In this document: in pieces, positions 1 through 64,000 of the stretch
How the letters are laid out: each line of letters begins with the position of its first letter
Position numbering within the stretch: position 1 is the first letter of the stretch
Assembly: GCA_030832095.1 (NCBI GenBank)
Contig: JAURJT010000035.1
Span: 62,001 to 126,000, forward strand
Direction: 5' to 3'
DNA length: 64,000 bases
Source of the DNA: Gammaproteobacteria bacterium
Lineage (GTDB): Bacteria; Pseudomonadota; Gammaproteobacteria; Burkholderiales; Burkholderiaceae_B
Notes under the pieces: model-generated
The model's input: the letters and a program-made list of their open reading frames with translations, nothing else
Database searches by the model: none
What the model was told of the DNA's origin: nothing
Made by a program: the position numbers and the translations under genes

Positions 1-305
1 AGCTCTTGGATATGGCCTTGGCGCTAGTACTAAAGCCCAAAGTGCTTTTGCTAGACGAACCCGTGGCTGGCATGGGCCCTGAAGAACGAGAGCAAATGAT
101 CGAGACCGTTTATGGTCTTTGGAAAAAAGGTGGATTAACTGTCGTGCTGATCGAGCATGACATGGAGATCGTCTTTAGGGTCTCGCAACATATCCACGTT
201 TTATCGTACGGCAAGCTCTTGGCTGAGGGTAGCCCAGAGCAAATCCGAAACAATCCGGCCGTCATTGAGGCCTACTTGGGTAAACCCCGCGAGGAGCACG
301 CATGA
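1..305 (+). CDS. Branched-chain amino-acid type ABC transporter ATP-binding protein, LivG-like (3' part)
   Basis: Only the last ~100 codons are in the window; the frame is open from base 3 and the start lies upstream. The visible part has the Walker B segment LLLDEPVAGMGPEE, with the AGM/GPEE signature usual for LivG subunits, and the switch histidine in VLIEHDME. It would power uptake of branched-chain amino acids or related amides and acids at the cytoplasmic face of the inner membrane. The stop overlaps the next ATP-binding gene as ATGA, so the two are co-transcribed and translationally coupled. The transported substrate cannot be told from an ATPase fragment. Confidence 0.88.
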   Translation, partial: LLDMALALVLKPKVLLLDEPVAGMGPEEREQMIETVYGLWKKGGLTVVLIEHDMEIVFRVSQHIHVLSYGKLLAEGSPEQIRNNPAVIEAYLGKPREEHA

Positions 306-1015
306 GCGACCACGTGCTAAAGGTGCAAGACATTGATGTCTTTTATGGCACTAGTCAGGCATTGTTCAACTTATCGTTTGAAGTCAACCGAGGCGAGACC
401 TTGGCGTTGCTTGGTCGAAACGGCGCTGGCAAAAGCACCACCATGAAGACCATCGCTGGTGTGAATCCTACAAAAAGGGGTAGCGTCGAGTTGTACGGCA
501 AGGTCATCACCGGGCGCTCTGCACATTTAATTGCCCGTGCAGGCATTGGTTATGTGCCAGAAGACCGACAGATATTTCCAGATCTCAGCGTCGACGACAA
601 TCTCACTATCGCCATCAAAAAAGGGGCGAAGGGTGAAGACGACTGGAGCCTTGAGCGCGTGTATGACACGCTGCCGCTCTTAGCCCCTCTCAAAGACCGA
701 ATGGGCGGGCAATTATCTGGCGGCGAACAACAAATGCTGACTGTCGGCCGCGCGCTGATGGGAAACCCCGATGTGTTGCTACTCGACGAGCCCAGCGAAG
801 GCCTGGCCCCCATCATGGTGCAAAAGATTGGTGACTTGATCGCCACCTTGCACAAGCTAGGCAAAACGATTGTCTTGGCCGAGCAAAACCTACACTTTTG
901 TCTGGGGCTAGCCGACCGGGCCGTGGTGATCGACAAAGGTACGGATGTCTTTTGCGGAACCATCCACGAGCTCAACGATAACGCCGATATCAAACAACGT
1001 TATCTGTCGGTTTAA
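302..1015 (+). CDS. Branched-chain amino-acid type ABC transporter ATP-binding protein, LivF-like
   Basis: Complete ATPase of 237 residues, the usual LivF length. Walker A GRNGAGKSTTMKT lies near residue 40, the ABC signature LSGGEQQML near 138, and Walker B LLLDEPSEGLAP near 158; the AEQN switch follows. LivF and LivG form the ATPase heterodimer of HAAT-family importers. The start is supported by GAGGAG six bases upstream, inside the end of the LivG-like gene. Permeases and binding protein are presumably upstream, outside the window. The SDR gene that follows 17 bp later may belong to the same transcript, suggesting a catabolic transport cluster, but the substrate is unknown. Confidence 0.9.
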   Translation: MSDHVLKVQDIDVFYGTSQALFNLSFEVNRGETLALLGRNGAGKSTTMKTIAGVNPTKRGSVELYGKVITGRSAHLIARAGIGYVPEDRQIFPDLSVDDNLTIAIKKGAKGEDDWSLERVYDTLPLLAPLKDRMGGQLSGGEQQMLTVGRALMGNPDVLLLDEPSEGLAPIMVQKIGDLIATLHKLGKTIVLAEQNLHFCLGLADRAVVIDKGTDVFCGTIHELNDNADIKQRYLSV

Positions 1016-1032
1016 CGACTTAGGGGACTGCT

Positions 1033-1788
1033 ATGCATCTTTCAAAAATGAACGCGTCACAAGCTTTTGACATGACAGGTACCCACTTGTGGATTACAGG
1101 AGCTGCTGGCGGCATCGGTAGTGCCACTGCCCGGCTGTGCAGCCAGCTTGGCGCCTCGTTGGTCTTGACGGATATCGGCCCCCTCGCCAAGCTCGAAGCG
1201 CTGGCACACACGCTCAAGGGTTCAGTCGCTGTCGAGACTTGCGACGTCACGCAACGCGACGCGGTTGAAAGTTTGGTGCATCGGCACAAGCCGTTTACCG
1301 CGTTGGCTGACACCGCAGGTATCTGCCCCTTTGAAGACGACTGGATGGCGCCAGACTGGAACGAAGCTGCTTTTATGCGCGTGATGCAGGTCAACGTCTT
1401 AGGCCCAATTAATCTTGTGCGTGCGGTGTTACCTGGCATGATGGAACGCAAGCACGGGCGTATCGCGCTCTGCGGCTCGATTGCAGGCTGGACAGGCGGC
1501 TTACGTGCCGGCCCGCATTACAGCGCCTCTAAGGGCGGCGTTCACGCTCTGGTGCGCTGGTTTGCGCAACGTGCAGCACCTCATCATGTGTGCGTGAACG
1601 GTGTGGCACCTGGGCCGATTGATACGGGCATGACCACGGGTCAAGGCTACAACGGCAGCGAGTACCCCATGCAACGGATGGGCGAACCCGAAGAGATCGC
1701 AAGCATGTTGACTTACCTGTGCTCACCCGCAGCAAGCTTTGTGTCGGGCGCCATCATGGATGTCAACGGCGGCACACAAATGCGCTAA
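1033..1788 (+). CDS. SDR-family NAD(P)-dependent oxidoreductase
   Basis: Classical short-chain dehydrogenase of 251 residues. The cofactor-binding glycine motif is TGAAGGIG near residue 22, the structural Asn is in MQVNVLG, the catalytic Ser in CGSIAGW, and the YxxxK pair in YSASKGG; the C-terminus ends in the common DVNGGTQMR. Such enzymes reduce or oxidise carbonyl/hydroxyl groups of small metabolites; FabG-like annotation is possible but the sequence does not define a substrate. It follows the LivF-like gene by 17 bp with a purine-rich AGGGG before the ATG, so it is probably the last gene of the transport operon. Confidence 0.85.
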   Translation: MHLSKMNASQAFDMTGTHLWITGAAGGIGSATARLCSQLGASLVLTDIGPLAKLEALAHTLKGSVAVETCDVTQRDAVESLVHRHKPFTALADTAGICPFEDDWMAPDWNEAAFMRVMQVNVLGPINLVRAVLPGMMERKHGRIALCGSIAGWTGGLRAGPHYSASKGGVHALVRWFAQRAAPHHVCVNGVAPGPIDTGMTTGQGYNGSEYPMQRMGEPEEIASMLTYLCSPAASFVSGAIMDVNGGTQMR

Positions 1789-1931
1789 GTGGCTGAAAGG
1801 CGCTTAGTATCAAGCGCTTAAATTCGCCCCCTCAAAGACGCGCGAATAGCTCGAGCGGCCGTGGCAAGCTTTGAGCCGGACAGCAGATTTCAATTTTGCT
1901 CTTGCATAAACGGCGGATTTAAATTAGCATA

Positions 1932-1955
1932 AAAATGTAGCAAACACTACATTTT
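1932..1955. promoter_or_regulatory. Perfect inverted repeat upstream of nadC, candidate operator
   Basis: AAAATGTAG (1932-1940) and CTACATTTT (1947-1955) are perfect 9-bp arms separated by CAAACA, in an AT-rich stretch 47 bp before the nadC start. The symmetry and the position between the SDR stop and nadC suggest a repressor operator. NAD-synthesis repressors such as NadQ or NrtR are known in proteobacteria, but I cannot match the site to a consensus. Confidence 0.5.
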
Positions 1956-2002
1956 ATGTTTGGTTTAATTTTCTTCATCCACTGCCTGCGAGGTCACCCA
2001 AT

Positions 2003-2833
2003 ATGTACGACATTTTTCAGACCGATCGTTTAATCGATCTTTGGCTGACCGAAGATATCGGCTCTTGTGATCTAACCGCACAACTCATGATTGATGAAGA
2101 TGCCGTCGGCACATTTCATATGAACGCCCGCGAGCCAATGTACATTGCCGGTATCGATGTCGCCGCACGAATTTTTACCCGTTACGATGCCACGCTCAGC
2201 GTCACCAAACTCGCCAAAGACGGCGATAAGGTTGAAAAAGGCACCAGAATTTTGACCGTATCTGGCCCCGCTCGCAGCATTGTGACTGCCGAACGCCCTG
2301 CTCTGAATATTTTGCAACGCCTATGTGGCATCGCGACTGAAACCGCCCGCTACAACGCTGAGATCGCTGGTACAGGTGCACGCTTAATCGACACCCGTAA
2401 AACCACACCAGGGCTGCGCATGCTTGAAAAGCACGCAGTTGCCTGCGGTGGTGGCCTGAATCATCGCTTAGGTTTGGATAACGGCGTCATGCTCAAAGAC
2501 AACCACATTGCGGTGGCGGGCAGTATCGGCAAAGCTGTGGCGCGCGCCAAACTCAAGTTGCCTATTCTGACCAAGATTGAAGTCGAATGCGACCGCTTTG
2601 AACAAGTTGAAGAGTCTTTAGCGGCTGGTGCCGATGTCATCATGCTCGATAACATGTCGATTGCCGACATGACTACGGCAGTTAAGTTTGTTGCAGGCCG
2701 AGCAAAAATTGAAGCCTCGGGTGGTATCAGCATCGCGACGATTCGTAACGTGGCACTGACTGGCGTGGATTACATCTCAACCAGCAAAATCACTCAAGCT
2801 GCACCTGCAGTTGATATCGGCTTAGACGAATAA
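2003..2833 (+). CDS. nadC: Nicotinate-nucleotide diphosphorylase (carboxylating), quinolinate phosphoribosyltransferase
   Basis: Converts quinolinate and PRPP to nicotinate mononucleotide, CO2 and PPi in de novo NAD synthesis in the cytosol. The 276-residue length is normal for NadC. The hallmark active-site stretch RKTTPGLRMLEKHAV, followed by GGGLNHRLGL and KDNHI, starts near residue 133; IEVEC and the phosphate-binding EASGGI segment follow. GAGG ten bases upstream supports the ATG. nadA and nadB are not adjacent. Downstream, 11 bp away, is a gene fusion with a PRPP-forming kinase domain, which would supply NadC's co-substrate. An inverted repeat upstream may be its operator. Confidence 0.96.
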   Translation: MYDIFQTDRLIDLWLTEDIGSCDLTAQLMIDEDAVGTFHMNAREPMYIAGIDVAARIFTRYDATLSVTKLAKDGDKVEKGTRILTVSGPARSIVTAERPALNILQRLCGIATETARYNAEIAGTGARLIDTRKTTPGLRMLEKHAVACGGGLNHRLGLDNGVMLKDNHIAVAGSIGKAVARAKLKLPILTKIEVECDRFEQVEESLAAGADVIMLDNMSIADMTTAVKFVAGRAKIEASGGISIATIRNVALTGVDYISTSKITQAAPAVDIGLDE

Positions 2834-2844
2834 GCAGGCGTTGC

Positions 2845-4620
2845 ATGGCAAGCGGCAACTTCTTTTTTGTTGTCGGCCCCAGTGGGGCTGGCAAAGATAG
2901 CCTGATTGATGGGGCGCGGCAGCAGCTCGACCCCGCTCAGTTCATTTTTGCCAAACGCACCATCACACGACCAGCGGACTCGGGTGGTGAAGCCCACCAA
3001 ACATGCACGCAGCCTGAGTTCGCCCAGCTTGAACGGGAAGGTAAGTTTTTAATCACCTGGCAAGCACATAACCTCTCGTATGGTCTGCCAAGCGTTCTGC
3101 TTGATGCCCTAGCTACAGGGCAACACATCATTGCAAATGGCTCGCGCGCAATGGTGGCTGAGCTCAACGCACGCGTCCCACATTTAGTCGTAGTTGAAAT
3201 CGGCGCACCGACTGAGATTCTGGCGCAGCGACTCGCGCAGCGTGGCCGTGAATCTGCGGGTGATGTTGCTAAACGCTTGGCTCGCAAAACTGAGCCTTAT
3301 CCTGAAGGCACACGCGTACTGCGCGTCACCAACGACCAAACGCCTGCGATCGGTGTGAGCCGCTTTTTAGCGGCGCTCTTTACACAGCTCGGGCAAACTC
3401 CTGCACCTCTGGCTTCGTTGTATAAAAAAATTGCAGGGTTTGCGCTCAGTGAAACAGAATACCGGCCCCTGCTAGCCTCGATTCACCAAAAGAAGTTTTC
3501 TGGAGCCGAGCTCGAAGCCTTTTTAATTGCCTGCACAGAGTTTTTATCAGACGATGAACTCATCGCGATGGCGCGTTGCCGTAGCGAACTCATGCCTCGC
3601 ATTTCTTGGGGCCGTGACATGGTGGTCGATAAGCATTCGCTTGGCGGCATACCTGGCAGTCGTGTCACGATGGTGGTGATTCCGATTGTGGCGGCACACG
3701 GGTTACTCATCCCCAAAACATCATCGCGTGCCATCACCTCGGCGGCTGGCAGCGCCGATGCAATGGAGGTTCTTGCAAAAGTCGACCTAACCCCTGAGCA
3801 ACTTAAACAGTGTGTGGCGCAGACCAATGCCTGCATCGCCTGGAACGGCAAGCTAAATCATTCGGTCATTGATGACGTGATGAATGCGATCACTCGCCCC
3901 TTGGCACTTGATACACGACGCTGGTCGGTAGCTTCGATTTTGTCAAAGAAATATTCAGCTGGCGCGACGCACGTTGTGATTGATATTCCGTATTCAAGTG
4001 GTGGCAAGGTCAAAACTCTACCTGCGGCAGAAGAACTTGCTAGACTCTTTGAAATGGTGGGTGCGGCCTTAGGACTCGTCGTCAAGGCGTTTGCGACAGA
4101 TGGCCACGCACCGATCGGACGTGGGATCGGCCCCGCGCTCGAGGCGCGCGATGTGTTGCAGGTGCTTGACCGCGACCCGCTAGCGCCTAGCGATTTACTA
4201 GAGAAGTCACTGTTTTTTGCTAGCCAGATCCTAGCACTTGACCCAGCGGTCGGCAGCGTTGCCAACGGCCGGGCCCGCGCACTCGAACTGCTGAACAGTG
4301 GTGCTGCAAGCACCACCATGCAAGCAATCATTGCAGCTCAAGGTGCTCAGCCACGACTCGCTTGGTCAGGCGTGCTGAAACACGAAGTTCGTGCACAATA
4401 CAGTGGTCGCGTACAGGCCATTGATGGTTTTGTCATTTCAGGGCTTGGGCGTTGCGCCGGTGCCCCTGCAGACCAACTCGCTGGCGTTGATCTGGCGTGT
4501 GGTTTGGATGCAGAAGTCAGTGCCGGAGATTTACTCTATGTCTTGCAAGCGAGTGATCAAGAAAAACTCGCGCAAGCGGTTGCGCTTGCGCAGAGTGACT
4601 GCGGCTACCGTCTGAGCTGA
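2845..4620 (+). CDS. Fusion: ribose 1,5-bisphosphokinase (PhnN) + thymidine/AMP phosphorylase-like domain
   Basis: A 591-residue two-domain protein. Residues ~1-182 are a full PhnN kinase: P-loop GPSGAGKDSL (11-20), ITRPA, WQAHNLSYG, NGSR and AQRLAQRGRE, all typical of the enzyme that phosphorylates ribose 1,5-bisphosphate (R15P) to PRPP. Residues ~193-591 are a pyrimidine-nucleoside-phosphorylase fold with VDKHSLGGIPGSR (261-273) and KTSSRAITSAAGSADAMEV (291-309). These forms match the archaeal AMP/NMP phosphorylase branch rather than E. coli DeoA, and NMP phosphorylases release R15P. The phosphorylase lacks the N-terminal domain of archaeal homologues; PhnN stands in its place. Inference: NMP + Pi gives base + R15P, then R15P + ATP gives PRPP, in one polypeptide. 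It sits 11 bp after nadC, a PRPP user. No phosphonate genes are nearby. Residue S303 stands where Thr is usual in the family signature. Confidence 0.87.
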   Translation: MASGNFFFVVGPSGAGKDSLIDGARQQLDPAQFIFAKRTITRPADSGGEAHQTCTQPEFAQLEREGKFLITWQAHNLSYGLPSVLLDALATGQHIIANGSRAMVAELNARVPHLVVVEIGAPTEILAQRLAQRGRESAGDVAKRLARKTEPYPEGTRVLRVTNDQTPAIGVSRFLAALFTQLGQTPAPLASLYKKIAGFALSETEYRPLLASIHQKKFSGAELEAFLIACTEFLSDDELIAMARCRSELMPRISWGRDMVVDKHSLGGIPGSRVTMVVIPIVAAHGLLIPKTSSRAITSAAGSADAMEVLAKVDLTPEQLKQCVAQTNACIAWNGKLNHSVIDDVMNAITRPLALDTRRWSVASILSKKYSAGATHVVIDIPYSSGGKVKTLPAAEELARLFEMVGAALGLVVKAFATDGHAPIGRGIGPALEARDVLQVLDRDPLAPSDLLEKSLFFASQILALDPAVGSVANGRARALELLNSGAASTTMQAIIAAQGAQPRLAWSGVLKHEVRAQYSGRVQAIDGFVISGLGRCAGAPADQLAGVDLACGLDAEVSAGDLLYVLQASDQEKLAQAVALAQSDCGYRLS

Positions 4621-4699
4621 TAAGAAAACATAGCCTCAATCGGCTGATCAGACAATGCTGAACTCGCCGACTAATGCGATGACGCTGACATCGGCCGAT

Positions 4700-6370
4700 T
4701 TACTCGCCAAATCCCTTAGACACAATCACTTCAACCAAATTCGGCACACCACTGGCCATTGCGGCCTTCAGCACCGCCGATAAGTGCGCTGGGTCTGTCA
4801 CGGTTTGCGATGACATCCCCATGTTTTTTGCTAAGCCTGCAAAATCGATCGGTGGATCATTCATATCCATTGCAACGAACGCATCGGTGCCGCGCATCGC
4901 AAGTAGTCGTTCTTTAATAATGCGATAGCTACGATTATTGATGATGACGTAAGTGATCGGCAAGCGTAGGTGCGCAGCGGTCCAGAGCGACTGGATACTG
5001 TACATGGCGCTACCGTCACCAATAGTGGCCACAATCGGGCGACCCGGTTGCGCCAGGCTCACACCCACAGCACCTGCCATGCCAAACCCCAAACCGCCAC
5101 TCGCCAGGCCGTAATACGCCTTAGGATTATCCATCGGTAGTGTCGCAGCAATCGCTGGCGAGGCCGTCAGGGTTTCATCCACAACGATTGCATCTTTAGG
5201 CAAAACAGCCACCAATTGACTCACCAAATAACGCTGATCAATGGGGTTCGCTGTTGCTGCGGCTGAAAACTCTGCGTGCGCTTTGTCACGCTTGGCTGAC
5301 CAGTTATTGGCGCTCAAGGCTTTCACGCGTGCGCTTGCTGCCTTCGCGTAGTCGGCGCTGCGCGCTGCGCGCAACACCGGCAGCAACGCCAGTAATGTTT
5401 CTTTGACATCTGCACGTACGGCAGTTTCTGTTGAATAGTTTTTACCGAGTTCCCACTCGCGCTCGGTGATGTGCATCACTGGCATTTCAGGCGGCAAGGG
5501 CTCGACCGTGCTCATGGGCGACATGCGCAGCAGATCGGCGCCGAGGCACAACAAGAAGTCGTACTGCTCAAGAATCGAACGTACTTTTTTCTGGTTGCGC
5601 GACAAATCACCCATACAAGTTGGGTGCGAGGTTGGATAACGCGCGTTATAACCAACAGACTCTTGGTACACGGCAGCACCGAGCAACTCAGCAAGTTCGC
5701 AAGCCTCGTTAAAAATACCGGCGTTTGCGATTTCACGACCCGCAACAATCACAGGATTTTTTGCAGCTAGCAAACGTTCGGCCAGCGCCTTGAGCGAGGC
5801 ATCGCCCGGACGCACCGCTGCGTCAATCACCGTTGGGAAACCAAATTCAATTTCGGTTTCTTCGTCGAGCACCGAGCCTGGCAAACTAATAAACACCGGG
5901 CCCATCGGCGGCGTGCGAGCAATCTTGGCAGCGCGACGCACAATACGCGGCAAGTCTTCAAGTCGGGTCACTTCAAAGGCCCACTTCACCAACGGCGCGA
6001 CCATCGGCACCAGCGGTTCGTACAACAAAGGCTCTTGCAGACCATAGCCCACTTCATACTGACCCGCCGTAATGATGATGGGCGAGCCCGAGAACTTAGC
6101 CGAATAGATCGCCCCCATCGCGTGACCCAAGCCCGGCGCGCAATGCAAGTTACAGGCAACGAGTTTTTGTGATGCGCGCGCAAAGCCATCTGCCATCCCA
6201 ACCACAATCGACTCTTGCAACCCCAACACATACTTCAACTCAGGAAACTGTGGCACCGCCTCCATGATGGCAAGCTCGGTTGTCCCGGGGTTGCCAAACA
6301 TATGGGTGACGCCCTCATCGAGCAACAATTTGATGAAGGCCTGACGACCAGTAAGTTTTTGCATTGCCAT
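4700..6370 (-). CDS. ThDP-dependent enzyme, benzoylformate-decarboxylase-like
   Basis: 556 residues with the three-domain layout of ThDP decarboxylases. The N-terminal Pyr domain has GNPGTTE and the catalytic Glu in LQES, and NLHCAPGLGHAMG near residue 76 resembles the His70 region of benzoylformate decarboxylase (MdlC). The C-terminal PP domain has the ThDP motif GDGSAMYSIQSLW ending in INN. The position of the second MdlC catalytic histidine (RYH in the Pseudomonas enzyme) reads RMS here, so the substrate or reaction may differ. It is the last gene of a minus-strand series after a tricarboxylate-type transporter and a hydroxyacid dehydrogenase. Likely role: cytosolic decarboxylation of a 2-oxo acid. 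The start could also be the ATG two codons later. Confidence 0.82.
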   Translation of the reverse strand: MAMQKLTGRQAFIKLLLDEGVTHMFGNPGTTELAIMEAVPQFPELKYVLGLQESIVVGMADGFARASQKLVACNLHCAPGLGHAMGAIYSAKFSGSPIIITAGQYEVGYGLQEPLLYEPLVPMVAPLVKWAFEVTRLEDLPRIVRRAAKIARTPPMGPVFISLPGSVLDEETEIEFGFPTVIDAAVRPGDASLKALAERLLAAKNPVIVAGREIANAGIFNEACELAELLGAAVYQESVGYNARYPTSHPTCMGDLSRNQKKVRSILEQYDFLLCLGADLLRMSPMSTVEPLPPEMPVMHITEREWELGKNYSTETAVRADVKETLLALLPVLRAARSADYAKAASARVKALSANNWSAKRDKAHAEFSAAATANPIDQRYLVSQLVAVLPKDAIVVDETLTASPAIAATLPMDNPKAYYGLASGGLGFGMAGAVGVSLAQPGRPIVATIGDGSAMYSIQSLWTAAHLRLPITYVIINNRSYRIIKERLLAMRGTDAFVAMDMNDPPIDFAGLAKNMGMSSQTVTDPAHLSAVLKAAMASGVPNLVEVIVSKGFGE

Positions 6371-6524
6371 GGATCAATCTCTGTCTGTGTGGGTTGAAAA
6401 CTTAAAGCGCTTTTGCAGGGCAGGCGTTCGAAGAAAGTATCGAAGCGCCGACGCTGTCAATTTAGATTTAACGATCACCAGCAACCAGCGCGACTGGGCG
6501 CTAGATACTGGGTACAGTATGAAC

Positions 6525-7532
6525 TTACGGCTTTAAACGACCCGTTTGAATATAAAAATCGCGCTCTTTCATCGCTGCGGCTTGAATGTCAGCTGCAATA
6601 TTGGTCGACTTAGCAAAACTGGCATCCGAATAGGCCCCTAAGCGTCGAAACTCAGCCATCATCTCAGGATTTTGCAAGGCGGTTTGAATCATTGCCGACA
6701 AGTATGCCTTGCGGTCTGCAGGAGTGCCTTTAGGCACCACCGCAAAACGCATAATGTTCCAGACGAATTGCTTCGTACCAAAGATCTCGTTAAACGTCGG
6801 AACGTCTTTCATGTTGAAGACACGCTCTGCGCTTGCAACCGCGATCGGCACCAATTGCTTGGCCTGTAAGTAACTTTCAAATTCGCCGTAAAAGCCTTGC
6901 GCGACATCAACGTTACCGCCAATCAAGGCGACGATTCCAGGCTTACCGCCCTGAAACGGTACGCGTAAGAATTTGGCCCCAGTCTGTGCTTCGAGCTGAT
7001 CCAAGAGGTATTCCCACATCGACCCTGGCACCACTGCCGCGCGCACTGTACCTGGTTTATCTTTTGCAGCCTGAAGGATTTCTTTGGCAGTCTTGCCCTT
7101 AAAAGGGCCCTCTGTACCAGCCACCCAAGCTAAAGCGTCGCTATTAATGTAGGCAATTGACTCAACATCGGCGAGCGACCATTTGCCGGGCGCACGCAAA
7201 ATCGCATCGCCCCAGAAATTACTCGCTAAGATCCCAACCGTATAGCCGTCAGGCTTTGCCTGGGTTGCCAGATACGAGTGCCCAACCATGCCAGCACCGC
7301 CAGCACGGTTATTGACCAAGACCTTGTCGCCGCTCGCTTTTTCAACAAACTTCGCCAAGATACGTGCAGTCAAATCCATGCCACCGCCAGCCGGATACAC
7401 CACGGTGTATTCGATCGGCTGATCCGGAAATCCTTTGGGCTTGAGTTTTGCCAGCGCCGGATCCGTTTGTGCGAAGGCACCAAAACTAAGTGCTGCCAGT
7501 AGGCCAGCGAGTACTGTTGAGATCGTTTTCAT
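6525..7532 (-). CDS. Tripartite tricarboxylate transporter substrate-binding protein (Bug family)
   Basis: Periplasmic receptor of a TctC/Bug-type TTT transporter, 335 residues. A Sec signal peptide covers the first ~21 residues (hydrophobic VLAGLLAALSFGAFA, then a cleavage site before QTD). The mature part has the Bug hallmark PIEYTVVYPAGGGMDLTAR and the VNNRAGGAG segment near residue 78. The start ATG abuts the TAA of the permease gene, with GGAG inside the permease end, so translation is coupled. It delivers a carboxylate to the TctA/TctB membrane pair encoded just upstream; the ligand is probably the acid handled by the flanking dehydrogenase and ThDP enzyme. Confidence 0.92.
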   Translation of the reverse strand: MKTISTVLAGLLAALSFGAFAQTDPALAKLKPKGFPDQPIEYTVVYPAGGGMDLTARILAKFVEKASGDKVLVNNRAGGAGMVGHSYLATQAKPDGYTVGILASNFWGDAILRAPGKWSLADVESIAYINSDALAWVAGTEGPFKGKTAKEILQAAKDKPGTVRAAVVPGSMWEYLLDQLEAQTGAKFLRVPFQGGKPGIVALIGGNVDVAQGFYGEFESYLQAKQLVPIAVASAERVFNMKDVPTFNEIFGTKQFVWNIMRFAVVPKGTPADRKAYLSAMIQTALQNPEMMAEFRRLGAYSDASFAKSTNIAADIQAAAMKERDFYIQTGRLKP

Positions 7533-9032
7533 TTATAAGTCTCCGTGAGGTTGTTTCGACTTGCGTTTCAAAAATACCAAGGCGGCCAAAATTAAGCTGC
7601 CAACAATCAACACCGCCGCGATCGGTCGGTGGGCAAAAATCATCAAACCATCGGGCGACATCACCATTGACTGCCGCAACGATTGCTCGAGCATCGGCGC
7701 CAGCACAAAGGCGATTAAGAACGGCGAAAACTCGTATTGCAGCTTGCGTAAAACATAGCCCACAATTCCGAAGCCAATCATCACCCACAAATCAAAGATA
7801 TTTTTGTTGGCCGAATAGGTGCCCACAATCGACAACAACAAAATCAACGGAAACAACACCCGATAAGGGATGCGCAGACACTGCACCCACAAACCCACCA
7901 ACGGTAAGTTTAGTAGCAACAAGAATACATTGCCAACGTACAGGCTGGCGACTACGCCCCAAAACAAGTCAGGGCGTTGCGTAATAAACATGGGGCCCGG
8001 CTGCACGCCTTGCATCACCAAGGCGCCCAGCAATAAGGCTGTGACGGCATTGCCGGGGATGCCCAGCGTAAACAGGGGAATCATGCCGCCCGACACGGCA
8101 GCGTTGTTGGCCGCTTCGGGGCCCGCCACGCCTTCGATTGCCCCCTTGCCAAAACGCTCGGGGTCTTTTGCGATTCGGCGCTCAAGCGTATACGACACAA
8201 ACGAGGCAGTCACGGGCCCGCCACCTGGCACGAGCCCCAGAAAAAATCCTAAGAAACTACCTCGCATCATGGGTTTCCACGAGGCCTTCCAGTCGGCGAA
8301 CGTAGGCCAAAGGCCTTTAATTTTTTCAGCGAGCATCTGATTTTTTACGATCGTTTCGCAATTCATCAGGATTTCAGATACGCCGTATAAACCGATCACC
8401 ACAGACAAAATCTCAATGCCTGCAGACAGATTGACCGTGCCCAGGGTAAAGCGATCTTGCCCGTTCACGATATCCATGCCAACAATTGCGGCCAAAAACC
8501 CGAGCGCAATCATCAACACGCCTTTGAGTGTTGAGCCACCAATCATATAAAGCGTACACACCAGGCCCAACACCATCAACGCAAAATTTTCAGGTGGGCC
8601 AAATTTAAGCGCAACGGAGGCCAGCAAGGGCGAAAAAAATGTCAGGGCCACCAAAGATAAGGTACCAGCCACAAACGAGCTAATCGCGGCCATCCCCAGG
8701 GCTGCGCCGGCTCGACCTTGCTTGGCCATCGCGTGCCCATCTAAGGCCGTTACCACTGAAGCCGCCTCGCCCGGGATATTCACCAAAATCGAGGTGGTCG
8801 AGCCGCCGTACATCGCGCCATAAAAAATGGCGGCAAGCATACCGAGCCCTGCAACGGCAGATAACTGAAACGTGACCGGAAGCAACAAGGCCAAGGCGGC
8901 CAACGGGCCAATTCCGGGCAAAACGCCGACGAGTGTGCCCACAATGCTACCCAGCAAGCAGAAATAAAGATTTTCGGCAGTAAACAACACCGAAAACCCC
9001 ATCATCAAGCCATTGATCGCGTCCATCACCAC
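7533..9032 (-). CDS. Tripartite tricarboxylate transporter large permease, TctA family
   Basis: 499 residues, the standard size of the 12-TM TctA subunit. The family motif GVLPGIGPLAALALLLP is near residue 39 and its repeat GLVPGGGPVTASF near 263; the first half also carries YGGSTTSILVNIPGE, a typical TctA loop. The protein is almost entirely hydrophobic. It overlaps the TctB-like gene by 7 bp upstream and touches the receptor gene downstream, so all three subunits come from one message. With TctB and the Bug receptor it imports a carboxylate by secondary transport across the inner membrane. Confidence 0.95.
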   Translation of the reverse strand: MVMDAINGLMMGFSVLFTAENLYFCLLGSIVGTLVGVLPGIGPLAALALLLPVTFQLSAVAGLGMLAAIFYGAMYGGSTTSILVNIPGEAASVVTALDGHAMAKQGRAGAALGMAAISSFVAGTLSLVALTFFSPLLASVALKFGPPENFALMVLGLVCTLYMIGGSTLKGVLMIALGFLAAIVGMDIVNGQDRFTLGTVNLSAGIEILSVVIGLYGVSEILMNCETIVKNQMLAEKIKGLWPTFADWKASWKPMMRGSFLGFFLGLVPGGGPVTASFVSYTLERRIAKDPERFGKGAIEGVAGPEAANNAAVSGGMIPLFTLGIPGNAVTALLLGALVMQGVQPGPMFITQRPDLFWGVVASLYVGNVFLLLLNLPLVGLWVQCLRIPYRVLFPLILLLSIVGTYSANKNIFDLWVMIGFGIVGYVLRKLQYEFSPFLIAFVLAPMLEQSLRQSMVMSPDGLMIFAHRPIAAVLIVGSLILAALVFLKRKSKQPHGDL

Positions 9033-9469
9033 CCCCAGGGGCCGCGCGGCAAATTCATGCCTAGCAAACGCCCAAACACCAGCATAACGACCGCAACCGA
9101 AACCACGGTAATGATCAACGACTCAACCAGACGCGAACGCTCTACGGTTTGCAATAAAACAAAGGTGGTCAGCGCGCTTGCCACCGCAAAACCTAGATAA
9201 GGTAGGGTAGCTGCCATGGCGATCAGCCCTGCGACGACGCCCAAGATTCGACCAAGCGCCGCTGCGCGCGGCCAGTCTGGCTTGAGCACAGCCTCTTTTG
9301 ATCCTTTGAACAGCAAGCCCAGCCCGCACACCGTGATCAAGGCGCCACAGATAAACGGAAAGAAACCGCTTTCAGGCCCGAACGATCCGGTTAATCCGAG
9401 TGACCAAGAGTTAACCATGGTGGCCAGACCGAGCAGACACCACAACACATTTAAAATGCGCTCAAACAT
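9026..9469 (-). CDS. Tripartite tricarboxylate transporter small permease, TctB family
   Basis: Small membrane subunit of the TTT system with about four predicted membrane segments (residues ~4-20, 30-47, 68-88 and 103-130 by eye). The family feature SLGLTGSFGPESGFFPF lies at the first periplasmic loop. I start it at the ATG opening MFERILN (147 residues); a longer frame from a TTG ten codons earlier is less likely because GGTGG precedes this ATG. The end overlaps tctA by 7 bp. Sequence conservation in TctB proteins is low, so the call rests on topology, loop motif and operon position together. Confidence 0.85.
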   Translation of the reverse strand: MFERILNVLWCLLGLATMVNSWSLGLTGSFGPESGFFPFICGALITVCGLGLLFKGSKEAVLKPDWPRAAALGRILGVVAGLIAMAATLPYLGFAVASALTTFVLLQTVERSRLVESLIITVVSVAVVMLVFGRLLGMNLPRGPWGW

Positions 9470-9559
9470 CTGCGGTACCACCCGACATCTTGTCCCCAAA
9501 ATTATTGTGTAATACGCCAGCTTTTTATGCGCTGGCTTGTATAACGCTGGCGATGCCGT

Positions 9560-10636
9560 TTACATACCCGCTAGCTTCTTAAACGTTGCGCCATCGAGGC
9601 CGAGTTTACTGCAAGCTGCAACCATTTCTTGCCAAGTATTGTCGTCCACCGGCACGCCGTTGGCCAGGCGCTCAGCGCGGGTCTGGCGCTCTGGTTCACC
9701 GGCGATACGCACACCATCGGTACCGGTTTGGGCAGGCGAGGCCTTGACCCACTCAATAAAAGCTTTCATTTCATGTTCAAAGACCGAGCCGTCTGACAGT
9801 TTTTTTGGATCAAAAATAATCGTCAACATGCCGTTCAGCACCCGGCGCTTGCCGTCGCCCTGATCATGAGTTGTCATGCCTGCAGCAAGCGCACCACCAA
9901 GCAACTCACAGACGAGCGCTAAGCCGAAACCCTTGTGCTGGCCAAAGGTGCATAACGCGCCTGAAGGGGGTTTCACCGCATAAACCGGATCAGTGGTTGG
10001 ATTGCCCTGATCATCGATCAAGTAACCCGCGGGCAACTGTTCGCCTTTGTTATAGGCGACGCGCGCCTTACCCTGCGCAATCACACTGGTCGCAAAATCG
10101 AGCAATACGGGCGGCTGACCCGCAACTGGGATCCCAACACAAAAGGGGTTTGTCCCGAAGCGCGCGTCAGCGCCACTCGAGGGCGCGACGATCGGGCGCG
10201 AAATCACGTTCACGAAGTGCACCGAAATCAGATTTTCGGCTACGGCCATTTCGGCCCAGGCACCAATGCGGCACAAATGGTGCGAATTGCCCAAGGCCAC
10301 AATGCAGCTGCCGTGCTGCTTGGCGCGCGCGATCCCCAGCTCCATCGCTTCATGGCCAATCACCTGGCCAAAACCAGCCTGCCCGTCGACGCTGACCATC
10401 GCGCCACCATCCATCCGGCTCACGATGTGTGCGTTTGGTTTTAAGCCACCCTCAAGATACGCCTCGGTGTAGCGCGGCAACATGCCAACGCCATGCGAAT
10501 CGTGCCCAGTCAAGTTGGCTTGCACCAGATTTTCGGTTACCAGTTCGATTTCTTTGGGTTCGCTGCCGAAACCTTTGACCAGGTACCTGACGGCCTCGCG
10601 CAGGCGGTCAACGGGGATGCGGTGGATTTGGGTCAT
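9560..10636 (-). CDS. Malate/L-lactate dehydrogenase family (Ldh2-type) oxidoreductase
   Basis: 358 residues from the ATG opening MTQIHRIP, which has AAAGGAAA 5-12 bases upstream; the 16 codons before it have no family similarity. It carries the Ldh2 marks GHDSHGVGMLPRY near residue 41, GNSHHLCRIG, and the nucleotide-binding loop with LLDFATSV. The family is NAD(P)H-dependent and oxidises 2-hydroxy acids (malate, lactate, ureidoglycolate, sulfolactate) to 2-oxo acids. It is the first gene of the series that continues with tctB, tctA, the Bug receptor and the ThDP enzyme, so it most likely converts the imported hydroxy acid to the 2-oxo acid that the ThDP enzyme then uses. The exact substrate is unknown. 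Confidence 0.88.
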   Translation of the reverse strand: MTQIHRIPVDRLREAVRYLVKGFGSEPKEIELVTENLVQANLTGHDSHGVGMLPRYTEAYLEGGLKPNAHIVSRMDGGAMVSVDGQAGFGQVIGHEAMELGIARAKQHGSCIVALGNSHHLCRIGAWAEMAVAENLISVHFVNVISRPIVAPSSGADARFGTNPFCVGIPVAGQPPVLLDFATSVIAQGKARVAYNKGEQLPAGYLIDDQGNPTTDPVYAVKPPSGALCTFGQHKGFGLALVCELLGGALAAGMTTHDQGDGKRRVLNGMLTIIFDPKKLSDGSVFEHEMKAFIEWVKASPAQTGTDGVRIAGEPERQTRAERLANGVPVDDNTWQEMVAACSKLGLDGATFKKLAGM

Positions 10637-10802
10637 GAGGGTTTCCTTTGGGGTGTCGTTGCGCTTGCAGCGATTATTGTTCAATGAGGCGCCTGAGAGG
10701 CTCAGGTCCTGCTTAGCGCAATCATACCCAAGTCTTTGAACAAAGCTTTGCTAGATTTAGGCTGACTGACGGGGCAGAGGAACAATATCATCCGTTTAAG
10801 GC

Positions 10803-11171
10803 TCAAGCGAGTGTTTTAAAAATCACCTTAGCACTTTCTATCGCTTCGAACGCCCTAGCCTGAGTGACTTCAGAATTCAACTGATAATCAGCCGTCACAC
10901 GCTGTGACTTAAGGTCTCTCAGTTTGTAAGCCGCGCCCGTCCAGCGCGGAGTCTTCGCCATTAACATTTTTGTGATGAGTTGTTTGTGCGAACCGCCGGC
11001 ACCCTTCAAGCTCAACGCATTAATCAGTGGCAACTCGTTTTGGACGGCAATGCTGCCGTAATGATAGGCAGAATAATAGGCCCGACTGATAGCAGCCCGC
11101 AGCAGCGGCTCGGCAGATTCTGCCGCCAAACCCTCGGCCGCGCTCAGAAGCTCTTGCGGGCTAGACGGCAT
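10803..11171 (-). CDS. HEPN-domain protein, candidate ribonuclease toxin
   Basis: About 122 residues from the ATG opening MPSSPQELLS; a TTG ten codons earlier is the alternative. It is a small helical protein with the HEPN catalytic signature Rx(4-6)H as RAYYSAYH near residue 33, followed by GGSHKQLITKML and a second helix pair. HEPN proteins with this signature are commonly metal-independent RNases acting as toxins in toxin-antitoxin or abortive-infection systems; some are inert. It overlaps the preceding unknown gene by 11 bp, so they form one transcript. No MNT nucleotidyltransferase, the classic HEPN partner, is present, so the neighbour may be a new antitoxin or sensor. Confidence 0.72.
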   Translation of the reverse strand: MPSSPQELLSAAEGLAAESAEPLLRAAISRAYYSAYHYGSIAVQNELPLINALSLKGAGGSHKQLITKMLMAKTPRWTGAAYKLRDLKSQRVTADYQLNSEVTQARAFEAIESAKVIFKTLA

Positions 11172-11736
11172 AGGCCGTTTCTCTTGGCGGGGTAACGCCA
11201 AAGGTAATTAAATCGCCTAGATCATCATCGTGCCGCCCCACGATCGCATCGGCGATGCACCCTCGCAAGTGTCCACGTTGTTGGATAGTGCCTGCAACAA
11301 CAAAACGCAAGGAGGCGGTCGTATCCCCATCGTCTAAGACAAACTCGCTTGTCAATGGAGTGAAACCTTGCTGATGCACAACACCCAGAGCGGTATCGAA
11401 GCGCTCGGCAATGTCCGCTGAGCTGACATTACGCCTTCTGGCTTTCTCTGCAAAACTAGCCGAAAAATCAAGCCGCGCAAAATCTGCGAGGCCCTCAAGT
11501 CGGTTCAAGGCCTGTAATTGCGCGCGCACGGCATCAACAGAAATGAAATCGCCGAGGGCTGCGAAACCATACGCCAATTCATTCAAAACCGAGACATCGG
11601 TGGGATGCGTCTTGAACAAAAACTGCGTAAGCTCGCGCAACCTATGGAAGGAGGACGCCTGGGTGAGATGAATGGCATAAGTTTGGTTTGTTACCGCAGG
11701 GGTAAACAAAAGGGGCGTGCGAATAATTGTGCTCAT
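11161..11736 (-). CDS. Unknown protein, first gene of HEPN cassette
   Basis: I do not recognise this protein. From the ATG opening MSTIIRTP it has 191 residues, soluble, with no signal peptide or membrane segment. The middle (ELAYGFAALGDFISVDAV, about 50-70) looks helical and weakly TPR-like; the C-terminal half (EFVLDDGDTTASLRFVV) looks like beta strands. The stop lies 11 bp inside the HEPN gene, so the pair is translationally coupled. The start codon sits inside a 9-bp-arm palindrome, with a second palindrome just upstream, which suggests autoregulation as in toxin-antitoxin operons. A longer frame begins at 11796 but would place both palindromes in coding sequence. Confidence 0.6.
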   Translation of the reverse strand: MSTIIRTPLLFTPAVTNQTYAIHLTQASSFHRLRELTQFLFKTHPTDVSVLNELAYGFAALGDFISVDAVRAQLQALNRLEGLADFARLDFSASFAEKARRRNVSSADIAERFDTALGVVHQQGFTPLTSEFVLDDGDTTASLRFVVAGTIQQRGHLRGCIADAIVGRHDDDLGDLITFGVTPPRETAYAV

Positions 11737-11760
11737 AACAATTATTTTAGTCGATCGACT
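11722..11760. promoter_or_regulatory. Two tandem palindromes over the start of the HEPN cassette
   Basis: AATAATTGT (11722-11730) and ACAATTATT (11738-11746) are perfect 9-bp arms with a 7-base centre that contains the start codon of the unknown gene. Three bases further upstream lies the perfect 12-mer AGTCGATCGACT (11749-11760). Together they look like an operator region; the first could also act as an mRNA hairpin hiding the start. Confidence 0.5.
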
Positions 11761-11823
11761 CGCACAAGAATGTAACCAAGTGCGCTCAATTGTCACACTT
11801 GGAAAACGTTCAGCTGTTTGAAC

Positions 11824-12010
11824 TTATACGGCAATCTTGAACGGCAAACCCGACTCGATCGGTAGCGCTAAATCACGCGACCACTCGCTCCAGCATCCAA
11901 AGTACATACGAACATTTTGAAGCCAGCCTGAGCCAACGCCCAGAAGGTGTTTGAGAAGCGAGCACCTTTGAAGCAGTGGGGGTAATTCCAAAACACCCCG
12001 AAGCCCCCGA
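11824..12010 (-). pseudogene. Sulfurtransferase (rhodanese-domain) remnant, frameshifted and 5'-truncated
   Basis: Minus-strand translation gives GGFGVFWNYPHCFKGARFSN then TFWALAQAGFK; after a one-base shift in the run of four A's at 11914-11917 it continues as NVRMYFGCWSEWSRDLALPI and ends ESGLPFKIAV at the TAA at 11824-11826. HCFKGARxSNT and RMYFGxWxEWSRD are the C-terminal active-site loop and tail of rhodanese-like thiosulfate/3-mercaptopyruvate sulfurtransferases. Restoring one A rejoins the frames. The N-terminal ~200 residues are missing, replaced by the downstream end of the GST gene. A sequencing error could explain the shift but not the missing 5' part. Confidence 0.72.
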
Positions 12011-12033
12011 GGTCGCTTAGTGGGCTAGCGGTA

Positions 12034-12912
12034 CTAGCTTGCCGGTTGAATCTTGTCTTGCGTTTTAGTGTCAAAGTCGCTGGCGTCATGCCGTTCGCGC
12101 AGCTGCTCGGATGGCTCGCCTTGCATGCGGTTAACCATGCGACCGCGCTTAACAGCGGGCCGACTATAAACAGTCTCGGCCCAGCGCTGAACGTGCTTGT
12201 AGTCTTGCACGCTCAAAAATTCGGCCGCTGTGCCATACAGCCAACCTTTCACCAAGCCGCCGTACCACGGAAACACCGCGATATCGGCAATCGTGTATTG
12301 ATCGCCACCCAAGTATTCACTGACAGCCAAACGGCGCTCAAGCACGTCAAGCTGGCGTTTGGTCTCCATCGCAAAGCGATCAATGGCGTATTCAAACTTG
12401 GCCGGCGCATAAGCGTAGAAGTGTCCAAACCCTCCGCCCAAATACGGTGCACTACCCATCTGCCAGAACAACCAATTCAAGGCCTCGGTACGAGCCGGGC
12501 CGTCTTTAGGCAGAAAGGCTTGAAATTTTTCAGCCAAGTGAAGCAAGATCGCGCCAGATTCAAATACACGCACGGGTTGTGCGCCGCTGCGGTCAAATAA
12601 TGCTGGGATTTTTGAGTTTGGGTTGACATCAACAAACCCTGAACCAAACTGATCACCGTCACGGATGTTGATTAACCACGCATCGTATTCAGCACCCTTG
12701 TGCCCAAGCGCCAGCAACTCTTCAAGCAAGATCGTGACCTTGACGCCGTTGGGTGTGCCCAACGAATAAAGCTGCAAGGGGTGCTTGCCAATTGGCAGCG
12801 TTTTATCGTGCGTGGGCCCGGCGATCGGACGATTGATGCTCGCAAAAGCGCCGCCACTGGGCTGATCCCAAGTCCAGACTTTTGGGGGGACGTAATCTTT
12901 AGAATCTGACAT
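12034..12912 (-). CDS. Glutathione S-transferase, YghU-like (disulfide-bond oxidoreductase)
   Basis: 292 residues from the ATG opening MSDSKDYVPP; the 31 codons before it are unlike the family. The long N-terminal lead (VWTWDQPSGGAFASINRPIA) before the thioredoxin fold is the mark of the YghU/YfcG nu-class GSTs, which bind two glutathiones and act as disulfide reductases or peroxidases. The fold begins HPLQLYSLGTPNGVKVTILL near residue 47; NSKIPAL and FESGAILLHLAEK are the glutathione-binding loops. The C-terminal helical domain has GGDQYTIADIAVFPW. Cytosolic. It is transcribed alone and flanked by gene remnants on both sides, so it may sit at a site of past rearrangement. Confidence 0.88.
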   Translation of the reverse strand: MSDSKDYVPPKVWTWDQPSGGAFASINRPIAGPTHDKTLPIGKHPLQLYSLGTPNGVKVTILLEELLALGHKGAEYDAWLINIRDGDQFGSGFVDVNPNSKIPALFDRSGAQPVRVFESGAILLHLAEKFQAFLPKDGPARTEALNWLFWQMGSAPYLGGGFGHFYAYAPAKFEYAIDRFAMETKRQLDVLERRLAVSEYLGGDQYTIADIAVFPWYGGLVKGWLYGTAAEFLSVQDYKHVQRWAETVYSRPAVKRGRMVNRMQGEPSEQLRERHDASDFDTKTQDKIQPAS

Positions 12913-12994
12913 GGTGTTTTCGCTCTTTTGTGACGGGGGCACAGGGCCGCGGCAGTGATTGGAAACAGATAGATTAACCGCTATCACACTGCTG

Positions 12995-13144
12995 TCAAAC
13001 CGCATCTAACGGCTTAACCGCAGACATATTCGGCACCGGCTGGACATTCACTTCATGCATACCTAGGGTTTGCTCGCCCGCACGCGCGTCAGACAGAGCC
13101 TCAAAGCCTTCAGTCAATTCGGTAAACAAATCACGCTTTTTCAT
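12995..13144 (-). pseudogene. Truncated XRE/HigA-type antitoxin N-terminus
   Basis: Minus-strand reading from ATG at 13142-13144 gives a 49-residue peptide beginning MKKRDLFTELTEGFEALSDA and continuing RAGEQTLGMHEVNV before a TGA. MKKRDLFxELxEGFxAL with xRxGxxTLRxxxV is the usual N-terminus of ~100-residue XRE antitoxins paired with RelE/HigB-like toxins; here the helix-turn-helix half is gone. No toxin gene precedes it, as the divergent Bug gene begins 106 bp away. I read it as a decayed antitoxin. A functional short peptide is possible but unlikely. Confidence 0.65.
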
Positions 13145-13250
13145 CTTTGTGACCTAAGTTCTGTTCACACATAGCTAATAATAGACGAAACTTATAGCAT
13201 CTTTGATTTTTTTCACAATGCCCTGTCGTAACCACCATTAGGATTCGATT

Positions 13251-14216
13251 ATGCAATTTTCAAAAATAATAAGCTGTATTTTGTTGCAGCTTTTGGCAAT
13301 TGGCTCTGCACACTCACAAAACTACCCAGAACGTCCACTGCGTTTGATCGTCCCATACACCGCCGGTGGAACAACCGACATTTTGGTTCGGCTGCTGCAA
13401 AAGCCCGCGAGTGAACTATTGAATCAGCAAGTCGTCATCGAAAATCGCGCTGGCGGCGGCTCCGTGATTGGAACAAATGCGGTCGCGCAAGCCGCGCCCG
13501 ACGGCTATACCGTGCTTGGTACCGATTTGGCTATTTTAGTGAATCACAGCTTGATGCCAAAACTACCTTACGACACGCTTAAAGATTTTCGTGGGGTGAC
13601 GATGCTCGCTCGGGCACCCCTCATGCTGTTGATTCACCCTTCGGTCCCAGCCAATACGATCGAAGAATTCGTCATCCTTTTAAAACAAAATCCTGGCAAG
13701 TACAACTTTGGTTCTGGTGGTCATGGCACGTCTACCCACATCGCCGGCGAAATGTTCCTGCGCGCGGCTAACGTCAAAGCCGAGCACATTCCATTTCAAG
13801 GCGTCACGCCAGCAATGAACGCTTTACTTGGTGGACAAGTCCAGTTCTATTTCGGAGGAACAACGACAGCCCTACAACATCTCCAAACGGGGGGGCTCAA
13901 GGCGCTTGCAATCACTGGTGATGCCGTCAACACACTCGTCCCAACCGTGCCGACCTTTATATCTCGTGGAATCAAGGGCGTTGAGGCAGACTCTTACTGG
14001 GGTATTTATGTGTCCGCAAAAACTCCTGATAGTGTTGTTTCAGTTTTGAATAAGACATTTGTCACTGCACTGCGTGATCCAGCGGTTGTCAAACGAGCAG
14101 GCGAGCTAGGCCTAAATTTAATTGGTAACTCGGCGCGTGAGCACGACGCTCAAATCTCATCGATGATCAACACTTGGGGCGTAGTCATTAAAAGCGCCGG
14201 TATTAAAGTAGATTAA
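13251..14216 (+). CDS. Bug-family tripartite tricarboxylate transporter substrate-binding protein (orphan)
   Basis: 321 residues with a Sec signal peptide (IISCILLQLLAIGSAHS, cleavage near residue 23) and the Bug features RPLRLIVPYTAGGTTDILVR, VIENRAGGGSVIGT and PYDTLKDFRGVT. No tctA or tctB is adjacent, which is common for the many orphan Bug receptors of Alcaligenaceae; such receptors may use a shared permease or act as sensors. The only operon partner is an alpha/beta hydrolase 9 bp downstream, which suggests the ligand is an ester, amide or ring-fission product. The gene is divergent from the truncated antitoxin remnant. Confidence 0.92.
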   Translation: MQFSKIISCILLQLLAIGSAHSQNYPERPLRLIVPYTAGGTTDILVRLLQKPASELLNQQVVIENRAGGGSVIGTNAVAQAAPDGYTVLGTDLAILVNHSLMPKLPYDTLKDFRGVTMLARAPLMLLIHPSVPANTIEEFVILLKQNPGKYNFGSGGHGTSTHIAGEMFLRAANVKAEHIPFQGVTPAMNALLGGQVQFYFGGTTTALQHLQTGGLKALAITGDAVNTLVPTVPTFISRGIKGVEADSYWGIYVSAKTPDSVVSVLNKTFVTALRDPAVVKRAGELGLNLIGNSAREHDAQISSMINTWGVVIKSAGIKVD

Positions 14217-14225
14217 GGAGCCCTT

Positions 14226-15026
14226 GTGAATCGCTCGTTTCAACGGAATGGACTGAACTTTAATTTCTTCGTAGACGACTTTACTGATCCATGGGTAAAG
14301 CCTTCAACCATTTTTATGCTTCATGGCGCGATGGCTAACGCGCAACGATTTCGCTCATGGGTTCCGCCTCTTTGTCGAGACTACCGTGTTGTCAGAATGG
14401 ACATGCGTGGACACGGTCGGTCTGACGTGCCCCCAGCTGAGCAACCGCTAAGCTTGCCTGTGTTAGTGGACGATGTGCTTGCACTGATGGATCATCTTGA
14501 GACAGAGTCTGTTCACTTCGTTGGAAACTCTGCAGGAGGCTATGTCGGGCAACATCTGGCAATTCAACATCCCCACCGCATCAAAACTCTTGCGCTTTTC
14601 GGCTCAGCGCCGGGATTAAAAAATAGTCAGGCATTGACCTGGTTGCCCATGGTTGCAAAAGTTGGCTTAAGACAATTCTTGGCCGACACAATTGACGATC
14701 GCTTTCCACCTCACCTGCATGGCAGTCCTCAAGCTGAAGAGTTTCTTGACGCGCTTAGCCAAAATGACATTCCCTTCATTGGTCGATTTATCGAACATAT
14801 GGCTACACAAGAATGGGCAGATCAGGTGCACAAAATACAATGCCCAACCTTGGTTGTGGTGCCTGGTGCTGGACGCATTGGCTCGGCAGACGTCTACCAA
14901 CCGATGCGAGCTAATCTACCAAGGGGTGAAGTCTTGACCTACGATGGCGAGCGGCACAGCATTTGTGAATATCTGGCAGATCGCTGCGTTGCAGACCTTC
15001 GGAGTTTTTTGTTACGTCACTCGTGA
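14226..15026 (+). CDS. Alpha/beta-fold hydrolase
   Basis: 266 residues starting at GTG with GGAG six bases upstream, 9 bp after the Bug gene. It shows the complete fold: oxyanion loop FMLHGAMANAQRFRSW near residue 35, MDMRGHGRSD near 58, nucleophile elbow GNSAGGYVGQ (Ser near 101), and the C-terminal acid and base (DGERHSI, His near 247). Size and motifs fit the broad group of 3-oxoadipate enol-lactonase-like and esterase-like hydrolases, cytosolic. No substrate can be assigned; pairing with an uptake receptor suggests it processes the imported compound. Confidence 0.85.
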   Translation: MNRSFQRNGLNFNFFVDDFTDPWVKPSTIFMLHGAMANAQRFRSWVPPLCRDYRVVRMDMRGHGRSDVPPAEQPLSLPVLVDDVLALMDHLETESVHFVGNSAGGYVGQHLAIQHPHRIKTLALFGSAPGLKNSQALTWLPMVAKVGLRQFLADTIDDRFPPHLHGSPQAEEFLDALSQNDIPFIGRFIEHMATQEWADQVHKIQCPTLVVVPGAGRIGSADVYQPMRANLPRGEVLTYDGERHSICEYLADRCVADLRSFLLRHS

Positions 15027-15066
15027 ACTAACGGCACTTACCATGGGCTGAAATGCGTTGGATCAG

Positions 15067-15381
15067 CTATGCCTCAACCAAATGAAGCTCAACTCTCATA
15101 CCCAATGCCGCAGCGTATTTTCTGAGCGTGCTTAAAGTCGGAGAGTGTTTACCCGTCGCTAGAGCGCTCTCTAACCTAGCAATCGCTGGGGCATGGGTGC
15201 CCATACGCTTTGCGATTTGTGCTTGAGACAACCCCGCTTGCTTTCTGGCAGCAAGAATCTCGTCAAGAATTGCGAACTCTTCGCGATTGAGCCTTTCTGT
15301 CTCTGCCTTCACGGCTGGATTCTTGAGCATCTTTTTGACCATCTGCTCGTGTGTCAATGGTTTGGTCAATTTTGTTGTCAT
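15067..15381 (-). CDS. XRE-family helix-turn-helix antitoxin-like regulator (toxin partner absent)
   Basis: 104 residues. The N-terminal helical lead (HEQMVKKMLKNPAVKAETER) followed by an XRE domain (ARKQAGLSQAQIAKRMG, then APAIARLESAL, about 46-90) is the layout of antitoxins that follow RelE/HigB-type toxin genes. No RelE-like gene is upstream; instead the NYN-domain gene ends 117 bp before, with a short open frame between them that ends 8 bp before this start. It may therefore be an orphan antitoxin, or the regulator of the NYN gene. DNA binding and autoregulation are inferred from the family. Confidence 0.8.
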   Translation of the reverse strand: MTTKLTKPLTHEQMVKKMLKNPAVKAETERLNREEFAILDEILAARKQAGLSQAQIAKRMGTHAPAIARLESALATGKHSPTLSTLRKYAAALGMRVELHLVEA

Positions 15382-15498
15382 TGCTTCATTCAGTCAAATA
15401 ACCCGCCGGCAGAAGCATCGGGAGATGGTAAGCCTAGATTAGGATCAGACTCTAGGATAAAGCTCACGGCATTTTGCCAATATGGTCGACTAGCAACA

Positions 15499-16155
15499 TC
15501 ACCAACCAACCGGCCTGCACAGCCCAGAATTGGGAATCCGCTCTGGCAGCTGTGCATTTTGCAAATGAAATAGACTTAGTATTTTTGACCAATCCGCATT
15601 TTGAGAGAGGTCTTTCGAAATATGACGATGGTCCTCACTCATTATTGGAGCCACTAGACCTAAACGGATGTCAGGAAGATGCTTTTTAATAATTGAAAAA
15701 GCACCTTCCAAATCAGAATCGTTGCTGCATAAGACAGCTTGATCTAGTGCACCCGTCCATGCTGCTGCAAGCATGTCAGAAGCAAGATTGACATCTGTTT
15801 TCTTCTCGTTGAAATCGTAGACTTGCACTTTTACTAAGTGAGGGGCTTCGGGTATGGGTTTGACCAGCCGCTGATATGGCGTTGTCGCGAGGATCTTGCC
15901 TTCAATAATCTTGATGGTCTGCGGGTAGCTTTTTCTCAGTGCTTGAAGATAAGCACGTTGCCGCTGTGTCGAACTCGTATCGTCACACATCTTACCTAAG
16001 ACTGGAGCCGTGTAATACCTCACTTCGAGCAGATGTGCCCGAGCGTCTAATACGTGGTCATTGAACAGAGAAAAAATATCTAGCCATTTAAGCTTTGTCT
16101 TTCGTAATAATCCGTAATAAAGGTTGTAACCATCTATGTAAACAATCGTGCGCAA
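15499..16155 (-). CDS. NYN-domain (PIN-like) protein, candidate RNase
   Basis: 218 residues. The start is a TTG with GGAG seven bases upstream; no in-frame ATG fits. It has the acidic residues of NYN/PIN-like nucleases: VYIDGYNLYYG at the N-terminus, KKTDVNLASDML near residue 117 and LCSNDSDLEGAF near 141, and ends GLCRPVGW as close homologues do. NYN proteins are metal-dependent RNases related to LabA and PIN toxins; roles in tRNA processing or phage and toxin defence are suggested for the family but not shown by this sequence. An XRE antitoxin-like gene lies downstream on the same strand. Confidence 0.8.
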   Translation of the reverse strand: MRTIVYIDGYNLYYGLLRKTKLKWLDIFSLFNDHVLDARAHLLEVRYYTAPVLGKMCDDTSSTQRQRAYLQALRKSYPQTIKIIEGKILATTPYQRLVKPIPEAPHLVKVQVYDFNEKKTDVNLASDMLAAAWTGALDQAVLCSNDSDLEGAFSIIKKHLPDIRLGLVAPIMSEDHRHISKDLSQNADWSKILSLFHLQNAQLPERIPNSGLCRPVGW

Positions 16156-16179
16156 AAGCAGCTCCGCAGAAATAGCAAA

Positions 16180-16227
16180 GCCGCCCTAAGGCGGCCTGCT
16201 GCCCAGAGAGCACTTGGTCTAACCAAG
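16180..16227 (-). terminator. Two adjacent hairpins upstream of the NYN gene
   Basis: GCCGCC/GGCGGC (16180-16195, loop CTAA) and CTTGGT/ACCAAG (16213-16227, loop CTA) are perfect stems. The first is followed on the minus strand by CTTTGCTATTT, a weak T-rich tail, so it may stop transcripts coming from ychF before the NYN gene. Without a clean T run the call is tentative. Confidence 0.4.
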
Positions 16228-16338
16228 CGGTCAAAGGGTGAGTCGTGACCAAACTATACACGCGTCCTAAAAAATTTCCAAATCAGTTTTTATCAGTGCG
16301 TTATCTAAGATCAATTTACGACTCAAGTTCCGTATTAA

Positions 16339-17430
16339 TTAGACGTTAAACAAAAAGTTCATCACATCGCCATCTTGCACGACATACTCTTTACCCTCAG
16401 CGCGCATCTTGCCAGCTTCTTTGGCGCCTTGTTCGCCTTTGAAGGTAATGAAATCTTCATAGGCAATGGTTTGCGCGCGAATAAAGCCACGCTCAAAGTC
16501 GGTATGAATCACGCCGGCGGCTTGTGGGCCTGTCGCACCGATCGGTACTGTCCACGCGCGGACTTCTTTCACGCCTGCGGTGAAGTAGGTTTGCAAACCT
16601 AACAAGGTGAAGGCGCCGCGAATCAAGCGGTTTAAGCCTGGCTCTTGCATGCCCATGTCTTCAAGAAACACGGCCTTATCTTCGTCAGGCAGTTCTGCAA
16701 TTTCGGATTCGATCGAGGCGCAAATCGCCACGACTGGTGCTTTGCGTGCGGTGGCATATTCGGTCAGGCGATCAAGCATCGGGTTGTCTTTAAAGCCGTG
16801 ATCACTCACGTTGCCGACGTACATGGCGGGCTTGGCAGTGATAAAACACAAAGGTGCGATCAAGGCCATGTCTTCGTCTGACAAACCCAGTGCACGAATC
16901 GGTTGGGCATCATTCAATTGTTTGATCACGACTTCAAGAATCGCCACAACTTTTTGTGCGTCTTTATCGCCTGAGCGTGCGGTTTTTTGATGGCGATGCA
17001 AGGCTTTTTCAGCGGTTTGCATATCGGCCAAGGCAAGCTCGGTTTCAATCACTTGGATATCAGAGATCGGATCGACACGACCCGCGACGTGAATGACGTT
17101 GTCGTCTTCAAAGCAGCGCACCACATTAATGATGGCGTTGGTTTCGCGGATGTGTGACAAAAACTGGTTGCCCAAGCCTTCGCCTTGACTGGCGCCGGCC
17201 ACTAAGCCTGCGATATCGACAAATTCAACCGTGGCATGCAAGATGCGCTCGGGGTTGACGATTTCGGCGAGCTTATTGAGACGAGCGTCGGGCACTTCGA
17301 CCACGCCCACGTTGGGCTCGATCGTGCAAAACGGATAGTTTTCGGCGGCGATGCCGGCCTTGGTGAGGGCATTAAAAAGGGTTGATTTGCCGACGTTGGG
17401 CAAACCAACGATGCCACATTGCAGAGCCAT
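16339..17430 (-). CDS. ychF: Redox-regulated ATPase YchF
   Basis: 363 residues, the normal YchF length. Obg-family G1 motif [15 protein letters not shown] near residue 8, [12 protein letters not shown] switch region, [20 protein letters not shown], and the altered G4 motif (NVSD in place of NKxD) that gives YchF its ATP preference. The TGS domain at the C-terminus ends [20 protein letters not shown]. YchF binds ribosomes and modulates the oxidative stress response. It is usually next to pth, rplY and prs in this group; here an acyl-CoA synthetase and a CPBP protease lie between. Divergent from the acyl-CoA synthetase gene with 59 bp between starts. Confidence 0.96.
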
Positions 17431-17489
17431 GAGAATCCCGAAAATCCAGTGAATGAAGACTGCTTATAGAATAAGAGTTTAACCGCTCT

Positions 17490-19088
17490 ATGACTGTCGC
17501 TCGCTTACCCATGAAACTATCTGACCTTTTAGCCCAGCAGAATGGCTCTCTGCCCGACTGTCTTGGCGCCGTTGCGCAACTTCGCCCCGAGCACCCGGCG
17601 TTGATCCTTAACGGGGTGACGCTGAGCTATCGCGACTTTGACCAGCTGGTGTCACGCGCGGCTGCTAGTCTGCAGCGCGACGGCGTGCAGCCTGGGGATG
17701 TGGTCGCGGCCTGTGCAGGCACTTCGCTTGAGTACGTTGCCTTGTATTTTGGTGTGCTGCGAGCGGGCGGCGTCATGACGCCCCTGCCCCCTTCGGCAAC
17801 CGCTCAAAATCTGACGGGGATGCTGGCAAACTCAGGGGCGCGTTGGTTATTTTTGGATCAGCCTGTTGCCAAGGCCTGGGATCTTGAGGGCTTTATGCCT
17901 GCGGTCAACACCGGTCAAGCTCCCGTTGGGCTCAAAAAAATCTGGTTTGATCTGACAGCAGGCCCCAACAGTTGGACGCAGTGGTTAGGCACGCAAGCCA
18001 ACCCAGCACCTGTTGCCAACGACCCTGAGCGAGCCTTCAATCTGATCTATTCATCGGGCACGACGGGCGTGCCCAAAGGTATCGTGCAGCCGTGTTCGAT
18101 GCGTTGGTCACAAACCCAGCGCGCTGCAACCAGCGGCATCGGCTTTGAATCGGTTTTACTGCTGTCTACCCCGCTTTACTCAAATACAACGCTAGTCCCT
18201 CTGTTACCAGGCCTAGCACTTGGTGCAACGACTGTCCTGATGAGCAAGTTCGACACACGCCAGTATCTTGCCCTAGCTACGCGCCACCGCGCCACACACA
18301 CCGTGTTGGTACCCGTGCAGTATCAGCGTTTGCTAGACGACCCAAGCTTTGATGAGCACGATTTATCTTCACTGCGCATCAAGGGCTCAACTAGCGCCCC
18401 CTTTGGTGCCGCGCTCAAGGCAGAGGTCTTGCGCCGTTGGCCGGGTGAGCTCAATGATGTGTATGGCATGACCGAAGGCGGGGTGCGCTGCGAACTCAAA
18501 GCCCACCTGCACCCAAACAAGCTGCACACGATCGGCCCACCGTCTGCCGGCCATGAGATTCGCATGATTGACGACAACGGCGTCGAACTTAAGCGGGGGC
18601 AAACGGGCGAGATCGTCGGGCACTCGGCCGTGATGATGAAGGGCTATCACGCCTTACCTGAAAAAACTCGTGAAATTGAATGGTTTGACTCGACTGGCAA
18701 GCGTTTTATCCGCACTGGCGATATCGGGCGCTTTGACGAAGATGGCTTTGTGATTTTGTCAGACCGAAAAAAAGATATGGTGATTTCGGGTGGCTTTAAC
18801 ATTTATCCAAGCGACCTTGAAGCAGAGCTTGAACAACACCCCGAGGTTGCCGAGGCTGCTGTGGTTGGGGTGCCTTCACGTGCTTGGGGCGAAACACCCG
18901 TGGGCTATGTTGTGTTGCGCGCAAACGCAAGCATTACTAAAGAAGCGCTACTCGCTTGGGTGAATGGGCGTTTAGGTAAAACGCAGCGCTTAGCTGACCT
19001 GCTGTTTATTGACGATCTGCCACGCAACGAAATTGGCAAAACACTGAAGCGCCAGTTGCGCGAGCAATATATCAAAGAGCTTCAATAG
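17490..19088 (+). CDS. AMP-dependent acyl-CoA synthetase/ligase
   Basis: 532 residues of the ANL superfamily. P-loop-like motif IYSSGTTGVPKG near residue 189, adenylation core DVYGMTEGG near 323, RTGDIG and the hinge DRKKDMVISGGFNIYPSD near 425, and the C-terminal catalytic lysine in RNEIGKTLKRQL. It activates a carboxylic acid to its CoA thioester via an acyl-AMP. The family includes medium-chain and aromatic acid ligases; the substrate is undetermined. A second in-frame ATG at residue 8 (MKLSDLL) is an equally good start. It stands alone on the plus strand between ychF and a convergent protease gene. Confidence 0.88.
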   Translation: MTVARLPMKLSDLLAQQNGSLPDCLGAVAQLRPEHPALILNGVTLSYRDFDQLVSRAAASLQRDGVQPGDVVAACAGTSLEYVALYFGVLRAGGVMTPLPPSATAQNLTGMLANSGARWLFLDQPVAKAWDLEGFMPAVNTGQAPVGLKKIWFDLTAGPNSWTQWLGTQANPAPVANDPERAFNLIYSSGTTGVPKGIVQPCSMRWSQTQRAATSGIGFESVLLLSTPLYSNTTLVPLLPGLALGATTVLMSKFDTRQYLALATRHRATHTVLVPVQYQRLLDDPSFDEHDLSSLRIKGSTSAPFGAALKAEVLRRWPGELNDVYGMTEGGVRCELKAHLHPNKLHTIGPPSAGHEIRMIDDNGVELKRGQTGEIVGHSAVMMKGYHALPEKTREIEWFDSTGKRFIRTGDIGRFDEDGFVILSDRKKDMVISGGFNIYPSDLEAELEQHPEVAEAAVVGVPSRAWGETPVGYVVLRANASITKEALLAWVNGRLGKTQRLADLLFIDDLPRNEIGKTLKRQLREQYIKELQ

Positions 19089-19222
19089 CCAGCGATCTAG
19101 CCTTCGTTTGTTCGTTCTTTGTAACAGTAGTGGCAAACATCTACCAGTTTCGGGGGGATGACAAGCGAAGACACATACGGGCCTAGGTCGTTAGCTCACT
19201 CAGGAGTTTGCTGCTGGTCAGT

Positions 19223-19972
19223 TTACAAATTCGCTTCACTCAAAAACTGTAAAGCCACCCAAGCCACGCTTAAAGGCCCTGCATTAAAGAGACCGTGTAA
19301 TAGTATGGTGGCACCGATCCCGCGTTGCACTCGAATCCAACTCAATACTAATCCCGTTACCCATTGTGGTGCGACCAACACCATCATCATCCACCAGGCT
19401 ATCTCGTCAAAGACATAGTTTTTGATGTGAAGCGCTGCAAACGCCAATACCGATAGGTGCAAGACCCACGGAAACACTGCGCGATAGCGGCGTAGCCACC
19501 GATAGCCGTTGGCGCTTGGCGTGTGGGTGCGCGCGCTCAGCCACCAAACCGTCAATACCGATAACGCCAACAGACTGCTGGCCCACCAAGCCAGGCCATT
19601 GAGTAAAACAACCATCATCAAGGGCACCAACCCAAGCGCCAATAAAGGTCGGCGCAAGCCAAACCGAAACAGCATTTCTTCAACCACAGGCGCCCATAAC
19701 AAGGCCTGCAACCAAGGCAAATTGTGTACGCTGATGCGATGGGTAGCGCCGCTCAGCTCGAACACCGCCAACACAAGTGGGCCCAGCACCAAGATGTTCA
19801 ACGCCCATAAGGTTGCGGCCCAGGCCAGCAACCGAGGCAAGCGAATGTTGGGCCACCAATCACCCAACCACCCTGTCACGCTCAAGCTACGCGGCACCCG
19901 CCTCGCGAGGCTCGGTCGCCGTACAAACAACACAAACTGCTTGAAGTCGTCGCGAAACCGCAGCGTTGTCAT
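19223..19972 (-). CDS. CPBP-family intramembrane glutamic endopeptidase
   Basis: 249 residues from the ATG opening [10 protein letters not shown], whose ATGA overlaps the pth stop. About six hydrophobic segments. The CPBP (Abi/CaaX protease 2) motifs are all present: EExxxR as VEEMLFR near residue 101, FxxxH as FAALHIK near 192, and HxxxN as LLHGLFN near 230. Family members are membrane proteases linked to CaaX-like processing or bacteriocin immunity; the role of this one is unknown. Translational coupling to pth suggests constant low expression. Confidence 0.82.
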
Positions 19973-20565
19973 GCAGGAATATCGCGATGCAGTTGCCCAG
20001 TGGCTTTCGCAAACTCGCCGGCTAAAAACAGTGGGATCACCGCCCGGCAACGCGTTACACAAGCATCGATCGCAGTTTGATCTTCGCGTCGCGGCGCATG
20101 CAAGACAAAATCTGCAACCTCTTGCGCTAAAGCTAAGCTGCGGGGGTGCCCGATACCAAGGCGCAAACGCCAAAAGTTCGAGCTACCTAACACCGACTCG
20201 ATATCACGCAAACCATTGTGCCCAGCATGCCCGCCCCCTTGCTTGACCTTAACCTGACCAGGCATCAAATCGAGCTCATCATGCAGCACCAAGATATGTT
20301 CTGGGGCGAGCTTATAAAACCGTGCCAACGACCCCACGCATTGCCCCGACTTGTTCATGAAGGTTTGCGGTTTGGCCAAAAAAACCTGATCATTGGCGAC
20401 CCGAGTTTTTGCCACTAACCCAAAAAACGTTTTTTCGTGCGTGAAACTTGTTTTTAAATCGCTTGCGATGTCATCCACAAGCCAAAAGCCAGCATTGTGG
20501 CGTGTTTTAGCGTATTCGTTACCTGGGTTGCCCAGGCCAACAATCAATTTGATGGGTGTCGTCAT
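19969..20565 (-). CDS. pth: Peptidyl-tRNA hydrolase
   Basis: 198 residues from the ATG opening [19 protein letters not shown]; the 20 codons before it overlap the upstream terminator and are not coding. Catalytic His in [11 protein letters not shown], Asn in [10 protein letters not shown], and [20 protein letters not shown] with HNGLRDI are all canonical. It releases peptidyl-tRNA that drops off the ribosome. It follows prs and rplY on the same strand but is separated from rplY by a strong terminator, so it is probably transcribed from its own promoter or by read-through. Confidence 0.96.
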
Positions 20566-20585
20566 ACTTGCATTAGAAAGCAAAA

Positions 20586-20614
20586 GCCCCACCCGTGCAA
20601 AGCAGAGGTGGGGC
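20586..20614 (-). terminator. Intrinsic terminator after prs-rplY
   Basis: Perfect 8-bp GC-rich arms GCCCCACC (20586-20593) and GGTGGGGC (20607-20614), 13-base loop. On the minus strand the stem is followed by TTTTGCTTT. It lies 75 bp after the rplY stop and upstream of the pth start. Confidence 0.8.
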
Positions 20615-20688
20615 CCGTATGACAAACGCTAGACATCTCGTCAAACAACCAAAGCGACTGACGCCGCTAAGGCTGGTGTGAAGACAAC

Positions 20689-21309
20689 TTAGGCAGCTGG
20701 AGCAGCGGGGGCTCCAGGCTTGGCTTCGTCAGCGTCATCGCTGGCGCCGCCTTTAACAATTGCTGTCACTAACACCGGGTTGGCATCGCCACGATGAGGC
20801 AAGTATGAAACACCTTTAGGCATCGTGATGTCGGCCAAATGAATCGACGCACCGCCCACCAAGTTGGTGAGGTCAACTTCGATAAACTGTGGCAAGTCGG
20901 CTGGCAAGCAGCTGATTTCGATTTCAGTGAACAGATGCGAAATGATTGCAGCGCTGAGCTTGACTGCTGGTGAGCTGTCAGCATTAGTAAAGTGCAACGG
21001 CACTTTCGTGTGCAGCTTTTGATTCGCATCAACGCGTTGAAAGTCAACGTGCATCACGATTTGTTTGTAGGGATGCCATTGCACTGAACGCAACAATACG
21101 GGCTGGCTTTTGCCATCAAGTTGCATGTCGAGAATGGATGAATGAAATAATTCTTTGCGCAAGGCATGAAAAATTTCGTTGTGATCGAGTTCGATGTTAG
21201 CGGGCTGATCTTTACCACCGTAAACGATGGCTGGAACTTTGCTCGCACGGCGCAGGCGGCGGCTCGCACTCGATCCCTGTACGCTTCGTAAGGTTGCATT
21301 AAATTGCAT
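20689..21309 (-). CDS. rplY: 50S ribosomal protein L25 (general stress protein Ctc form)
   Basis: 206 residues from the ATG opening MQFNATLRSV, with GGAG seven bases upstream. It has the L25 5S-rRNA-binding domain (SSASRRLRRASKVPAIVYGG and the LDHNEI segment, about 1-95) and the C-terminal TL5/CTC extension (EIEISCLPADLPQFIEVDL), ending in an Ala/Pro-rich acidic tail common in Burkholderiales. Part of the large subunit; binds 5S rRNA. It follows prs by 175 bp on the same strand. Confidence 0.95.
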   Translation of the reverse strand: MQFNATLRSVQGSSASRRLRRASKVPAIVYGGKDQPANIELDHNEIFHALRKELFHSSILDMQLDGKSQPVLLRSVQWHPYKQIVMHVDFQRVDANQKLHTKVPLHFTNADSSPAVKLSAAIISHLFTEIEISCLPADLPQFIEVDLTNLVGGASIHLADITMPKGVSYLPHRGDANPVLVTAIVKGGASDDADEAKPGAPAAPAA

Positions 21310-21484
21310 GAAGTACTCCAAGTAGGGTGAAAAACACCCGGTTAAAACACTGCTCGACATCGAACAGCGATTTCGCACACCACCGCGACCAGTGGCCTGC
21401 AAATTTTTTAATCGTAGCTAGGCTCGATTGAATTCGGTCAACAAAAAATCAACAACAGTGAATCATCAACTTCGGCGTTTGCGC

Positions 21485-22435
21485 TTAGTCAACAAACAAC
21501 GAACTGACTGATTCGGCGTTTGAAATACGTAAGATCGTCTCGCCCAACAAAGCGGCACACGAAAGCTGGCGAATTTTGCTACAGGCACGCGCTTGCTCAG
21601 ACAAAGGGATCGTGTCGGTGACGACAAGCTCGGTCAACTCAGAATCTTGAATACGTTCAATCGCACCGCCCGACAAAACTGCATGGGTACAGTAGGCATA
21701 CACGCCGCCGGCCCCGCGCTCTTTGAGCGCTTGCGCAGCTTTACAGAGCGTGCCAGCAGTGTCAACCATGTCATCCATGATTAAGCAGGTACGGCCATCG
21801 ACCTCGCCGATGATGTTCATCACTTCAGAGACGTTGGCTTTAGGGCGACGCTTGTCAATGATGGCCAGATCAGCCTCTAGCTGCTTAGCCAAAGCACGCG
21901 CCCGCACCACGCCACCAATATCGGGTGACACGACTACCAGATTTGACAGATTACGGCGCCAGATGTCGCCCAGCAAAATCGGTCCAGCGTAAATGTTGTC
22001 AACCGGGATATCGAAAAAACCTTGAATCTGATCTGCGTGAAGATCCATCGTTAAGACACGATCAACACCAGCCACCTGCAGCATGTTGGCCACAACTTTA
22101 GCCGAAATCGCGACACGCGCAGAACGCGGACGACGGTCTTGGCGACCATAACCAAAATACGGGATTGCAGCGGTAATGCGACCGGCCGAGGCACGACGCA
22201 AGGCATCAACCATGACCATGATTTCCATCAGGTTGTCGTTTGTGGGCGCACAGGTCGGTTGCAGCACGAAGACGTCTTTACCGCGGACGTTTTCGTTAAT
22301 CTCGACCATCACCTCGCCGTCTGAGAAACGTCCGACAGACATTTTGCCCATTGACATATCGAGATGGTTCACCACATCCATAGCCAGCCGTTTATTGGCC
22401 GTGCCAGTAAAAATCATAAAACTATCGTTGGCCAT
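21485..22435 (-). CDS. prs: Ribose-phosphate pyrophosphokinase
   Basis: 316 residues, normal for class I PRPP synthetase. The metal and ribose-5-phosphate site [21 protein letters not shown] lies near residue 128 and the PRPP-binding loop [10 protein letters not shown] near 219; [20 protein letters not shown] provides ATP-binding residues. It makes PRPP from ribose 5-phosphate and ATP for nucleotide, His, Trp and NAD synthesis. It lies just after ispE and tRNA-Gln on the minus strand, the usual Burkholderiales order. The window also holds a second potential PRPP source, the PhnN fusion. Confidence 0.98.
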
Positions 22436-22556
22436 GGTTTAGGCAGTCACAGACAGTAAGTCAAGCAAACAGAAAACAAAAAAGCCGTTGAACGAGAGCC
22501 TGACACTGAAACGGTGAATCCGACGGCAAACAAGTTCAACAGCTACACGTTTGGGG

Positions 22557-22630
22557 CTGGGGAGGAAGGATTCGAACCTTCGCATGCCGGAATCAAAATC
22601 CGGTGCCTTAACCAGCTTGGCGACTCCCCA
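22557..22630 (-). tRNA. tRNA-Gln (UUG)
   Basis: Minus-strand cloverleaf of 74 nt. Acceptor TGGGGAG pairs with CTCCCCA, discriminator G. The anticodon stem CCGGA/TCCGG encloses TTTTGAT, giving anticodon TTG. The T arm is GAAGG TTCGAAT CCTTC. CCA is not encoded (CCC follows). It sits one base after the ispE stop and upstream of prs, so it is probably cut from that transcript. Confidence 0.97.
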
Positions 22631-22631
22631 A

Positions 22632-23579
22632 CTAACTTTCAATCCAATGCCGCATTGGGTGTTCTGATAAACCCTCACAGACCGAAATCGACTGGATTGG
22701 GTTCAGCACACCCGCCAAGGCTGCACTAGAAAAATCTGTACGCGTTTTAGCGAGTAATTTCTGATGGACTGCCGCCGCCTGCTGAACACCCGGAAACCCA
22801 ACAAAAAGGCAGGCCCCTGATCCTGTCATTCGGGCATTTAGGTCGGCTTGGGTAAGCCAATCGAGAGCCTGTCGAACAACGGGATAGCGTTTCATGACAA
22901 CGGGCTGCAAATCATTGCGACCAAAATCTTGCAGAGAACTTGATTGTTGATCAGTTTCACCGCAAAACTCAGCAAAGAGTTTGACCCCAGAAAAGTCCGT
23001 CATTTTGACCGGATCGGTGTCTCTTGTCAAATCAGAAGCCCCGAAAACAGCAGCAGTGGGTACGCTTTGAGCGGGCTGAACAACGACATAAGACCGTTCA
23101 GGCAACTTGACAGGGGTCAGTTGCTCACCGATTCCTTGCGCAAAGGCGTTTTGGCCAGAGATAAAGACCGGCACATCGGCACCCAATCCCAGCCCAAGCT
23201 GCATCAAGGCGACGCGACTCAGGCGCGTCTCCCAAAGCCGGTTCAGCGCGAGCAACACGGTCGCCGCATCGCTTGAGCCTCCGCCTAAGCCACCGCCAGC
23301 GGGTATATTTTTTTTAACCTTGATTTGGGCACCAAGCTTGGTGCCCGTATGCGTCTGCAACGCTCGCGCGGCACGCACGACCAAATCTTCGTCGTGCGGC
23401 ACGCCTAGCATGTCGGTTTCACGCACAATCTTGCCATCGCGGCGCAGATCTACATCAATGCGGTCGGCCAGACTGATCAACCTGAAAACTGTCTGCAGCA
23501 AATGATAGCCGTCGTCACGTCGCCCTACGACATGCAAAAACAAATTCAATTTTGCTGGTGCAGGAAGGTCGTACAGCAC
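22632..23579 (-). CDS. ispE: 4-diphosphocytidyl-2-C-methyl-D-erythritol kinase
   Basis: 315 residues, GHMP kinase family, MEP isoprenoid pathway: phosphorylates CDP-ME to CDP-MEP. N-terminus LPAPAKLNLFLHVVGRRDDG with the catalytic lysine, ATP loop PAGGGLGGGSSDAATVLLAL near residue 93, and the C-terminal MTGSGACLFVGF motif. The start codon is GTG, two bases after the lolB stop, so coupled translation is likely. It runs into tRNA-Gln with one base between. Confidence 0.96.
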   Translation of the reverse strand: MLYDLPAPAKLNLFLHVVGRRDDGYHLLQTVFRLISLADRIDVDLRRDGKIVRETDMLGVPHDEDLVVRAARALQTHTGTKLGAQIKVKKNIPAGGGLGGGSSDAATVLLALNRLWETRLSRVALMQLGLGLGADVPVFISGQNAFAQGIGEQLTPVKLPERSYVVVQPAQSVPTAAVFGASDLTRDTDPVKMTDFSGVKLFAEFCGETDQQSSSLQDFGRNDLQPVVMKRYPVVRQALDWLTQADLNARMTGSGACLFVGFPGVQQAAAVHQKLLAKTRTDFSSAALAGVLNPIQSISVCEGLSEHPMRHWIES

Positions 23580-23581
23580 GG

Positions 23582-24169
23582 TTAGTCGATGACCAGTCGA
23601 ACCGACATCTTGCGACCCGTTTCAGAGCGAAGCAAACTGACCAGTCGCGGGCCTTCTGCGTCGAAGTTAGACAGCCGCGCACTCCAGCCATCTTGTTCGA
23701 AGGACACGATTCGACCCTGAGCATCTCGCTCTAACACACGCATCCCTGGCCGTGGCTTTTGCTGAGTGCGCAGCCAGGCGCGCAATCCCTGAACCGGAAG
23801 ACTCTGACCAAGCGCCTGATCGACCAAACTATCGGGGGTCATAGTTTGTATAACCTCACCATTCGCACGCTCAAGCGTTGCGACCGAGCTATTGACGGTG
23901 ACGCGCGCCAAGATACTGCCGAACGGGTTAGTCAAATCCAACGTCAATTGTGTAGGGGTGTCGCGCCAGACAAAGCCGCCCTGAATCGCCTCGGGGGCTT
24001 GATTAGCCTGCTCAGTCTTGACAGCAAACCGACCGATCCGCAACAAAGACCCCTCAGGCACCGGCTCACTTGTGGGTTGGATGGCGCAACCGCTGAGCCC
24101 GACGAGCAGCACAGCGAAGATAAGGCCGGCAATCGAACGAAAGCCCATTAATTTTTTTGAAACACTCAA
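23582..24169 (-). CDS. lolB: Outer-membrane lipoprotein LolB
   Basis: 195 residues. Signal peptide with lipobox LSGC (Cys near residue 28), then the lipoprotein-binding beta-barrel: FAVKTEQ, GGFVWRDTPTQLTLDLTNPFG and SFEQDGWSARLS fit the LolB family. It accepts lipoproteins from LolA and inserts them in the outer membrane. Sequence identity in LolB is low; the position between a TPR lipoprotein gene and ispE is the standard betaproteobacterial context and supports the name. The ATG overlaps the TPR gene stop by four bases. Confidence 0.9.
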   Translation of the reverse strand: MSVSKKLMGFRSIAGLIFAVLLVGLSGCAIQPTSEPVPEGSLLRIGRFAVKTEQANQAPEAIQGGFVWRDTPTQLTLDLTNPFGSILARVTVNSSVATLERANGEVIQTMTPDSLVDQALGQSLPVQGLRAWLRTQQKPRPGMRVLERDAQGRIVSFEQDGWSARLSNFDAEGPRLVSLLRSETGRKMSVRLVID

Positions 24170-25989
24170 AGTCGTACTCCAAGACGCTTGATCGTCTCTT
24201 GCAGCGTCGCGTTATCAGCCTCTTTTGCCCAGGCTTTTTTCCAGATCTCTATGGCAGCGTCGCGCTGACCTAACATCCATAAGGCTTCGCCGAGATGGGC
24301 TGCGATATCAGCCTCGGGACGCACGCGGTAGGCTTTTTCTAGGTACTGAACCGCCGTCACATAGTCGCCTAGTCGAAACTTGATCCAACCCATACTGTCC
24401 ATGATGAAGGGATCGTTCGGAGCAATCTCTAGTGCCCGTGTAATAAGCTTTAAAGCTTCGGGCAAACGCTGATTACGATCGGCCAACGAGTAACCCAAGG
24501 CGTTGTATGAATGGGCATGCCCGGGATCGAGTGCGATCACTTCACGCAACAACCGCTCGGTATCATTGAGCCGTTCATTGCGCTCGTACATCATCGCCAA
24601 TTCATATTTAATTTCAACGGTATCAGGCATGCGCTCATTAGCCGCCTCAAGACGTTTAATCGCCTCAAGCGGACGCTTGGCCTCGCGCAACATCTGAGCC
24701 CCGGCAGAGGCGGTGAGCACCTCTTCTTCAAGGGATTGTGGATCGCTTGTGTCAAGCAACGCCATTGCATCGTCAACGCGCCCTTGTTGAGCGCGAATCG
24801 CGGCCTGCCGCACGCGTGCATTGTGTCGCGCCGACGGCTCTTGAATTTTATCGAGCAGACTGACTGCATCATCAAAAAAACCTTGGTCCTGAGCGATACG
24901 CGATAAAAGCTGGTACGCATCCACTAACCCAGAACCCTCATCGGGCGCGCCCGACTGACGCTGGCTTTGTCGGCTGACATACTGCTCGAGCAGGTTGCGC
25001 GCCTCGGGCAGACGCTTGGCGCGGTAGGCGATCTGCCCCTGCATAAACACCAGGTCAATATCTTCTGGATCGAGCTTTGCCATAGCCACCAGCTCGGCCA
25101 TCGCTAAATCAAATTCGCGGCGCTCTGCCCACTGCGTGGCTAACAACAGGCGCAATCGTCGCGCTTTGGGATGCGCCGCTGCAAACCCCTGCGCGTCGCG
25201 AAACGCCTGCTGTGCATCAACAGCCAAGCCGTACTCAAACACTCGCATGGCGGCATCTTCAGATCGAGGGGCCACATTGAACGCAGCCTTAGCCGCGCTC
25301 AAGGCTCGCGGCGCATCGCCCGCCGCACGTGCCAAGTCTGAAATCGCGATGTGTGCAGGCAAGGTGTCACGCGCCTGACTCTCTTGAAGCACGGTAATTA
25401 AAATTGCCAAGCCTGCACGCTTGTCTGGCACACGCCCCAATACCGCCATGGCTTGCCCGATTGCGGCGGTTTTGTCGCGAGCTTCGTCAATTTTTTTGCG
25501 CAACGCCGAAGTCAAACCGCTGGTCTGCCCCGAGGCGGCTGACAGCGTCATCTCGGTCGACAGAGCCTCTGCGTCGTCGGGCTCAAACTTTAACCACAGA
25601 CGCGAAGACTCGAGTGCGCCAGCCAAATTACCACCGGCCAGATAAAACTCAAGCGCTCGACGTGCCAGTCGCACATCACCAACTTCTTTGGCAAGATCCA
25701 GCATGGTTTTACCAGCTGGAATAAACGCCGACCGCTGCGCTGAGATTTCGGCAGCCAAAATTCTGAAAACAATATTCGAAGTCAGCGTCACCTCGGGCAG
25801 TTGCCCAGCCCGCAACTGAATCTCTTCGGCTTCAGGCATGCGGGGCTTGATTTCGAGAGGCGTTGTTTGCGAAACGCCTTTACTGGGCCCGATTTGTGCG
25901 CATCCTGAGGCGGCCCAGACAGCACCAAAAAGCCCTAGAACGAGGGCAAAAGGGATTTTTTGAAAACAGCATTTAAACAACGACTTCAC
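24166..25989 (-). CDS. TPR-repeat outer-membrane lipoprotein
   Basis: 607 residues, GTG start. N-terminus has a hydrophobic signal and a probable lipobox (AASGC, Cys near residue 30). The rest is built of tetratricopeptide repeats, best seen in the C-terminal third: ALDPGHAHSYNALGYSLADR, ALEIAPNDPFIMDSMGWIKF and AYRVRPEADIAAHLGEALWM. TPR arrays mediate protein contacts; homologues upstream of lolB in this order are of unknown function, possibly envelope assembly. First gene of the block TPR-lolB-ispE-tRNA-prs, divergent from mutM. Confidence 0.85.
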   Translation of the reverse strand: MKSLFKCCFQKIPFALVLGLFGAVWAASGCAQIGPSKGVSQTTPLEIKPRMPEAEEIQLRAGQLPEVTLTSNIVFRILAAEISAQRSAFIPAGKTMLDLAKEVGDVRLARRALEFYLAGGNLAGALESSRLWLKFEPDDAEALSTEMTLSAASGQTSGLTSALRKKIDEARDKTAAIGQAMAVLGRVPDKRAGLAILITVLQESQARDTLPAHIAISDLARAAGDAPRALSAAKAAFNVAPRSEDAAMRVFEYGLAVDAQQAFRDAQGFAAAHPKARRLRLLLATQWAERREFDLAMAELVAMAKLDPEDIDLVFMQGQIAYRAKRLPEARNLLEQYVSRQSQRQSGAPDEGSGLVDAYQLLSRIAQDQGFFDDAVSLLDKIQEPSARHNARVRQAAIRAQQGRVDDAMALLDTSDPQSLEEEVLTASAGAQMLREAKRPLEAIKRLEAANERMPDTVEIKYELAMMYERNERLNDTERLLREVIALDPGHAHSYNALGYSLADRNQRLPEALKLITRALEIAPNDPFIMDSMGWIKFRLGDYVTAVQYLEKAYRVRPEADIAAHLGEALWMLGQRDAAIEIWKKAWAKEADNATLQETIKRLGVRL

Positions 25990-26050
25990 GCGACCCGCCT
26001 AGTTGGTGGCACAATCATCTGACTTATTCTCTAGATGTTAGCACTCACCC

Positions 26051-26878
26051 ATGCCAGAATTGCCCGAAGTTGAAACAACTCGCCGTGGAATTGACGCCGT
26101 TGCAACAGGTCATCGCTTAAAGCGGTTGGTCGTGCACGAAACTCGCATGCGCTGGCCGATCCCGACCGATATGGCGCGACGCCTGAAAGGGCAAGTTGTG
26201 CGTGCCTGCAAGCGCCGTGGCAAGTACTTGTTACTGGAGTTTGATGAGGGTACACAGCTGGTGCACCTCGGCATGTCCGGCTCGCTGCGCAGTGTCATGC
26301 AGGGCGAGTTATTGCGCAAACACGACCACGTTGAATGGGAGTTCGAGCACGCCACGCTGCGACTGCACGACCCCCGCCGCTTCGGTGCGGTGTTGTGGCA
26401 CCCAAAGAGTGACGGCCCAATTGAGCAGCACCCCCTGCTGAGCAAACTCGGCGTTGAACCCTTTGACCCTGCTTTTGATGCCACCCACCTGAAGCGTGGC
26501 CTTGAAGGGCGACAAATGTCGATCAAACAGGCTTTGCTGGCTGGCGATGTGGTGGTGGGGGCTGGCAATATCTACGCCTCTGAAAGCCTCTTTCGGGCAC
26601 GCATTCATCCCAAAACACAAGCGGCGCGCGTGTCGCTTGCCCGCTGCAGCCGCTTAGTCGAGGCGATTCGCAGCACGCTGAGCGATGCCCTAGACTCGGG
26701 TGGCAGCACCTTGCGCGATTACGTCAATGCGACCGGCGAAGCCGGGGCTTACTTCACTTTGCACGCGGCAGTATACGAACGCGCCGGTGAGCCCTGCCGC
26801 GTCTGTCAAAGCGTGATCAAACGCATCGTACAAGGCCAACGCGCCACGTACTTTTGCCCAAATTGCCAAAAAATTTAG
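26051..26878 (+). CDS. mutM: Formamidopyrimidine-DNA glycosylase
   Basis: 275 residues. Begins MPELPEVETTRRGID, where Pro1 (after Met removal) and Glu2 are catalytic; the conserved lysine is in HLGMSGSLR / KHDHVEWEF, the H2TH motif region is QALLAGDVVVGAGNIYASE, and the C-terminal zinc finger is CRVCQSVIKRIVQGQRATYF followed by CPNC. It removes 8-oxoguanine and formamidopyrimidines and nicks the abasic site. Divergent from the TPR lipoprotein gene with 61 bp between starts. Confidence 0.97.
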   Translation: MPELPEVETTRRGIDAVATGHRLKRLVVHETRMRWPIPTDMARRLKGQVVRACKRRGKYLLLEFDEGTQLVHLGMSGSLRSVMQGELLRKHDHVEWEFEHATLRLHDPRRFGAVLWHPKSDGPIEQHPLLSKLGVEPFDPAFDATHLKRGLEGRQMSIKQALLAGDVVVGAGNIYASESLFRARIHPKTQAARVSLARCSRLVEAIRSTLSDALDSGGSTLRDYVNATGEAGAYFTLHAAVYERAGEPCRVCQSVIKRIVQGQRATYFCPNCQKI

Positions 26879-27018
26879 CCCTGTTTCAAAAATAGGCTTT
26901 GGACCAAATATGTATCCTGTGTAACAAAAACTTAGCCCATTCATTGGATAGCACCTCGCACCAATCACTCAACGTTATTTTTCAACAACTCAGTTTTTCT
27001 TTATAGCGACACCTTGCA

Positions 27019-28335
27019 ATGACCAATCTCAACGAAACCCACGACCCTGCCCTGAACAGCTGGCTTGCTAGCGCCAACGACTCGAGTATCGGGTTTCCGG
27101 TACAACACCTGCCGTTTGCGGTGTTTCGCCGAGCCGGCAGCACCGAGGCCTTCAGGCCGGGCGTGGCGCTTGGCGACCAGATCATCGACTTAGCACGCCT
27201 GGCAGCTGCCAAGCCCTTTTCAGGCTTAGCCGCTGAGGCCCTTAATACGTGCACGGGCTCTACCCTGAACGCGCTGATGGCGCTTGGCAACGCCCACTGG
27301 TCGGCGTTACGCCTGGCGCTGTCGCGTGCGGTGCGCACGGGTAGCACGATCCAAGCAACAATCGAGTCGCTTTTGGTGCCCCAAGCCCAGGCCGAATACA
27401 GCTTGCCTGCGCAAATTCGTGACTACACCGATTTTTATATCTCGATTCATCACGCCACAGCCGGTGGTCGGATTTCACGACCCGATGCGCCCTTACTCCC
27501 AAACTTCAAATGGCTGCCCATCGGTTATCACGGCCGCGCCTCAAGTGTGGTGATCTCAGGCCACAACGTCGTGCGCCCGGTAGGTCAGTCGCGCCCCGCC
27601 CAGACAGGTGAAGCACCCGGCTTTGGGCCTAGCCAGAGACTAGATTTTGAACTTGAAATGGCGATGTTTGTCGGGCCCGGCAACGCACAAGGCAAGCGCA
27701 TCACCATTGACCAAGCCGATGAACATATTTTTGGTGTCTGTATTCTCAATGACTGGTCAGCCCGCGACATTCAAGCCTGGGAAGTGCAGCCCTTGGGCCC
27801 CTTCTTAGCCAAAAGCTTTGCCACCACCATCTCACCCTGGATCGTGACACGCGAAGCCCTTGAACCCTTTCGGATGCCGTTTAACCGCCCAGCCTCTGAT
27901 CCACAGCCCCTGCCCTATCTGATGAACGAATCAGTCAAACAAGGTGGCGTCTACGACATCGGCCTCAAAGCTCTGATCTCAACCGACCAATCGCGCGCAA
28001 CAAAACACGCCCCCGCTGTGTTAGCGCACAGCAACCTATGCCATGCGTATTGGACCCTATCCCAACTCATCACCCATCACACCGTCAACGGCTGCAACCT
28101 GCAACCCGGCGATTTAATCGGCACCGGCACCATGTCAGGCCCCGAACCCGAACAAGCCTTGTCCTTCAACGAACTCAGCTTCGGCGCCACCAAAGCCATC
28201 AAACTCCCGTGGGGCCAAGAACGCAAATTCTTAGAAGACGGCGACGAAATCACCCTACAAGCCGAGTGCGTCAAGCCCGGTTATCCCAGACTGAGCTTCG
28301 GCCAAGCAACAGGCAAAATCCTACCAGCGGTTTAA
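27019..28335 (+). CDS. fahA: Fumarylacetoacetase
   Basis: 438 residues. An N-terminal SH3-like domain (~1-120) precedes the catalytic FAH domain with FYISIHHATAGGRISRPD, LPIGYHGRASSVV near residue 172, metal ligands in LDFELEMAMFVG and LNDWSARDIQAWE, and GDLIGTGTMSGPEP. It hydrolyses 4-fumarylacetoacetate to fumarate and acetoacetate, the last step of tyrosine/homogentisate breakdown. Homogentisate dioxygenase (hmgA), usually adjacent, is not in the window. Downstream lies a tandem repeat and a convergent oxidase gene. Confidence 0.96.
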   Translation: MTNLNETHDPALNSWLASANDSSIGFPVQHLPFAVFRRAGSTEAFRPGVALGDQIIDLARLAAAKPFSGLAAEALNTCTGSTLNALMALGNAHWSALRLALSRAVRTGSTIQATIESLLVPQAQAEYSLPAQIRDYTDFYISIHHATAGGRISRPDAPLLPNFKWLPIGYHGRASSVVISGHNVVRPVGQSRPAQTGEAPGFGPSQRLDFELEMAMFVGPGNAQGKRITIDQADEHIFGVCILNDWSARDIQAWEVQPLGPFLAKSFATTISPWIVTREALEPFRMPFNRPASDPQPLPYLMNESVKQGGVYDIGLKALISTDQSRATKHAPAVLAHSNLCHAYWTLSQLITHHTVNGCNLQPGDLIGTGTMSGPEPEQALSFNELSFGATKAIKLPWGQERKFLEDGDEITLQAECVKPGYPRLSFGQATGKILPAV

Positions 28336-28358
28336 AAAAAGCCAAAGCGACCCACCGA

Positions 28359-28584
28359 GGCAATCTAAACCCTCCAGCCATTTGCAGGATCCGATGCCGC
28401 ATATTTTTTGCTCAGCCAAAAAATCACCGGATCGGACTCCGGCAAAGGGCGGGCGAATGAATACGCCACAGGCAATCCAAAACCCTCAAGCCCTTTGCAG
28501 GACCCGAGGCCGCGTATTTTTTTGCTCAGCCAAAAAATCACCGGATCGGGCGCCAGCAAAAGGCGGGCGAATGAATACGCCGTA
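28359..28584. repeat. Two tandem ~113-bp intergenic repeats
   Basis: Unit 1 (28359-28470) and unit 2 (28471-28584) both start GGCAATC and end GGCGGGCGAATGAATACGCC, sharing a 26-base identical core from GCTCAGCCAAAAAATC onward (28410-28435 and 28525-28550). They fill the space between the convergent fahA and FAD-oxidase genes. Open frames across the repeat on both strands look non-coding. Possibly a dispersed intergenic repeat of this genome. Confidence 0.8.
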
Positions 28585-28588
28585 AAAA

Positions 28589-30004
28589 CTAAGCCTGCAA
28601 CACCTTCCCAGGATTCATAATCCCCTGCGGATCCAACGCCTGCTTAATCTGCTTCATCAACGTTAACTCAAGCGCGCTCTTGTAGCGCGTCAGTTCATCG
28701 CGCTTAAGCTGCCCCACCCCATGCTCAGCACTGATCGACCCCCCATGCGCATGCACACTATCGTGCACCAAGTGATAAACATCGTACTGCTGCGCTAATA
28801 ACTGCTCTTCAGTTTGATCAGGTGCACGCGCCACGTTGTAATGCAAATTACCGTCACCCAAATGACCAAACACAATGTGCTGAATCCCCGGAAACTTCAC
28901 CTGCAAGGCAGCGTTAGTCGTCTTCACAAACGTACTAATCAACGAGATCGGAATCGACACATCGTGCTTAACGCTTTTGCCTAAACCCGCCTCAGCCAAC
29001 GGGATACTTTCGCGCAAATGCCACATCGCCCGACTTTGAGCGATCGATTCTGCAATCGCCGCATCCGTCACCAAACCATCCTCAATTGCAGCACCCAACA
29101 CAGCCTCGAAACGACCTTGTGCGTGCTCGGCGCTCTCGCTATCCGACAATTCAAGCAACGCGAACCAAGGGGACTGGGCTGAAGGCCCCTCGAACGGCAG
29201 ACGCTGTTGTGGAAACAGCTTGACCACCGCTTCTAACACCGTGCCCATCATGACCTCAAATCCCGTGAGCGAAGCGCCAAAGCCGGCGCGCGCACGCGAT
29301 AGCACTGCGGTCGCATCTTCAAGCGAGTTCAGTGCCAGCATGGCCGTACATTGCGCCACCGGCAAGGGATACAGTTTGAGCGTCGCGGCGGTGATGATGC
29401 CCAGCGTGCCTTCGCTACCAATAAACAGATCTCGCAGGTCGTAGCCGGTGTTGTCTTTACGCAGACCACGCAGGCCGTGCCAGATTTCGCCTTCAGCCGT
29501 GACGACCTCAAGGCCCAGTGCCAGCTCGCGCGTGTTGCCGTAACGCAAAACTTGCGTGCCACCCGCGTTCGTCGACAAATTGCCACCGATCGTGCAGCTG
29601 CCTTCAGCCGCCAAGCTAAGCGGAAACAATCGCCCCGCCTCACGCGCCGCCGTTTGCACCGCCTGCAAAATACAGCCCGCCTCAACCGTCATGGTGTCAT
29701 TATCAGTGTCGACCGAGCGCACACGGTTTAAGCGCGCCAAAGACAGTACCAACGCCCGGCCAGTTTCGTCAGGGGTCGCGCCCCCACACATACTCGTGTT
29801 GCCACCAGAAGGCACAATTGGCACCTGGTGCTTGGCACATAGGCGCACCACCGCAGCGACCTCTTCGGTTGACCCGGGCCGCACCACAGCTAGTGCCTGG
29901 CCCTTGTAACGCCCGCGCCAATCAACCAAAAAGGGGGCCGCGGCCTCACCGGTCAGGACCTGAGCGGTGCCTAATAATTTTTCGAGTTCTGGCAAGAGGT
30001 TCAT
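28589..30004 (-). CDS. FAD-linked oxidase, GlcD/D-2-hydroxyacid dehydrogenase type
   Basis: 471 residues from the ATG opening MNLLPELEKL; the 57 codons before it are unlike the family. PCMH-type FAD domain with VVRPGSTEEVAAVVRLC, PSGGNTSMCGG near residue 80 and GGNLSTNAGGTQVLRYGN near 140; C-terminal FAD-oxidase domain with HLGDGNLHYN and SAEHGVGQLKRDEL near 434. The family oxidises D-lactate, D-2-hydroxyglutarate or glycolate with an electron-transfer acceptor. The precise substrate is not decided by sequence. Convergent with fahA and divergent from the phosphomannomutase gene. Confidence 0.88.
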   Translation of the reverse strand: MNLLPELEKLLGTAQVLTGEAAAPFLVDWRGRYKGQALAVVRPGSTEEVAAVVRLCAKHQVPIVPSGGNTSMCGGATPDETGRALVLSLARLNRVRSVDTDNDTMTVEAGCILQAVQTAAREAGRLFPLSLAAEGSCTIGGNLSTNAGGTQVLRYGNTRELALGLEVVTAEGEIWHGLRGLRKDNTGYDLRDLFIGSEGTLGIITAATLKLYPLPVAQCTAMLALNSLEDATAVLSRARAGFGASLTGFEVMMGTVLEAVVKLFPQQRLPFEGPSAQSPWFALLELSDSESAEHAQGRFEAVLGAAIEDGLVTDAAIAESIAQSRAMWHLRESIPLAEAGLGKSVKHDVSIPISLISTFVKTTNAALQVKFPGIQHIVFGHLGDGNLHYNVARAPDQTEEQLLAQQYDVYHLVHDSVHAHGGSISAEHGVGQLKRDELTRYKSALELTLMKQIKQALDPQGIMNPGKVLQA

Positions 30005-30194
30005 TCGATTCTCTGGGTTTGTTGAGTGACGGGCTGCTGCATCGATCCGTCTAAAACTGACGTTTTGTGCAACGCGACACCGATTTGGGCAAATTAAAAA
30101 AAAGCTGTCTGTAACGCGACAAATTGTAAGGGAGTTAGCCGGCATTGGTGTCATGGATCGGTGATAATGAGACACGTAGTTTGATTTAGTAAAC

Positions 30195-30237
30195 GTTTGC
30201 CTCGTAAAATTTTCGTGTTTGCCTCTTAAAAGTTTCG
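30195..30237. repeat. Two 21-bp direct repeats before the phosphomannomutase gene
   Basis: GTTTGCCTCGTAAAATTTTCG (30195-30215) and GTTTGCCTCTTAAAAGTTTCG (30217-30237) differ at two positions and have a 22-bp period, two helical turns. The second copy runs into the GGAG ribosome-binding site. Either a local duplication or paired binding sites. Confidence 0.7.
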
Positions 30238-30249
30238 GAGTTCACCGTC

Positions 30250-31638
30250 TTGCCAGCCACCTACGCGTTTCCGCACTCGTCTTTCAAAGCCTACGACATT
30301 CGGGGCATCGTGCCCTCAGCGTTAAACCCAGATTTTGCAAAAGATCTTGGCCGCGGTTTAGCGGCCCGTGCCAAGGCAGCAGGCGTTACCACCATGGTGG
30401 TTGGTCGTGATGGCCGCATCAGCAGCCCCTCACTGGCCGCGGCGTTACAACAAGGGATGCGCGACGGTGGCATCAACACCATTGATGTGGGCGAAGTGCC
30501 TACCCCTCTGGTCTATTTTGCCGCTTACACCTTAAAAACAGGGTCGGGCGTCGCGGTGACCGGCAGCCATAATCCCCCCGATTACAACGGTTTTAAGATG
30601 ATGATGGGTGGCGGCACCCTGCACGGTGAGGCCATCTTGGCTCTGCGCGATGAAGTCGCTGCAGGCCCCGCGCACGCAAGCGCGTCTGGCACTGCCACTA
30701 GCGTAGATATTTTGACGCCTTATCTGGCGCGTGTACTCGGTGACGTTAAGCTGAGCCGCCCCATGAAAATCGCCATCGATTGCGGCAACGGCGTCGCCGG
30801 CGCAGTGGCTCCACAACTGTTTCGCGCCCTAGGCTGCGAAGTCACCGAATTATTTTGCGAAGTAGACGGCACATTCCCGAACCATCATCCTGACCCCGCT
30901 GATCCGCATAACCTTGAAGACCTGATTCGTTGCGTACAGACCACCGATTGCGAAATTGGCTTGGCCTTTGACGGCGACGGTGACCGCTTGGGCGTTGTCA
31001 CAAAGTCAGGTGAAATCATTTGGCCTGACCGCCAACTGATTTTGTATGCGCGCGATGTGCTGACCCGCTGCCCTGGCCAAACCATTATCTATGACGTCAA
31101 GTGCAGTCGCCATGTTGCCGTCGCCATTCGCGAAGCAGGAGGCGTGCCGTTGATGTGGCAAACCGGTCACTCACTGATTAAAGCCAAACTTGCCGAAACT
31201 GGCGCACCGTTGGCCGGCGAAATGAGCGGTCACGTATTTTTTAAAGAGCGTTGGTTCGGCTTTGACGATGGTCTGTACACGGGTTGCCGTTTGCTAGAAA
31301 TTTTGTCCCGCTCGGCCAACCCGTCTGCAGTACTTGAGGCGCTTCCACAGGGTGTTTCAACGCCTGAACTCAAGCTTGAAATGTCTGAGGGCGAACCTCA
31401 CGCCTTGATTAAACGCCTACAAACCGAAGGGGTGTTTGACGGCGCAACCGAAGTTCTCAAAATTGATGGCCTGCGCGCCGACTACCCTGATGGCTTTGGT
31501 TTAGCTCGCGCCTCAAACACCACACCTGTCGTGGTGCTGCGCTTTGAAGGCGACACCCCCGAGGCACTTTCCCGTATTCAAAACGCGTTTCGCAAGCAGT
31601 TGCTAGCGCTTGCGCCACACGTCACGCTTCCCTTTTAA
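30250..31638 (+). CDS. Phosphomannomutase/phosphoglucomutase
   Basis: 462 residues, alpha-D-phosphohexomutase family (AlgC/ManB type). Phosphoserine loop AVTGSHNPPDYNGFK near residue 100, metal loop AFDGDGDRLG near 240, sugar-recognition GEMSGHVFF near 320, and the phosphate-binding RASNTTPVVVLRFEGD near the end. It interconverts mannose-6-P and mannose-1-P, or glucose-6-P and glucose-1-P, feeding nucleotide sugars. The start is a TTG with GGAG nine bases upstream; no in-frame ATG fits the N-terminus. pgi follows 23 bp later in the same direction, giving a sugar-phosphate operon. Confidence 0.92.
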   Translation: MPATYAFPHSSFKAYDIRGIVPSALNPDFAKDLGRGLAARAKAAGVTTMVVGRDGRISSPSLAAALQQGMRDGGINTIDVGEVPTPLVYFAAYTLKTGSGVAVTGSHNPPDYNGFKMMMGGGTLHGEAILALRDEVAAGPAHASASGTATSVDILTPYLARVLGDVKLSRPMKIAIDCGNGVAGAVAPQLFRALGCEVTELFCEVDGTFPNHHPDPADPHNLEDLIRCVQTTDCEIGLAFDGDGDRLGVVTKSGEIIWPDRQLILYARDVLTRCPGQTIIYDVKCSRHVAVAIREAGGVPLMWQTGHSLIKAKLAETGAPLAGEMSGHVFFKERWFGFDDGLYTGCRLLEILSRSANPSAVLEALPQGVSTPELKLEMSEGEPHALIKRLQTEGVFDGATEVLKIDGLRADYPDGFGLARASNTTPVVVLRFEGDTPEALSRIQNAFRKQLLALAPHVTLPF

Positions 31639-31661
31639 TTTTTTTTGCAGCATCCCCACTT

Positions 31662-33296
31662 ATGAGCTCGTTGTCAAAAAGTCCAGCCTGGCTTGCGTTT
31701 TCGTCCGCCGTGCACACCAGTCCGCTTACAGCAGACAGCTTGCGCATTTTGCCCGCCGTCGATCTTGAAGTGGATCTGAGTACCCAGCGCTACTCTGCGG
31801 CATTTGAACAAGCCTCGGCCGCTTTGCTCAACCAGCAGGGCTTTGAGGCTGCACGCAAAGGGCTCTTTGCAGGCGAGGCCATTAACTGGACTGAAAAACG
31901 TGCTGCTTGGCACACCGCCCTGCGGTCTGAGCACCCACCGGCGGGCGTGGCCAGTGCTATCAAAGCCGAACAAGAACGTCTGGCCAATTTTGTTGACTTG
32001 GTGAACGCGCAAAACCTGTATCGCAACGTCGTGCATCTTGGCATCGGCGGCAGCGACTGGGGCCCAAGGCTCGCCGTTGAAGCACTGGCTGGCGTCAGCA
32101 GCCGGCGCACGATCCGTTTTGCCTCGAACGTCGATGCACACGCCATTACCGGCGCACTCGACGGGCTCGACCCGCTTGATACCTTGGTCATTATTTCATC
32201 AAAGTCGTTCACCACCACCGAGTCCCTTGCCAATGCCGCGCGTGCCATCGAATGGTTCACAGCCAACGGCGTCAGCGAGCCACTTGAGCATTTCGTTGCT
32301 GTGACGGCTAATCCGGCAGCAGCGCGCGCCTTTGGCATTCGTGACGACCGCATCTTTGAATTTTGGGATTGGGTCGGTGGCCGTTATTCGCTGTGGTCTT
32401 CGATCGGCTTACCGATTGCCTTAGGACTTGGCCTCAATGCTCTGAATGACATGCGTCGCGGCGCAACCGAAATGGATGAGCATTTTTTGAATGCACCCAT
32501 CGCGCGCAATGCACCCGTGCAAATGGCCTTAAGTGCCGTGGCCAACTGCAGTGTGCTTGGCTATGCGTCGTTTGCCCTGTGCCCGTACGATGCTCGCTTG
32601 CGCCAACTGGTGCCATGGTTGCAACAGCTCGAAATGGAATCCTTAGGTAAAGCGACTCAACTTGATGGCAGCACGCTGGACGTACCAAGCAGCCCCGCCG
32701 TTTGGGGCATGCCCGGTACCGACAGTCAACACACGTTTTTTCAGTGGTTACATCAAGACGGGAAAGGAGCGCCGGTTGATTTTGTCTTGTGCGCCAAGCC
32801 CGACCACCAGCACACACGTCATCACCGCTTGCTGATTGCCAACTGTTTGGCGCAACGCGCGGCACTGCGCGAAGGTAAGTCGTTTGAGCAAGCGCTGGCA
32901 GCGGTTAGCCAAACAGAAAAAGATCCGGTGCTGGCGGCGCAACTTGCTCAGCATCGGGTGCATCCGGGCGGACGCCCTTCGACCCTAATCGTGCTGCCCC
33001 TGCTTGACGCCAAGCAGCTTGGATCTCTCTTGGCGCTGTATGAGCACAAGGTATTCACCGAAGGCGTCTTGTGGGGTATCAACCCCTTTGATCAATGGGG
33101 TGTTGAGTTTGGCAAACGACTAGCCGTTGATATTGAAAAAAGCCTCGACGCCGAAGACGGTGAGTCGGCCGTCAGCGCCTTTGACCCGTCAACCGCTCAC
33201 TGGATTCGTCGCTTGGCAACCAGTGCAGGTAACGATCATGCCTACGAGCGCCGTCGCGCAGAACGCATCGCGCGCGGTCAATCGCCTGAAGCCTAA
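31662..33296 (+). CDS. pgi: Glucose-6-phosphate isomerase
   Basis: 544 residues, typical bacterial PGI. Signatures LGIGGSDWGPRLAVEAL near residue 126, SKSFTTTES for phosphate binding, the catalytic GGRYSLWSSIGLPIAL near 237, MESLGK, and the C-terminal catalytic Lys in NPFDQWGVEFGK near 478. Interconverts glucose-6-P and fructose-6-P. Co-directional with the phosphomannomutase gene, so fructose-6-P can be drawn toward mannose or glucose phosphates and nucleotide sugars. Confidence 0.97.
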   Translation: MSSLSKSPAWLAFSSAVHTSPLTADSLRILPAVDLEVDLSTQRYSAAFEQASAALLNQQGFEAARKGLFAGEAINWTEKRAAWHTALRSEHPPAGVASAIKAEQERLANFVDLVNAQNLYRNVVHLGIGGSDWGPRLAVEALAGVSSRRTIRFASNVDAHAITGALDGLDPLDTLVIISSKSFTTTESLANAARAIEWFTANGVSEPLEHFVAVTANPAAARAFGIRDDRIFEFWDWVGGRYSLWSSIGLPIALGLGLNALNDMRRGATEMDEHFLNAPIARNAPVQMALSAVANCSVLGYASFALCPYDARLRQLVPWLQQLEMESLGKATQLDGSTLDVPSSPAVWGMPGTDSQHTFFQWLHQDGKGAPVDFVLCAKPDHQHTRHHRLLIANCLAQRAALREGKSFEQALAAVSQTEKDPVLAAQLAQHRVHPGGRPSTLIVLPLLDAKQLGSLLALYEHKVFTEGVLWGINPFDQWGVEFGKRLAVDIEKSLDAEDGESAVSAFDPSTAHWIRRLATSAGNDHAYERRRAERIARGQSPEA

Positions 33297-33340
33297 GGCG
33301 CTGTCGACTTAGCGCAACACCCAAGAGACTAAGTGGCGCG

Positions 33341-34393
33341 CTAAGACGCTCGCAACTTAGCGCAAAACTGAAGATACCAAGGCATAGCAGCTTGCAGGCC
33401 TTGGAGGATTGTGTGGGTCGGTTGATAGCCAAGCAAACGCTGCGCCTTCGAGATATCGGCCTGCGAATGCCGTACGTCACCCGCTCTAAAATCCCGATAA
33501 TCTGGCGCTAACGAATAAGACACTGCGTTCTCAGCAAGCGTTGACACTAGGTGTTTGTGTAGGTCGTTCAAACTTGTGCGTGCGTTGACAGCGACGTTGT
33601 AGACCTGATTCGTGCCCTCATCGCCTGCCAAGGCCGCCAAAATATTGGCTTGCACCGCGTTATCCACAAAACAAAAATCGCGACTCGTTTCGCCGTCGCC
33701 GTTCACCGACACCACCTCACCACCGAGCATTGCGGCTATCCACTTTGGGATCACCGCAGCGTAGGCACCCTCTGGGTCTTGTCGTTTACCGAAAACATTA
33801 AAGTAACGCAGACCAATCGTTTTAAAGCCGTAAGAGCGTGCAAAGACGTCTGCATACAACTCGTTGACGTACTTTGTGACGGCATAAGGCGATAGCGGCT
33901 TACCAATCTGGTCTTCAACTTTTGGCAAAGCAGGATGATCGCCATAGGTAGAGCTTGAGGCCGCGTAAACAAAAGACTGCACCTTGGCATCGCGCGCGGC
34001 CACCAACATGTTCAAAAAACCAGAGATGTTGACGTCATTGGTGGTGACTGGGTCGGCGAGCGAGCGTGGTACCGACCCAAGGGCTGCCTGATGCAACACA
34101 TACTCTGCCCCCTCAACCGCTTGAGCACAGGTTGAAGCTTCGCGAATATCGCCTTGTATAAACCGAAAATTTGACCATTGCTTGGCGCTAACGCTTGCCC
34201 GCACTTCGTCAAGATTGTGTTGATAACCTGTTGCAAAATTATCAAGACCCACCACACGTTGGTCAAGCTTCAGCAAAGCCTCGAGCAGATTCGACCCAAT
34301 GAAACCTGCGCACCCAGTGACCAACCAACTATGCGGAGCCGCGCGCAATTGTTGCTGAACGTGCTGATAACGCATGCCAGGTACCTGTGTCAT
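33341..34393 (-). CDS. NAD-dependent epimerase, UDP-GlcNAc/GlcNAcA 4-epimerase type (TviC/WbpP-like)
   Basis: 350 residues, extended SDR. NAD-binding [16 protein letters not shown] near residue 26, [27 protein letters not shown] and the catalytic YAVTKY near 172, then [20 protein letters not shown]. The SVPRSLxDPxxTNxxNIxGFLNML pattern is that of WbpP/TviC epimerases, which act on N-acetylated UDP-hexoses or hexuronates. Overlap of four bases (ATGA) with the upstream dehydrogenase gives a TviB-TviC pair that would make UDP-GalNAc uronate for a surface polysaccharide. A start at MRYQHVQ six codons in is also possible. Confidence 0.86.
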
Positions 34394-35664
34394 AAGCGCA
34401 AATCTGACTGATCAGCCGGCAAAATATATTTCAAGTCATACAGCACGTGCTCGGGCTTACCTAAGGACCGAATCGCTGACGCACCCATCTCGATAAACTG
34501 CCGATGCGCCACCGCAACAATGATCGCATCGTAACGACCGGCTTGTAATGTTTGCACGGGCGCGAAACCGTATTCATGCTGAGCCTCTTGCGCCGACACC
34601 CACGGGTCGTACACGTCTACCTCAACGTTGTACTCGTGAAGCTCTTTGACGATATCCACTACACGGGTATTGCGCAGGTCGGGGCAGTTCTCTTTAAACG
34701 CCAGGCCCATCACCAACACGCGCGCACCTTGTACATGGATACGCTGGCGCGTCATCAACTTAACGAGTTGAGAGACCACGTAGCTGCCCATACCGTCGTT
34801 TAAGCGACGCCCAGCCAAAATGATTTCGGGATGATAGCCAATCGATTGTGCTTTATGTGTGAGGTAATACGGATCGACACCAATGCAATGACCGCCCACT
34901 AAACCCGGACGAAAGGGTAGAAAATTCCATTTTGTGCCGGCGGCTTGTAAGACGGCTTCGGTATCGATACCAAGCTTATTAAAAATCAACGCCAGTTCAT
35001 TGATCAACGCGATGTTGACATCACGCTGAGTGTTTTCAATCACCTTGGCCGCTTCTGCCACCCGAATACTCGGCGCACAATGTGTGCCCGCGACAATGAT
35101 CTCGCGGTAGATTTGATCAACCAGTGCCGCGATCTCGGGCGTCGAACCCGAAGTGACTTTTTTAATCGTACTGACGCGGTGCTCTTTATCGCCCGGGTTG
35201 ATGCGCTCTGGGCTGTAGCCGGCAAAGAAGTCTTTGTTAAAAACTAAGCCCGAGACCCGCTCAAGAACCGGCACGCAATCTTCTTCGGTGGCGCCGGGGT
35301 AGACCGTCGACTCATAGATGACGATGTCACCTTTTTTAAGTACGGCACCAATGGTTTCGCTCGCTTTAATCAGGGGGGTCAGATCCGGACGCTTATATTC
35401 ATCAATCGGTGTGGGCACTGTCACGATAAACACATTTGCGGCGCTTAGCTCAGCGCGGTCTGCCGTACAGCGCAGGCCTTTGGCGCTGGCAAGCTCGGCA
35501 TCATCGACTTCAAGGGTGTGGTCGTGGCCCTGCTGCAGGGCCTGTATGCGAGCAGGGTTAATATCAAAGCCAAGCACTGGCCTTTTTTTGGCGAACTCAA
35601 CTGCGAGGGGTAATCCCACATAGCCTAGCCCGACCACCGCAAGTTTGACGTCCTGAATGAGCAA
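34390..35664 (-). CDS. UDP-N-acetylhexosamine 6-dehydrogenase (TviB/WbpA/WbpO type)
   Basis: About 424 residues. Rossmann motif [18 protein letters not shown] at the N-terminus, [30 protein letters not shown], and the catalytic cysteine in [16 protein letters not shown] near residue 257, followed by the C-terminal NAD-binding [15 protein letters not shown]. This subfamily oxidises UDP-GlcNAc or UDP-GalNAc to the uronic acid with 2 NAD+. I start at a TTG with GGAG seven bases before it; a GTG seven codons upstream (35685) has no ribosome site. Paired with a TviC-like epimerase; no glycosyltransferases are adjacent. Confidence 0.87.
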
Positions 35665-35887
35665 AATATTCTCCGCAATACCCACAGGCGCTCGAGCCAG
35701 CCGGTTCTTATCTTATTTAATGCATCAGTTTGATTTTAAAGGCTACAGCGAAACATTGTTGCCAAGCAGCTGACGTAAACCACCAATGCAAGCCTCATCG
35801 TCGCGATGCGGGGCTAGAGGTTGCGTTGAATTCACTAGCCGACTACACGTTGAAACAGCTTGAAAGGCGGCAACATTTGCGTTCGAC

Positions 35888-35920
35888 AAAAAAGAGGCCA
35901 AGACCTTGCGGTCTTGGCCT
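35888..35920 (-). terminator. Intrinsic terminator of the candidate small RNA
   Basis: AGGCCAAGACC (35895-35905 read on plus) and GGTCTTGGCCT (35910-35920) are perfect 11-bp arms with a four-base loop; on the minus strand the stem is followed by CTTTTTT (35888-35894). The orientation requires a transcript arriving from the right. Confidence 0.88.
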
Positions 35921-35982
35921 AAATCCACCAAAGGAGGAGGGTGGAGGAGACAATCGTGGCAAATTGAGGAGTAAGTCTTAAC
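35888..35982 (-). ncRNA. Candidate small RNA with anti-Shine-Dalgarno hairpin loop
   Basis: A gene-free stretch holds a minus-strand unit that ends in a strong terminator. Before it is a hairpin with stem CCACC/GGTGG (35940-35944 and 35925-35929) whose ten-base loop reads CTCCTCCTTT. Its last eight bases, CCTCCTTT, equal the 3' tail of 16S rRNA, so it could pair with Shine-Dalgarno sites. Two more CTCCT motifs lie 5' of it (near 35945 and 35965). A possible -10 (TATTAG, 35989-35994) would give a ~95-nt RNA. This resembles the toxic small RNAs with anti-SD motifs reported from Burkholderiales; boundaries are inferred. Confidence 0.6.
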
Positions 35983-36188
35983 GTTTTACTAATACTTAAC
36001 GCTCGACTCGCTCTGCTTGTTTTGTCTGACCGCTATCCTTGATAACGACCTCTTCAGTCAAAACACTTATGACTCAACTTCCATAAACAAATATTAAGCT
36101 ATTTTTTTGTGCAATGCAAGAAAATCCATCAAAACAAGAATAAATATTTATTTTGTTGTTTTAGTGCATCGCAACAAGATTTTGTTGT
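35983..36188. other. AT-rich gene-free stretch between small RNA and coq7
   Basis: No coding frame is credible here. It holds the presumed small-RNA promoter region (two GTTAAG direct repeats on the minus strand around 35977-36000), the perfect palindrome AATAAATATTTATT at 36139-36152 inside a longer imperfect one (36131-36160), and a CAACAA/TTGTTG hairpin (36172-36187) right after the coq7 stop. The last may slow or end coq7 transcripts, though no T run follows. Confidence 0.4.
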
Positions 36189-36875
36189 TTAGACGCGATA
36201 CGCCGTCGCCGTCATCAATTTAGACATTAATCGCATCACACCGCGCACAGGCGCAGCCATCCCCACCGCCCCTGCCCGTTCGGCCGTCACGCGGTGGCCG
36301 ATCTCGTCTTGTTTCATTTGCTCAACGATTTTTCGTGAGCGGGTGTCGCCTGCGGGCAAGCGCTGCAGGTGATCTTCGAGATGCGACTCAACTTGACGCT
36401 CGGTTTCGGCCATAAACCCCAAATTACGCGCCACACCGGCCCTGGCTGCCAAGACCCCCAAGGTAAATGAGCCGGCATACCAAAGCGGGTTCAACACGCT
36501 GGGCCGACCGTCTAGCTCGCGCAACCGTTGTTGACACCAAGCCAGGTGATCAATCTCGTCGGCCGCCGCACGATAAAAAAGTGCCGCGCTCGAAGGGTCT
36601 TTGCTTGCGGCAGCCTGCCCGCGGTACAGCGCCTGCGCACAAACCTCACCAACATGATTGACGCGCATTAAGCCGGCTGAGTGTGTTGTCTCTGCTGCAG
36701 TTAACTCTGGCGCAACGTCGGGCTTGGCCGCCCCAGCCGGATTGGACCGAGCCGCCGCAGCCTGCCCCGCCAACACCTGCAGAGCCACATCAACTTCGGC
36801 GATAAAGGGATCGAGCCAATGTTGGCGACGAGTGAAGTGCGATGATCCAACTGAAACCGCTTGGGGGGCTGCCAT
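36189..36875 (-). CDS. coq7: 2-polyprenyl-3-methyl-6-methoxy-1,4-benzoquinone monooxygenase
   Basis: 228 residues, di-iron hydroxylase of ubiquinone synthesis that adds the C6 hydroxyl. The four-helix ligand set is visible: MRVNHVGEVCAQAL (Glu), DEIDHLAWC (ExxH), ETERQVESHLEDH, and DEIGH (ExxH). Hydrophobic face segments such as PLWYAGSFTLGVLAARAG would sit on the membrane. A linker of about 20 residues (SNPAGAAKPDVAPELTAAET) between the first helix and the first ligand is longer than in many homologues. Monocistronic. Confidence 0.95.
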   Translation of the reverse strand: MAAPQAVSVGSSHFTRRQHWLDPFIAEVDVALQVLAGQAAAARSNPAGAAKPDVAPELTAAETTHSAGLMRVNHVGEVCAQALYRGQAAASKDPSSAALFYRAAADEIDHLAWCQQRLRELDGRPSVLNPLWYAGSFTLGVLAARAGVARNLGFMAETERQVESHLEDHLQRLPAGDTRSRKIVEQMKQDEIGHRVTAERAGAVGMAAPVRGVMRLMSKLMTATAYRV

Positions 36876-37000
36876 ACATAACCTTAAGGTGAAACCTGCC
36901 TCGACCTGACGCGAGAGAGCTTTGACTTCAATTTTAAGCTCTAGCCAAGATTTTGCTTAAAACTTGATTATCATTCTGACTTAACTATTAAGGATTGGTC

Positions 37001-37447
37001 ATGGAAGTCAAAATCGATTGGGGTGGTCCCGACGGCATGCTGTTCGTCGCGCAAACCGGAACGGGGCATATTGCAGCCATGGATGGCGCACCCGACGGCG
37101 GCGGCCACAACTTAGCCCCGCGTCCAATGGAGCTCTTGTTGGTAGGCACAGGGGGTTGCACGGCCTATGACGTCGTTCTCATCCTGAAGCGCGGGCGCCA
37201 TGCCATCGTTGGTTGCTCGGTCAAACTGATTGCAGAGCGCGCCGAGGTTGACCCAAAAGTATTCACCAAAATCCACTTCGTGTTTACGGTCACAGGGCGC
37301 AACTTGCCTCGCGCGGCGGTCGAGCGCGCCATTGCACTCTCGCACGAAAAATACTGCTCGGCCTCGGCCATGCTCGCGCATACCGCCGCGATCACCTGGG
37401 CCGCTGAGATTGTCGATACCGGCGGCAGCGCCACCGAGACAGCCTAA
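37001..37447 (+). CDS. OsmC-family protein
   Basis: 148 residues from the ATG opening MEVKIDWGG, with AAGGA before it. OsmC/YhfA fold: [20 protein letters not shown] holds the first redox cysteine in GGCTAYDV near residue 49, and the second is in KYCSASAML near 123; [20 protein letters not shown] is the second helix. OsmC proteins are thiol peroxidases acting on organic hydroperoxides, but the YhfA branch is uncharacterised. It precedes thyA by 11 bp and is likely co-transcribed with thyA and folA. Confidence 0.88.
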
Positions 37448-37458
37448 ACACAGGATTC

Positions 37459-38259
37459 ATGTACATGAACCAATACGAAACCTTTATGCGGCATGTCTAC
37501 ACGACGGGCGTAAACAAAACCGATCGAACCGGCACCGGCACACGCTCAGTGTTTGGCTATCAAATGCGGTTTGATCTGGCAAAAGGATTTCCGTTGGTCA
37601 CAACAAAAAAGCTGCATACCCGTAGCATTTTTGTTGAGCTCTTATGGTTCTTGCGGGGTGACTCGAACGTCAAATGGTTGCAAGACAATGGCTGCAGCAT
37701 TTGGGACGAGTGGGCCAGGCCCGACGGTGACTTGGGGCCCGTCTATGGGGTGCAATGGCGCTCGTGGCCGACCCCTGATGGTCAGCACATTGACCAGATC
37801 ACTCAAGTGCTTGAGCAAATTCGTACAACTCCTGATTCGCGCCGTTTGATTGTCTCGGCCTGGAACGTTGGCGAAATCAAAAATATGGCCTTGCCACCTT
37901 GCCATGCCTTCTTTCAGTTTTACGTCGCACAGGGCAAGCTATCTTGCCAGTTGTATCAGCGCAGCGCTGATATCTTTTTAGGGGTGCCCTTCAACATCGC
38001 GAGTTACGCGCTGTTGACGCATATGGTGGCACAGCAGTGCAACCTTGAGGTCGGTGATTTTGTCTGGACCGGCGGCGATTGCCATATTTACAGCAATCAC
38101 TTCGAACAGGTTGAATTGCAACTCTCACGCACGCCTAATCCTTACCCAACACTTGCCTTGCAACGCAAGCCAGACTCTTTATTCGATTACCGCTACGAAG
38201 ATTTTGTCATCGAAAATTACGAGCACCATCCACATATCAAGGCACCTGTTGCCGTTTGA
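37459..38259 (+). CDS. thyA: Thymidylate synthase
   Basis: 266 residues. Contains [35 protein letters not shown], the catalytic cysteine in [12 protein letters not shown] near residue 148, the phosphate-binding [10 protein letters not shown], and the folate-binding [18 protein letters not shown], with C-terminal IKAPVAV. It methylates dUMP with methylene-THF, yielding dihydrofolate, which the next gene's enzyme recycles. The start may be the first or third codon (MYMNQYE). Confidence 0.98.
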
Positions 38260-38281
38260 TTTCGTTCAAGAGAGTTGGCTG

Positions 38282-38767
38282 ATGCAGCTGAATTTAATTG
38301 TTGCCTACGCCCGCAACCGCACGATCGGGAGAGATAACACTTTGCCCTGGAGGCTGCCCGGTGATTTAGCGCACTTTAAGCGTACGACTCTCGGGTGCCC
38401 CATCGTGATGGGCCGCAAAACATGGGACTCACTCGGAAGACCATTACCCGGGCGACGCAATATCGTGATCACACGAGACGCGAGCAAGACATTTACCGGC
38501 GCAGAGGCCTTCACGAGTTTGTCTGAGGCACTCGAAGCCGTCAAAGATGCCAAGCAGGTATTTGTCATCGGCGGCGCGCAAATTTACCGAGAAGCGCTGC
38601 CGCTGGCGCACCGGGTCGTCGCGACAGAAATACAGGCCGATATTGAGGGCGATGCAATGTTTGATCCACTCGACAAAGCAGTTTGGCACGAAACCTCTCG
38701 TCAGCCTCAACCCGCAGAAAACGGGCTTGCTTACGATCTGGTCGAGTACCATCGCCCTAAAGGCTAA
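38282..38767 (+). CDS. folA: Dihydrofolate reductase
   Basis: 161 residues from the ATG opening MQLNLIVAYARNRTIG; a much longer open frame upstream overlaps thyA and is not coding. Substrate-loop motif GRDNTLPWRLPGDLAHFKR with the catalytic acid (Asp near 29), PIVMGRKTWDSLGRPLPGR, NIVITR, and VIGGAQIYREAL for NADPH binding. Regenerates tetrahydrofolate from the dihydrofolate made by ThyA, whose gene ends 22 bp upstream. Confidence 0.97.
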   Translation: MQLNLIVAYARNRTIGRDNTLPWRLPGDLAHFKRTTLGCPIVMGRKTWDSLGRPLPGRRNIVITRDASKTFTGAEAFTSLSEALEAVKDAKQVFVIGGAQIYREALPLAHRVVATEIQADIEGDAMFDPLDKAVWHETSRQPQPAENGLAYDLVEYHRPKG

Positions 38768-38770
38768 GTC

Positions 38771-40663
38771 ATGAATAGAAAAATACTCAGTGCGGTCAGT
38801 GCGCTTGTCCTTCTCTTTGCACTCTATGCTGGTACCAGCTGGTACATCGGCGGGCGTGTGCAAGCCGAAGCCAACAATGCCATCGATTCGCTCAATACTT
38901 ACATCGCAAAAAACTGGTCAGATCAAGTGCGTGTCACCTTGCGTAGCTATCAACGTGGCGTATTCACAAGCGAGGCCTCATACCTTTTGACCTTTCCTGC
39001 CAGCAAAACCGCGACGCTCAGCCCTGAAGTCTTAGTGGTCAACCGCATCACACACGACGCACTGTCTCTCGAACAAATTGCCCAAGGTAAATTCGAGTGG
39101 TTATCCGCGTCAATTCACACCACGCTGGCGCCCACCGCGTTCACCGGGGCGCTCTTCAAGGCCACCGGAGGACAATCGCTGATTGACGGCCACACGCAAC
39201 TGAATGTCAAAGGCGTGGCCAAGCTCGACTGGGTGATTCGCCCGGTCGACCACACACAAGACACCGTGCGCTCGCGTTTTGCGGGGGCTACCATGGTCGC
39301 TGAACTCGGCCCTACCTTTCATCACACCAAAGGTGAGCTCAAAGTCAAAGCGCTGAACATTACCGATGGCAAAGTCACACTCGACATCAAAGCAAGCCGC
39401 CTGCACACCGACACCCATCCAGGGCAGTCAGGCCTGAGCATCGGCATCAGCGGCGCGGACATCGGAGAGCTCACCCTCACGTCTTTAAATTTTCCGACCG
39501 TGACGGCCAAGCAGATCAACACACGTTTAGTGTTGAATGAGAAAGACAACCTGTTAACCGGACAGTCTCACTACGATATCGAACGTCTGTCGATCGACAA
39601 AAAAGACTGGGGCACGCTACAGCTCACAGCCTCATATGACAAACTGAACGGCAATACCGTTAAGTCACTAGGTGATCTGTACACCACGATTCTGACCCGC
39701 TTGCTCAACAGCGAGCCTGAGGCCGACTTAACGACTGCGGCAGACCTGAAGCAGTTTTGGGGCCATGTGCAGACGCTCGTTAAAAACAGCCCGACGGTCA
39801 GGCTCGACCCGCTGATTTGGCAAACGGCAAATGGGCAAAGCTCAATCACCTTAAGCACGGTGCTCGCCCCAGTCGATCTGCGCAGCGGTGGTCTGGGCTT
39901 AAATGGTAACCCGCTCCAAACCATTGATGCCACGATTGCAATCTCTCGAGCCATGGCGGTTGGGGTACGCACCACGGCTCTTGAAGCGAACGGCATCAAA
40001 CCGGCTCAGGCTAAAAGTACGGCCGAAAAAGATATCGCGAGTGCGCTCGACGTCGCCGCCAAATTAAAGCTGGGCGCACTCAAGGGTGATCGCTTTGTCG
40101 CACAACTGAGTTTCAAAGACAACGTCGTGAAGGTCAACGGGCAAGTGATTTCAGCCGAGACCTTGCTGACGCTAGCGTCTTCACTGGTACCGGCCAGTTG
40201 GCTTTCGACAGAACCAGTTGCAAGCGCAGATGGGCCCGATGAGGCGGCCGCCATCAGACATCTAGACCCCTCCGTCTTGGCCAGTATATTGTCAGCGGCT
40301 GACTTCACTTTTGAAGAGGTAAAAGATGAGCAAGGCGATCCGCTACTCAAGGTGTCACCCGGAGACTCAGGTGCCGCCAAAATCGATATGGTGTTTGTGG
40401 GATGTGGTAACGATCCAAGCTGCGAAGACGTACTGTTGCGCGCAACGTACTCTCCGAATAAGCCGGTCGCACTAAAAGTGGCGAACGATTGGAATTTGCG
40501 TAATCGTTGGGCGCGCGCATTCGTCAACGACAAAAAAGAGGCCGTGATCGAGATGGATATCAGTGCGTACGGAGGAATTGGCCGCGATGCCGTTGAAGGC
40601 ATGGTCAACACTTTCTTTAAGATCGTGCGGGATTTTTCTAAAGAGCTCGAGGCCTCGAACTAA
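38771..40663 (+). CDS. DUF945 (YdgA-like) family protein
   Basis: 630 residues. One N-terminal membrane anchor (LSAVSALVLLFALYAGTSWY, about 6-25) and a large periplasmic part. Early motifs SWYIGGRVQAEAN and LRSYQRGVFTSEASYLL match the YdgA/DUF945 family, and the tail DISAYGGIGRDAVEGMVNTF is also conserved. Function unknown; a relation to AsmA-like lipid or envelope proteins is speculative. It starts three bases after folA, so it is the last gene of the OsmC-thyA-folA unit. Confidence 0.8.
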   Translation: MNRKILSAVSALVLLFALYAGTSWYIGGRVQAEANNAIDSLNTYIAKNWSDQVRVTLRSYQRGVFTSEASYLLTFPASKTATLSPEVLVVNRITHDALSLEQIAQGKFEWLSASIHTTLAPTAFTGALFKATGGQSLIDGHTQLNVKGVAKLDWVIRPVDHTQDTVRSRFAGATMVAELGPTFHHTKGELKVKALNITDGKVTLDIKASRLHTDTHPGQSGLSIGISGADIGELTLTSLNFPTVTAKQINTRLVLNEKDNLLTGQSHYDIERLSIDKKDWGTLQLTASYDKLNGNTVKSLGDLYTTILTRLLNSEPEADLTTAADLKQFWGHVQTLVKNSPTVRLDPLIWQTANGQSSITLSTVLAPVDLRSGGLGLNGNPLQTIDATIAISRAMAVGVRTTALEANGIKPAQAKSTAEKDIASALDVAAKLKLGALKGDRFVAQLSFKDNVVKVNGQVISAETLLTLASSLVPASWLSTEPVASADGPDEAAAIRHLDPSVLASILSAADFTFEEVKDEQGDPLLKVSPGDSGAAKIDMVFVGCGNDPSCEDVLLRATYSPNKPVALKVANDWNLRNRWARAFVNDKKEAVIEMDISAYGGIGRDAVEGMVNTFFKIVRDFSKELEASN

Positions 40664-40670
40664 AAACAAA

Positions 40671-40698
40671 GCCGACGATTGCCTAGACAATCGTCGGC
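40671..40698. terminator. Hairpin terminator between convergent DUF945 and gcvP genes
   Basis: GCCGACGATTG (40671-40681) and CAATCGTCGGC (40688-40698) form a perfect 11-bp stem, loop CCTAGA. On the minus strand it is followed by TTTGTTTTTAG, so it mainly serves gcvP; the plus side lacks a T run. Confidence 0.75.
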
Positions 40699-40761
40699 TC
40701 AAGGTTTACAGCCGCAAGCTTATAGTGAGAGCTAGGGCCTCACTGCGGTGCCACAACCTGA

Positions 40762-43626
40762 CTACGCATACGCCTCAATCGGCAAACACGCGCACACCAA
40801 ATTACGATCACCCCACGCATTATCGACACGGCCGACTGGTGGCCAATACTTGTTGTCACGCAAACTGGCCACGGGATAAGCCGCTTGTTGCCGCGGATAA
40901 TCGTGATGCCAGTCTTCAGCGAGCAGCATCTGCGCCGTGTGTGGCGCATTCTTGAGTACGTTATCAGTGGCATCTCGCTCGCCTCGCTCGATTTGAGCAA
41001 TTTCTTGGCGAATCGCAATCATGGCATCGACAAAGCGATCGAGTTCGGCCAACCCCTCAGACTCAGTTGGCTCAACCATCAAGGTACCCGCCACTGGAAA
41101 ACTCATGGTGGGTGCATGAAAACCGTAATCCATCAAGCGCTTAGCAATGTCTTCAGCCGAAATGCCCGAGGCTTCTTTGATATCGTGCATATCAAGAATG
41201 CATTCATGTGCCACACGCCCGTTACGGCCGCTGTACAGCACGGGATAGTGTCCGGCCAAGCGACGCGCAATGTAGTTGGCACTTAAGATCGCAACCTCTG
41301 TGGCACGACGCAACCCCGCAGCACCCATCAAGGAAATGTACACAAACGGAATCGGCAAAATACTGGCCGAACCAAAGGGTGCCGCTGAGACTGGGCCAAC
41401 CGGCACATTGCCAGACAGCCTGCCGTTTTCAGCAACAACACCGGGTAAGAACGGCGCCAAATGCGCGCGCACACCGACCGGGCCAACACCGGGCCCACCG
41501 CCGCCATGCGGGATGCAGAACGTCTTGTGCAGGTTCAGGTGCGATACGTCTGAGCCAAATTTACCTGGCTGAGCAACTCCGACCATGGCGTTCATGTTCG
41601 CGCCATCCATGTAAACCTGCCCCCCGGCGGCATGAATCATGTCGCAAATACCTGTGATCGCCTCTTCAAACACACCGTGCGTGGAAGGATAAGTGACCAT
41701 CAAGGCGGCTAAACGCTCGCCCGCCTGAGTAATTTTGGCCTGCAAATCTTCGAGGTCGACGTTGCCGTGTGCGTCAGACTTCACAACTACCACGTGCATC
41801 CCCACCATATTGGCCGAGGCGGGGTTCGTACCATGTGCCGACGAAGGGATCAAACAAATATCACGCTGCGCCTGACCATTGGCACGATGATAGGCACGAA
41901 TCGCGAGTAGCCCTGCATACTCCCCTTGCGCGCCAGAGTTTGGCTGCAAGCTGATCGCATCGTAGCCAGTGATTTCGCACAAGTCTTTTGACAAACGCTC
42001 GATCATGGTTTGATAACCACGGGTCTGCTCGGCCGGCGCAAAAGGATGAATACTCGCAAACTCAGGCCAAGTCACCGGAATCATTTCAACGGTCGCGTTG
42101 AGCTTCATGGTGCAAGATCCAAGCGGGATCATCGTACGATCAAGCGCTAAATCTTTATCTGACAATTTACGCAGGTAACGCAACATGTCGGTTTCGGATT
42201 GAATACTTGAAAAAACTGGATGGCTCAAAATCGCCTGTTTGCGCTTCACAGCGCCAGGAATGCCAGGCAAGCCGGTGAGTGATGCGGGGATTGCCGGCGC
42301 AGCTTTGCCAAGGACATCGGCAAAGAGTGCAACCAGTTGTTCAAGGTCGCCAGCCGTCACCGTTTCATCGAGCGAGATCGAAAGTTGCGTTGCATTCACA
42401 TGACGAAAGTTGATGCGAGCAGAGCGTGCCGTTTGCAAGATTGTGTCTGTTTGTGCACCCGTGTTTAATAACAAGGTGTCAAAAAACGTGTCGTTAACAA
42501 CCTGAACGCCCAACGAGGTCAAGGCTTGACCTAGCAGCGCGGTCGCGTGCTGTACGCGAGTGGCCATCGCCGCAAGTCCCTTAGGGCCATGCCACAACGC
42601 ATACATACTCGACATCACAGCAAGCAACACCTGCGCGGTACAAATATTTGACGTGGCTTTTTCGCGGCGAATATGTTGCTCACGAGTTTGCAAAGCCAGC
42701 CGTAGCGCTGGATTACCGTGCGAGTCTTTTGACACGCCAACCAAACGGCCGGGCATATTGCGCTTAAACGCATCTTTGCAGGCCATAAAGCCCGCGTGGG
42801 GGCCGCCAAAACCAAAGGGCACACCGAAGCGTTGCGCCGAACCAATGGCGATGTCAGCATCCCAATGCCCTGGGGGCTCAAGCAAGGTCAGCGCCAAGAG
42901 GTCTGTGGCACAGGCCACCACACCACCTTTTGCATGCACCTGAGCCGTCAACGCGCGGTAGTCAGCGACCGAGCCTAGCGAGTGCGGATATTGCACCAGT
43001 AACCCAAAACAATCTGGCACAGCTTTGAGTTCATCACCCACGACCACGTCAATATCCAAGCCATCGGCGCGAGTACGAATCACTTCGATGGTTTGGGGGT
43101 GACAATGTTGCGAAACAAAAAATACTTTGCTAGCCGCTTGTGAAGCTCTGCGCGCCAGCGTCATCGCCTCAGCCGCCGCCGTGCCCTCGTCAAGCAACGA
43201 GGCATTTGAAATATCAAGCCCTGTCAGGTCCGCCACCATCGTTTGATAGTTCAAGATCGCCTCAAGGCGTCCTTGAGAGATCTCGGGTTGATAGGGCGTG
43301 TACGCCGTGTACCACGCCGGGTTTTCAAGGATATTGCGCAAAATGACGTTGGGCGTATGCGTGCCGTAATAGCCCTGACCGATGTAATTGCGAAAGACCT
43401 GATTGCCCGCCGCGATTTTTTTCATCTCAGCTAGCACGTCGGCCTCGGCACGCGGGGCAGCAAGATTAAGCTCGCGCGTCATGCGAATGTTGGCGGGCAC
43501 CACCTCTTGCATCAAGGCCTCAAGACTGGGCGCCTCGATTGCCGCAAGCATGTGTTGTTGATCAGCCTCGCTGGGGCCGATATGGCGGGGAATAAATTCG
43601 CCTGAGGTATCCATAGCATTTGACAT
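40762..43626 (-). CDS. gcvP: Glycine dehydrogenase (decarboxylating), P protein
   Basis: 954 residues from the ATG opening [18 protein letters not shown]; the upstream 46 codons overlap gcvH and are non-coding. Full-length fused P protein: N half with [18 protein letters not shown] and [19 protein letters not shown] half with the PLP lysine in [17 protein letters not shown] near residue 700 and [12 protein letters not shown]. It decarboxylates glycine and passes aminomethyl to lipoyl-GcvH. Last gene of gcvT-gcvH-gcvP under a glycine riboswitch, ended by a hairpin terminator. Confidence 0.98.
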
Positions 43627-43636
43627 AGTGGTGGCC

Positions 43637-44017
43637 TTAACTTGCGTCTGCGACAGCCTGATAGCCTGCTGCATCGAGCAAGCCATCGACGTCGGCGGGA
43701 TTATTGGCTTTGATTTTGAAAATCCAAGTGTTGTAAGGAGAAGCGTTGATGGCTTCGGGCGCATCGTTCAACGCCTCGTTAAAGCCAACAATTTCACCTG
43801 CAACAGGTGCGTAAATATCAGAGGCCGCTTTGACTGACTCAACAACGCCTGCAGTCGCACCCGCTGCGAGTTTGGCGCCCACTTTTACGTCACCCACAAA
43901 AACCAAATCACCGAGCTGCTCTTGCGCAGGGCCAGTAATACCGACCAACATGACATCGCCCTCGGCCTTAATCCATTCGTGGCTCGCTGCGTATTTACGA
44001 TCGTTAGGAATGCTCAT
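43637..44017 (-). CDS. gcvH: Glycine cleavage system H protein
   Basis: 126 residues. The lipoyl lysine is in [16 protein letters not shown] near residue 64; SHEWIK at the N-terminus and NTWIFKIK near the end are canonical. It carries the aminomethyl intermediate between P and T proteins. AGGAG precedes the ATG; gcvP begins 10 bp downstream, and gcvT ends 185 bp upstream. Confidence 0.97.
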
Positions 44018-44202
44018 GAAAGTCTCCTGAAATTTTTGGGATTCGGTACAGTCGAAAAGAATAAAGTTTGAAAATTTAAAATCTTGGATCTATGGCAACT
44101 CGTATCACTTAAAACTTGTTTTGCTCACAGCTCTTATTACTTACAACTTTTTTGTTCGCAGTTCGCGCACTGATAATGCGAGCCACTCATTTCTGAGGTG
44201 GC

Positions 44203-45306
44203 TTACTTTGCGTGCACGACCTCAGCACCCTGACGAACAAAGGGCAGCTTGCAGACCTCGGCAGGCACCCACTTGCCACGAATATCAATCTCAACGTGAT
44301 CGCCCACCTCGACACCCAGCGGCAAACGTGCGAAACCAATCGAAACACCCAGCGTTGGCGACATCGTGCCGCTTGTCACCTCACCTAAACCATCATCGGT
44401 GCGCACTGCCATGTGTGCGCGCATCACGCCGCGGTCTAATAGTTTGAGCCCGATAAACACTTTGGGATCCGCAAACTGCTTCAGCGCCTTGCGGCCAATA
44501 AAGAACCGCTCTGGGTCTTTAAGCGAAACCGTCCAGGTCAGACCGGCTTGATTAGGATGAGTCAGTTCATCCATATCCTGACCGTACAAATTCATACCCG
44601 CCTCTAAGCGCAGCGTATCGCGCGCGCCCAAGCCGCAAGGGTGAACCTGTTGACCAATCAGGTCGGCCCATAGTTGGGCAACCTCAGTTGCCGGCAACAC
44701 GATCTCAAAACCGTCTTCGCCGGTGTAACCCGTGCGAGCCACCAACACGTCACCCACAAAGACCGCAGCACAGAACACACCCAGGTTTTGCGTAGCCGCT
44801 TGCCAGGCCGGGCGTGCCGCCCAGACTTTTGCACGAGCATTGGGGCCCTGTACCGCCACCATCGCCAGATCGCGGCGCGGCGTCACGGTGACTTGAAATT
44901 TTTCGGCAGCGACCACCCGTTGCATCCAGGCGATATCTTTATCTGCGGTACCTGCATTGACCACCAAGCGCCATTGCGTTGCCGTGAAAAAATACACGAT
45001 CAAGTCGTCAATCACGCCTCCCTCAGGATTCAACATACAGGAGTAAAGCGCTTTGCCAGGCTGTGTCAACTTAGAGACATCATTGGCAACCAGTCTGCGT
45101 AAAAACGCAGTCGCATCGGCGCCGGTCACATCAACATTCAACATGTGCGAGACATCAAAAATGCCAGCGTCGCGTCGCACAGCATGATGTTCTTCGATTT
45201 GCGAGCCGTAGTTAACTGGCATATCCCAGCCACCAAAATCGACCATGCGCGCACCTGACTTGACATGCGTCTCGTGCAGAGGCGTGCGTTTTAACGTAGC
45301 AGACAT
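44203..45306 (-). CDS. gcvT: Glycine cleavage system aminomethyltransferase, T protein
   Basis: 367 residues. Folate-binding GcvT fold with [67 protein letters not shown] near residue 197 and [19 protein letters not shown] with the catalytic Asp. It transfers the one-carbon unit to THF, making methylene-THF (used by ThyA elsewhere in the window). First gene of the gcvTHP operon, 77 bp downstream of the riboswitch end; TGGAG lies before the ATG. Confidence 0.97.
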
Positions 45307-45382
45307 GGAAAAGCTCCAGAACAGTCAAAGGACGAACGGTTTAAACGCCCACGTCTAACGTAAGCATTTGCACCAGCGTTCG

Positions 45383-45616
45383 CCCCTCTGTCCTTTTGCC
45401 TGAGAGTTGCCCTGCAAGAAGCAGGTGTGCACCTTCGGCGCCCGTTTTGGCCTATAGGGCCGCGGGTCTCTCCAGAGTGTTGTGTTGTTGCATGCCTGTA
45501 AAACATGCAACATTGCAGATTGCGGTATGGGAAGCCTGAGCGATTCTGGGCGAATTGCGCCTTCGGCGGCAAACTAGGGCAACAATGACGCTACCCGCTG
45601 CACTCTCCCGCAAACT
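45383..45616 (-). promoter_or_regulatory. Tandem glycine riboswitch controlling gcvTHP
   Basis: Two aptamers on the minus strand. The second (45480 to 45383) is canonical: CTGGAGAGA, GCGCCGAAGGTGCA, then CTCTCAGGCAAAAGGACAGA. The first (45616 to ~45521) is divergent: GCGGGAGAGTGCAGCGGGTA, then TTTGCCGCCGAAGGCGCAA and CGCTCAGGCTTCC, with an enlarged internal arm and CGCTCAGG in place of CTCTCAGG. The linker of about 40 nt holds a perfect 8-bp hairpin, GTTGCATG/CATGCAAC (45487-45511). In this family glycine binding turns the cleavage genes on. Confidence 0.93.
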
Positions 45617-45722
45617 GCGTTCACAGCGCTGCCATCGTACCGCGAAACTACGACCTCGGACAACCCGCTCTGTATATTTGCCACCGATGTCTTTTTTTGC
45701 CGCTTGAGCCGCACCTGTCCCT

Positions 45723-46919
45723 TCAAAGGCTGCGCCCACACGCCACGGCAGAGGCCCACGCCCACTGAAAGTTATAGCCACCCAACCAGCCTGTCACATC
45801 GACCGCTTCGCCGATAAAGTGCAAGCCAGGTACCGTTTTAGCCTGCATGCTGCGTTGATCGAGCCCTTTGGTATCGACGCCGCCCCGCATCACTTCGGCC
45901 TTTTTATAACCAGCGGTACCGTCCGGGATCAACGACCAAGACTGTATGCGTGCGGCAAGTTCGCGCAACAGGCGATCAGGCGCATCGGCAATACGCAGGG
46001 CAGCCTGCTCGCCCAGCCATTTTTCAGCAAGGCGCTTAGGCCAAAGCCCACCCAGCAAATTACCCAATTGTTGGCGCCCACCCGACTTCGCCTCAAGTAG
46101 CGCCGCTGTCATATCCTGACCGGGCGCTAAATCAAGCCGAATGGCCTCACCCTGTTGCCAGTAGCTTGAAATCTGCAAAATCCCTGGCCCTGAGAGGCCG
46201 CGGTGAGTAAACAACACATCTTCAAGAAATGCAGGTGCGTTGCGCCCGGCCCCAGTTGAAATTTTTGCTTCAAGCGCCAGTCCGCTCAACTCACCGAACT
46301 CAGCCCATTGCACACCATCAAAGGTCAAGGGGACGAGCGCCGGCCGAGGCTCAACAACTTTTAGGCCAAACTGGCGTGCGATTTTTAAACCGTAATCGGT
46401 TGCTCCGAGTTGAGGGATCGCCAAGCCACCCGTCGCGATCACGACTTTATCGACCCGCAAAAGCCCTTCTGAGGTTGCAAGTTCAAAGCCACTTTCAGCA
46501 CCCGACTCGACGCGCGTGATCTGTTGCACTGTGCAAGGCATGCGCCATTGCACAGTGCCCAACTCGCACTCGGCGCGCAGCATCTCGATAATATCTTCAC
46601 TGCTGCGATCGCAAAATAACTGCCCTCGATGCTTCTCGTGCCAGGCGATGTTGTAGCGCCCCATCAGAGCAATAAAATCTTGCGGTGAATAGCCGGCTAA
46701 CGCCGACTTACAGAAATGAGGGTTGTTCGAAATAAAGTTTTCGGGCGCGACGGTTCGATTCGTGAAGTTGCAGCGCCCCCCGCCAGAGATACGGATTTTT
46801 TCGGCCAGTTTTTCTGCGTGATCAATCAACACCACCCGACGCCCACGCTGCGCGGCCACTGCCGCGCACATCATGCCGGCCGCACCCGCGCCAATTACCG
46901 CGACATCAAAGTTCTGCAT
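45723..46919 (-). CDS. FAD-dependent flavoprotein, HI0933/YhiN family
   Basis: 398 residues. N-terminal dinucleotide fold VAVIGAGAAGMMCAAVAAQR, then KIRISGGGRCNFTN near residue 45, a family signature, and VVIATGGLAIPQLGATDYG near 162. The C-terminus has LHFIGEAVDVTGWLGGYN and FQWAWASAVACG, closing the FAD site. Annotated variously as aminoacetone oxidase or BaiN-like; the physiological reaction is uncertain. Monocistronic between the riboswitch leader and the decarboxylase gene. Confidence 0.9.
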   Translation of the reverse strand: MQNFDVAVIGAGAAGMMCAAVAAQRGRRVVLIDHAEKLAEKIRISGGGRCNFTNRTVAPENFISNNPHFCKSALAGYSPQDFIALMGRYNIAWHEKHRGQLFCDRSSEDIIEMLRAECELGTVQWRMPCTVQQITRVESGAESGFELATSEGLLRVDKVVIATGGLAIPQLGATDYGLKIARQFGLKVVEPRPALVPLTFDGVQWAEFGELSGLALEAKISTGAGRNAPAFLEDVLFTHRGLSGPGILQISSYWQQGEAIRLDLAPGQDMTAALLEAKSGGRQQLGNLLGGLWPKRLAEKWLGEQAALRIADAPDRLLRELAARIQSWSLIPDGTAGYKKAEVMRGGVDTKGLDQRSMQAKTVPGLHFIGEAVDVTGWLGGYNFQWAWASAVACGRSL

Positions 46920-47006
46920 CTAACCAGCCTACAAGCAAAGTGCTGCATTGAACTCGCCCCTTAGCAACGCCCTGCTTCGAACACGCCTTCCAGCTAAGCG
47001 CTGCCT

Positions 47007-49277
47007 TCAACTCGCCGGCTGCTCGAGTAAACAATCAACGTAGTAGCGTTTGTCGCCATTGGGCAAAATCTCTTCAGCTAAACCATGAATATAGGTTTCA
47101 AAGCCCGGAAATTTTTCGTTAAATGAACGGGCGAACTGCAAATATTGCACAATGGTTTTATTAAAGCGCTCGCCCGGGATCAGCAACGGAATACCCGGAG
47201 GGTAAGGCGTCAACAATACACCGGTGACGCGACCCTCAAGTTGATCGATCGACACACGCTCGACCTCGCGATGTGCCATTTGAGCAAACGCATCAGAGGG
47301 CTTCAGCGCAGGCACCATATCGCTCAGATACATCTCGGTCGTTAACCGCGCCACGTCGTGTTTACGATATTCAGCGTGAATCTGCTGGCACAGGTCGCGT
47401 AAGCCCATGCGTTCGTACTGGCGATGACCCTTGCAATAGTCGGGCAAAATTCGCCACATTGGCTGGTTGCGATCGTAGTCATCTTTAAACTGCTGCAACG
47501 CCGTCAGCAGCGTGTTCCAGCGACCTTTGGTAATGCCAATCGTAAACAAGATAAAAAACGAATACAGGCCTGTCTTTTCTACCACCACACCATGCTCAGT
47601 CAAAAACTTCGAGACCAGCGCTGCCGGGATACCGGTTTCACCAAAACTGCCTGACATATCCAAACCAGGCGTCACAATCGTTGCCTTGATCGGATCGAGC
47701 ATATTGAAGCCTTCGGCTAAATCGCCAAAGCCGTGCCAATGATCGTTCGATTTGAGTACCCAATCAGCCTGTTCACCCACACCGCGCGGCGCAAGATAGT
47801 CTGGCCCCCACACGGTAAACCACCAGTCATCGTCACCGTATTCAAGATCCACCTTGCGCATCGCGCGCCTAAAATCCAGAGCTTCGCGAATACTTTCTTC
47901 AACCAGCGCAGAGCCCCCCGGGGCCTCCATCATCGCAGCGGCCACATCGCACGAGGCGATGATCGCGTACTGCGGCGAGGTCGAGGTGTGCATCAAATAC
48001 GCCTCGTTAAAAATATTGCGATCGAGCTTACGGGTTTCGGGCTCTTGCACAATGATCTGCGACGCCTGCGAAATACCGGCCAATAACTTATGCGTTGAAT
48101 GGGTTGCAAACACCATTGCCTTGCGGCTACGCGGCCGATTCGGCCCGATCGCGTGCATGTCTTGATAAAACTCATGAAACGCCGCATGCGGCAACCATGC
48201 TTCGTCAAAGTGCAAAGTGTCAATGGTGTCGCCGAGCTTGTCTTTAATCATCTCAACGTTGTAAATCACGCCATCGTACGTACTTTGCGTCAGCGTCAAA
48301 ATACGTGGCTGCTTATTTTTGACTTTGCGCGCAAACGGATTTGCATCGATCTTTTTCTGGATGTTTTCAAGCTCAAACTCAGCCAACGGAATCGGCCCAA
48401 TAATACCCATGTGATTGCGCGTAGGCCGCAAAAATACAGGGATCGCGCCCGTCATGGTGATGGCATGTAAGATCGATTTATGACAGTTGCGATCGACCAC
48501 GACAATGTCATCAGCCGCGACGTTGGCGTGCCAGACAACTTTGTTTGAGGTCGAGGTGCCGTTGGTCACAAAGTAGCAGTGATCAGCATGAAAAATACGT
48601 GCGGCGTTTAACTCGGATTCGGCAATCGGGCCCGTGTGATCCAGCAACTGACCAAGTTCATCGACCGCATTACAGACGTCAGCGCGCAACATGTTTTCAC
48701 CAAAAAATTGGTGAAACATTTGACCGACTGGGCTTTTCAAGAAGGCGACGCCTCCTGAGTGCCCAGGGCAATGCCACGAATACGAGCCATCTTGCGCATA
48801 CTTGACCAATTCACGAAAGAACGGCGGCGCCAAGCTATCAACATAGCTACGGGCTTCACGAATGATATGGCGCGCCACAAACTCAGGCGTGTCTTCAAAC
48901 ATATGAATAAAGCCATGCAACTCGCGCAAGATATCGTTGGGGATATGTTCAGAGGTTCGCGTCTCACCGTACAGATAGATTGGGATGTCGGCGTTACGAA
49001 AACGCAATTCGCCAATAAACGTACGCAGGTTTTTAATCGCGCCAGCCACATCCTCAGGCGAATCGATATCAAACTCTTCGTCATCGATCGATAAGATAAA
49101 GGCGCTTGCACGGCTTTGCTGCTGCGCAAACGAACTTAAATCGCCATAGCTTGTGACGCCAATGACTTCCATCCCTTCAGCTTCAATCGCAGAGGCCAAG
49201 GCACGCACACCTAAACCTGAGGCATTTTCAGAACGATAGTCTTCATCGATGATGAAAATAGGAAAGCGAAATTTCAT
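47007..49277 (-). CDS. Orn/Lys/Arg decarboxylase (PLP-dependent, class I)
   Basis: 756 residues with the three-part build of inducible basic amino-acid decarboxylases: a receiver-like wing domain (1-130), the PLP core with WHCPGHSGGVAFLKSPVG near residue 168, ATHSTHKLLAGISQAS holding the PLP lysine near 396, and a C-terminal domain with VLLTPYPPGIPLLIPGE. It decarboxylates arginine, lysine or ornithine to the amine; this branch is often annotated as arginine decarboxylase, but the sequence alone does not settle it. No antiporter gene is adjacent, so a polyamine rather than acid-resistance role is more likely. Confidence 0.88.
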   Translation of the reverse strand: MKFRFPIFIIDEDYRSENASGLGVRALASAIEAEGMEVIGVTSYGDLSSFAQQQSRASAFILSIDDEEFDIDSPEDVAGAIKNLRTFIGELRFRNADIPIYLYGETRTSEHIPNDILRELHGFIHMFEDTPEFVARHIIREARSYVDSLAPPFFRELVKYAQDGSYSWHCPGHSGGVAFLKSPVGQMFHQFFGENMLRADVCNAVDELGQLLDHTGPIAESELNAARIFHADHCYFVTNGTSTSNKVVWHANVAADDIVVVDRNCHKSILHAITMTGAIPVFLRPTRNHMGIIGPIPLAEFELENIQKKIDANPFARKVKNKQPRILTLTQSTYDGVIYNVEMIKDKLGDTIDTLHFDEAWLPHAAFHEFYQDMHAIGPNRPRSRKAMVFATHSTHKLLAGISQASQIIVQEPETRKLDRNIFNEAYLMHTSTSPQYAIIASCDVAAAMMEAPGGSALVEESIREALDFRRAMRKVDLEYGDDDWWFTVWGPDYLAPRGVGEQADWVLKSNDHWHGFGDLAEGFNMLDPIKATIVTPGLDMSGSFGETGIPAALVSKFLTEHGVVVEKTGLYSFFILFTIGITKGRWNTLLTALQQFKDDYDRNQPMWRILPDYCKGHRQYERMGLRDLCQQIHAEYRKHDVARLTTEMYLSDMVPALKPSDAFAQMAHREVERVSIDQLEGRVTGVLLTPYPPGIPLLIPGERFNKTIVQYLQFARSFNEKFPGFETYIHGLAEEILPNGDKRYYVDCLLEQPAS

Positions 49278-49362
49278 GCGAACCGCCTCGCAAACGAAGA
49301 AGAGATTAAAGAGGGGCGAATGTAACGCCCGAACATGTTATTGAAATGACAGTCTGGCAAAC

Positions 49363-49929
49363 TCAAGTTTTAGGCAAAGTCACGCCACGTTGACCCTGAT
49401 ACTTGCCGCCCCGATCTTTATACGACGTTGAGCACACCTCGTCGCTTTCAAAAAACAACATCTGCGCGCAGCCTTCACCCGCATAAATTTTGGCGGGTAG
49501 CGGTGTGGTGTTCGAAAATTCGAGTGTCACATGACCCTCCCACTCGGGTTCAAGCGGGGTCACGTTGACGATGATGCCGCAACGTGCGTAGGTGCTTTTG
49601 CCTAAGCAAATCGTTAAGACGCTGCGCGGGATGCGAAAGTATTCAACCGTGCGCGCTAAAGCAAACGAGTTGGGCGGAATAATGCAGATCTCGCCTTTGA
49701 AATCGACAAATGATTTCTCATCGAAGTTTTTAGGGTCAACGATGGTTGAATTGATATTTGTGAAGATTTTGAATTCATTGGCGCAGCGCACGTCATAGCC
49801 GTAGCTACTGGTGCCATAACTGACGATCCGGCCCGATTCGTTTGAACGCACCTGACCCGGTTCAAAAGGCTCGATCATGCCTTCTGACTGTGCCACGCGG
49901 CGAATCCAGTTGTCACTTTTAATACTCAT
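49363..49929 (-). CDS. dcd: dCTP deaminase
   Basis: 188 residues from the ATG opening [13 protein letters not shown], with GAGG nine bases upstream. It has [47 protein letters not shown] and the catalytic Glu in [15 protein letters not shown], then [12 protein letters not shown]. It deaminates dCTP to dUTP, feeding the dUMP used by ThyA. Located between the decarboxylase and apbC genes on the same strand. Confidence 0.97.
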
Positions 49930-50099
49930 GACCAAGCGCCTCAATAGTTATCTATGCCAAGAGGGCGGATTTTACCCCCAGACGGCAGGGTCGCGCTGCA
50001 AGAGGCCCGTTAACTCGGTTCGTTTGACCGCAATCGTCTAGACCTCGACTGGCTCAAGCGCGCGCGCCGCACTCTTGAACCCGTGTGATTGGTCAGCGC

Positions 50100-51185
50100 T
50101 CAAACGCGCTTGATCGAGATGGCGCCAAACTTCTCGCTGAGATCCCTGGGCAGGTTAGCCACCCGCGCGGCCAGTCTCAGGGCGATCTCGCGATATAGGC
50201 CGGCGGCCTCACTTTTCGGGTGCGACACCACAATCGGTTGGCCAGCGTCGGCCTGTTCGCGTATTGCCAGCGCCAAGGGTAGGCTACCCAGCCACGGTGC
50301 TTTGTACTCGGTGGCCATGCGCCTTGCCCCGCATTGCCCAAAGATCGGCTCGGCGTGCCCGCACTGGCTACAAATATGTAGCGACATATTTTCAACGATG
50401 CCCAAAATAGGGACATTCACTTTTTCAAACATCTTCAAGCCTTTGCGGGCATCGATCAAGGCAAGGTCTTGGGGCGTGGTGACAATCACCGCGCCCACCA
50501 CGGGCACACTTTGGGCCAGGGTCAAGGCGATATCCCCCGTACCTGGTGGCATATCGATAATTAAGTAATCCAGATCATCCCAAGCAGTTTGGCGCAACAA
50601 CTGCTCAAGCGCCTGAACCACCATGGGGCCGCGCCAAATCGCCGGCGTGTCGTCATTCATCAAAAAACCGATTGAATTCGCCTGCAACCCGTGGCCTAGG
50701 ATCGGAACCATTTTTTTACCGTCAAGACTGGCTGGTTTTACCGATACCCCAAGCAACAGCGGCACACTCGGCCCGTAGATGTCGGCATCCAACAAGCCAA
50801 CACGCGCACCCTCAGCCTGCAGCGCCAAGGCCAGATTGACAGCCGTTGTACTCTTACCGACCCCGCCCTTGCCCGAGGCGACCGCAATAATGTTACGCAC
50901 GCCCTCAACCCGCGTGACACCTGCTTGCACGGCGTGCGCTGCGATTTTGGCGCTGATCTGTACGTCGGGGCTAGACACCCCACGCGCCTTAAGCGCGGCG
51001 TAAATCTGACCGCGTAACGCATCAAGCTGGCTGGTCACCGGATAGCCTAGTTCAACGCGTACGCTGACGTATTCACCCACCAGTTGGATTTGGCTGTCTT
51101 TAACAACCGACCCAATCGAGCGCCCAGTGTTGGGGTCAATCACGGTTTCAAGCCCCTCACGCACCTCGGCCAGCGTTACACTCAT
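50100..51185 (-). CDS. apbC: Mrp/ApbC iron-sulfur cluster carrier ATPase
   Basis: 361 residues. An N-terminal MIP18/DUF59 domain (about 1-75, VIDPNTGRSIGSVV) precedes the P-loop ATPase with VASGKGGVGKSTTAVNLA near residue 102, a deviant Walker A, DADIYGPSVP, and DMPPGTGDIALTLAQ. The metal-binding CxxC is in HICSQCGHAEPIFG near 280. It carries Fe-S clusters to apoproteins. Divergent from a small membrane-protein gene and, further on, metG, a common betaproteobacterial arrangement. Confidence 0.95.
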   Translation of the reverse strand: MSVTLAEVREGLETVIDPNTGRSIGSVVKDSQIQLVGEYVSVRVELGYPVTSQLDALRGQIYAALKARGVSSPDVQISAKIAAHAVQAGVTRVEGVRNIIAVASGKGGVGKSTTAVNLALALQAEGARVGLLDADIYGPSVPLLLGVSVKPASLDGKKMVPILGHGLQANSIGFLMNDDTPAIWRGPMVVQALEQLLRQTAWDDLDYLIIDMPPGTGDIALTLAQSVPVVGAVIVTTPQDLALIDARKGLKMFEKVNVPILGIVENMSLHICSQCGHAEPIFGQCGARRMATEYKAPWLGSLPLALAIREQADAGQPIVVSHPKSEAAGLYREIALRLAARVANLPRDLSEKFGAISIKRV

Positions 51186-51227
51186 GGGTATTCCTCTGTC
51201 ATGTTTTCCCTATTTTAGGCTTGCAAT

Positions 51228-51497
51228 ATGCTATTTCTACTCCAACGACTAGTTAGGCTTGTAGCGTTTGTCTTCCTAGCGCTAATCGGCATGTTTATGG
51301 CCGTTGTGTTTGTCGCTTCAACCATTGTCGCAGTCGCGATTTTGGTCGTGGTGGCGCGCTTACGAGGCAAAACATTCTCGGCTAAAGAATATTGGATGGC
51401 GCGCAGCGCACGACGCAAACCAATTTTGAAGAGCGGCTCTTTTTCAACGAAAAACAGCGCCGACGTCACCGACGTCAAGGCCCGCGATATTTCTTAA
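51228..51497 (+). CDS. Small membrane protein of unknown function
   Basis: 89 residues. I do not recognise the family. Residues ~5-42 form one long or two short membrane segments (LVAFVFLALIGMFMAVVFVA, then STIVAVAILVVVARL), followed by a basic tail with RGKTFSAKEYWMARSARRK. It is divergent from apbC with 42 bp between starts and precedes the chromate-transporter genes. Composition and hydrophobic profile support a real protein, although the ribosome-binding site is weak. Confidence 0.6.
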   Translation: MLFLLQRLVRLVAFVFLALIGMFMAVVFVASTIVAVAILVVVARLRGKTFSAKEYWMARSARRKPILKSGSFSTKNSADVTDVKARDIS

Positions 51498-51582
51498 GCT
51501 CCTCGATTCATCATGCCAGCCTGTTCACGCTTGATTTGTTTGAGCCACAAGTACGCCTAGCCACCATCCATTGCATCGACTC

Positions 51583-52131
51583 ATGACTGCCCCCCAACGC
51601 TCGATTAGTTTGTTTGAACTGTTTAAAGGGTTCGCCACCATTGGTGTCCTAGGCTTTGGCGGGGTTGCCGTCATGGCGCGACACGTGATTGTTGAACAAT
51701 ATCAGTGGCTCACCGAAAAAGAATACGCAACCATTTTGGGCATGGGACAAGTCTTGCCCGGTGCCAATGTCGTGAACGCCTCAGTCGTGATTGGCGACCG
51801 TTTTCAAGGGCCGAAAGGGTCGATCGTCTGCGTGCTCGGCATCATGGTGCTGCCAATCATGATTTTGCTGGCGTTTGCCATGCTTTACGACAAATTTTCT
51901 CAACTTCCCGCCGTCAACGTCGCGCTCACAGGGGCCGGTGCTGCAGCCGCTGGGATGGTGCTGGCCACTGGTCTCAAAATGGCGATCAAGGTCAAACTCG
52001 ACTTAGCGGGCTGGCTCATCGCTGGCTTCGCAATCCTGGGGATTTTGGTCTGGCAACTGCCTATGGTGTACGTCGTACTGGCCTTGATCCCCACAGCCCT
52101 CGTCATCACCGCATGGTTGGGTAAAAAATGA
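51583..52131 (+). CDS. Chromate transporter, half-size ChrA (first subunit)
   Basis: 182 residues from the ATG opening MTAPQRSISLFELFKGF; a TTG four codons upstream is the alternative. Short-chain CHR family: FATIGVLGFGGVAVMARH near residue 17, EYATILGMGQVLPGANVVN near 48 (a QxxPGPN-type motif with Ala for the second Pro position), and GDRFQGPKGSIVCVLGIM. About six membrane segments. Half-size CHR proteins work as pairs of opposite topology; its partner overlaps by four bases. They export chromate or import sulfate-like anions. Confidence 0.88.
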   Translation: MTAPQRSISLFELFKGFATIGVLGFGGVAVMARHVIVEQYQWLTEKEYATILGMGQVLPGANVVNASVVIGDRFQGPKGSIVCVLGIMVLPIMILLAFAMLYDKFSQLPAVNVALTGAGAAAAGMVLATGLKMAIKVKLDLAGWLIAGFAILGILVWQLPMVYVVLALIPTALVITAWLGKK

Positions 52132-52679
52132 GCGAACCCAGTGTCTTAGGCCAGTTAGCCCGCAGCTTCGCGATGATTTCGCTCATCGCCATTGGCGGCA
52201 TCAATGCCGTGCTGCCTGCGCTTCGCGACGTTGTGGTCGACACGATGCGCTGGATGGACGACGCCACCTTTATGCAACTGTTTGCCATTGCACAAATCAC
52301 GCCGGGCCCGAACGTTGTGATCGTGAGCTTAGTCGGCTGGCAAATTGCCGGGTTTGCCGGCTTGTTGGTTGCCACGCTCGCCATGCTTGTGCCAGCCTGC
52401 CTGCTCGCTTTTTTAGTCGGGCGCTTGGCTAATCGGCTCGAAGGCAGCAAAGGTCTGCGCCTGGCACAAAATGCATTGGTGCCGGTCGCGATCGGCCTCA
52501 TCCTCGCAGGAGGCTTAGACTTAAGCCACGCCGCTTACCGAGGCTGGCTCACGCCCCTCATCGTGGCAGCCAATGTCGCTGGTATTCTCTTCACCAAGCT
52601 CAATCCCGTTTGGGGCTTGATGGCCAGCGCCTTAGTCGCCTTGGCGGCCCATTATTCGGGCCTGTTTGTTTTAAGCTGA
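52128..52679 (+). CDS. Chromate transporter, half-size ChrA (second subunit)
   Basis: 183 residues, starting at ATGA overlapping the first subunit. It has the CHR motif FAIAQITPGPNVVIVSLVGW near residue 50 and SLIAIGGINAVLPALRD at the N-terminus, with five to six membrane segments. Together with the first subunit it would form the equivalent of full-length ChrA. No chrB regulator is visible, so inducible chromate resistance cannot be concluded. Confidence 0.88.
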   Translation: MSEPSVLGQLARSFAMISLIAIGGINAVLPALRDVVVDTMRWMDDATFMQLFAIAQITPGPNVVIVSLVGWQIAGFAGLLVATLAMLVPACLLAFLVGRLANRLEGSKGLRLAQNALVPVAIGLILAGGLDLSHAAYRGWLTPLIVAANVAGILFTKLNPVWGLMASALVALAAHYSGLFVLS

Positions 52680-52833
52680 GCCACGGCAGCGCTGGGCTAC
52701 GTCTCTTTAAGAGATCCAAGCGTCTCTAGCCTCTGAGCAATACTGTCAACCTGAGCACGGCCACGCCCTCAGCAGCCAGACCGCGGTTGACCTTGTTAAA
52801 CTCGCAAGCTTGACTCTCTTACCAGCGCCCGCC

Positions 52834-54915
52834 ATGTCACGCACCCTGTTCGTCACCACTGCCCTGCCCTATGCCAATGGTTCATTTCACATTGGCCACA
52901 TCATGGAGTACATCCAGGCTGATATCTGGGTACGTGCCATGCGCATGGCTGGCCACACTGTGCACTTTGTAGGCGCTGACGACACACACGGCGCACCCGT
53001 CATGCTGAAGGCCGAAGCCGAAGGGATCACACCCAAGCAACTGGTCGAGCGCATCGGTGCTGAGCGCCCGCAGTACCTGCAAGGGTTTCAAATTGAATTT
53101 GACCACTGGCATTCGACTGACTCACCTGAAAACGTAGAGTTGTCGCAAGACATCTATCGCAAATTACGCGCGGCAGGCCTGATCAGCACTCGCGAAATCG
53201 AACAATTTTACGATCCTGTTAAGGGGATGTTTTTAGCTGATCGTTACATCAAGGGCGAGTGCCCCAAGTGCCACGCCAAAGATCAATATGGTGACTCTTG
53301 CGAGGCCTGTGGTGCAGTCTATGCCCCGACTGATTTAATCGAGCCTTACTCAACGCTCACCAACGCGCGGCCCGTGCTCAAAACGTCTGAGCATTATTTC
53401 TTTCAATTGTCTGACCAACGCTGCATTGATTTTTTACAAAAGTGGACAACCGGCAGTAACGCTCAGGGTCATAAACACTTACAAGCTGAAGTCTTAGCCA
53501 AAACACGCGAGTGGCTTGGTAGCGGTGATGAAAAAGCCAATCTTGGCGATTGGGATATTTCGCGCGATGCCCCCTATTTTGGGATCGAAATCCCTGATGC
53601 ACCAGGCAAGTACTTTTATGTTTGGCTCGATGCCCCTGTCGGCTATCTTGCCTCACTGAAATCGTATTGCGCCAAAATTGGCGTCGACTTTGAAACGCTG
53701 CTTGACCCAAACGGCACGACCGAGCAAGTGCACTTTATCGGCAAAGACATTATCTATTTTCACGCTCTGTTTTGGCCTGCCACCTTGCAATTTTCAGGCC
53801 GCAAAACGCCCGATCAACTCAATGTGCATGGATTTATTACGGTCAGCGGCGAAAAAATGTCAAAAAGCCGTGGCACCGGGATTTCGCCTCTGCGCTACCT
53901 CGAACTTGGCATGAACGCCGAGTGGATGCGCTATTACATCGCGGCCAAACTCAATGCGCGAGTTGAAGACATTGACTTTAATCCCGATGACTTCATTGCC
54001 AGGGTGAACAGCGACTTGGTTGGCAAGTACATCAATATTGCGAGCCGAGCCGCCAATTTCATTAGCAAATATTTTGACGGACAACTTGCCTACCCCGACG
54101 ATGCTGCCTTATTAGGCAGCAACTGCGCACAAGCAGCAGACCGCATTCGCGCCGATCTTGAGGCGCGCGAATACGGCCGCGCGATTCGCGAAATCATGGC
54201 GCATGCCGATCAAATCAACCAAGCCTTCGATGCGGCCCAACCCTGGCTGATCGCCAAAACCCTGGCGTCTGCCGAGCCCTCGCAGCGCGCCGCACTACAG
54301 CACATCTGCTCGGCGGCGCTGGCCGGTTTCAAAGCCTTATCAGTCATGCTGGCACCGATCTTGCCCGCCTTGTCACAACGTGTCGCCACTGAATTATTTG
54401 GTCAAGCCAGCAACTTTGTTTGGGCCGATGCAGGCGTACTGCCCACCCAAATCAACCCCTTCAAGCATTTGATGCAACGGGCTGAGCCGACGATGTTGGA
54501 TGCGTTGTTTGAGATCCCGGCGCAGGATGAAGCGCCTAAGCAAGCTGTTATTCCAGGCGGCGAGCCGCTCGCCCCCACCATCACGATTGATGATTTCGTC
54601 AAAATCGATCTGCGGGTTGCACGGATCGTCAACTGCGAACAGGTTGAGGGTTCAACCAAGCTCTTGAGGCTGACGCTCGATATGGGCGAAGGCCGCCTGC
54701 GCAATGTGTTTTCTGGGATTAAATCTGCCTACACGCCCGAGCAATTGATCGGACGCCTGACCGTCGTCGTCGCCAACTTAGCGCCTCGCAAGATGAAGTT
54801 TGGTATCTCTGAAGGCATGGTGTTGGCGGCCAGCCATTTTGACGAAAAAGTCGACACCGGCATCTATGTGCTTGACCCGTCGTCAGGTGCGCAGCCAGGC
54901 ATGAGGATTCATTAA
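52834..54915 (+). CDS. metG: Methionyl-tRNA synthetase
   Basis: 693 residues from the ATG opening [16 protein letters not shown]. Class I signature [13 protein letters not shown] near residue 20, a zinc knuckle [18 protein letters not shown] near 140, and KMSKS in [11 protein letters not shown] near 340. The C-terminal tRNA-binding domain ([20 protein letters not shown], about 590-693) is fused, as in E. coli. It charges tRNA-Met and initiator tRNA. The stop is three bases from the 3' end of the opposing tRNA-Gly gene. Confidence 0.97.
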
Positions 54916-54918
54916 GAC

Positions 54919-54992
54919 TGGAGCGGGTGATGGGAATCGAACCCACGCCTGAGGCTTGGGAAGCCGCCGTTCTGCCATTGAACTACACCCGC
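54919..54992 (-). tRNA. tRNA-Gly (CCC)
   Basis: Minus-strand cloverleaf, 71 nt plus encoded CCA (54919-54921). Acceptor GCGGGTG/CACCCGC, D arm GTTC/GAAC, anticodon loop TTCCCAA giving CCC, T arm GTGGG TTCGATT CCCAT. The anticodon stem GCGGC/GCCTC has one C-U mismatch at the 28-42 pair. It is convergent with metG. Confidence 0.95.
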
Positions 54993-55035
54993 TCTGGCGC
55001 TCAGTCGAAACGGATTATACGAGATCATGACCAAA

Positions 55036-55061
55036 CAGTCTGACAGACTGGGCTGTCAGAC
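55036..55061 (+). promoter_or_regulatory. Overlapping inverted repeats just before thiS
   Basis: GTCTGACAG (55038-55046) and CTGTCAGAC (55053-55061) are perfect 9-bp arms with a six-base centre. The same left segment can instead pair locally as CAGTCT/AGACTG (55036-55050). The two stems exclude each other. The site ends 15 bases before the thiS start. It could be an operator or an mRNA switch; it is not a TPP riboswitch (no CTGAGA element). Confidence 0.5.
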
Positions 55062-55076
55062 ACTACAATGCTCGGC

Positions 55077-55277
55077 ATGGAAATCGTACTCAATGGTCAG
55101 GCAAAAATCTTAGCCGGCCCCCTCTCTGTTGCCGCGCTTGTTGCCGAGCTTGGCTTTACCGGTAAACGCATCGCGGTCGAGCGCAATGGCGAAATCGTAC
55201 CTAAAAGCGCGCATGCCCAGGTGATGATCGCTGCGGGCGATCGTCTCGAAATCGTCGTCGCCGTGGGCGGGGGCTAG
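55077..55277 (+). CDS. thiS: Sulfur carrier protein ThiS
   Basis: 66 residues from the ATG opening MEIVLNGQ; an ATG three codons upstream is possible. Ubiquitin-like fold with the C-terminal Gly-Gly needed for thiocarboxylate formation (EIVVAVGGG). It donates sulfur for the thiazole ring of thiamine. The usual next gene, thiG, is absent: trmB follows two bases after the stop. Confidence 0.93.
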
Positions 55278-55279
55278 GC

Positions 55280-55948
55280 GTGCACCCAACTCATATCCGT
55301 AGTTTTGTGAACCGGCGTAGTCACATTACGCAAGGTCAGCAAGAGGCGCTTGATGCCTTTTTAACCAAATGGTCGTTGGCCTACCGCCCCAGTCTGTTGA
55401 ACTTGACTGAAACCTTTGAGCGCGAAGCACCAACGATTCTAGAAATTGGCTTTGGTATGGGCGAAACCACCGAAAAAATTGCGCTTGCCCGACCAAGCGA
55501 TAATTTTTTGGGTGTCGAAGTGTTTAACGCTGGTGTCGGCGCCTTACTCAAACGCATTGAAGCGTCAAACCTCAACAATATTCGTATTATTCAGCACGAT
55601 GCCGTTGAGGTCTTGCGCGATATGCTTGCCCCGCAAAGCCTGACTGGCGTGCATATTTATTTTCCGGATCCGTGGCCCAAAACTCGCCACCATAAACGGC
55701 GCTTAATTCAACCACCCTTAATTGAGCTACTGGCCAGTCGCATGGCGCCGGGCGCCTATATTCACTGCGCAACCGACTGGGAACACTACGCCGAACAAAT
55801 GCTAGCTGTACTGTCGGCCGAACCAAGCCTGCAAAACACCTGTGAGGGCTTTGCGCCACGGCCTGATTTCAGGCCACTCACTAAATTTGAAAACCGCGGC
55901 TTGCGTTTAGGCCACGGCGTATGGGATGTCATTTTTAAAAAGCGTTAA
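55280..55948 (+). CDS. trmB: tRNA (guanine-N7-)-methyltransferase
   Basis: 222 residues, GTG start two bases after thiS, so coupled. SAM-binding motif [15 protein letters not shown] near residue 53, [16 protein letters not shown], and the family mark [19 protein letters not shown] near 128. It makes m7G46 in the tRNA variable loop. Its stop overlaps the convergent ffh stop by four bases. Confidence 0.96.
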
Positions 55949-57357
55949 CGCCCAAAGCCGCCAAGTTTGCCTAGGTTTTTCATGCCACCCATGGCACGCA
56001 TCATTTTGGCCATGCCGCCTTTTTTCATTTGCTTCATCATGCCCTGCATTTGCTCAAACTGATTGAGCATGCGATTGACCTCTTGCACGGGCACGCCGGC
56101 CCCCGCCGCGATGCGGCGCTTACGAGACGCTTTGAGTAACTCGGGTTTGCTGCGCTCAAGAGGCGTCATTGAATTGATGATGCCTTCGGTGCGGCGCATT
56201 TGTTTTTCGGCCTGACCGCTTTGCAACTGACCCGCCGCTTGTGCAAATTGCGCAGGCAGTTTTTCGAGCATTGAACTCATGTCACCCATTTTTTTCACTT
56301 GGGCGAGCTGCTCTTTAAAATCATTTAAATCAAACTTATCGCCTGATTTAATCTTTGCCGCAAGCTTGTTGGCCTCAGCAACATCAATATTTTGCTGAGC
56401 CTGCTCAACGAGCGACAAAATATCGCCCATGCCCAACACCCGTTGGGCCATACGCTCGGGGTGAAAGGGCTCAAGACCATCGAGCTTTTCAGAGACACCC
56501 ACAAACTTCAAAGGCTTGCCTGTGACGTGACGCACCGACAAGGCAGCGCCACCGCGCGCATCACCGTCAAGCTTAGTCAGTACAACCCCAGTTAAAGGTA
56601 AGGCGTCAGCAAAAGCACGTGCCGTATTGACAGCGTCTTGACCCTGCATGGCGTCAACCACAAACAGCGTTTCGATCGGATTAAGCACGTCATGCAACTG
56701 ACGAATTTCAAGCATCATCTCTTCGTCGATGCCTAAACGACCTGCCGTATCGACAATCAGCACATCAAAATGATGGCGCTTGGCGTAATCGAGTGCCGAA
56801 CGCGCGATATCAACGGGTTTTTGAGTAGGATCCGAGGCGATCCACTCAACCCCTACCTGCGCCGCCACGGTTTTTAGCTGCTCGATTGCGGCTGGGCGAT
56901 AGACGTCGGCACTGACTACGGCAACTTTCTTTTTGCCAGTTTTGCGACCATGCGCAACGTGACCGCCCTCGGTCAGCCAGCGGGCCAACTTACCTGTGGT
57001 GGTGGTTTTACCCGCACCTTGCAAACCGGCCATTAAAATGATGGCTGGCGGCTGCATCGCTAAAGACAGCTCACTGGAGTCTGGGCCCAAATCGCCGCCC
57101 ATCAACGCCGTCAGTTCTTTGTGCACCACGCCCACAAGGGCTTGGCCCGGCGACAAGCTGCCCACGACTTCTGCACCCAGAGCCTTTTCTTTCACGTTGG
57201 CCACAAACTCGCGCACAACCGGCAGCGAGACATCCGCCTCGAGCAGGGCTAAACGCACCTCACGCAACATCTCTTGCGTGTTGGCTTCAGTCAGGCGGGC
57301 TTCGCCCCGAATAGTCTTGACGACTCGGGATAGTCGTTGGGTTAGATTTTCAAGCAT
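55945..57357 (-). CDS. ffh: Signal recognition particle protein Ffh
   Basis: 470 residues. N domain ([20 protein letters not shown]), G domain with [18 protein letters not shown] near residue 110, [28 protein letters not shown] and [14 protein letters not shown], then the Met-rich M domain near the C-terminus ([20 protein letters not shown]). It binds signal peptides and 4.5S RNA for co-translational targeting to FtsY. Divergent from the CcsA-like gene with 28 bp between starts. Confidence 0.98.
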
Positions 57358-57385
57358 GGCAACCGTTTCGCTTTACACTAGACAC

Positions 57386-58240
57386 ATGTCTCCCCCCATT
57401 GTATTTCACTCCCTCGCCGCTTTGGCCTATTCATTGCTGGCCCTTGCACTTTGGCGGGGCTTCGCAGCTCGCCAGCCCAACGTGCAGGTCGGACAACTGG
57501 CGCGAGTCGGCCTTTTTGCAGCGATCGTGCTCCACGGCTACGCCCTGCATCAATCGATTTTGTTCGATCAGCGCCTGCAACTGAGCTGGGCGTTAGCGCT
57601 TTCAACTGCCGTTTGGCTTGGAATGATCGTCTTTTGGCTTGAAAGCTTGATTATTCGTATTGATGGCCTTCAATTATTGCTCTTGCCCACAGGCGCAATC
57701 AGCTGTTTGCTGGTCGCTTTATTTCCAAAAGAGCAACTGGTGGCGCATGCGGTCGACCCCGCACTGCGCATTCACCTGCTCATTGCTCTGTCAGCCTATG
57801 GCCTGGTCACCATCGCCGCGCTGCAAGCCATTTTAATGTCGGCGATCGACCGTCGGCTGCATTTTCCGTTGGCAGCGGCGCGCGCAGCCAAAGGCGTGAG
57901 GTTGGCACTGGGCCGAATCCTCGATGCTCAACCCCCCTTGCTTGCACAAGAACAAGTGCTCTTTAGAGTCATCTGGGTCGCGTTTGCCTTGCTCACCTTA
58001 GCGGTAGTGTCGGGATCCTTAATTTCGGTTGCGACGACCGGAAAATGGCTCCCTTTTGACCACAAAACCATTTTCACCCTTCTCTCGTGGCTAACCTTCG
58101 GGATACTATTATTCGGGCGCTACACCCGTGGTTGGCGCGGACGAATTGCGTTACGGTATACCTTACTAGGGTTTGCATTCATCGTGCTGTCGTACACAGG
58201 TAGCCGTTTTGTTGTTGAAGTCATTTTGCAGAGAAGCTAA
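57386..58240 (+). CDS. CcsA/YpjD-like cytochrome c assembly family membrane protein
   Basis: 284 residues from the ATG opening MSPPIVFHSL; the open frame extends 130 codons upstream but is antisense to ffh there. Eight hydrophobic segments; RIHLLIALSAYGLVTIAALQ and the C-terminal WRGRIALRYTLLGFAF match the inner-membrane YpjD/CcsA/CorE group downstream of ffh in betaproteobacteria. The tryptophan-rich haem loop of true CcsA is not evident, so a role in cytochrome c maturation is uncertain. The stop overlaps the next start by one base (TAATG). Confidence 0.82.
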   Translation: MSPPIVFHSLAALAYSLLALALWRGFAARQPNVQVGQLARVGLFAAIVLHGYALHQSILFDQRLQLSWALALSTAVWLGMIVFWLESLIIRIDGLQLLLLPTGAISCLLVALFPKEQLVAHAVDPALRIHLLIALSAYGLVTIAALQAILMSAIDRRLHFPLAAARAAKGVRLALGRILDAQPPLLAQEQVLFRVIWVAFALLTLAVVSGSLISVATTGKWLPFDHKTIFTLLSWLTFGILLFGRYTRGWRGRIALRYTLLGFAFIVLSYTGSRFVVEVILQRS

Positions 58241-58506
58241 TGGGTAAAGCGCTTTTTTGGGTAACCATTTTTATCGTCGTCATTTTCGTGACGAGGCTCT
58301 TGGCGATTCAAGCGGCCAAAAAACGTCGCCCGCCGCCGCAGGCGCCCTCTAATCAAACTGCCGCACCGGCTGGCTCTGAAGAAATGGTGCGCTGTGCGCA
58401 CTGTGGCGTGCATTTACCGCGTTCTGAAGCTTCGCTGCTGGGTCAAAATACCTGGTGCAGCCCGGCGCATGCAAAGCTGGGCGCGCGCGACAGAGACTCA
58501 ACCTAA
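58240..58506 (+). CDS. PP0621-family small membrane protein with Cys-rich C-terminus
   Basis: 88 residues. One N-terminal membrane segment (ALFWVTIFIVVIFVTRLLAI), a Pro/Ala linker, and a zinc-ribbon-like end with VRCAHCGVHLPRSEA and a further Cys in TWCSPAH. This is the PP0621 family usually found between a CcsA-like gene and ampD; function unknown. Starts one base inside the CcsA-like stop. Confidence 0.82.
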   Translation: MGKALFWVTIFIVVIFVTRLLAIQAAKKRRPPPQAPSNQTAAPAGSEEMVRCAHCGVHLPRSEASLLGQNTWCSPAHAKLGARDRDST

Positions 58507-58570
58507 CTAGCGCCCCAACGGTGCTGAACCAACACCCCAAGTAATAGCAATGGTGTAACGTTTTTTCCAA

Positions 58571-58648
58571 CGCACACACCGATGTCCACAGGCTCGACGT
58601 TATTCACCGACGCACACACCAATGCCTACAGGTTCAACGTTATTCACC
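58571..58648. repeat. 40-bp-period tandem duplication covering the ampD start
   Basis: Two 38-base copies starting CGCACACACC and ending GTTATTCACC (58571-58608 and 58611-58648) differ at five positions. Copy 2 contains the ampD ATG (58622); copy 1 has its own ATG (58582) in another frame, which opens a 23-codon reading frame ending at 58653. Confidence 0.85.
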
Positions 58649-59209
58649 CTTGACACGCGGGGCTGGCTTGCGTCAAGCGCAACCGTTGCGCGGCGGCCTT
58701 CGCCCAACTTTAACGAACGCCCGCTGGGCACTGCGGTGTCTTTACTGGTCGTTCACAACATCACGCTGCCACCAGGTCAGTTTGGCACGCCATACATTGC
58801 CGATTTATTTTTAAATCAACTCGACCTCAGCGCCGACCCTTGGTTTAGCAACGTAGAGGGCCTCAAGGTTTCAGCGCATTTTGTCATTGATCGTTTGGGA
58901 CACATCACCCAGTTCGTGTCGTGCGACGATCGCGCCTGGCATGCTGGCGCTTCGTCTTTTGAAGGACGCGAGCAATGCAATGATTTTTCAATTGGTATTG
59001 AACTCGAAGGCACCGATGACGTGCCGTTTGAGGCGGTGCAATACGAACGCCTGGCAGCGCTCACCCACTGTTTGCGTGGACGGTATCCGTTAACCGCTGC
59101 AACCGGTCACTCAGACATTGCGCCTGGACGCAAAACCGATCCTGGCCCGTGCTTTGACTGGCCACGCTTTCGAGAGTTAGCGCAGTGGCCAACAGCTCAT
59201 GGGGGCTAA
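58622..59209 (+). CDS. ampD: 1,6-anhydro-N-acetylmuramyl-L-alanine amidase AmpD
   Basis: 195 residues. Amidase-2 fold: zinc histidine in LLVVHNITLP near residue 42, HFVIDRLGHITQFV, AWHAGASSF, SIGIELEGTD and GHSDIAPGRKTDPGPCFDW with the other zinc ligands and catalytic Lys/Asp. It recycles anhydro-muropeptides in the cytosol; its loss derepresses AmpC in species that carry it. There is no clear Shine-Dalgarno site before the ATG, which lies in a tandem duplication. Confidence 0.93.
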   Translation: MPTGSTLFTLDTRGWLASSATVARRPSPNFNERPLGTAVSLLVVHNITLPPGQFGTPYIADLFLNQLDLSADPWFSNVEGLKVSAHFVIDRLGHITQFVSCDDRAWHAGASSFEGREQCNDFSIGIELEGTDDVPFEAVQYERLAALTHCLRGRYPLTAATGHSDIAPGRKTDPGPCFDWPRFRELAQWPTAHGG

Positions 59210-59346
59210 AGTGCAATGGCAGGCGCTTCACATGACACTAGCCGCGACCCAGCACGGCTAGTGAAGACTCAGTGCGCCTCATTGCTGTCACCCACGCAAC
59301 CTTCACGTTAGTGAAGGCTAGTGATGATTCACTGCGGCGACTTTCA

Positions 59347-59369
59347 GGGCTTGCCCGTAGGCAAAGCCC
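59347..59369 (-). terminator. Hairpin downstream of htpG
   Basis: On the minus strand GGGC-T-TTGCC, loop TACG, GGCAAGCCC folds as a GC-rich stem with one bulged base, 12 bases after the htpG stop. No T run follows, so termination may need Rho. Confidence 0.4.
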
Positions 59370-59380
59370 CCGCGTCACAA

Positions 59381-61291
59381 TTACGCTAACAACAACTGAT
59401 TCACACGTTTCACAAAAGCAGTTGGATCTGGCAATTGCGAGCCATCTGCCAACAGCGCCTGTTCAAACAACAAAGTTGCCCAGTCGTTAAACGTTTCGTC
59501 TGAAGCTGTTTGTATACGCGCCACCAAAGCATGCTCAGGATTAATCTCAAGCACAGGCAAGACATCAGGAGCCGCTTGACCCGCCGCTTTCAGCATGCGC
59601 TGCAGGTGCGGGCTTAAATCATTTTGCCCCACGACCACGCACGAAGGCGAATCGACCAAACGTAAGGTGACGCGCACTTCTTTGACACGATCTTTGAGCG
59701 CCTCTTGCAAACGCTCAACCAAGGGCTTGAACTGCTCAGCCACTTCGGTTTGATGTTTCTTTTCTTCATCATCGGCCAAGGCCTCAAGATCAAGCCCACC
59801 TTTCGCAACTGACACCAACTGCTTGCCATCAAACTCACGCAGGTGTGACAGCATCCACTCGTCAACGCGATCCCACATCACCAACACATCGATGCCTTTC
59901 TTGCGGAAAATCTCGATATGCGGGCTATTGCTACCCGCGGTGTAGCTATCGGCCGTGACGTAATAAATTTTGTCTTGGCCCTCTTTCATCTCGGCAACAT
60001 AATCGGCAAGTGTCACCGTCTGTGCGTCTGTGCCCTGCTTGGTTGAAGCAAAACGCAGCAGCTTAGAGATGCGTTCAATATTGCCTGCATCTTCGCCTGT
60101 GCCTTCTTTTAAGACCTGACCAAACTCGGCCCAAAAGGTTGTGTAAGCGTCTTGATTGTTTTCAGCCAAATCCTCGAGCATGCTCAAGATACGTTTGGTC
60201 GAACCTTCACGAATCGCTTTCACATCTCGGCTTTCTTGCAGCAACTCACGCGAGACATTCAGCGGCAAATCGGCCGAGTCAATCACCCCACGCACAAAGC
60301 GCAGGTACGAAGGCAGCAGCTGCTCGGCGTCGTCCATAATGAACACACGCTTGACGTAAAGCTTCACGCCACGACGCGCATCGCGATCCCACATGTCAAA
60401 CGGCGCATGCTTCGGAATAAACAACAGTTGCGTGTATTCGCTGCGACCTTCAACGCGGTTGTGCGTCCAGGCAAGTGGATCATCAAAATCGTGCGACACA
60501 TGCTTGTAAAACTCGCGGTACTGCTCGTCGGTCACGTCAGACTTACTACGTGTCCATAAGGCATTGGCCTGATTGACGGCTTCCCACTCGGCGGTTTTGA
60601 CTTGCTCAGACTTATCCTTATCCCACTCTTCTTTGAGCATTTCAACAGGCAAAGAAATATGGTCTGAATAGCGGCGCAGCACTTCGCGCAATTTATAGCC
60701 ATTCAAAAACTCGTCTTCATCGGCACGCAAGTGCAGTGTGACTTCAGTTCCGCGCTCAGCGCGTTCGCTTGCTGCAATGGTGAATTCACCTTGGCCGTCT
60801 GACTCCCACACGACGCCTTGATCGGCGGGCGCGCCTGCGCGGCGAGTGCGAACCGTGACTTTATCTGCCACGATAAATGACGAGTAAAAGCCAACGCCGA
60901 ACTGACCAATCAATTGAGCGTCTTTTTTATTGTCGCCAGTGAGTTTAGAAAAGAACTCGCGCGTACCCGAACGGGCAATCGTGCCTAAGTTGGCCACTGC
61001 CTCATCGCGTGACATACCAACGCCGTTATCCGCGATCGTGATCGTGCGAGCGGCCTTATCAAAATCAACCCGCACATGCAGGTCGCCAAAGCCCTCGAGC
61101 AGTGCTGGCTGATCAATCGCCTCAAAACGCAGCTTGTCGCAAGCGTCTGAAGCGTTAGAAACCAATTCACGCAAAAAAATCTCTTTATTGCTGTAAAGCG
61201 AATGGATCATCAGGTGCATCAGCTGTTTGACTTCAGCCTGAAAACCCATCGTTTGAGCGGCGTCTGCCGCTGGAGTTGCTTGATTCATCAT
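59381..61291 (-). CDS. htpG: Chaperone HtpG (Hsp90)
   Basis: 636 residues from the ATG-ATG pair opening MMNQATPAA, with GGTGAG before it; a GTG seven codons upstream is the alternative. GHKL ATPase: [39 protein letters not shown] near residue 80, [17 protein letters not shown] near 120; middle-domain Arg in [18 protein letters not shown] near 350; C-terminal dimer domain. It has no MEEVD tail, as normal in bacteria. Controlled by a sigma-32 promoter just upstream. Confidence 0.98.
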
Positions 61292-61359
61292 GCTCACCGA
61301 AAAGTTATCCACAGGGTGCGCTCAGAGAAAGATCTTTTAAGCCTGAGCGTGTGACAGGT

Positions 61360-61387
61360 ATTTGGGGGGTAAATCTTAAATTTCAAG
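61360..61387 (-). promoter_or_regulatory. Sigma-32 (RpoH) heat-shock promoter of htpG
   Basis: On the minus strand CTTGAAA (61387-61381) matches the sigma-32 -35 box, and CCCCAAAT (61367-61360) the -10 box, with 13 bp between; the consensus is CTTGAAA and CCCCATnT. A 5' leader of about 60 nt would follow, starting with a GCTCAG/CTGAGC hairpin (61320-61348). Confidence 0.8.
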
Positions 61388-61542
61388 GGCTGACAGCGTA
61401 GGGCGCAGGGTCTAGCACCCAACCCGCCAGGCTAAGTCAGACCTAGTCTTAGCGTTACATAAAACGACCTTCACAAAACCGATGGCCCATTCGCGTATCG
61501 GGATGCCGGTATGTCGATTGGCGTGACCGCAGTAAAGCGCGG

Positions 61543-62901
61543 CTACGCTGCCACCAAAAGGCTGACCAGCTCCTTAACATCGGTACATTTTTCTAAGTCG
61601 GCAACCACCTCTTTCAACGGTGCCGACGAGCGCATCGGCTGGGCAGCCAGTTGCCAGCATCGGTCAAACTTTGTGGCGCGCGCCTGCTCACTGAGCGGCC
61701 GCGCGGGGCTAGCGAGCATGGCATCAATATGATGCTCAAGCACCCTGCCATCGTTCAAGCGCACGCGCACTACCTGTGGCCCTAGGGCGTTTGGGTTGGG
61801 GTTGGCGTCGACCTGCATGGTGACTTTACAGGCCAGCGCATAGGTTTGAGCATCTATTAAACCATCGCCCCTGAAATGCATGGCATCTAATGCCCCGTGC
61901 TGCAACACTTTGGCCAATACAAATGGCATGCACAGACGAGCATAATTGGGAGTTGGATTTTGTAATGGTGGGCGATTGACCAGGTGGTTAATCAACGGCG
62001 GCCCCAGCACAAGGATCTCGGCAACGTCATCCATAGAGAACTTAGCCTGCTCACGCAGCACCGTCACACCTTCTATGCCACCGTGTGTCGCGCGCCCGCT
62101 CGGATAAGGCTTATGGCTAAGCTCAGCAATTTTTGATTGTTGACCTAAACCGACTATGGCACGTTCAAGATCCCAGTCGGTTTCAAACATCGTGAGGTAG
62201 CCAAACTTGCCCGTCAAGGGTGTTTGTAAACTCGGAAAACCGGCCTGAGCTAAATCACAAGACTGCAGCGCAGCGCGTGCGTTTAAGCCAATCTGCAAGG
62301 GCAACACCACACTACCCTCGGTGTGCGCCTGCATGGTGCCACTGACCTGCGCCAGTTGATGCCCAAACGCCGCTAAGGTGGTGTCAGCATCAAAACCACG
62401 CAGGTTGGCTAAACCGGCCACGGCGCCAAAGCCGCCCGAAGTTGCTGGGCGAAAAAACCGCAATCCCAAGTTTGAAGCCAGGCCAATCGTGCACGCGATA
62501 TCAACGCCTGCCGCTAAGGCGGTGAGAAGTTGCTTGCCGGTTACCCCGCCGCGTACCTGTGCCTCGGCCAGCAGTACAGGCAGCAGCGTTGCCATCGCAT
62601 GCAATACCGCCCCTTCGTGCAGGCAGTCGTACTCTTGGCAGTGGATTTGGTAGGCATTGACCAACACGGCCTGCCCTCTTGGAAGCTTTAGGTCGGTGCC
62701 CCACACGGCCACCTCTGCACCCTCACCCCAACTGCGCACCGCCTTGAGCAGGGGCTGGATTTCAGGCGTACTGCCACCGGCGATACCCACGCCCAAGGTG
62801 TCCAGTAAAAAGACCTTTGCGCGCTCAAGCGCGTGCGGTGTTAAGGCAGCATATGTGAGCGAGGAAGCATGGCGTGCAAGTTGTAAATCAAGGCTTTGCA
62901 T
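61543..62901 (-). CDS. MmgE/PrpD family protein
   Basis: 452 residues from the ATG opening MQSLDLQLARHASSL; the longer frame would run through an 11-bp minisatellite. The family pattern is clear: RAKVFLLDTLGVGIAGG near residue 30, NAYQIHCQEYDCLHEGAVLH near 85, and KPYPSGRATHGGIEGV near 270. Members include 2-methylcitrate dehydratase (PrpD) and MmgE, cis-aconitate decarboxylase-like and uncharacterised dehydratases. There are no prpB/prpC neighbours, so a role in propionate metabolism is not indicated. Confidence 0.87.
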   Translation of the reverse strand: MQSLDLQLARHASSLTYAALTPHALERAKVFLLDTLGVGIAGGSTPEIQPLLKAVRSWGEGAEVAVWGTDLKLPRGQAVLVNAYQIHCQEYDCLHEGAVLHAMATLLPVLLAEAQVRGGVTGKQLLTALAAGVDIACTIGLASNLGLRFFRPATSGGFGAVAGLANLRGFDADTTLAAFGHQLAQVSGTMQAHTEGSVVLPLQIGLNARAALQSCDLAQAGFPSLQTPLTGKFGYLTMFETDWDLERAIVGLGQQSKIAELSHKPYPSGRATHGGIEGVTVLREQAKFSMDDVAEILVLGPPLINHLVNRPPLQNPTPNYARLCMPFVLAKVLQHGALDAMHFRGDGLIDAQTYALACKVTMQVDANPNPNALGPQVVRVRLNDGRVLEHHIDAMLASPARPLSEQARATKFDRCWQLAAQPMRSSAPLKEVVADLEKCTDVKELVSLLVAA

Positions 62902-62915
62902 GGTGTGACCGTTGG

Positions 62916-62959
62916 CTGAATTGGGGCGGAATTGGGGCGGAATTGGGGCTGAATTGGGG
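62916..62959. repeat. Four-copy 11-bp minisatellite
   Basis: Four tandem copies of CGGAATTGGGG (outer two start CTG) fill 62916-62959, 14 bp upstream of the MmgE/PrpD start on the minus strand. A unit of 11 is not a multiple of three. Confidence 0.9.
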
Positions 62960-63135
62960 TCTGTGTTTGATCTTGTTTCCAACAGATGTTACCGAAAAGA
63001 CGGGGCGATCCGCGGCTTGATCAGGCCTTGATACTGCGATTAAGGATCCCCGAGGAGTGCCTCACGCGCAAAATATTTATTACATCGTATAATGTACGAC
63101 TTCGTTCCAAAGCGCCTCGCGCGCGATCCCCCAAG

Positions 63136-63220
63136 GCCCGGGTGGTGAAATTGGTAGACGCAGGGGACTCAAAATCCCCCGCCGCAAGGCGTGCCGGTTC
63201 GATTCCGGCCCCGGGCACCA
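63136..63220 (+). tRNA. tRNA-Leu (CAA)
   Basis: 82 nt plus encoded CCA (63218-63220). Acceptor GCCCGGG/CCCGGGC, anticodon stem GGGGA/TCCCC around CTCAAAA giving CAA, a long variable arm (CCGCCGCAAGGCGT), and T arm GCCGG TTCGATT CCGGC. An integrase gene follows 126 bp downstream in the same direction, so the 3' end is a probable attachment site. Confidence 0.97.
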
Positions 63221-63240
63221 GCATTTATGCGGTTCTCCAC

Positions 63241-63301
63241 GTTGTACAGTTTTTTTGATGTGGTTGTACACTCGTTGTACAAAAACAGCACTGACTGTAC
63301 A
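63241..63301. repeat. Phased GTTGTACA repeats between tRNA-Leu and the integrase
   Basis: GTTGTACA occurs at 63241-63248, 63263-63270 and 63274-63281, and the core TGTACA again at 63296-63301. Core spacings are 22, 11 and 20 bp, near whole helical turns. They look like arm-type sites for the integrase or an excisionase, or a repressor array on the integrase promoter. Confidence 0.65.
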
Positions 63302-63346
63302 ATGCAGAGCATAGCTTAGCCTATGTTTTTTTTGGAGTGCATGCCA

Positions 63347-64000
63347 ATGCCACAAAAAGTAGAGCACACAGTTCACATACTTGAGGGCAAAGCAACGCTG
63401 TCAATTAGGAAGACTTCACCTGTCTGGCAGGTGCGCTACAAGGTTGGCAACAAGTGGCTGCGAACCACCACAAAAGAAGAAGATTTAGCCAAAGCCAAGA
63501 GCAAAGCTGTTGATCTGGTCACAAACGCTTGGTTTAGAGAACGCAACAATCTGCCCACAGTCAGCAAGCGATTCAAAACCATCGCCAACCTTGCCATCAA
63601 GCGCATGGACGAAGAAACGGCAGCAGATCGTGGCAAAGCGTCATACGCAAGCTATAAAAACGCCCTCAACAACTATCACATCCCGTATTTCAAGAACCAC
63701 AATATAGACAGCGTGGATTACGCAGCACTACAACGCTTTGCCAGTTGGCGAATTCGTGAAATGGAAAAAACCCCCAGCACCAGCACCCAAAATACTCACA
63801 ATGCTGCGCTGAAACGGGTTTTTGATGAAGCTGTCATACGTAATTACATTACAACCACTCAAGTGCCTCAGTTGGAGAACAGGGGGGGCGCCAGCAGCGA
63901 ACGGCGTCCAGACATACAAATTGGTGAATATCCTGCCCTGCTACGTGCCATGCGTGCCTACATTAAAGATGGCCGTGCAGGACACGAGCGCGACATGCGC
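63347..64000 (+). CDS. Phage-type tyrosine recombinase/integrase, N-terminal part
   Basis: The frame is open to the window edge (218 codons seen). GGAG lies nine bases before this ATG; another ATG six bases earlier is too close to it. The N-terminus has an arm-binding-like beta region (TLSIRKTSPVWQVRYKVGNK), then a core-binding SAM-like helical domain (ALNNYHIPYFKNHNIDSVDY and TSTQNTHNAALKRVFDEA), as in site-specific tyrosine integrases. The catalytic domain with the R...HxxR...Y residues is outside the window. The position after tRNA-Leu marks the left end of an integrated element. Codon use is poorer in GC than its neighbours. Confidence 0.85.
   Translation, partial: MPQKVEHTVHILEGKATLSIRKTSPVWQVRYKVGNKWLRTTTKEEDLAKAKSKAVDLVTNAWFRERNNLPTVSKRFKTIANLAIKRMDEETAADRGKASYASYKNALNNYHIPYFKNHNIDSVDYAALQRFASWRIREMEKTPSTSTQNTHNAALKRVFDEAVIRNYITTTQVPQLENRGGASSERRPDIQIGEYPALLRAMRAYIKDGRAGHERDMR

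Follow-up and report, generated by a model that had tools for sequence, protein, structure and literature searches.

A protein that joins a PhnN-type kinase to a phosphorylase from the archaeal branch of AMP phosphorylases is encoded just downstream of nadC, both in the 64,000-nucleotide stretch of DNA that we analyzed (the window) and at most of the other loci that encode this fusion. This genome context is the main result of our analysis, and it was not recognized in an earlier sequence-only reading of the same DNA. We propose that NadC and the two halves of the fusion, acting as a nicotinate mononucleotide (NaMN) phosphorylase and as a ribose 1,5-bisphosphate kinase, form an ATP-driven cycle that decarboxylates quinolinate to nicotinate and feeds nicotinate catabolism, and we give this proposal an even chance of being correct. 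It draws on the linkage of the fusion to nadC, to transporters, and to 6-hydroxynicotinate reductase (Hnr), on conserved residues of the linked NadC proteins, and on the nucleotide-site residues of AMP phosphorylase that the fusion has kept.

The fusion gene is at positions 2845..4620 of the window, on the + strand (as are all of the features described here). It encodes 591 amino acids, with an ATG start and no internal stop. The PhnN (ribose 1,5-bisphosphate kinase) domain is at residues 4–177 (2854..3375) and matches TIGR02322 with 178 bits, above the equivalog cutoff of 156; four relatives score 166.1–185.6 bits. The P-loop, which is GPSGAGKD in the translation, is at residues 11–18 (2875..2898). 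The phosphorylase domain is at residues 185–587 (3397..4605). It includes DKHSLGGIPGSR (residues 262–273; 3628..3663), which we take to be the phosphate-binding region, and KTSSRAITSAAG (residues 291–302; 3715..3750), which is presumably the nucleotide-binding region. Residues 7–586 match the subfamily profile NF003338/PRK04350 with 524.2 bits (the cutoff is 434). Against TIGR03327 (AMP_phos), residues 184–584 score 358.6 bits, which is below the equivalog cutoff of 535.

A sequence search of the solved structures gave 4ga5 and 4ga4, both chains of AMP phosphorylase, as the best matches; residues 185–584 of the query align to 84–486 of the chain. (These structures were deposited under the name "putative thymidine phosphorylase".) An AlphaFold2 model of the fusion protein has a mean pLDDT of 89.4 and a pTM of 0.75, with lower confidence in blocks 291–300 and 331–350. 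Its predicted fold also resembles AMP phosphorylase: Foldseek matched the model to 4ga4 with a TM score of 0.92 (by target length) and an rmsd of 2.2, and 4ga5 was matched too. The kinase half of the model matched guanylate kinase 2an9, which was lower in the match list than 4ga4. The profile and structure matches bear out the sequence-only reading's claim that a PhnN domain with a P-loop is joined to an archaeal-type phosphorylase. Also supported is its suggestion that one protein might convert nucleoside monophosphates to ribose 1,5-bisphosphate and then to PRPP.

That reading had the branch of the phosphorylase right, but the window protein is missing the N-terminal domain of AMP phosphorylase (about 84 amino acids), which is present in the fusion at locus L022. 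Many fusion relatives retain this domain between the kinase and phosphorylase domains. The spacing from the P-loop to the D.HS.GG motif is 251 residues in the window protein and 332–377 where the N-terminal domain is kept. Spacings of 249–257 are found in the window's clade, most of the Cupriavidus group, L139, and L160, and L015 has a spacing of 276. The remaining fusions are at 332–377, including L024, which is sister to the short forms from Cupriavidus. The N-terminal domain was probably lost several times among the fusions. This domain is reportedly necessary for the activity of the AMP phosphorylase from Thermococcus kodakarensis, and its absence from the window protein weakens the case for the cycle.

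The fusion is a real and conserved architecture. We found it at 43 distinct loci (including the window) from α- and β-Proteobacteria, and because there are 42 further loci, the window's open reading frame is not an assembly join. Our first search for relatives found 23 fusion loci (L003–L025) among 76. A search across Burkholderiales, as the sequence-only reading had suggested, found the fusion in 3 of 399 genomes, or two besides the window's. A search of plasmids gave three fusion records that cover at least 80% of the query. Samples from the orders of genomes G404 and G403 had the fusion in 2 of 390 genomes (one new) and 14 of 397 genomes (13 new), respectively. G158 and G356 have partial phosphorylase matches and were counted as not fused. 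Two annotated records of the fusion protein are both named PhnN, an annotation that our analysis corrects.

The phosphorylase domains of the fusions form one clade with 100/100 support in both of our trees, which include 19 and 33 fused sequences. In the 19-sequence tree, the stem of this clade has 1.22 changes per column (the median end branch is 0.34); in the 33-sequence tree, which was made after removing 14 unfused rows, the stem is about 0.6 (0.42 + 0.2 across the root). The simplest reading of the trees is a single fusion event, followed by faster change.

The upstream gene in the window is at 2003..2833, which is 11 bp from the fusion gene. It is a NadC (quinolinate phosphoribosyltransferase): it matches TIGR00078 with 309.4 bits, above the equivalog cutoff of 198.4. 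We rejected ModD as its identity (111.9 bits, below the cutoff of 178.85). Overall, nadC is upstream of the fusion and on the same strand at 34 of the 43 loci (33 compared loci and the window). The gap between the two genes is 60 bp or less in 25 of the 33 compared loci. In the other 8, which are from the Cupriavidus group, the gap is about 1 kb and contains a MarR-type gene. At L021, the nadC frame is only partial.

We also counted the gene neighbors of 33 fusion loci, omitting the window and nine of the first 23 fusion loci, which are near-copies of L008/L012. nadC was near 26 of these 33 loci and near 0 of 55 loci with unfused relatives, some of which are short contigs (one-sided Fisher test, 3e-16, ignoring kinship). 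The unfused proteins are bacterial members of the PRK04350 "thymidine phosphorylase family". They are from the same branch and, like the fusions, have neighbors involved in PRPP metabolism, but this neighbor is a PRPP-synthetase homolog (Prs-like; PRK07199) instead of NadC. The Prs-like gene is near 49 of the 55 unfused loci and 0 of the 33 fused loci (one-sided Fisher test, 2e-18, ignoring kinship).

The NadC proteins that are linked to fusions have conserved active sites. We checked eight residues that we take to form the quinolinate and PRPP site (R98, R132, K133, H154, R155, K165, E195, and D216), and all eight are retained in 21 of 21 fusion-linked sequences. The second nadC of the Cupriavidus group and G119 encodes a distinct NadC that is 41–45% identical to the window's. 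In a tree of NadC proteins, the product of the second nadC of a Herbaspirillum bin (L121 from G408), which we had labeled beforehand as NadC1, grouped within the clade of the fusion-linked proteins. There is no fusion in the 20 kb around this nadC (L195), which weakens the case for the cycle.

Nine of the fusion loci have no visible nadC. Three of these are contigs that begin at the fusion (L003, L010, and L024). The other six (L231, L233, L234, L235, L236, and L238) form a clade in which the fusion is directly downstream of petBC (cytochrome bc1 genes); petA is present as well, except on the cut contig L233. These six loci weaken the case for the cycle, and they are the best support for general nucleotide salvage, which the sequence-only reading had put forward as the role of the fusion. 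Under this explanation, nucleoside monophosphates from RNA turnover would be converted to ribose 1,5-bisphosphate and then to PRPP, for use by any phosphoribosyltransferase. It would fit with the activity of the T. kodakarensis AMP phosphorylase, which cleaves AMP, CMP, and UMP (PMC9700705). Also, the unfused phosphorylase gene at L027 is accompanied by a separate, divergent gene whose product shares 39% identity with the PhnN half; next to it is a gene with a phosphoribosyltransferase domain. However, the petABC clade is nested within one of the two main subclades of fusions, and the other members of this subclade are linked to nadC, so the linkage to nadC is probably ancestral. nadC linkage occurs in both of the main subclades, and the conserved partner, NadC, is itself a PRPP user. 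Fusions are also linked to transporters and, at 5 of 33 loci, to Hnr, and unfused relatives are present in the same orders as the fusions. We consider salvage to be unlikely as the main role of the fusion and keep it as a candidate function for the petABC clade, with its 6 of 43 loci.

NaMN, which is the product of NadC, is a nucleoside monophosphate, and the phosphorylases of this branch convert nucleoside monophosphates to the base and ribose 1,5-bisphosphate. In the proposed cycle, NadC would convert quinolinate and PRPP to NaMN, CO2, and PPi; the phosphorylase half of the fusion would convert NaMN and Pi to nicotinate and ribose 1,5-bisphosphate; and the PhnN half would convert ribose 1,5-bisphosphate and ATP to PRPP and ADP. 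With the steps running 1:1:1, the net reaction would be quinolinate + ATP + Pi → nicotinate + CO2 + ADP + PPi, and PRPP, or its phosphoribosyl group, would act as a reusable catalytic handle. The nicotinate would then be catabolized, plausibly by the Hnr/enamidase route in half of the fusion genomes that we tested. We infer all three activities, as well as the use of NaMN as the substrate and the direction of flux.

If the cycle does operate, then quinolinate, a metabolite derived from tryptophan, is converted to nicotinate without an NAD intermediate, and NadC has a role outside of NAD synthesis, in breakdown. It would also explain why a second nadC and transport genes persist in bacteria that have NadA and nadC, and it would give a function to some of the phnN genes that lie outside of C-P lyase operons. 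We see a balanced chance that this is a previously undescribed cycle, one that would combine known enzyme families in a new way and include a new activity (NaMN phosphorylase) and a new pathway.

To compare the phosphorylase half with a characterized enzyme, we used the AMP phosphorylase from T. kodakarensis (TK0352; PDB 4ga4–4ga6), which it resembles in its fold, its nucleotide-site residues, and its predicted product, ribose 1,5-bisphosphate. We take G168, S194–S199, T203, S264, and K288 to be the nucleotide site of TK0352 and D256 to be the proton donor. In our alignment, the nucleotide-site residues are all identical in the window protein except for T203, which aligns with S303; most fused sequences have threonine at this position. 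D256 aligns with D356, which is kept in the window protein. It is replaced in all six sequences of the petABC clade and in some nadC-linked sequences as well, which weakens the case for the cycle.

The fusion differs from TK0352 not just in its score for TIGR03327, the missing N-terminal domain of the window protein, and the attached PhnN domain, but also in several other residues. R246, H339, and N347 are invariant in an alignment of 33 fused sequences. At these positions, unfused relatives have methionine (30/30), leucine (29/30), and isoleucine (29/30); one residue alignment included 19 fused and 30 unfused rows, a subset of those available. TK0352 has glycine, leucine, and isoleucine at the positions of N334, H339, and N347. 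Because R246, H339, and N347 differ from TK0352 as well as from the unfused relatives, the specificity for AMP, CMP, and UMP is not simply transferable to the fusions.

N334, H339, and N347 are in a segment (residues 334–348; 3844..3888) that we take to be beside the base in thymidine phosphorylases, and the alignment to those enzymes suggests that H339 and N347 would be near the base. We considered whether these residues might be diagnostic of a NadC partner and rejected this idea: H339 and N347 are present in 33 of 33 fused sequences, including those without nadC. They mark the fusion rather than its partner and are no proof of a nicotinate pocket. Only N334 separates the two groups: it is present in 2 of 6 fused sequences without nadC and in 27 of 27 of the others.

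We examined the gene content of 14 of the 26 fusion genomes that were then known. Several of the 14 are assembled bins whose completeness is not stated, which makes the absence of a gene provisional; the window's genome (G000) is 94% complete. PhnJ was not found in 3 of the 14 genomes, including G000, which agrees with the sequence-only reading's claim that phosphonate genes were lacking. In the other 11 genomes, PhnJ is on a different contig from the fusion or is at least 27 kb away (G119 and G399). We conclude from this distribution that phosphonate use does not involve the nadC-fusion pair. For the window's fusion, we rejected a phosphonate role because G000 has no match to PhnJ and the neighbors are nadC and transporter genes. 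The kinase domain does resemble the PhnN ribose 1,5-bisphosphokinase of the C-P lyase pathway, in that it scores above the cutoff and is predicted to catalyze the same reaction. Unlike that enzyme, it is joined to a phosphorylase and is encoded outside of a C-P lyase operon.

NadA was found in 8 of the 14 genomes. In the 6 others, the fusion-linked nadC is the sole nadC that we found. In G000, a profile search of the 94%-complete genome found no match to NadA, so we rejected a de novo NAD role for the window's nadC, which is the only nadC we found in this genome. The strongest rival to the cycle is that the fusion supplies PRPP for NAD synthesis: the phosphorylase would act on ordinary nucleoside monophosphates, the kinase would make PRPP, and NadC would turn imported quinolinate into NaMN for NAD, as happens in the quinolinate salvage of Bordetella. 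The six genomes without NadA fit this explanation. It may hold in G403, in which we found neither NadA nor PncB, so that its NadC may serve NAD synthesis. For the fusions as a group, we view PRPP supply for NAD as possible but somewhat unlikely. Seven of the 14 genomes carry NadA and a second nadC alongside the pair, so the supply of NAD is not enough to account for its retention, and 12 of the 14 contain PncB. The demand for NAD should be small, and an ordinary PRPP synthetase should suffice for it. Furthermore, R246, H339, and N347 are unlike the AMP/CMP/UMP enzyme in all of the fused sequences, and a gene for the breakdown of nicotinate is near some of the fusion loci. On the other hand, PncB could return nicotinate to NaMN, which counts against the cycle.

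As for the source of quinolinate, we considered 3-hydroxyanthranilate dioxygenase as an internal source and rejected it, as it scored above the cutoff in 2 of 14 fusion genomes and not in G000. Several types of transporters are found beside the pair. In the window, a gene for a LivF-like ATP-binding protein (302..1015) completes a LIV-type ABC transporter that starts upstream of the window. It is followed by an SDR oxidoreductase (1033..1788), between the transporter and nadC, whose membership in the unit is uncertain. A LIV-type transporter precedes the pair in the window's clade, and L008 and L012 have the same order. This transporter possibly belongs to the nadC-fusion unit and is its uptake system. 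Of 33 fusion loci, 10 have a TctC gene beside the pair (from the Cupriavidus group and Variovorax), 10 have a TAXI-TRAP system, and two (L022 and L160) have an NMT1-type ABC protein.

The TctC proteins Bug27 and Bug69 bind quinolinate with submicromolar affinity (PMC11452294). In that paper, Sorci and co-workers report that bug27 neighbors nadC and phnN in Variovorax and Jezberella, and these neighborhoods are read as NAD metabolism (section 13), which is a point for PRPP supply to NAD synthesis. The quinolinate salvage of Bordetella, with its orphan nadC, Bug69, and Bug27, is like the systems that we describe in having NadC without NadA and linked TctC proteins. It differs in that the gene is read as phnN and NAD metabolism is proposed. 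The text of PMC11452294 does not contain "thymidine phosphorylase", and in the passages that we examined there is no mention of the phosphorylase half or of nicotinate catabolism. Within the open-licence literature, no other paper brought quinolinate, PhnN, and nadC together, and we found no paper there that combines phnN (or the kinase under its long name) with thymidine phosphorylase. The sequence-only reading knew of no described bifunctional enzyme of this kind. This stands for the open-licence literature, but the gene itself had been seen in 2024, as "phnN" beside nadC.

Another possibility is that the same cycle acts on a different substrate, with another N-ribosyl phosphate in place of NaMN and a NadC that accepts a related pyridine acid instead of quinolinate. 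The variety of transporters beside the pair would be consistent with this. Also, on other plasmids, homologs of NadC are beside genes for Rieske oxygenases and transporters (L176 and L177), which suggests that there are catabolic relatives of NadC. However, the fusion-linked NadC scores above the equivalog cutoff for TIGR00078 and retains all of the active-site residues that we checked, and the adjacent catabolic genes are for nicotinate, which quinolinate gives directly. A different substrate seems very unlikely to us.

Nicotinate catabolism of the Eubacterium barkeri type includes 6-hydroxynicotinate reductase and enamidase. Genes for Hnr and enamidase-like proteins occur close to the fusion or at other places in its genome. 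The known route begins at nicotinate, and the fusion system would be a quinolinate-to-nicotinate front end for it. No Pfam or NCBIfam model matched the Hnr protein, and its name rests on annotated relatives from plasmids that are called 6-hydroxynicotinate reductase. Hnr is present in 7 of the 14 fusion genomes, including G000 (contig C94, 73%), and these coincide exactly with the genomes that have a single nadC. Among them, G000, G405, G406, and G407 belong to one clade, so the seven genomes are not independent. We found no match to Hnr in the other 7 genomes (the Cupriavidus group, Herbaspirillum, and G119), which weakens the case for the cycle. So does the frequency of Hnr clusters without the fusion: Hnr is present in 30 of 399 genomes of Burkholderiales, of which two are fusion genomes, or in 28 of the 396 without a fusion, and there are clusters on plasmids too.

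That the nicotinate cluster of G000 is on C94 instead of the window's contig also weakens the case for the cycle. This cluster, which was identified partly by eye, includes a 2Fe-2S subunit, a LIV transporter, AA_synth, UPF0280, Hnr, a ferredoxin-NADP-reductase-like protein, a TetR-like protein, and an enamidase-like protein. The amidohydrolase that reads as enamidase (L152) adjoins Hnr.

Hnr is linked directly to the fusion at some loci. Of 33 fusion loci, five (L138, L140, L194, L226, and L232) have Hnr within the flanks that we retrieved, as compared to 0 of 55 unfused loci (Fisher test, 0.006), and this linkage involves four changes on the tree. At L226 and L232, Hnr is divergent from nadC and begins 0.3–0.4 kb from it. 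An intact enamidase gene is present at just two of these loci, L138 and L140, and the flanks of the other three show none, which weakens the case for the cycle; at L230, fragments of enamidase and AA_synth remain. At L138 (from G317), one side has the 2Fe-2S subunit of a hydroxylase of the xanthine-dehydrogenase type, a pair of AA_synth genes, UPF0280, Hnr, a TetR-type gene, an amidohydrolase for which enamidase 2vun is the top match in the PDB (E = 3e-109), EtfBA, and a gene with an FRG domain. The opposite side has a TAXI-TRAP transporter and an AOR-type protein.

In the clade that contains the window, a group of genes is kept beside the nadC-fusion pair wherever the contigs extend to that distance: these encode a benzoylformate-decarboxylase-like TPP enzyme, TctC/TctA/TctB-like transporter proteins, and a malate/lactate dehydrogenase-type protein (window 4700-10684, minus strand). 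At one fusion locus, the TPP-enzyme gene is made up of two ORFs in the assembled genome (L007:8485-10155); its relatives do not have this split.

At four loci, the pair has an FRG-domain gene in its neighborhood (L138:8972-9787, L139:14037-14840, L158:11484-12293, and L160:13861-14703). The copies in L139, L158, and L160 are 55-61% identical to the copy in L138, and fusion locus L194 contains a weaker match (31%). At L230, another fusion locus, the fusion is adjoined by fragments of AA_synth and enamidase (L230:10998-12944), which look like the decayed remains of a nicotinate cluster.

petABC, which encodes cytochrome bc1, lies directly upstream of the fusion in a nested clade (L231, L233, L234, L235, L236, and L238; petA is cut off in L233). 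We did not find nadC in the fetched stretches of these loci.

NadC relatives also occur in other settings. In stretches of Sphingobium and Thalassospira plasmids, NadC homologs are surrounded by genes for Rieske oxygenase, Gfo/Idh/MocA, and transporter proteins (L176:6637-9229 and L177:3367-8801), which suggests that other relatives of NadC have catabolic roles. In Paracoccus zhejiangensis, a 60% identical NadC is followed directly by a cobalamin biosynthesis cluster (L175:14998-28451), and the fusion was not found in the annotated 31 kb.

Among the 55 loci with unfused PRK04350 phosphorylases (L026-L078, L161, and L162), 49 have a PRK07199 Prs-like gene close to the phosphorylase, and the two may form another NMP/PRPP system. 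At L027, a divergent gene that is 39% identical to the PhnN half of the fusion, and whose only Pfam match is AAA_18, is encoded separately from the unfused phosphorylase; a phosphoribosyltransferase-domain gene adjoins (L027:6318-9203).
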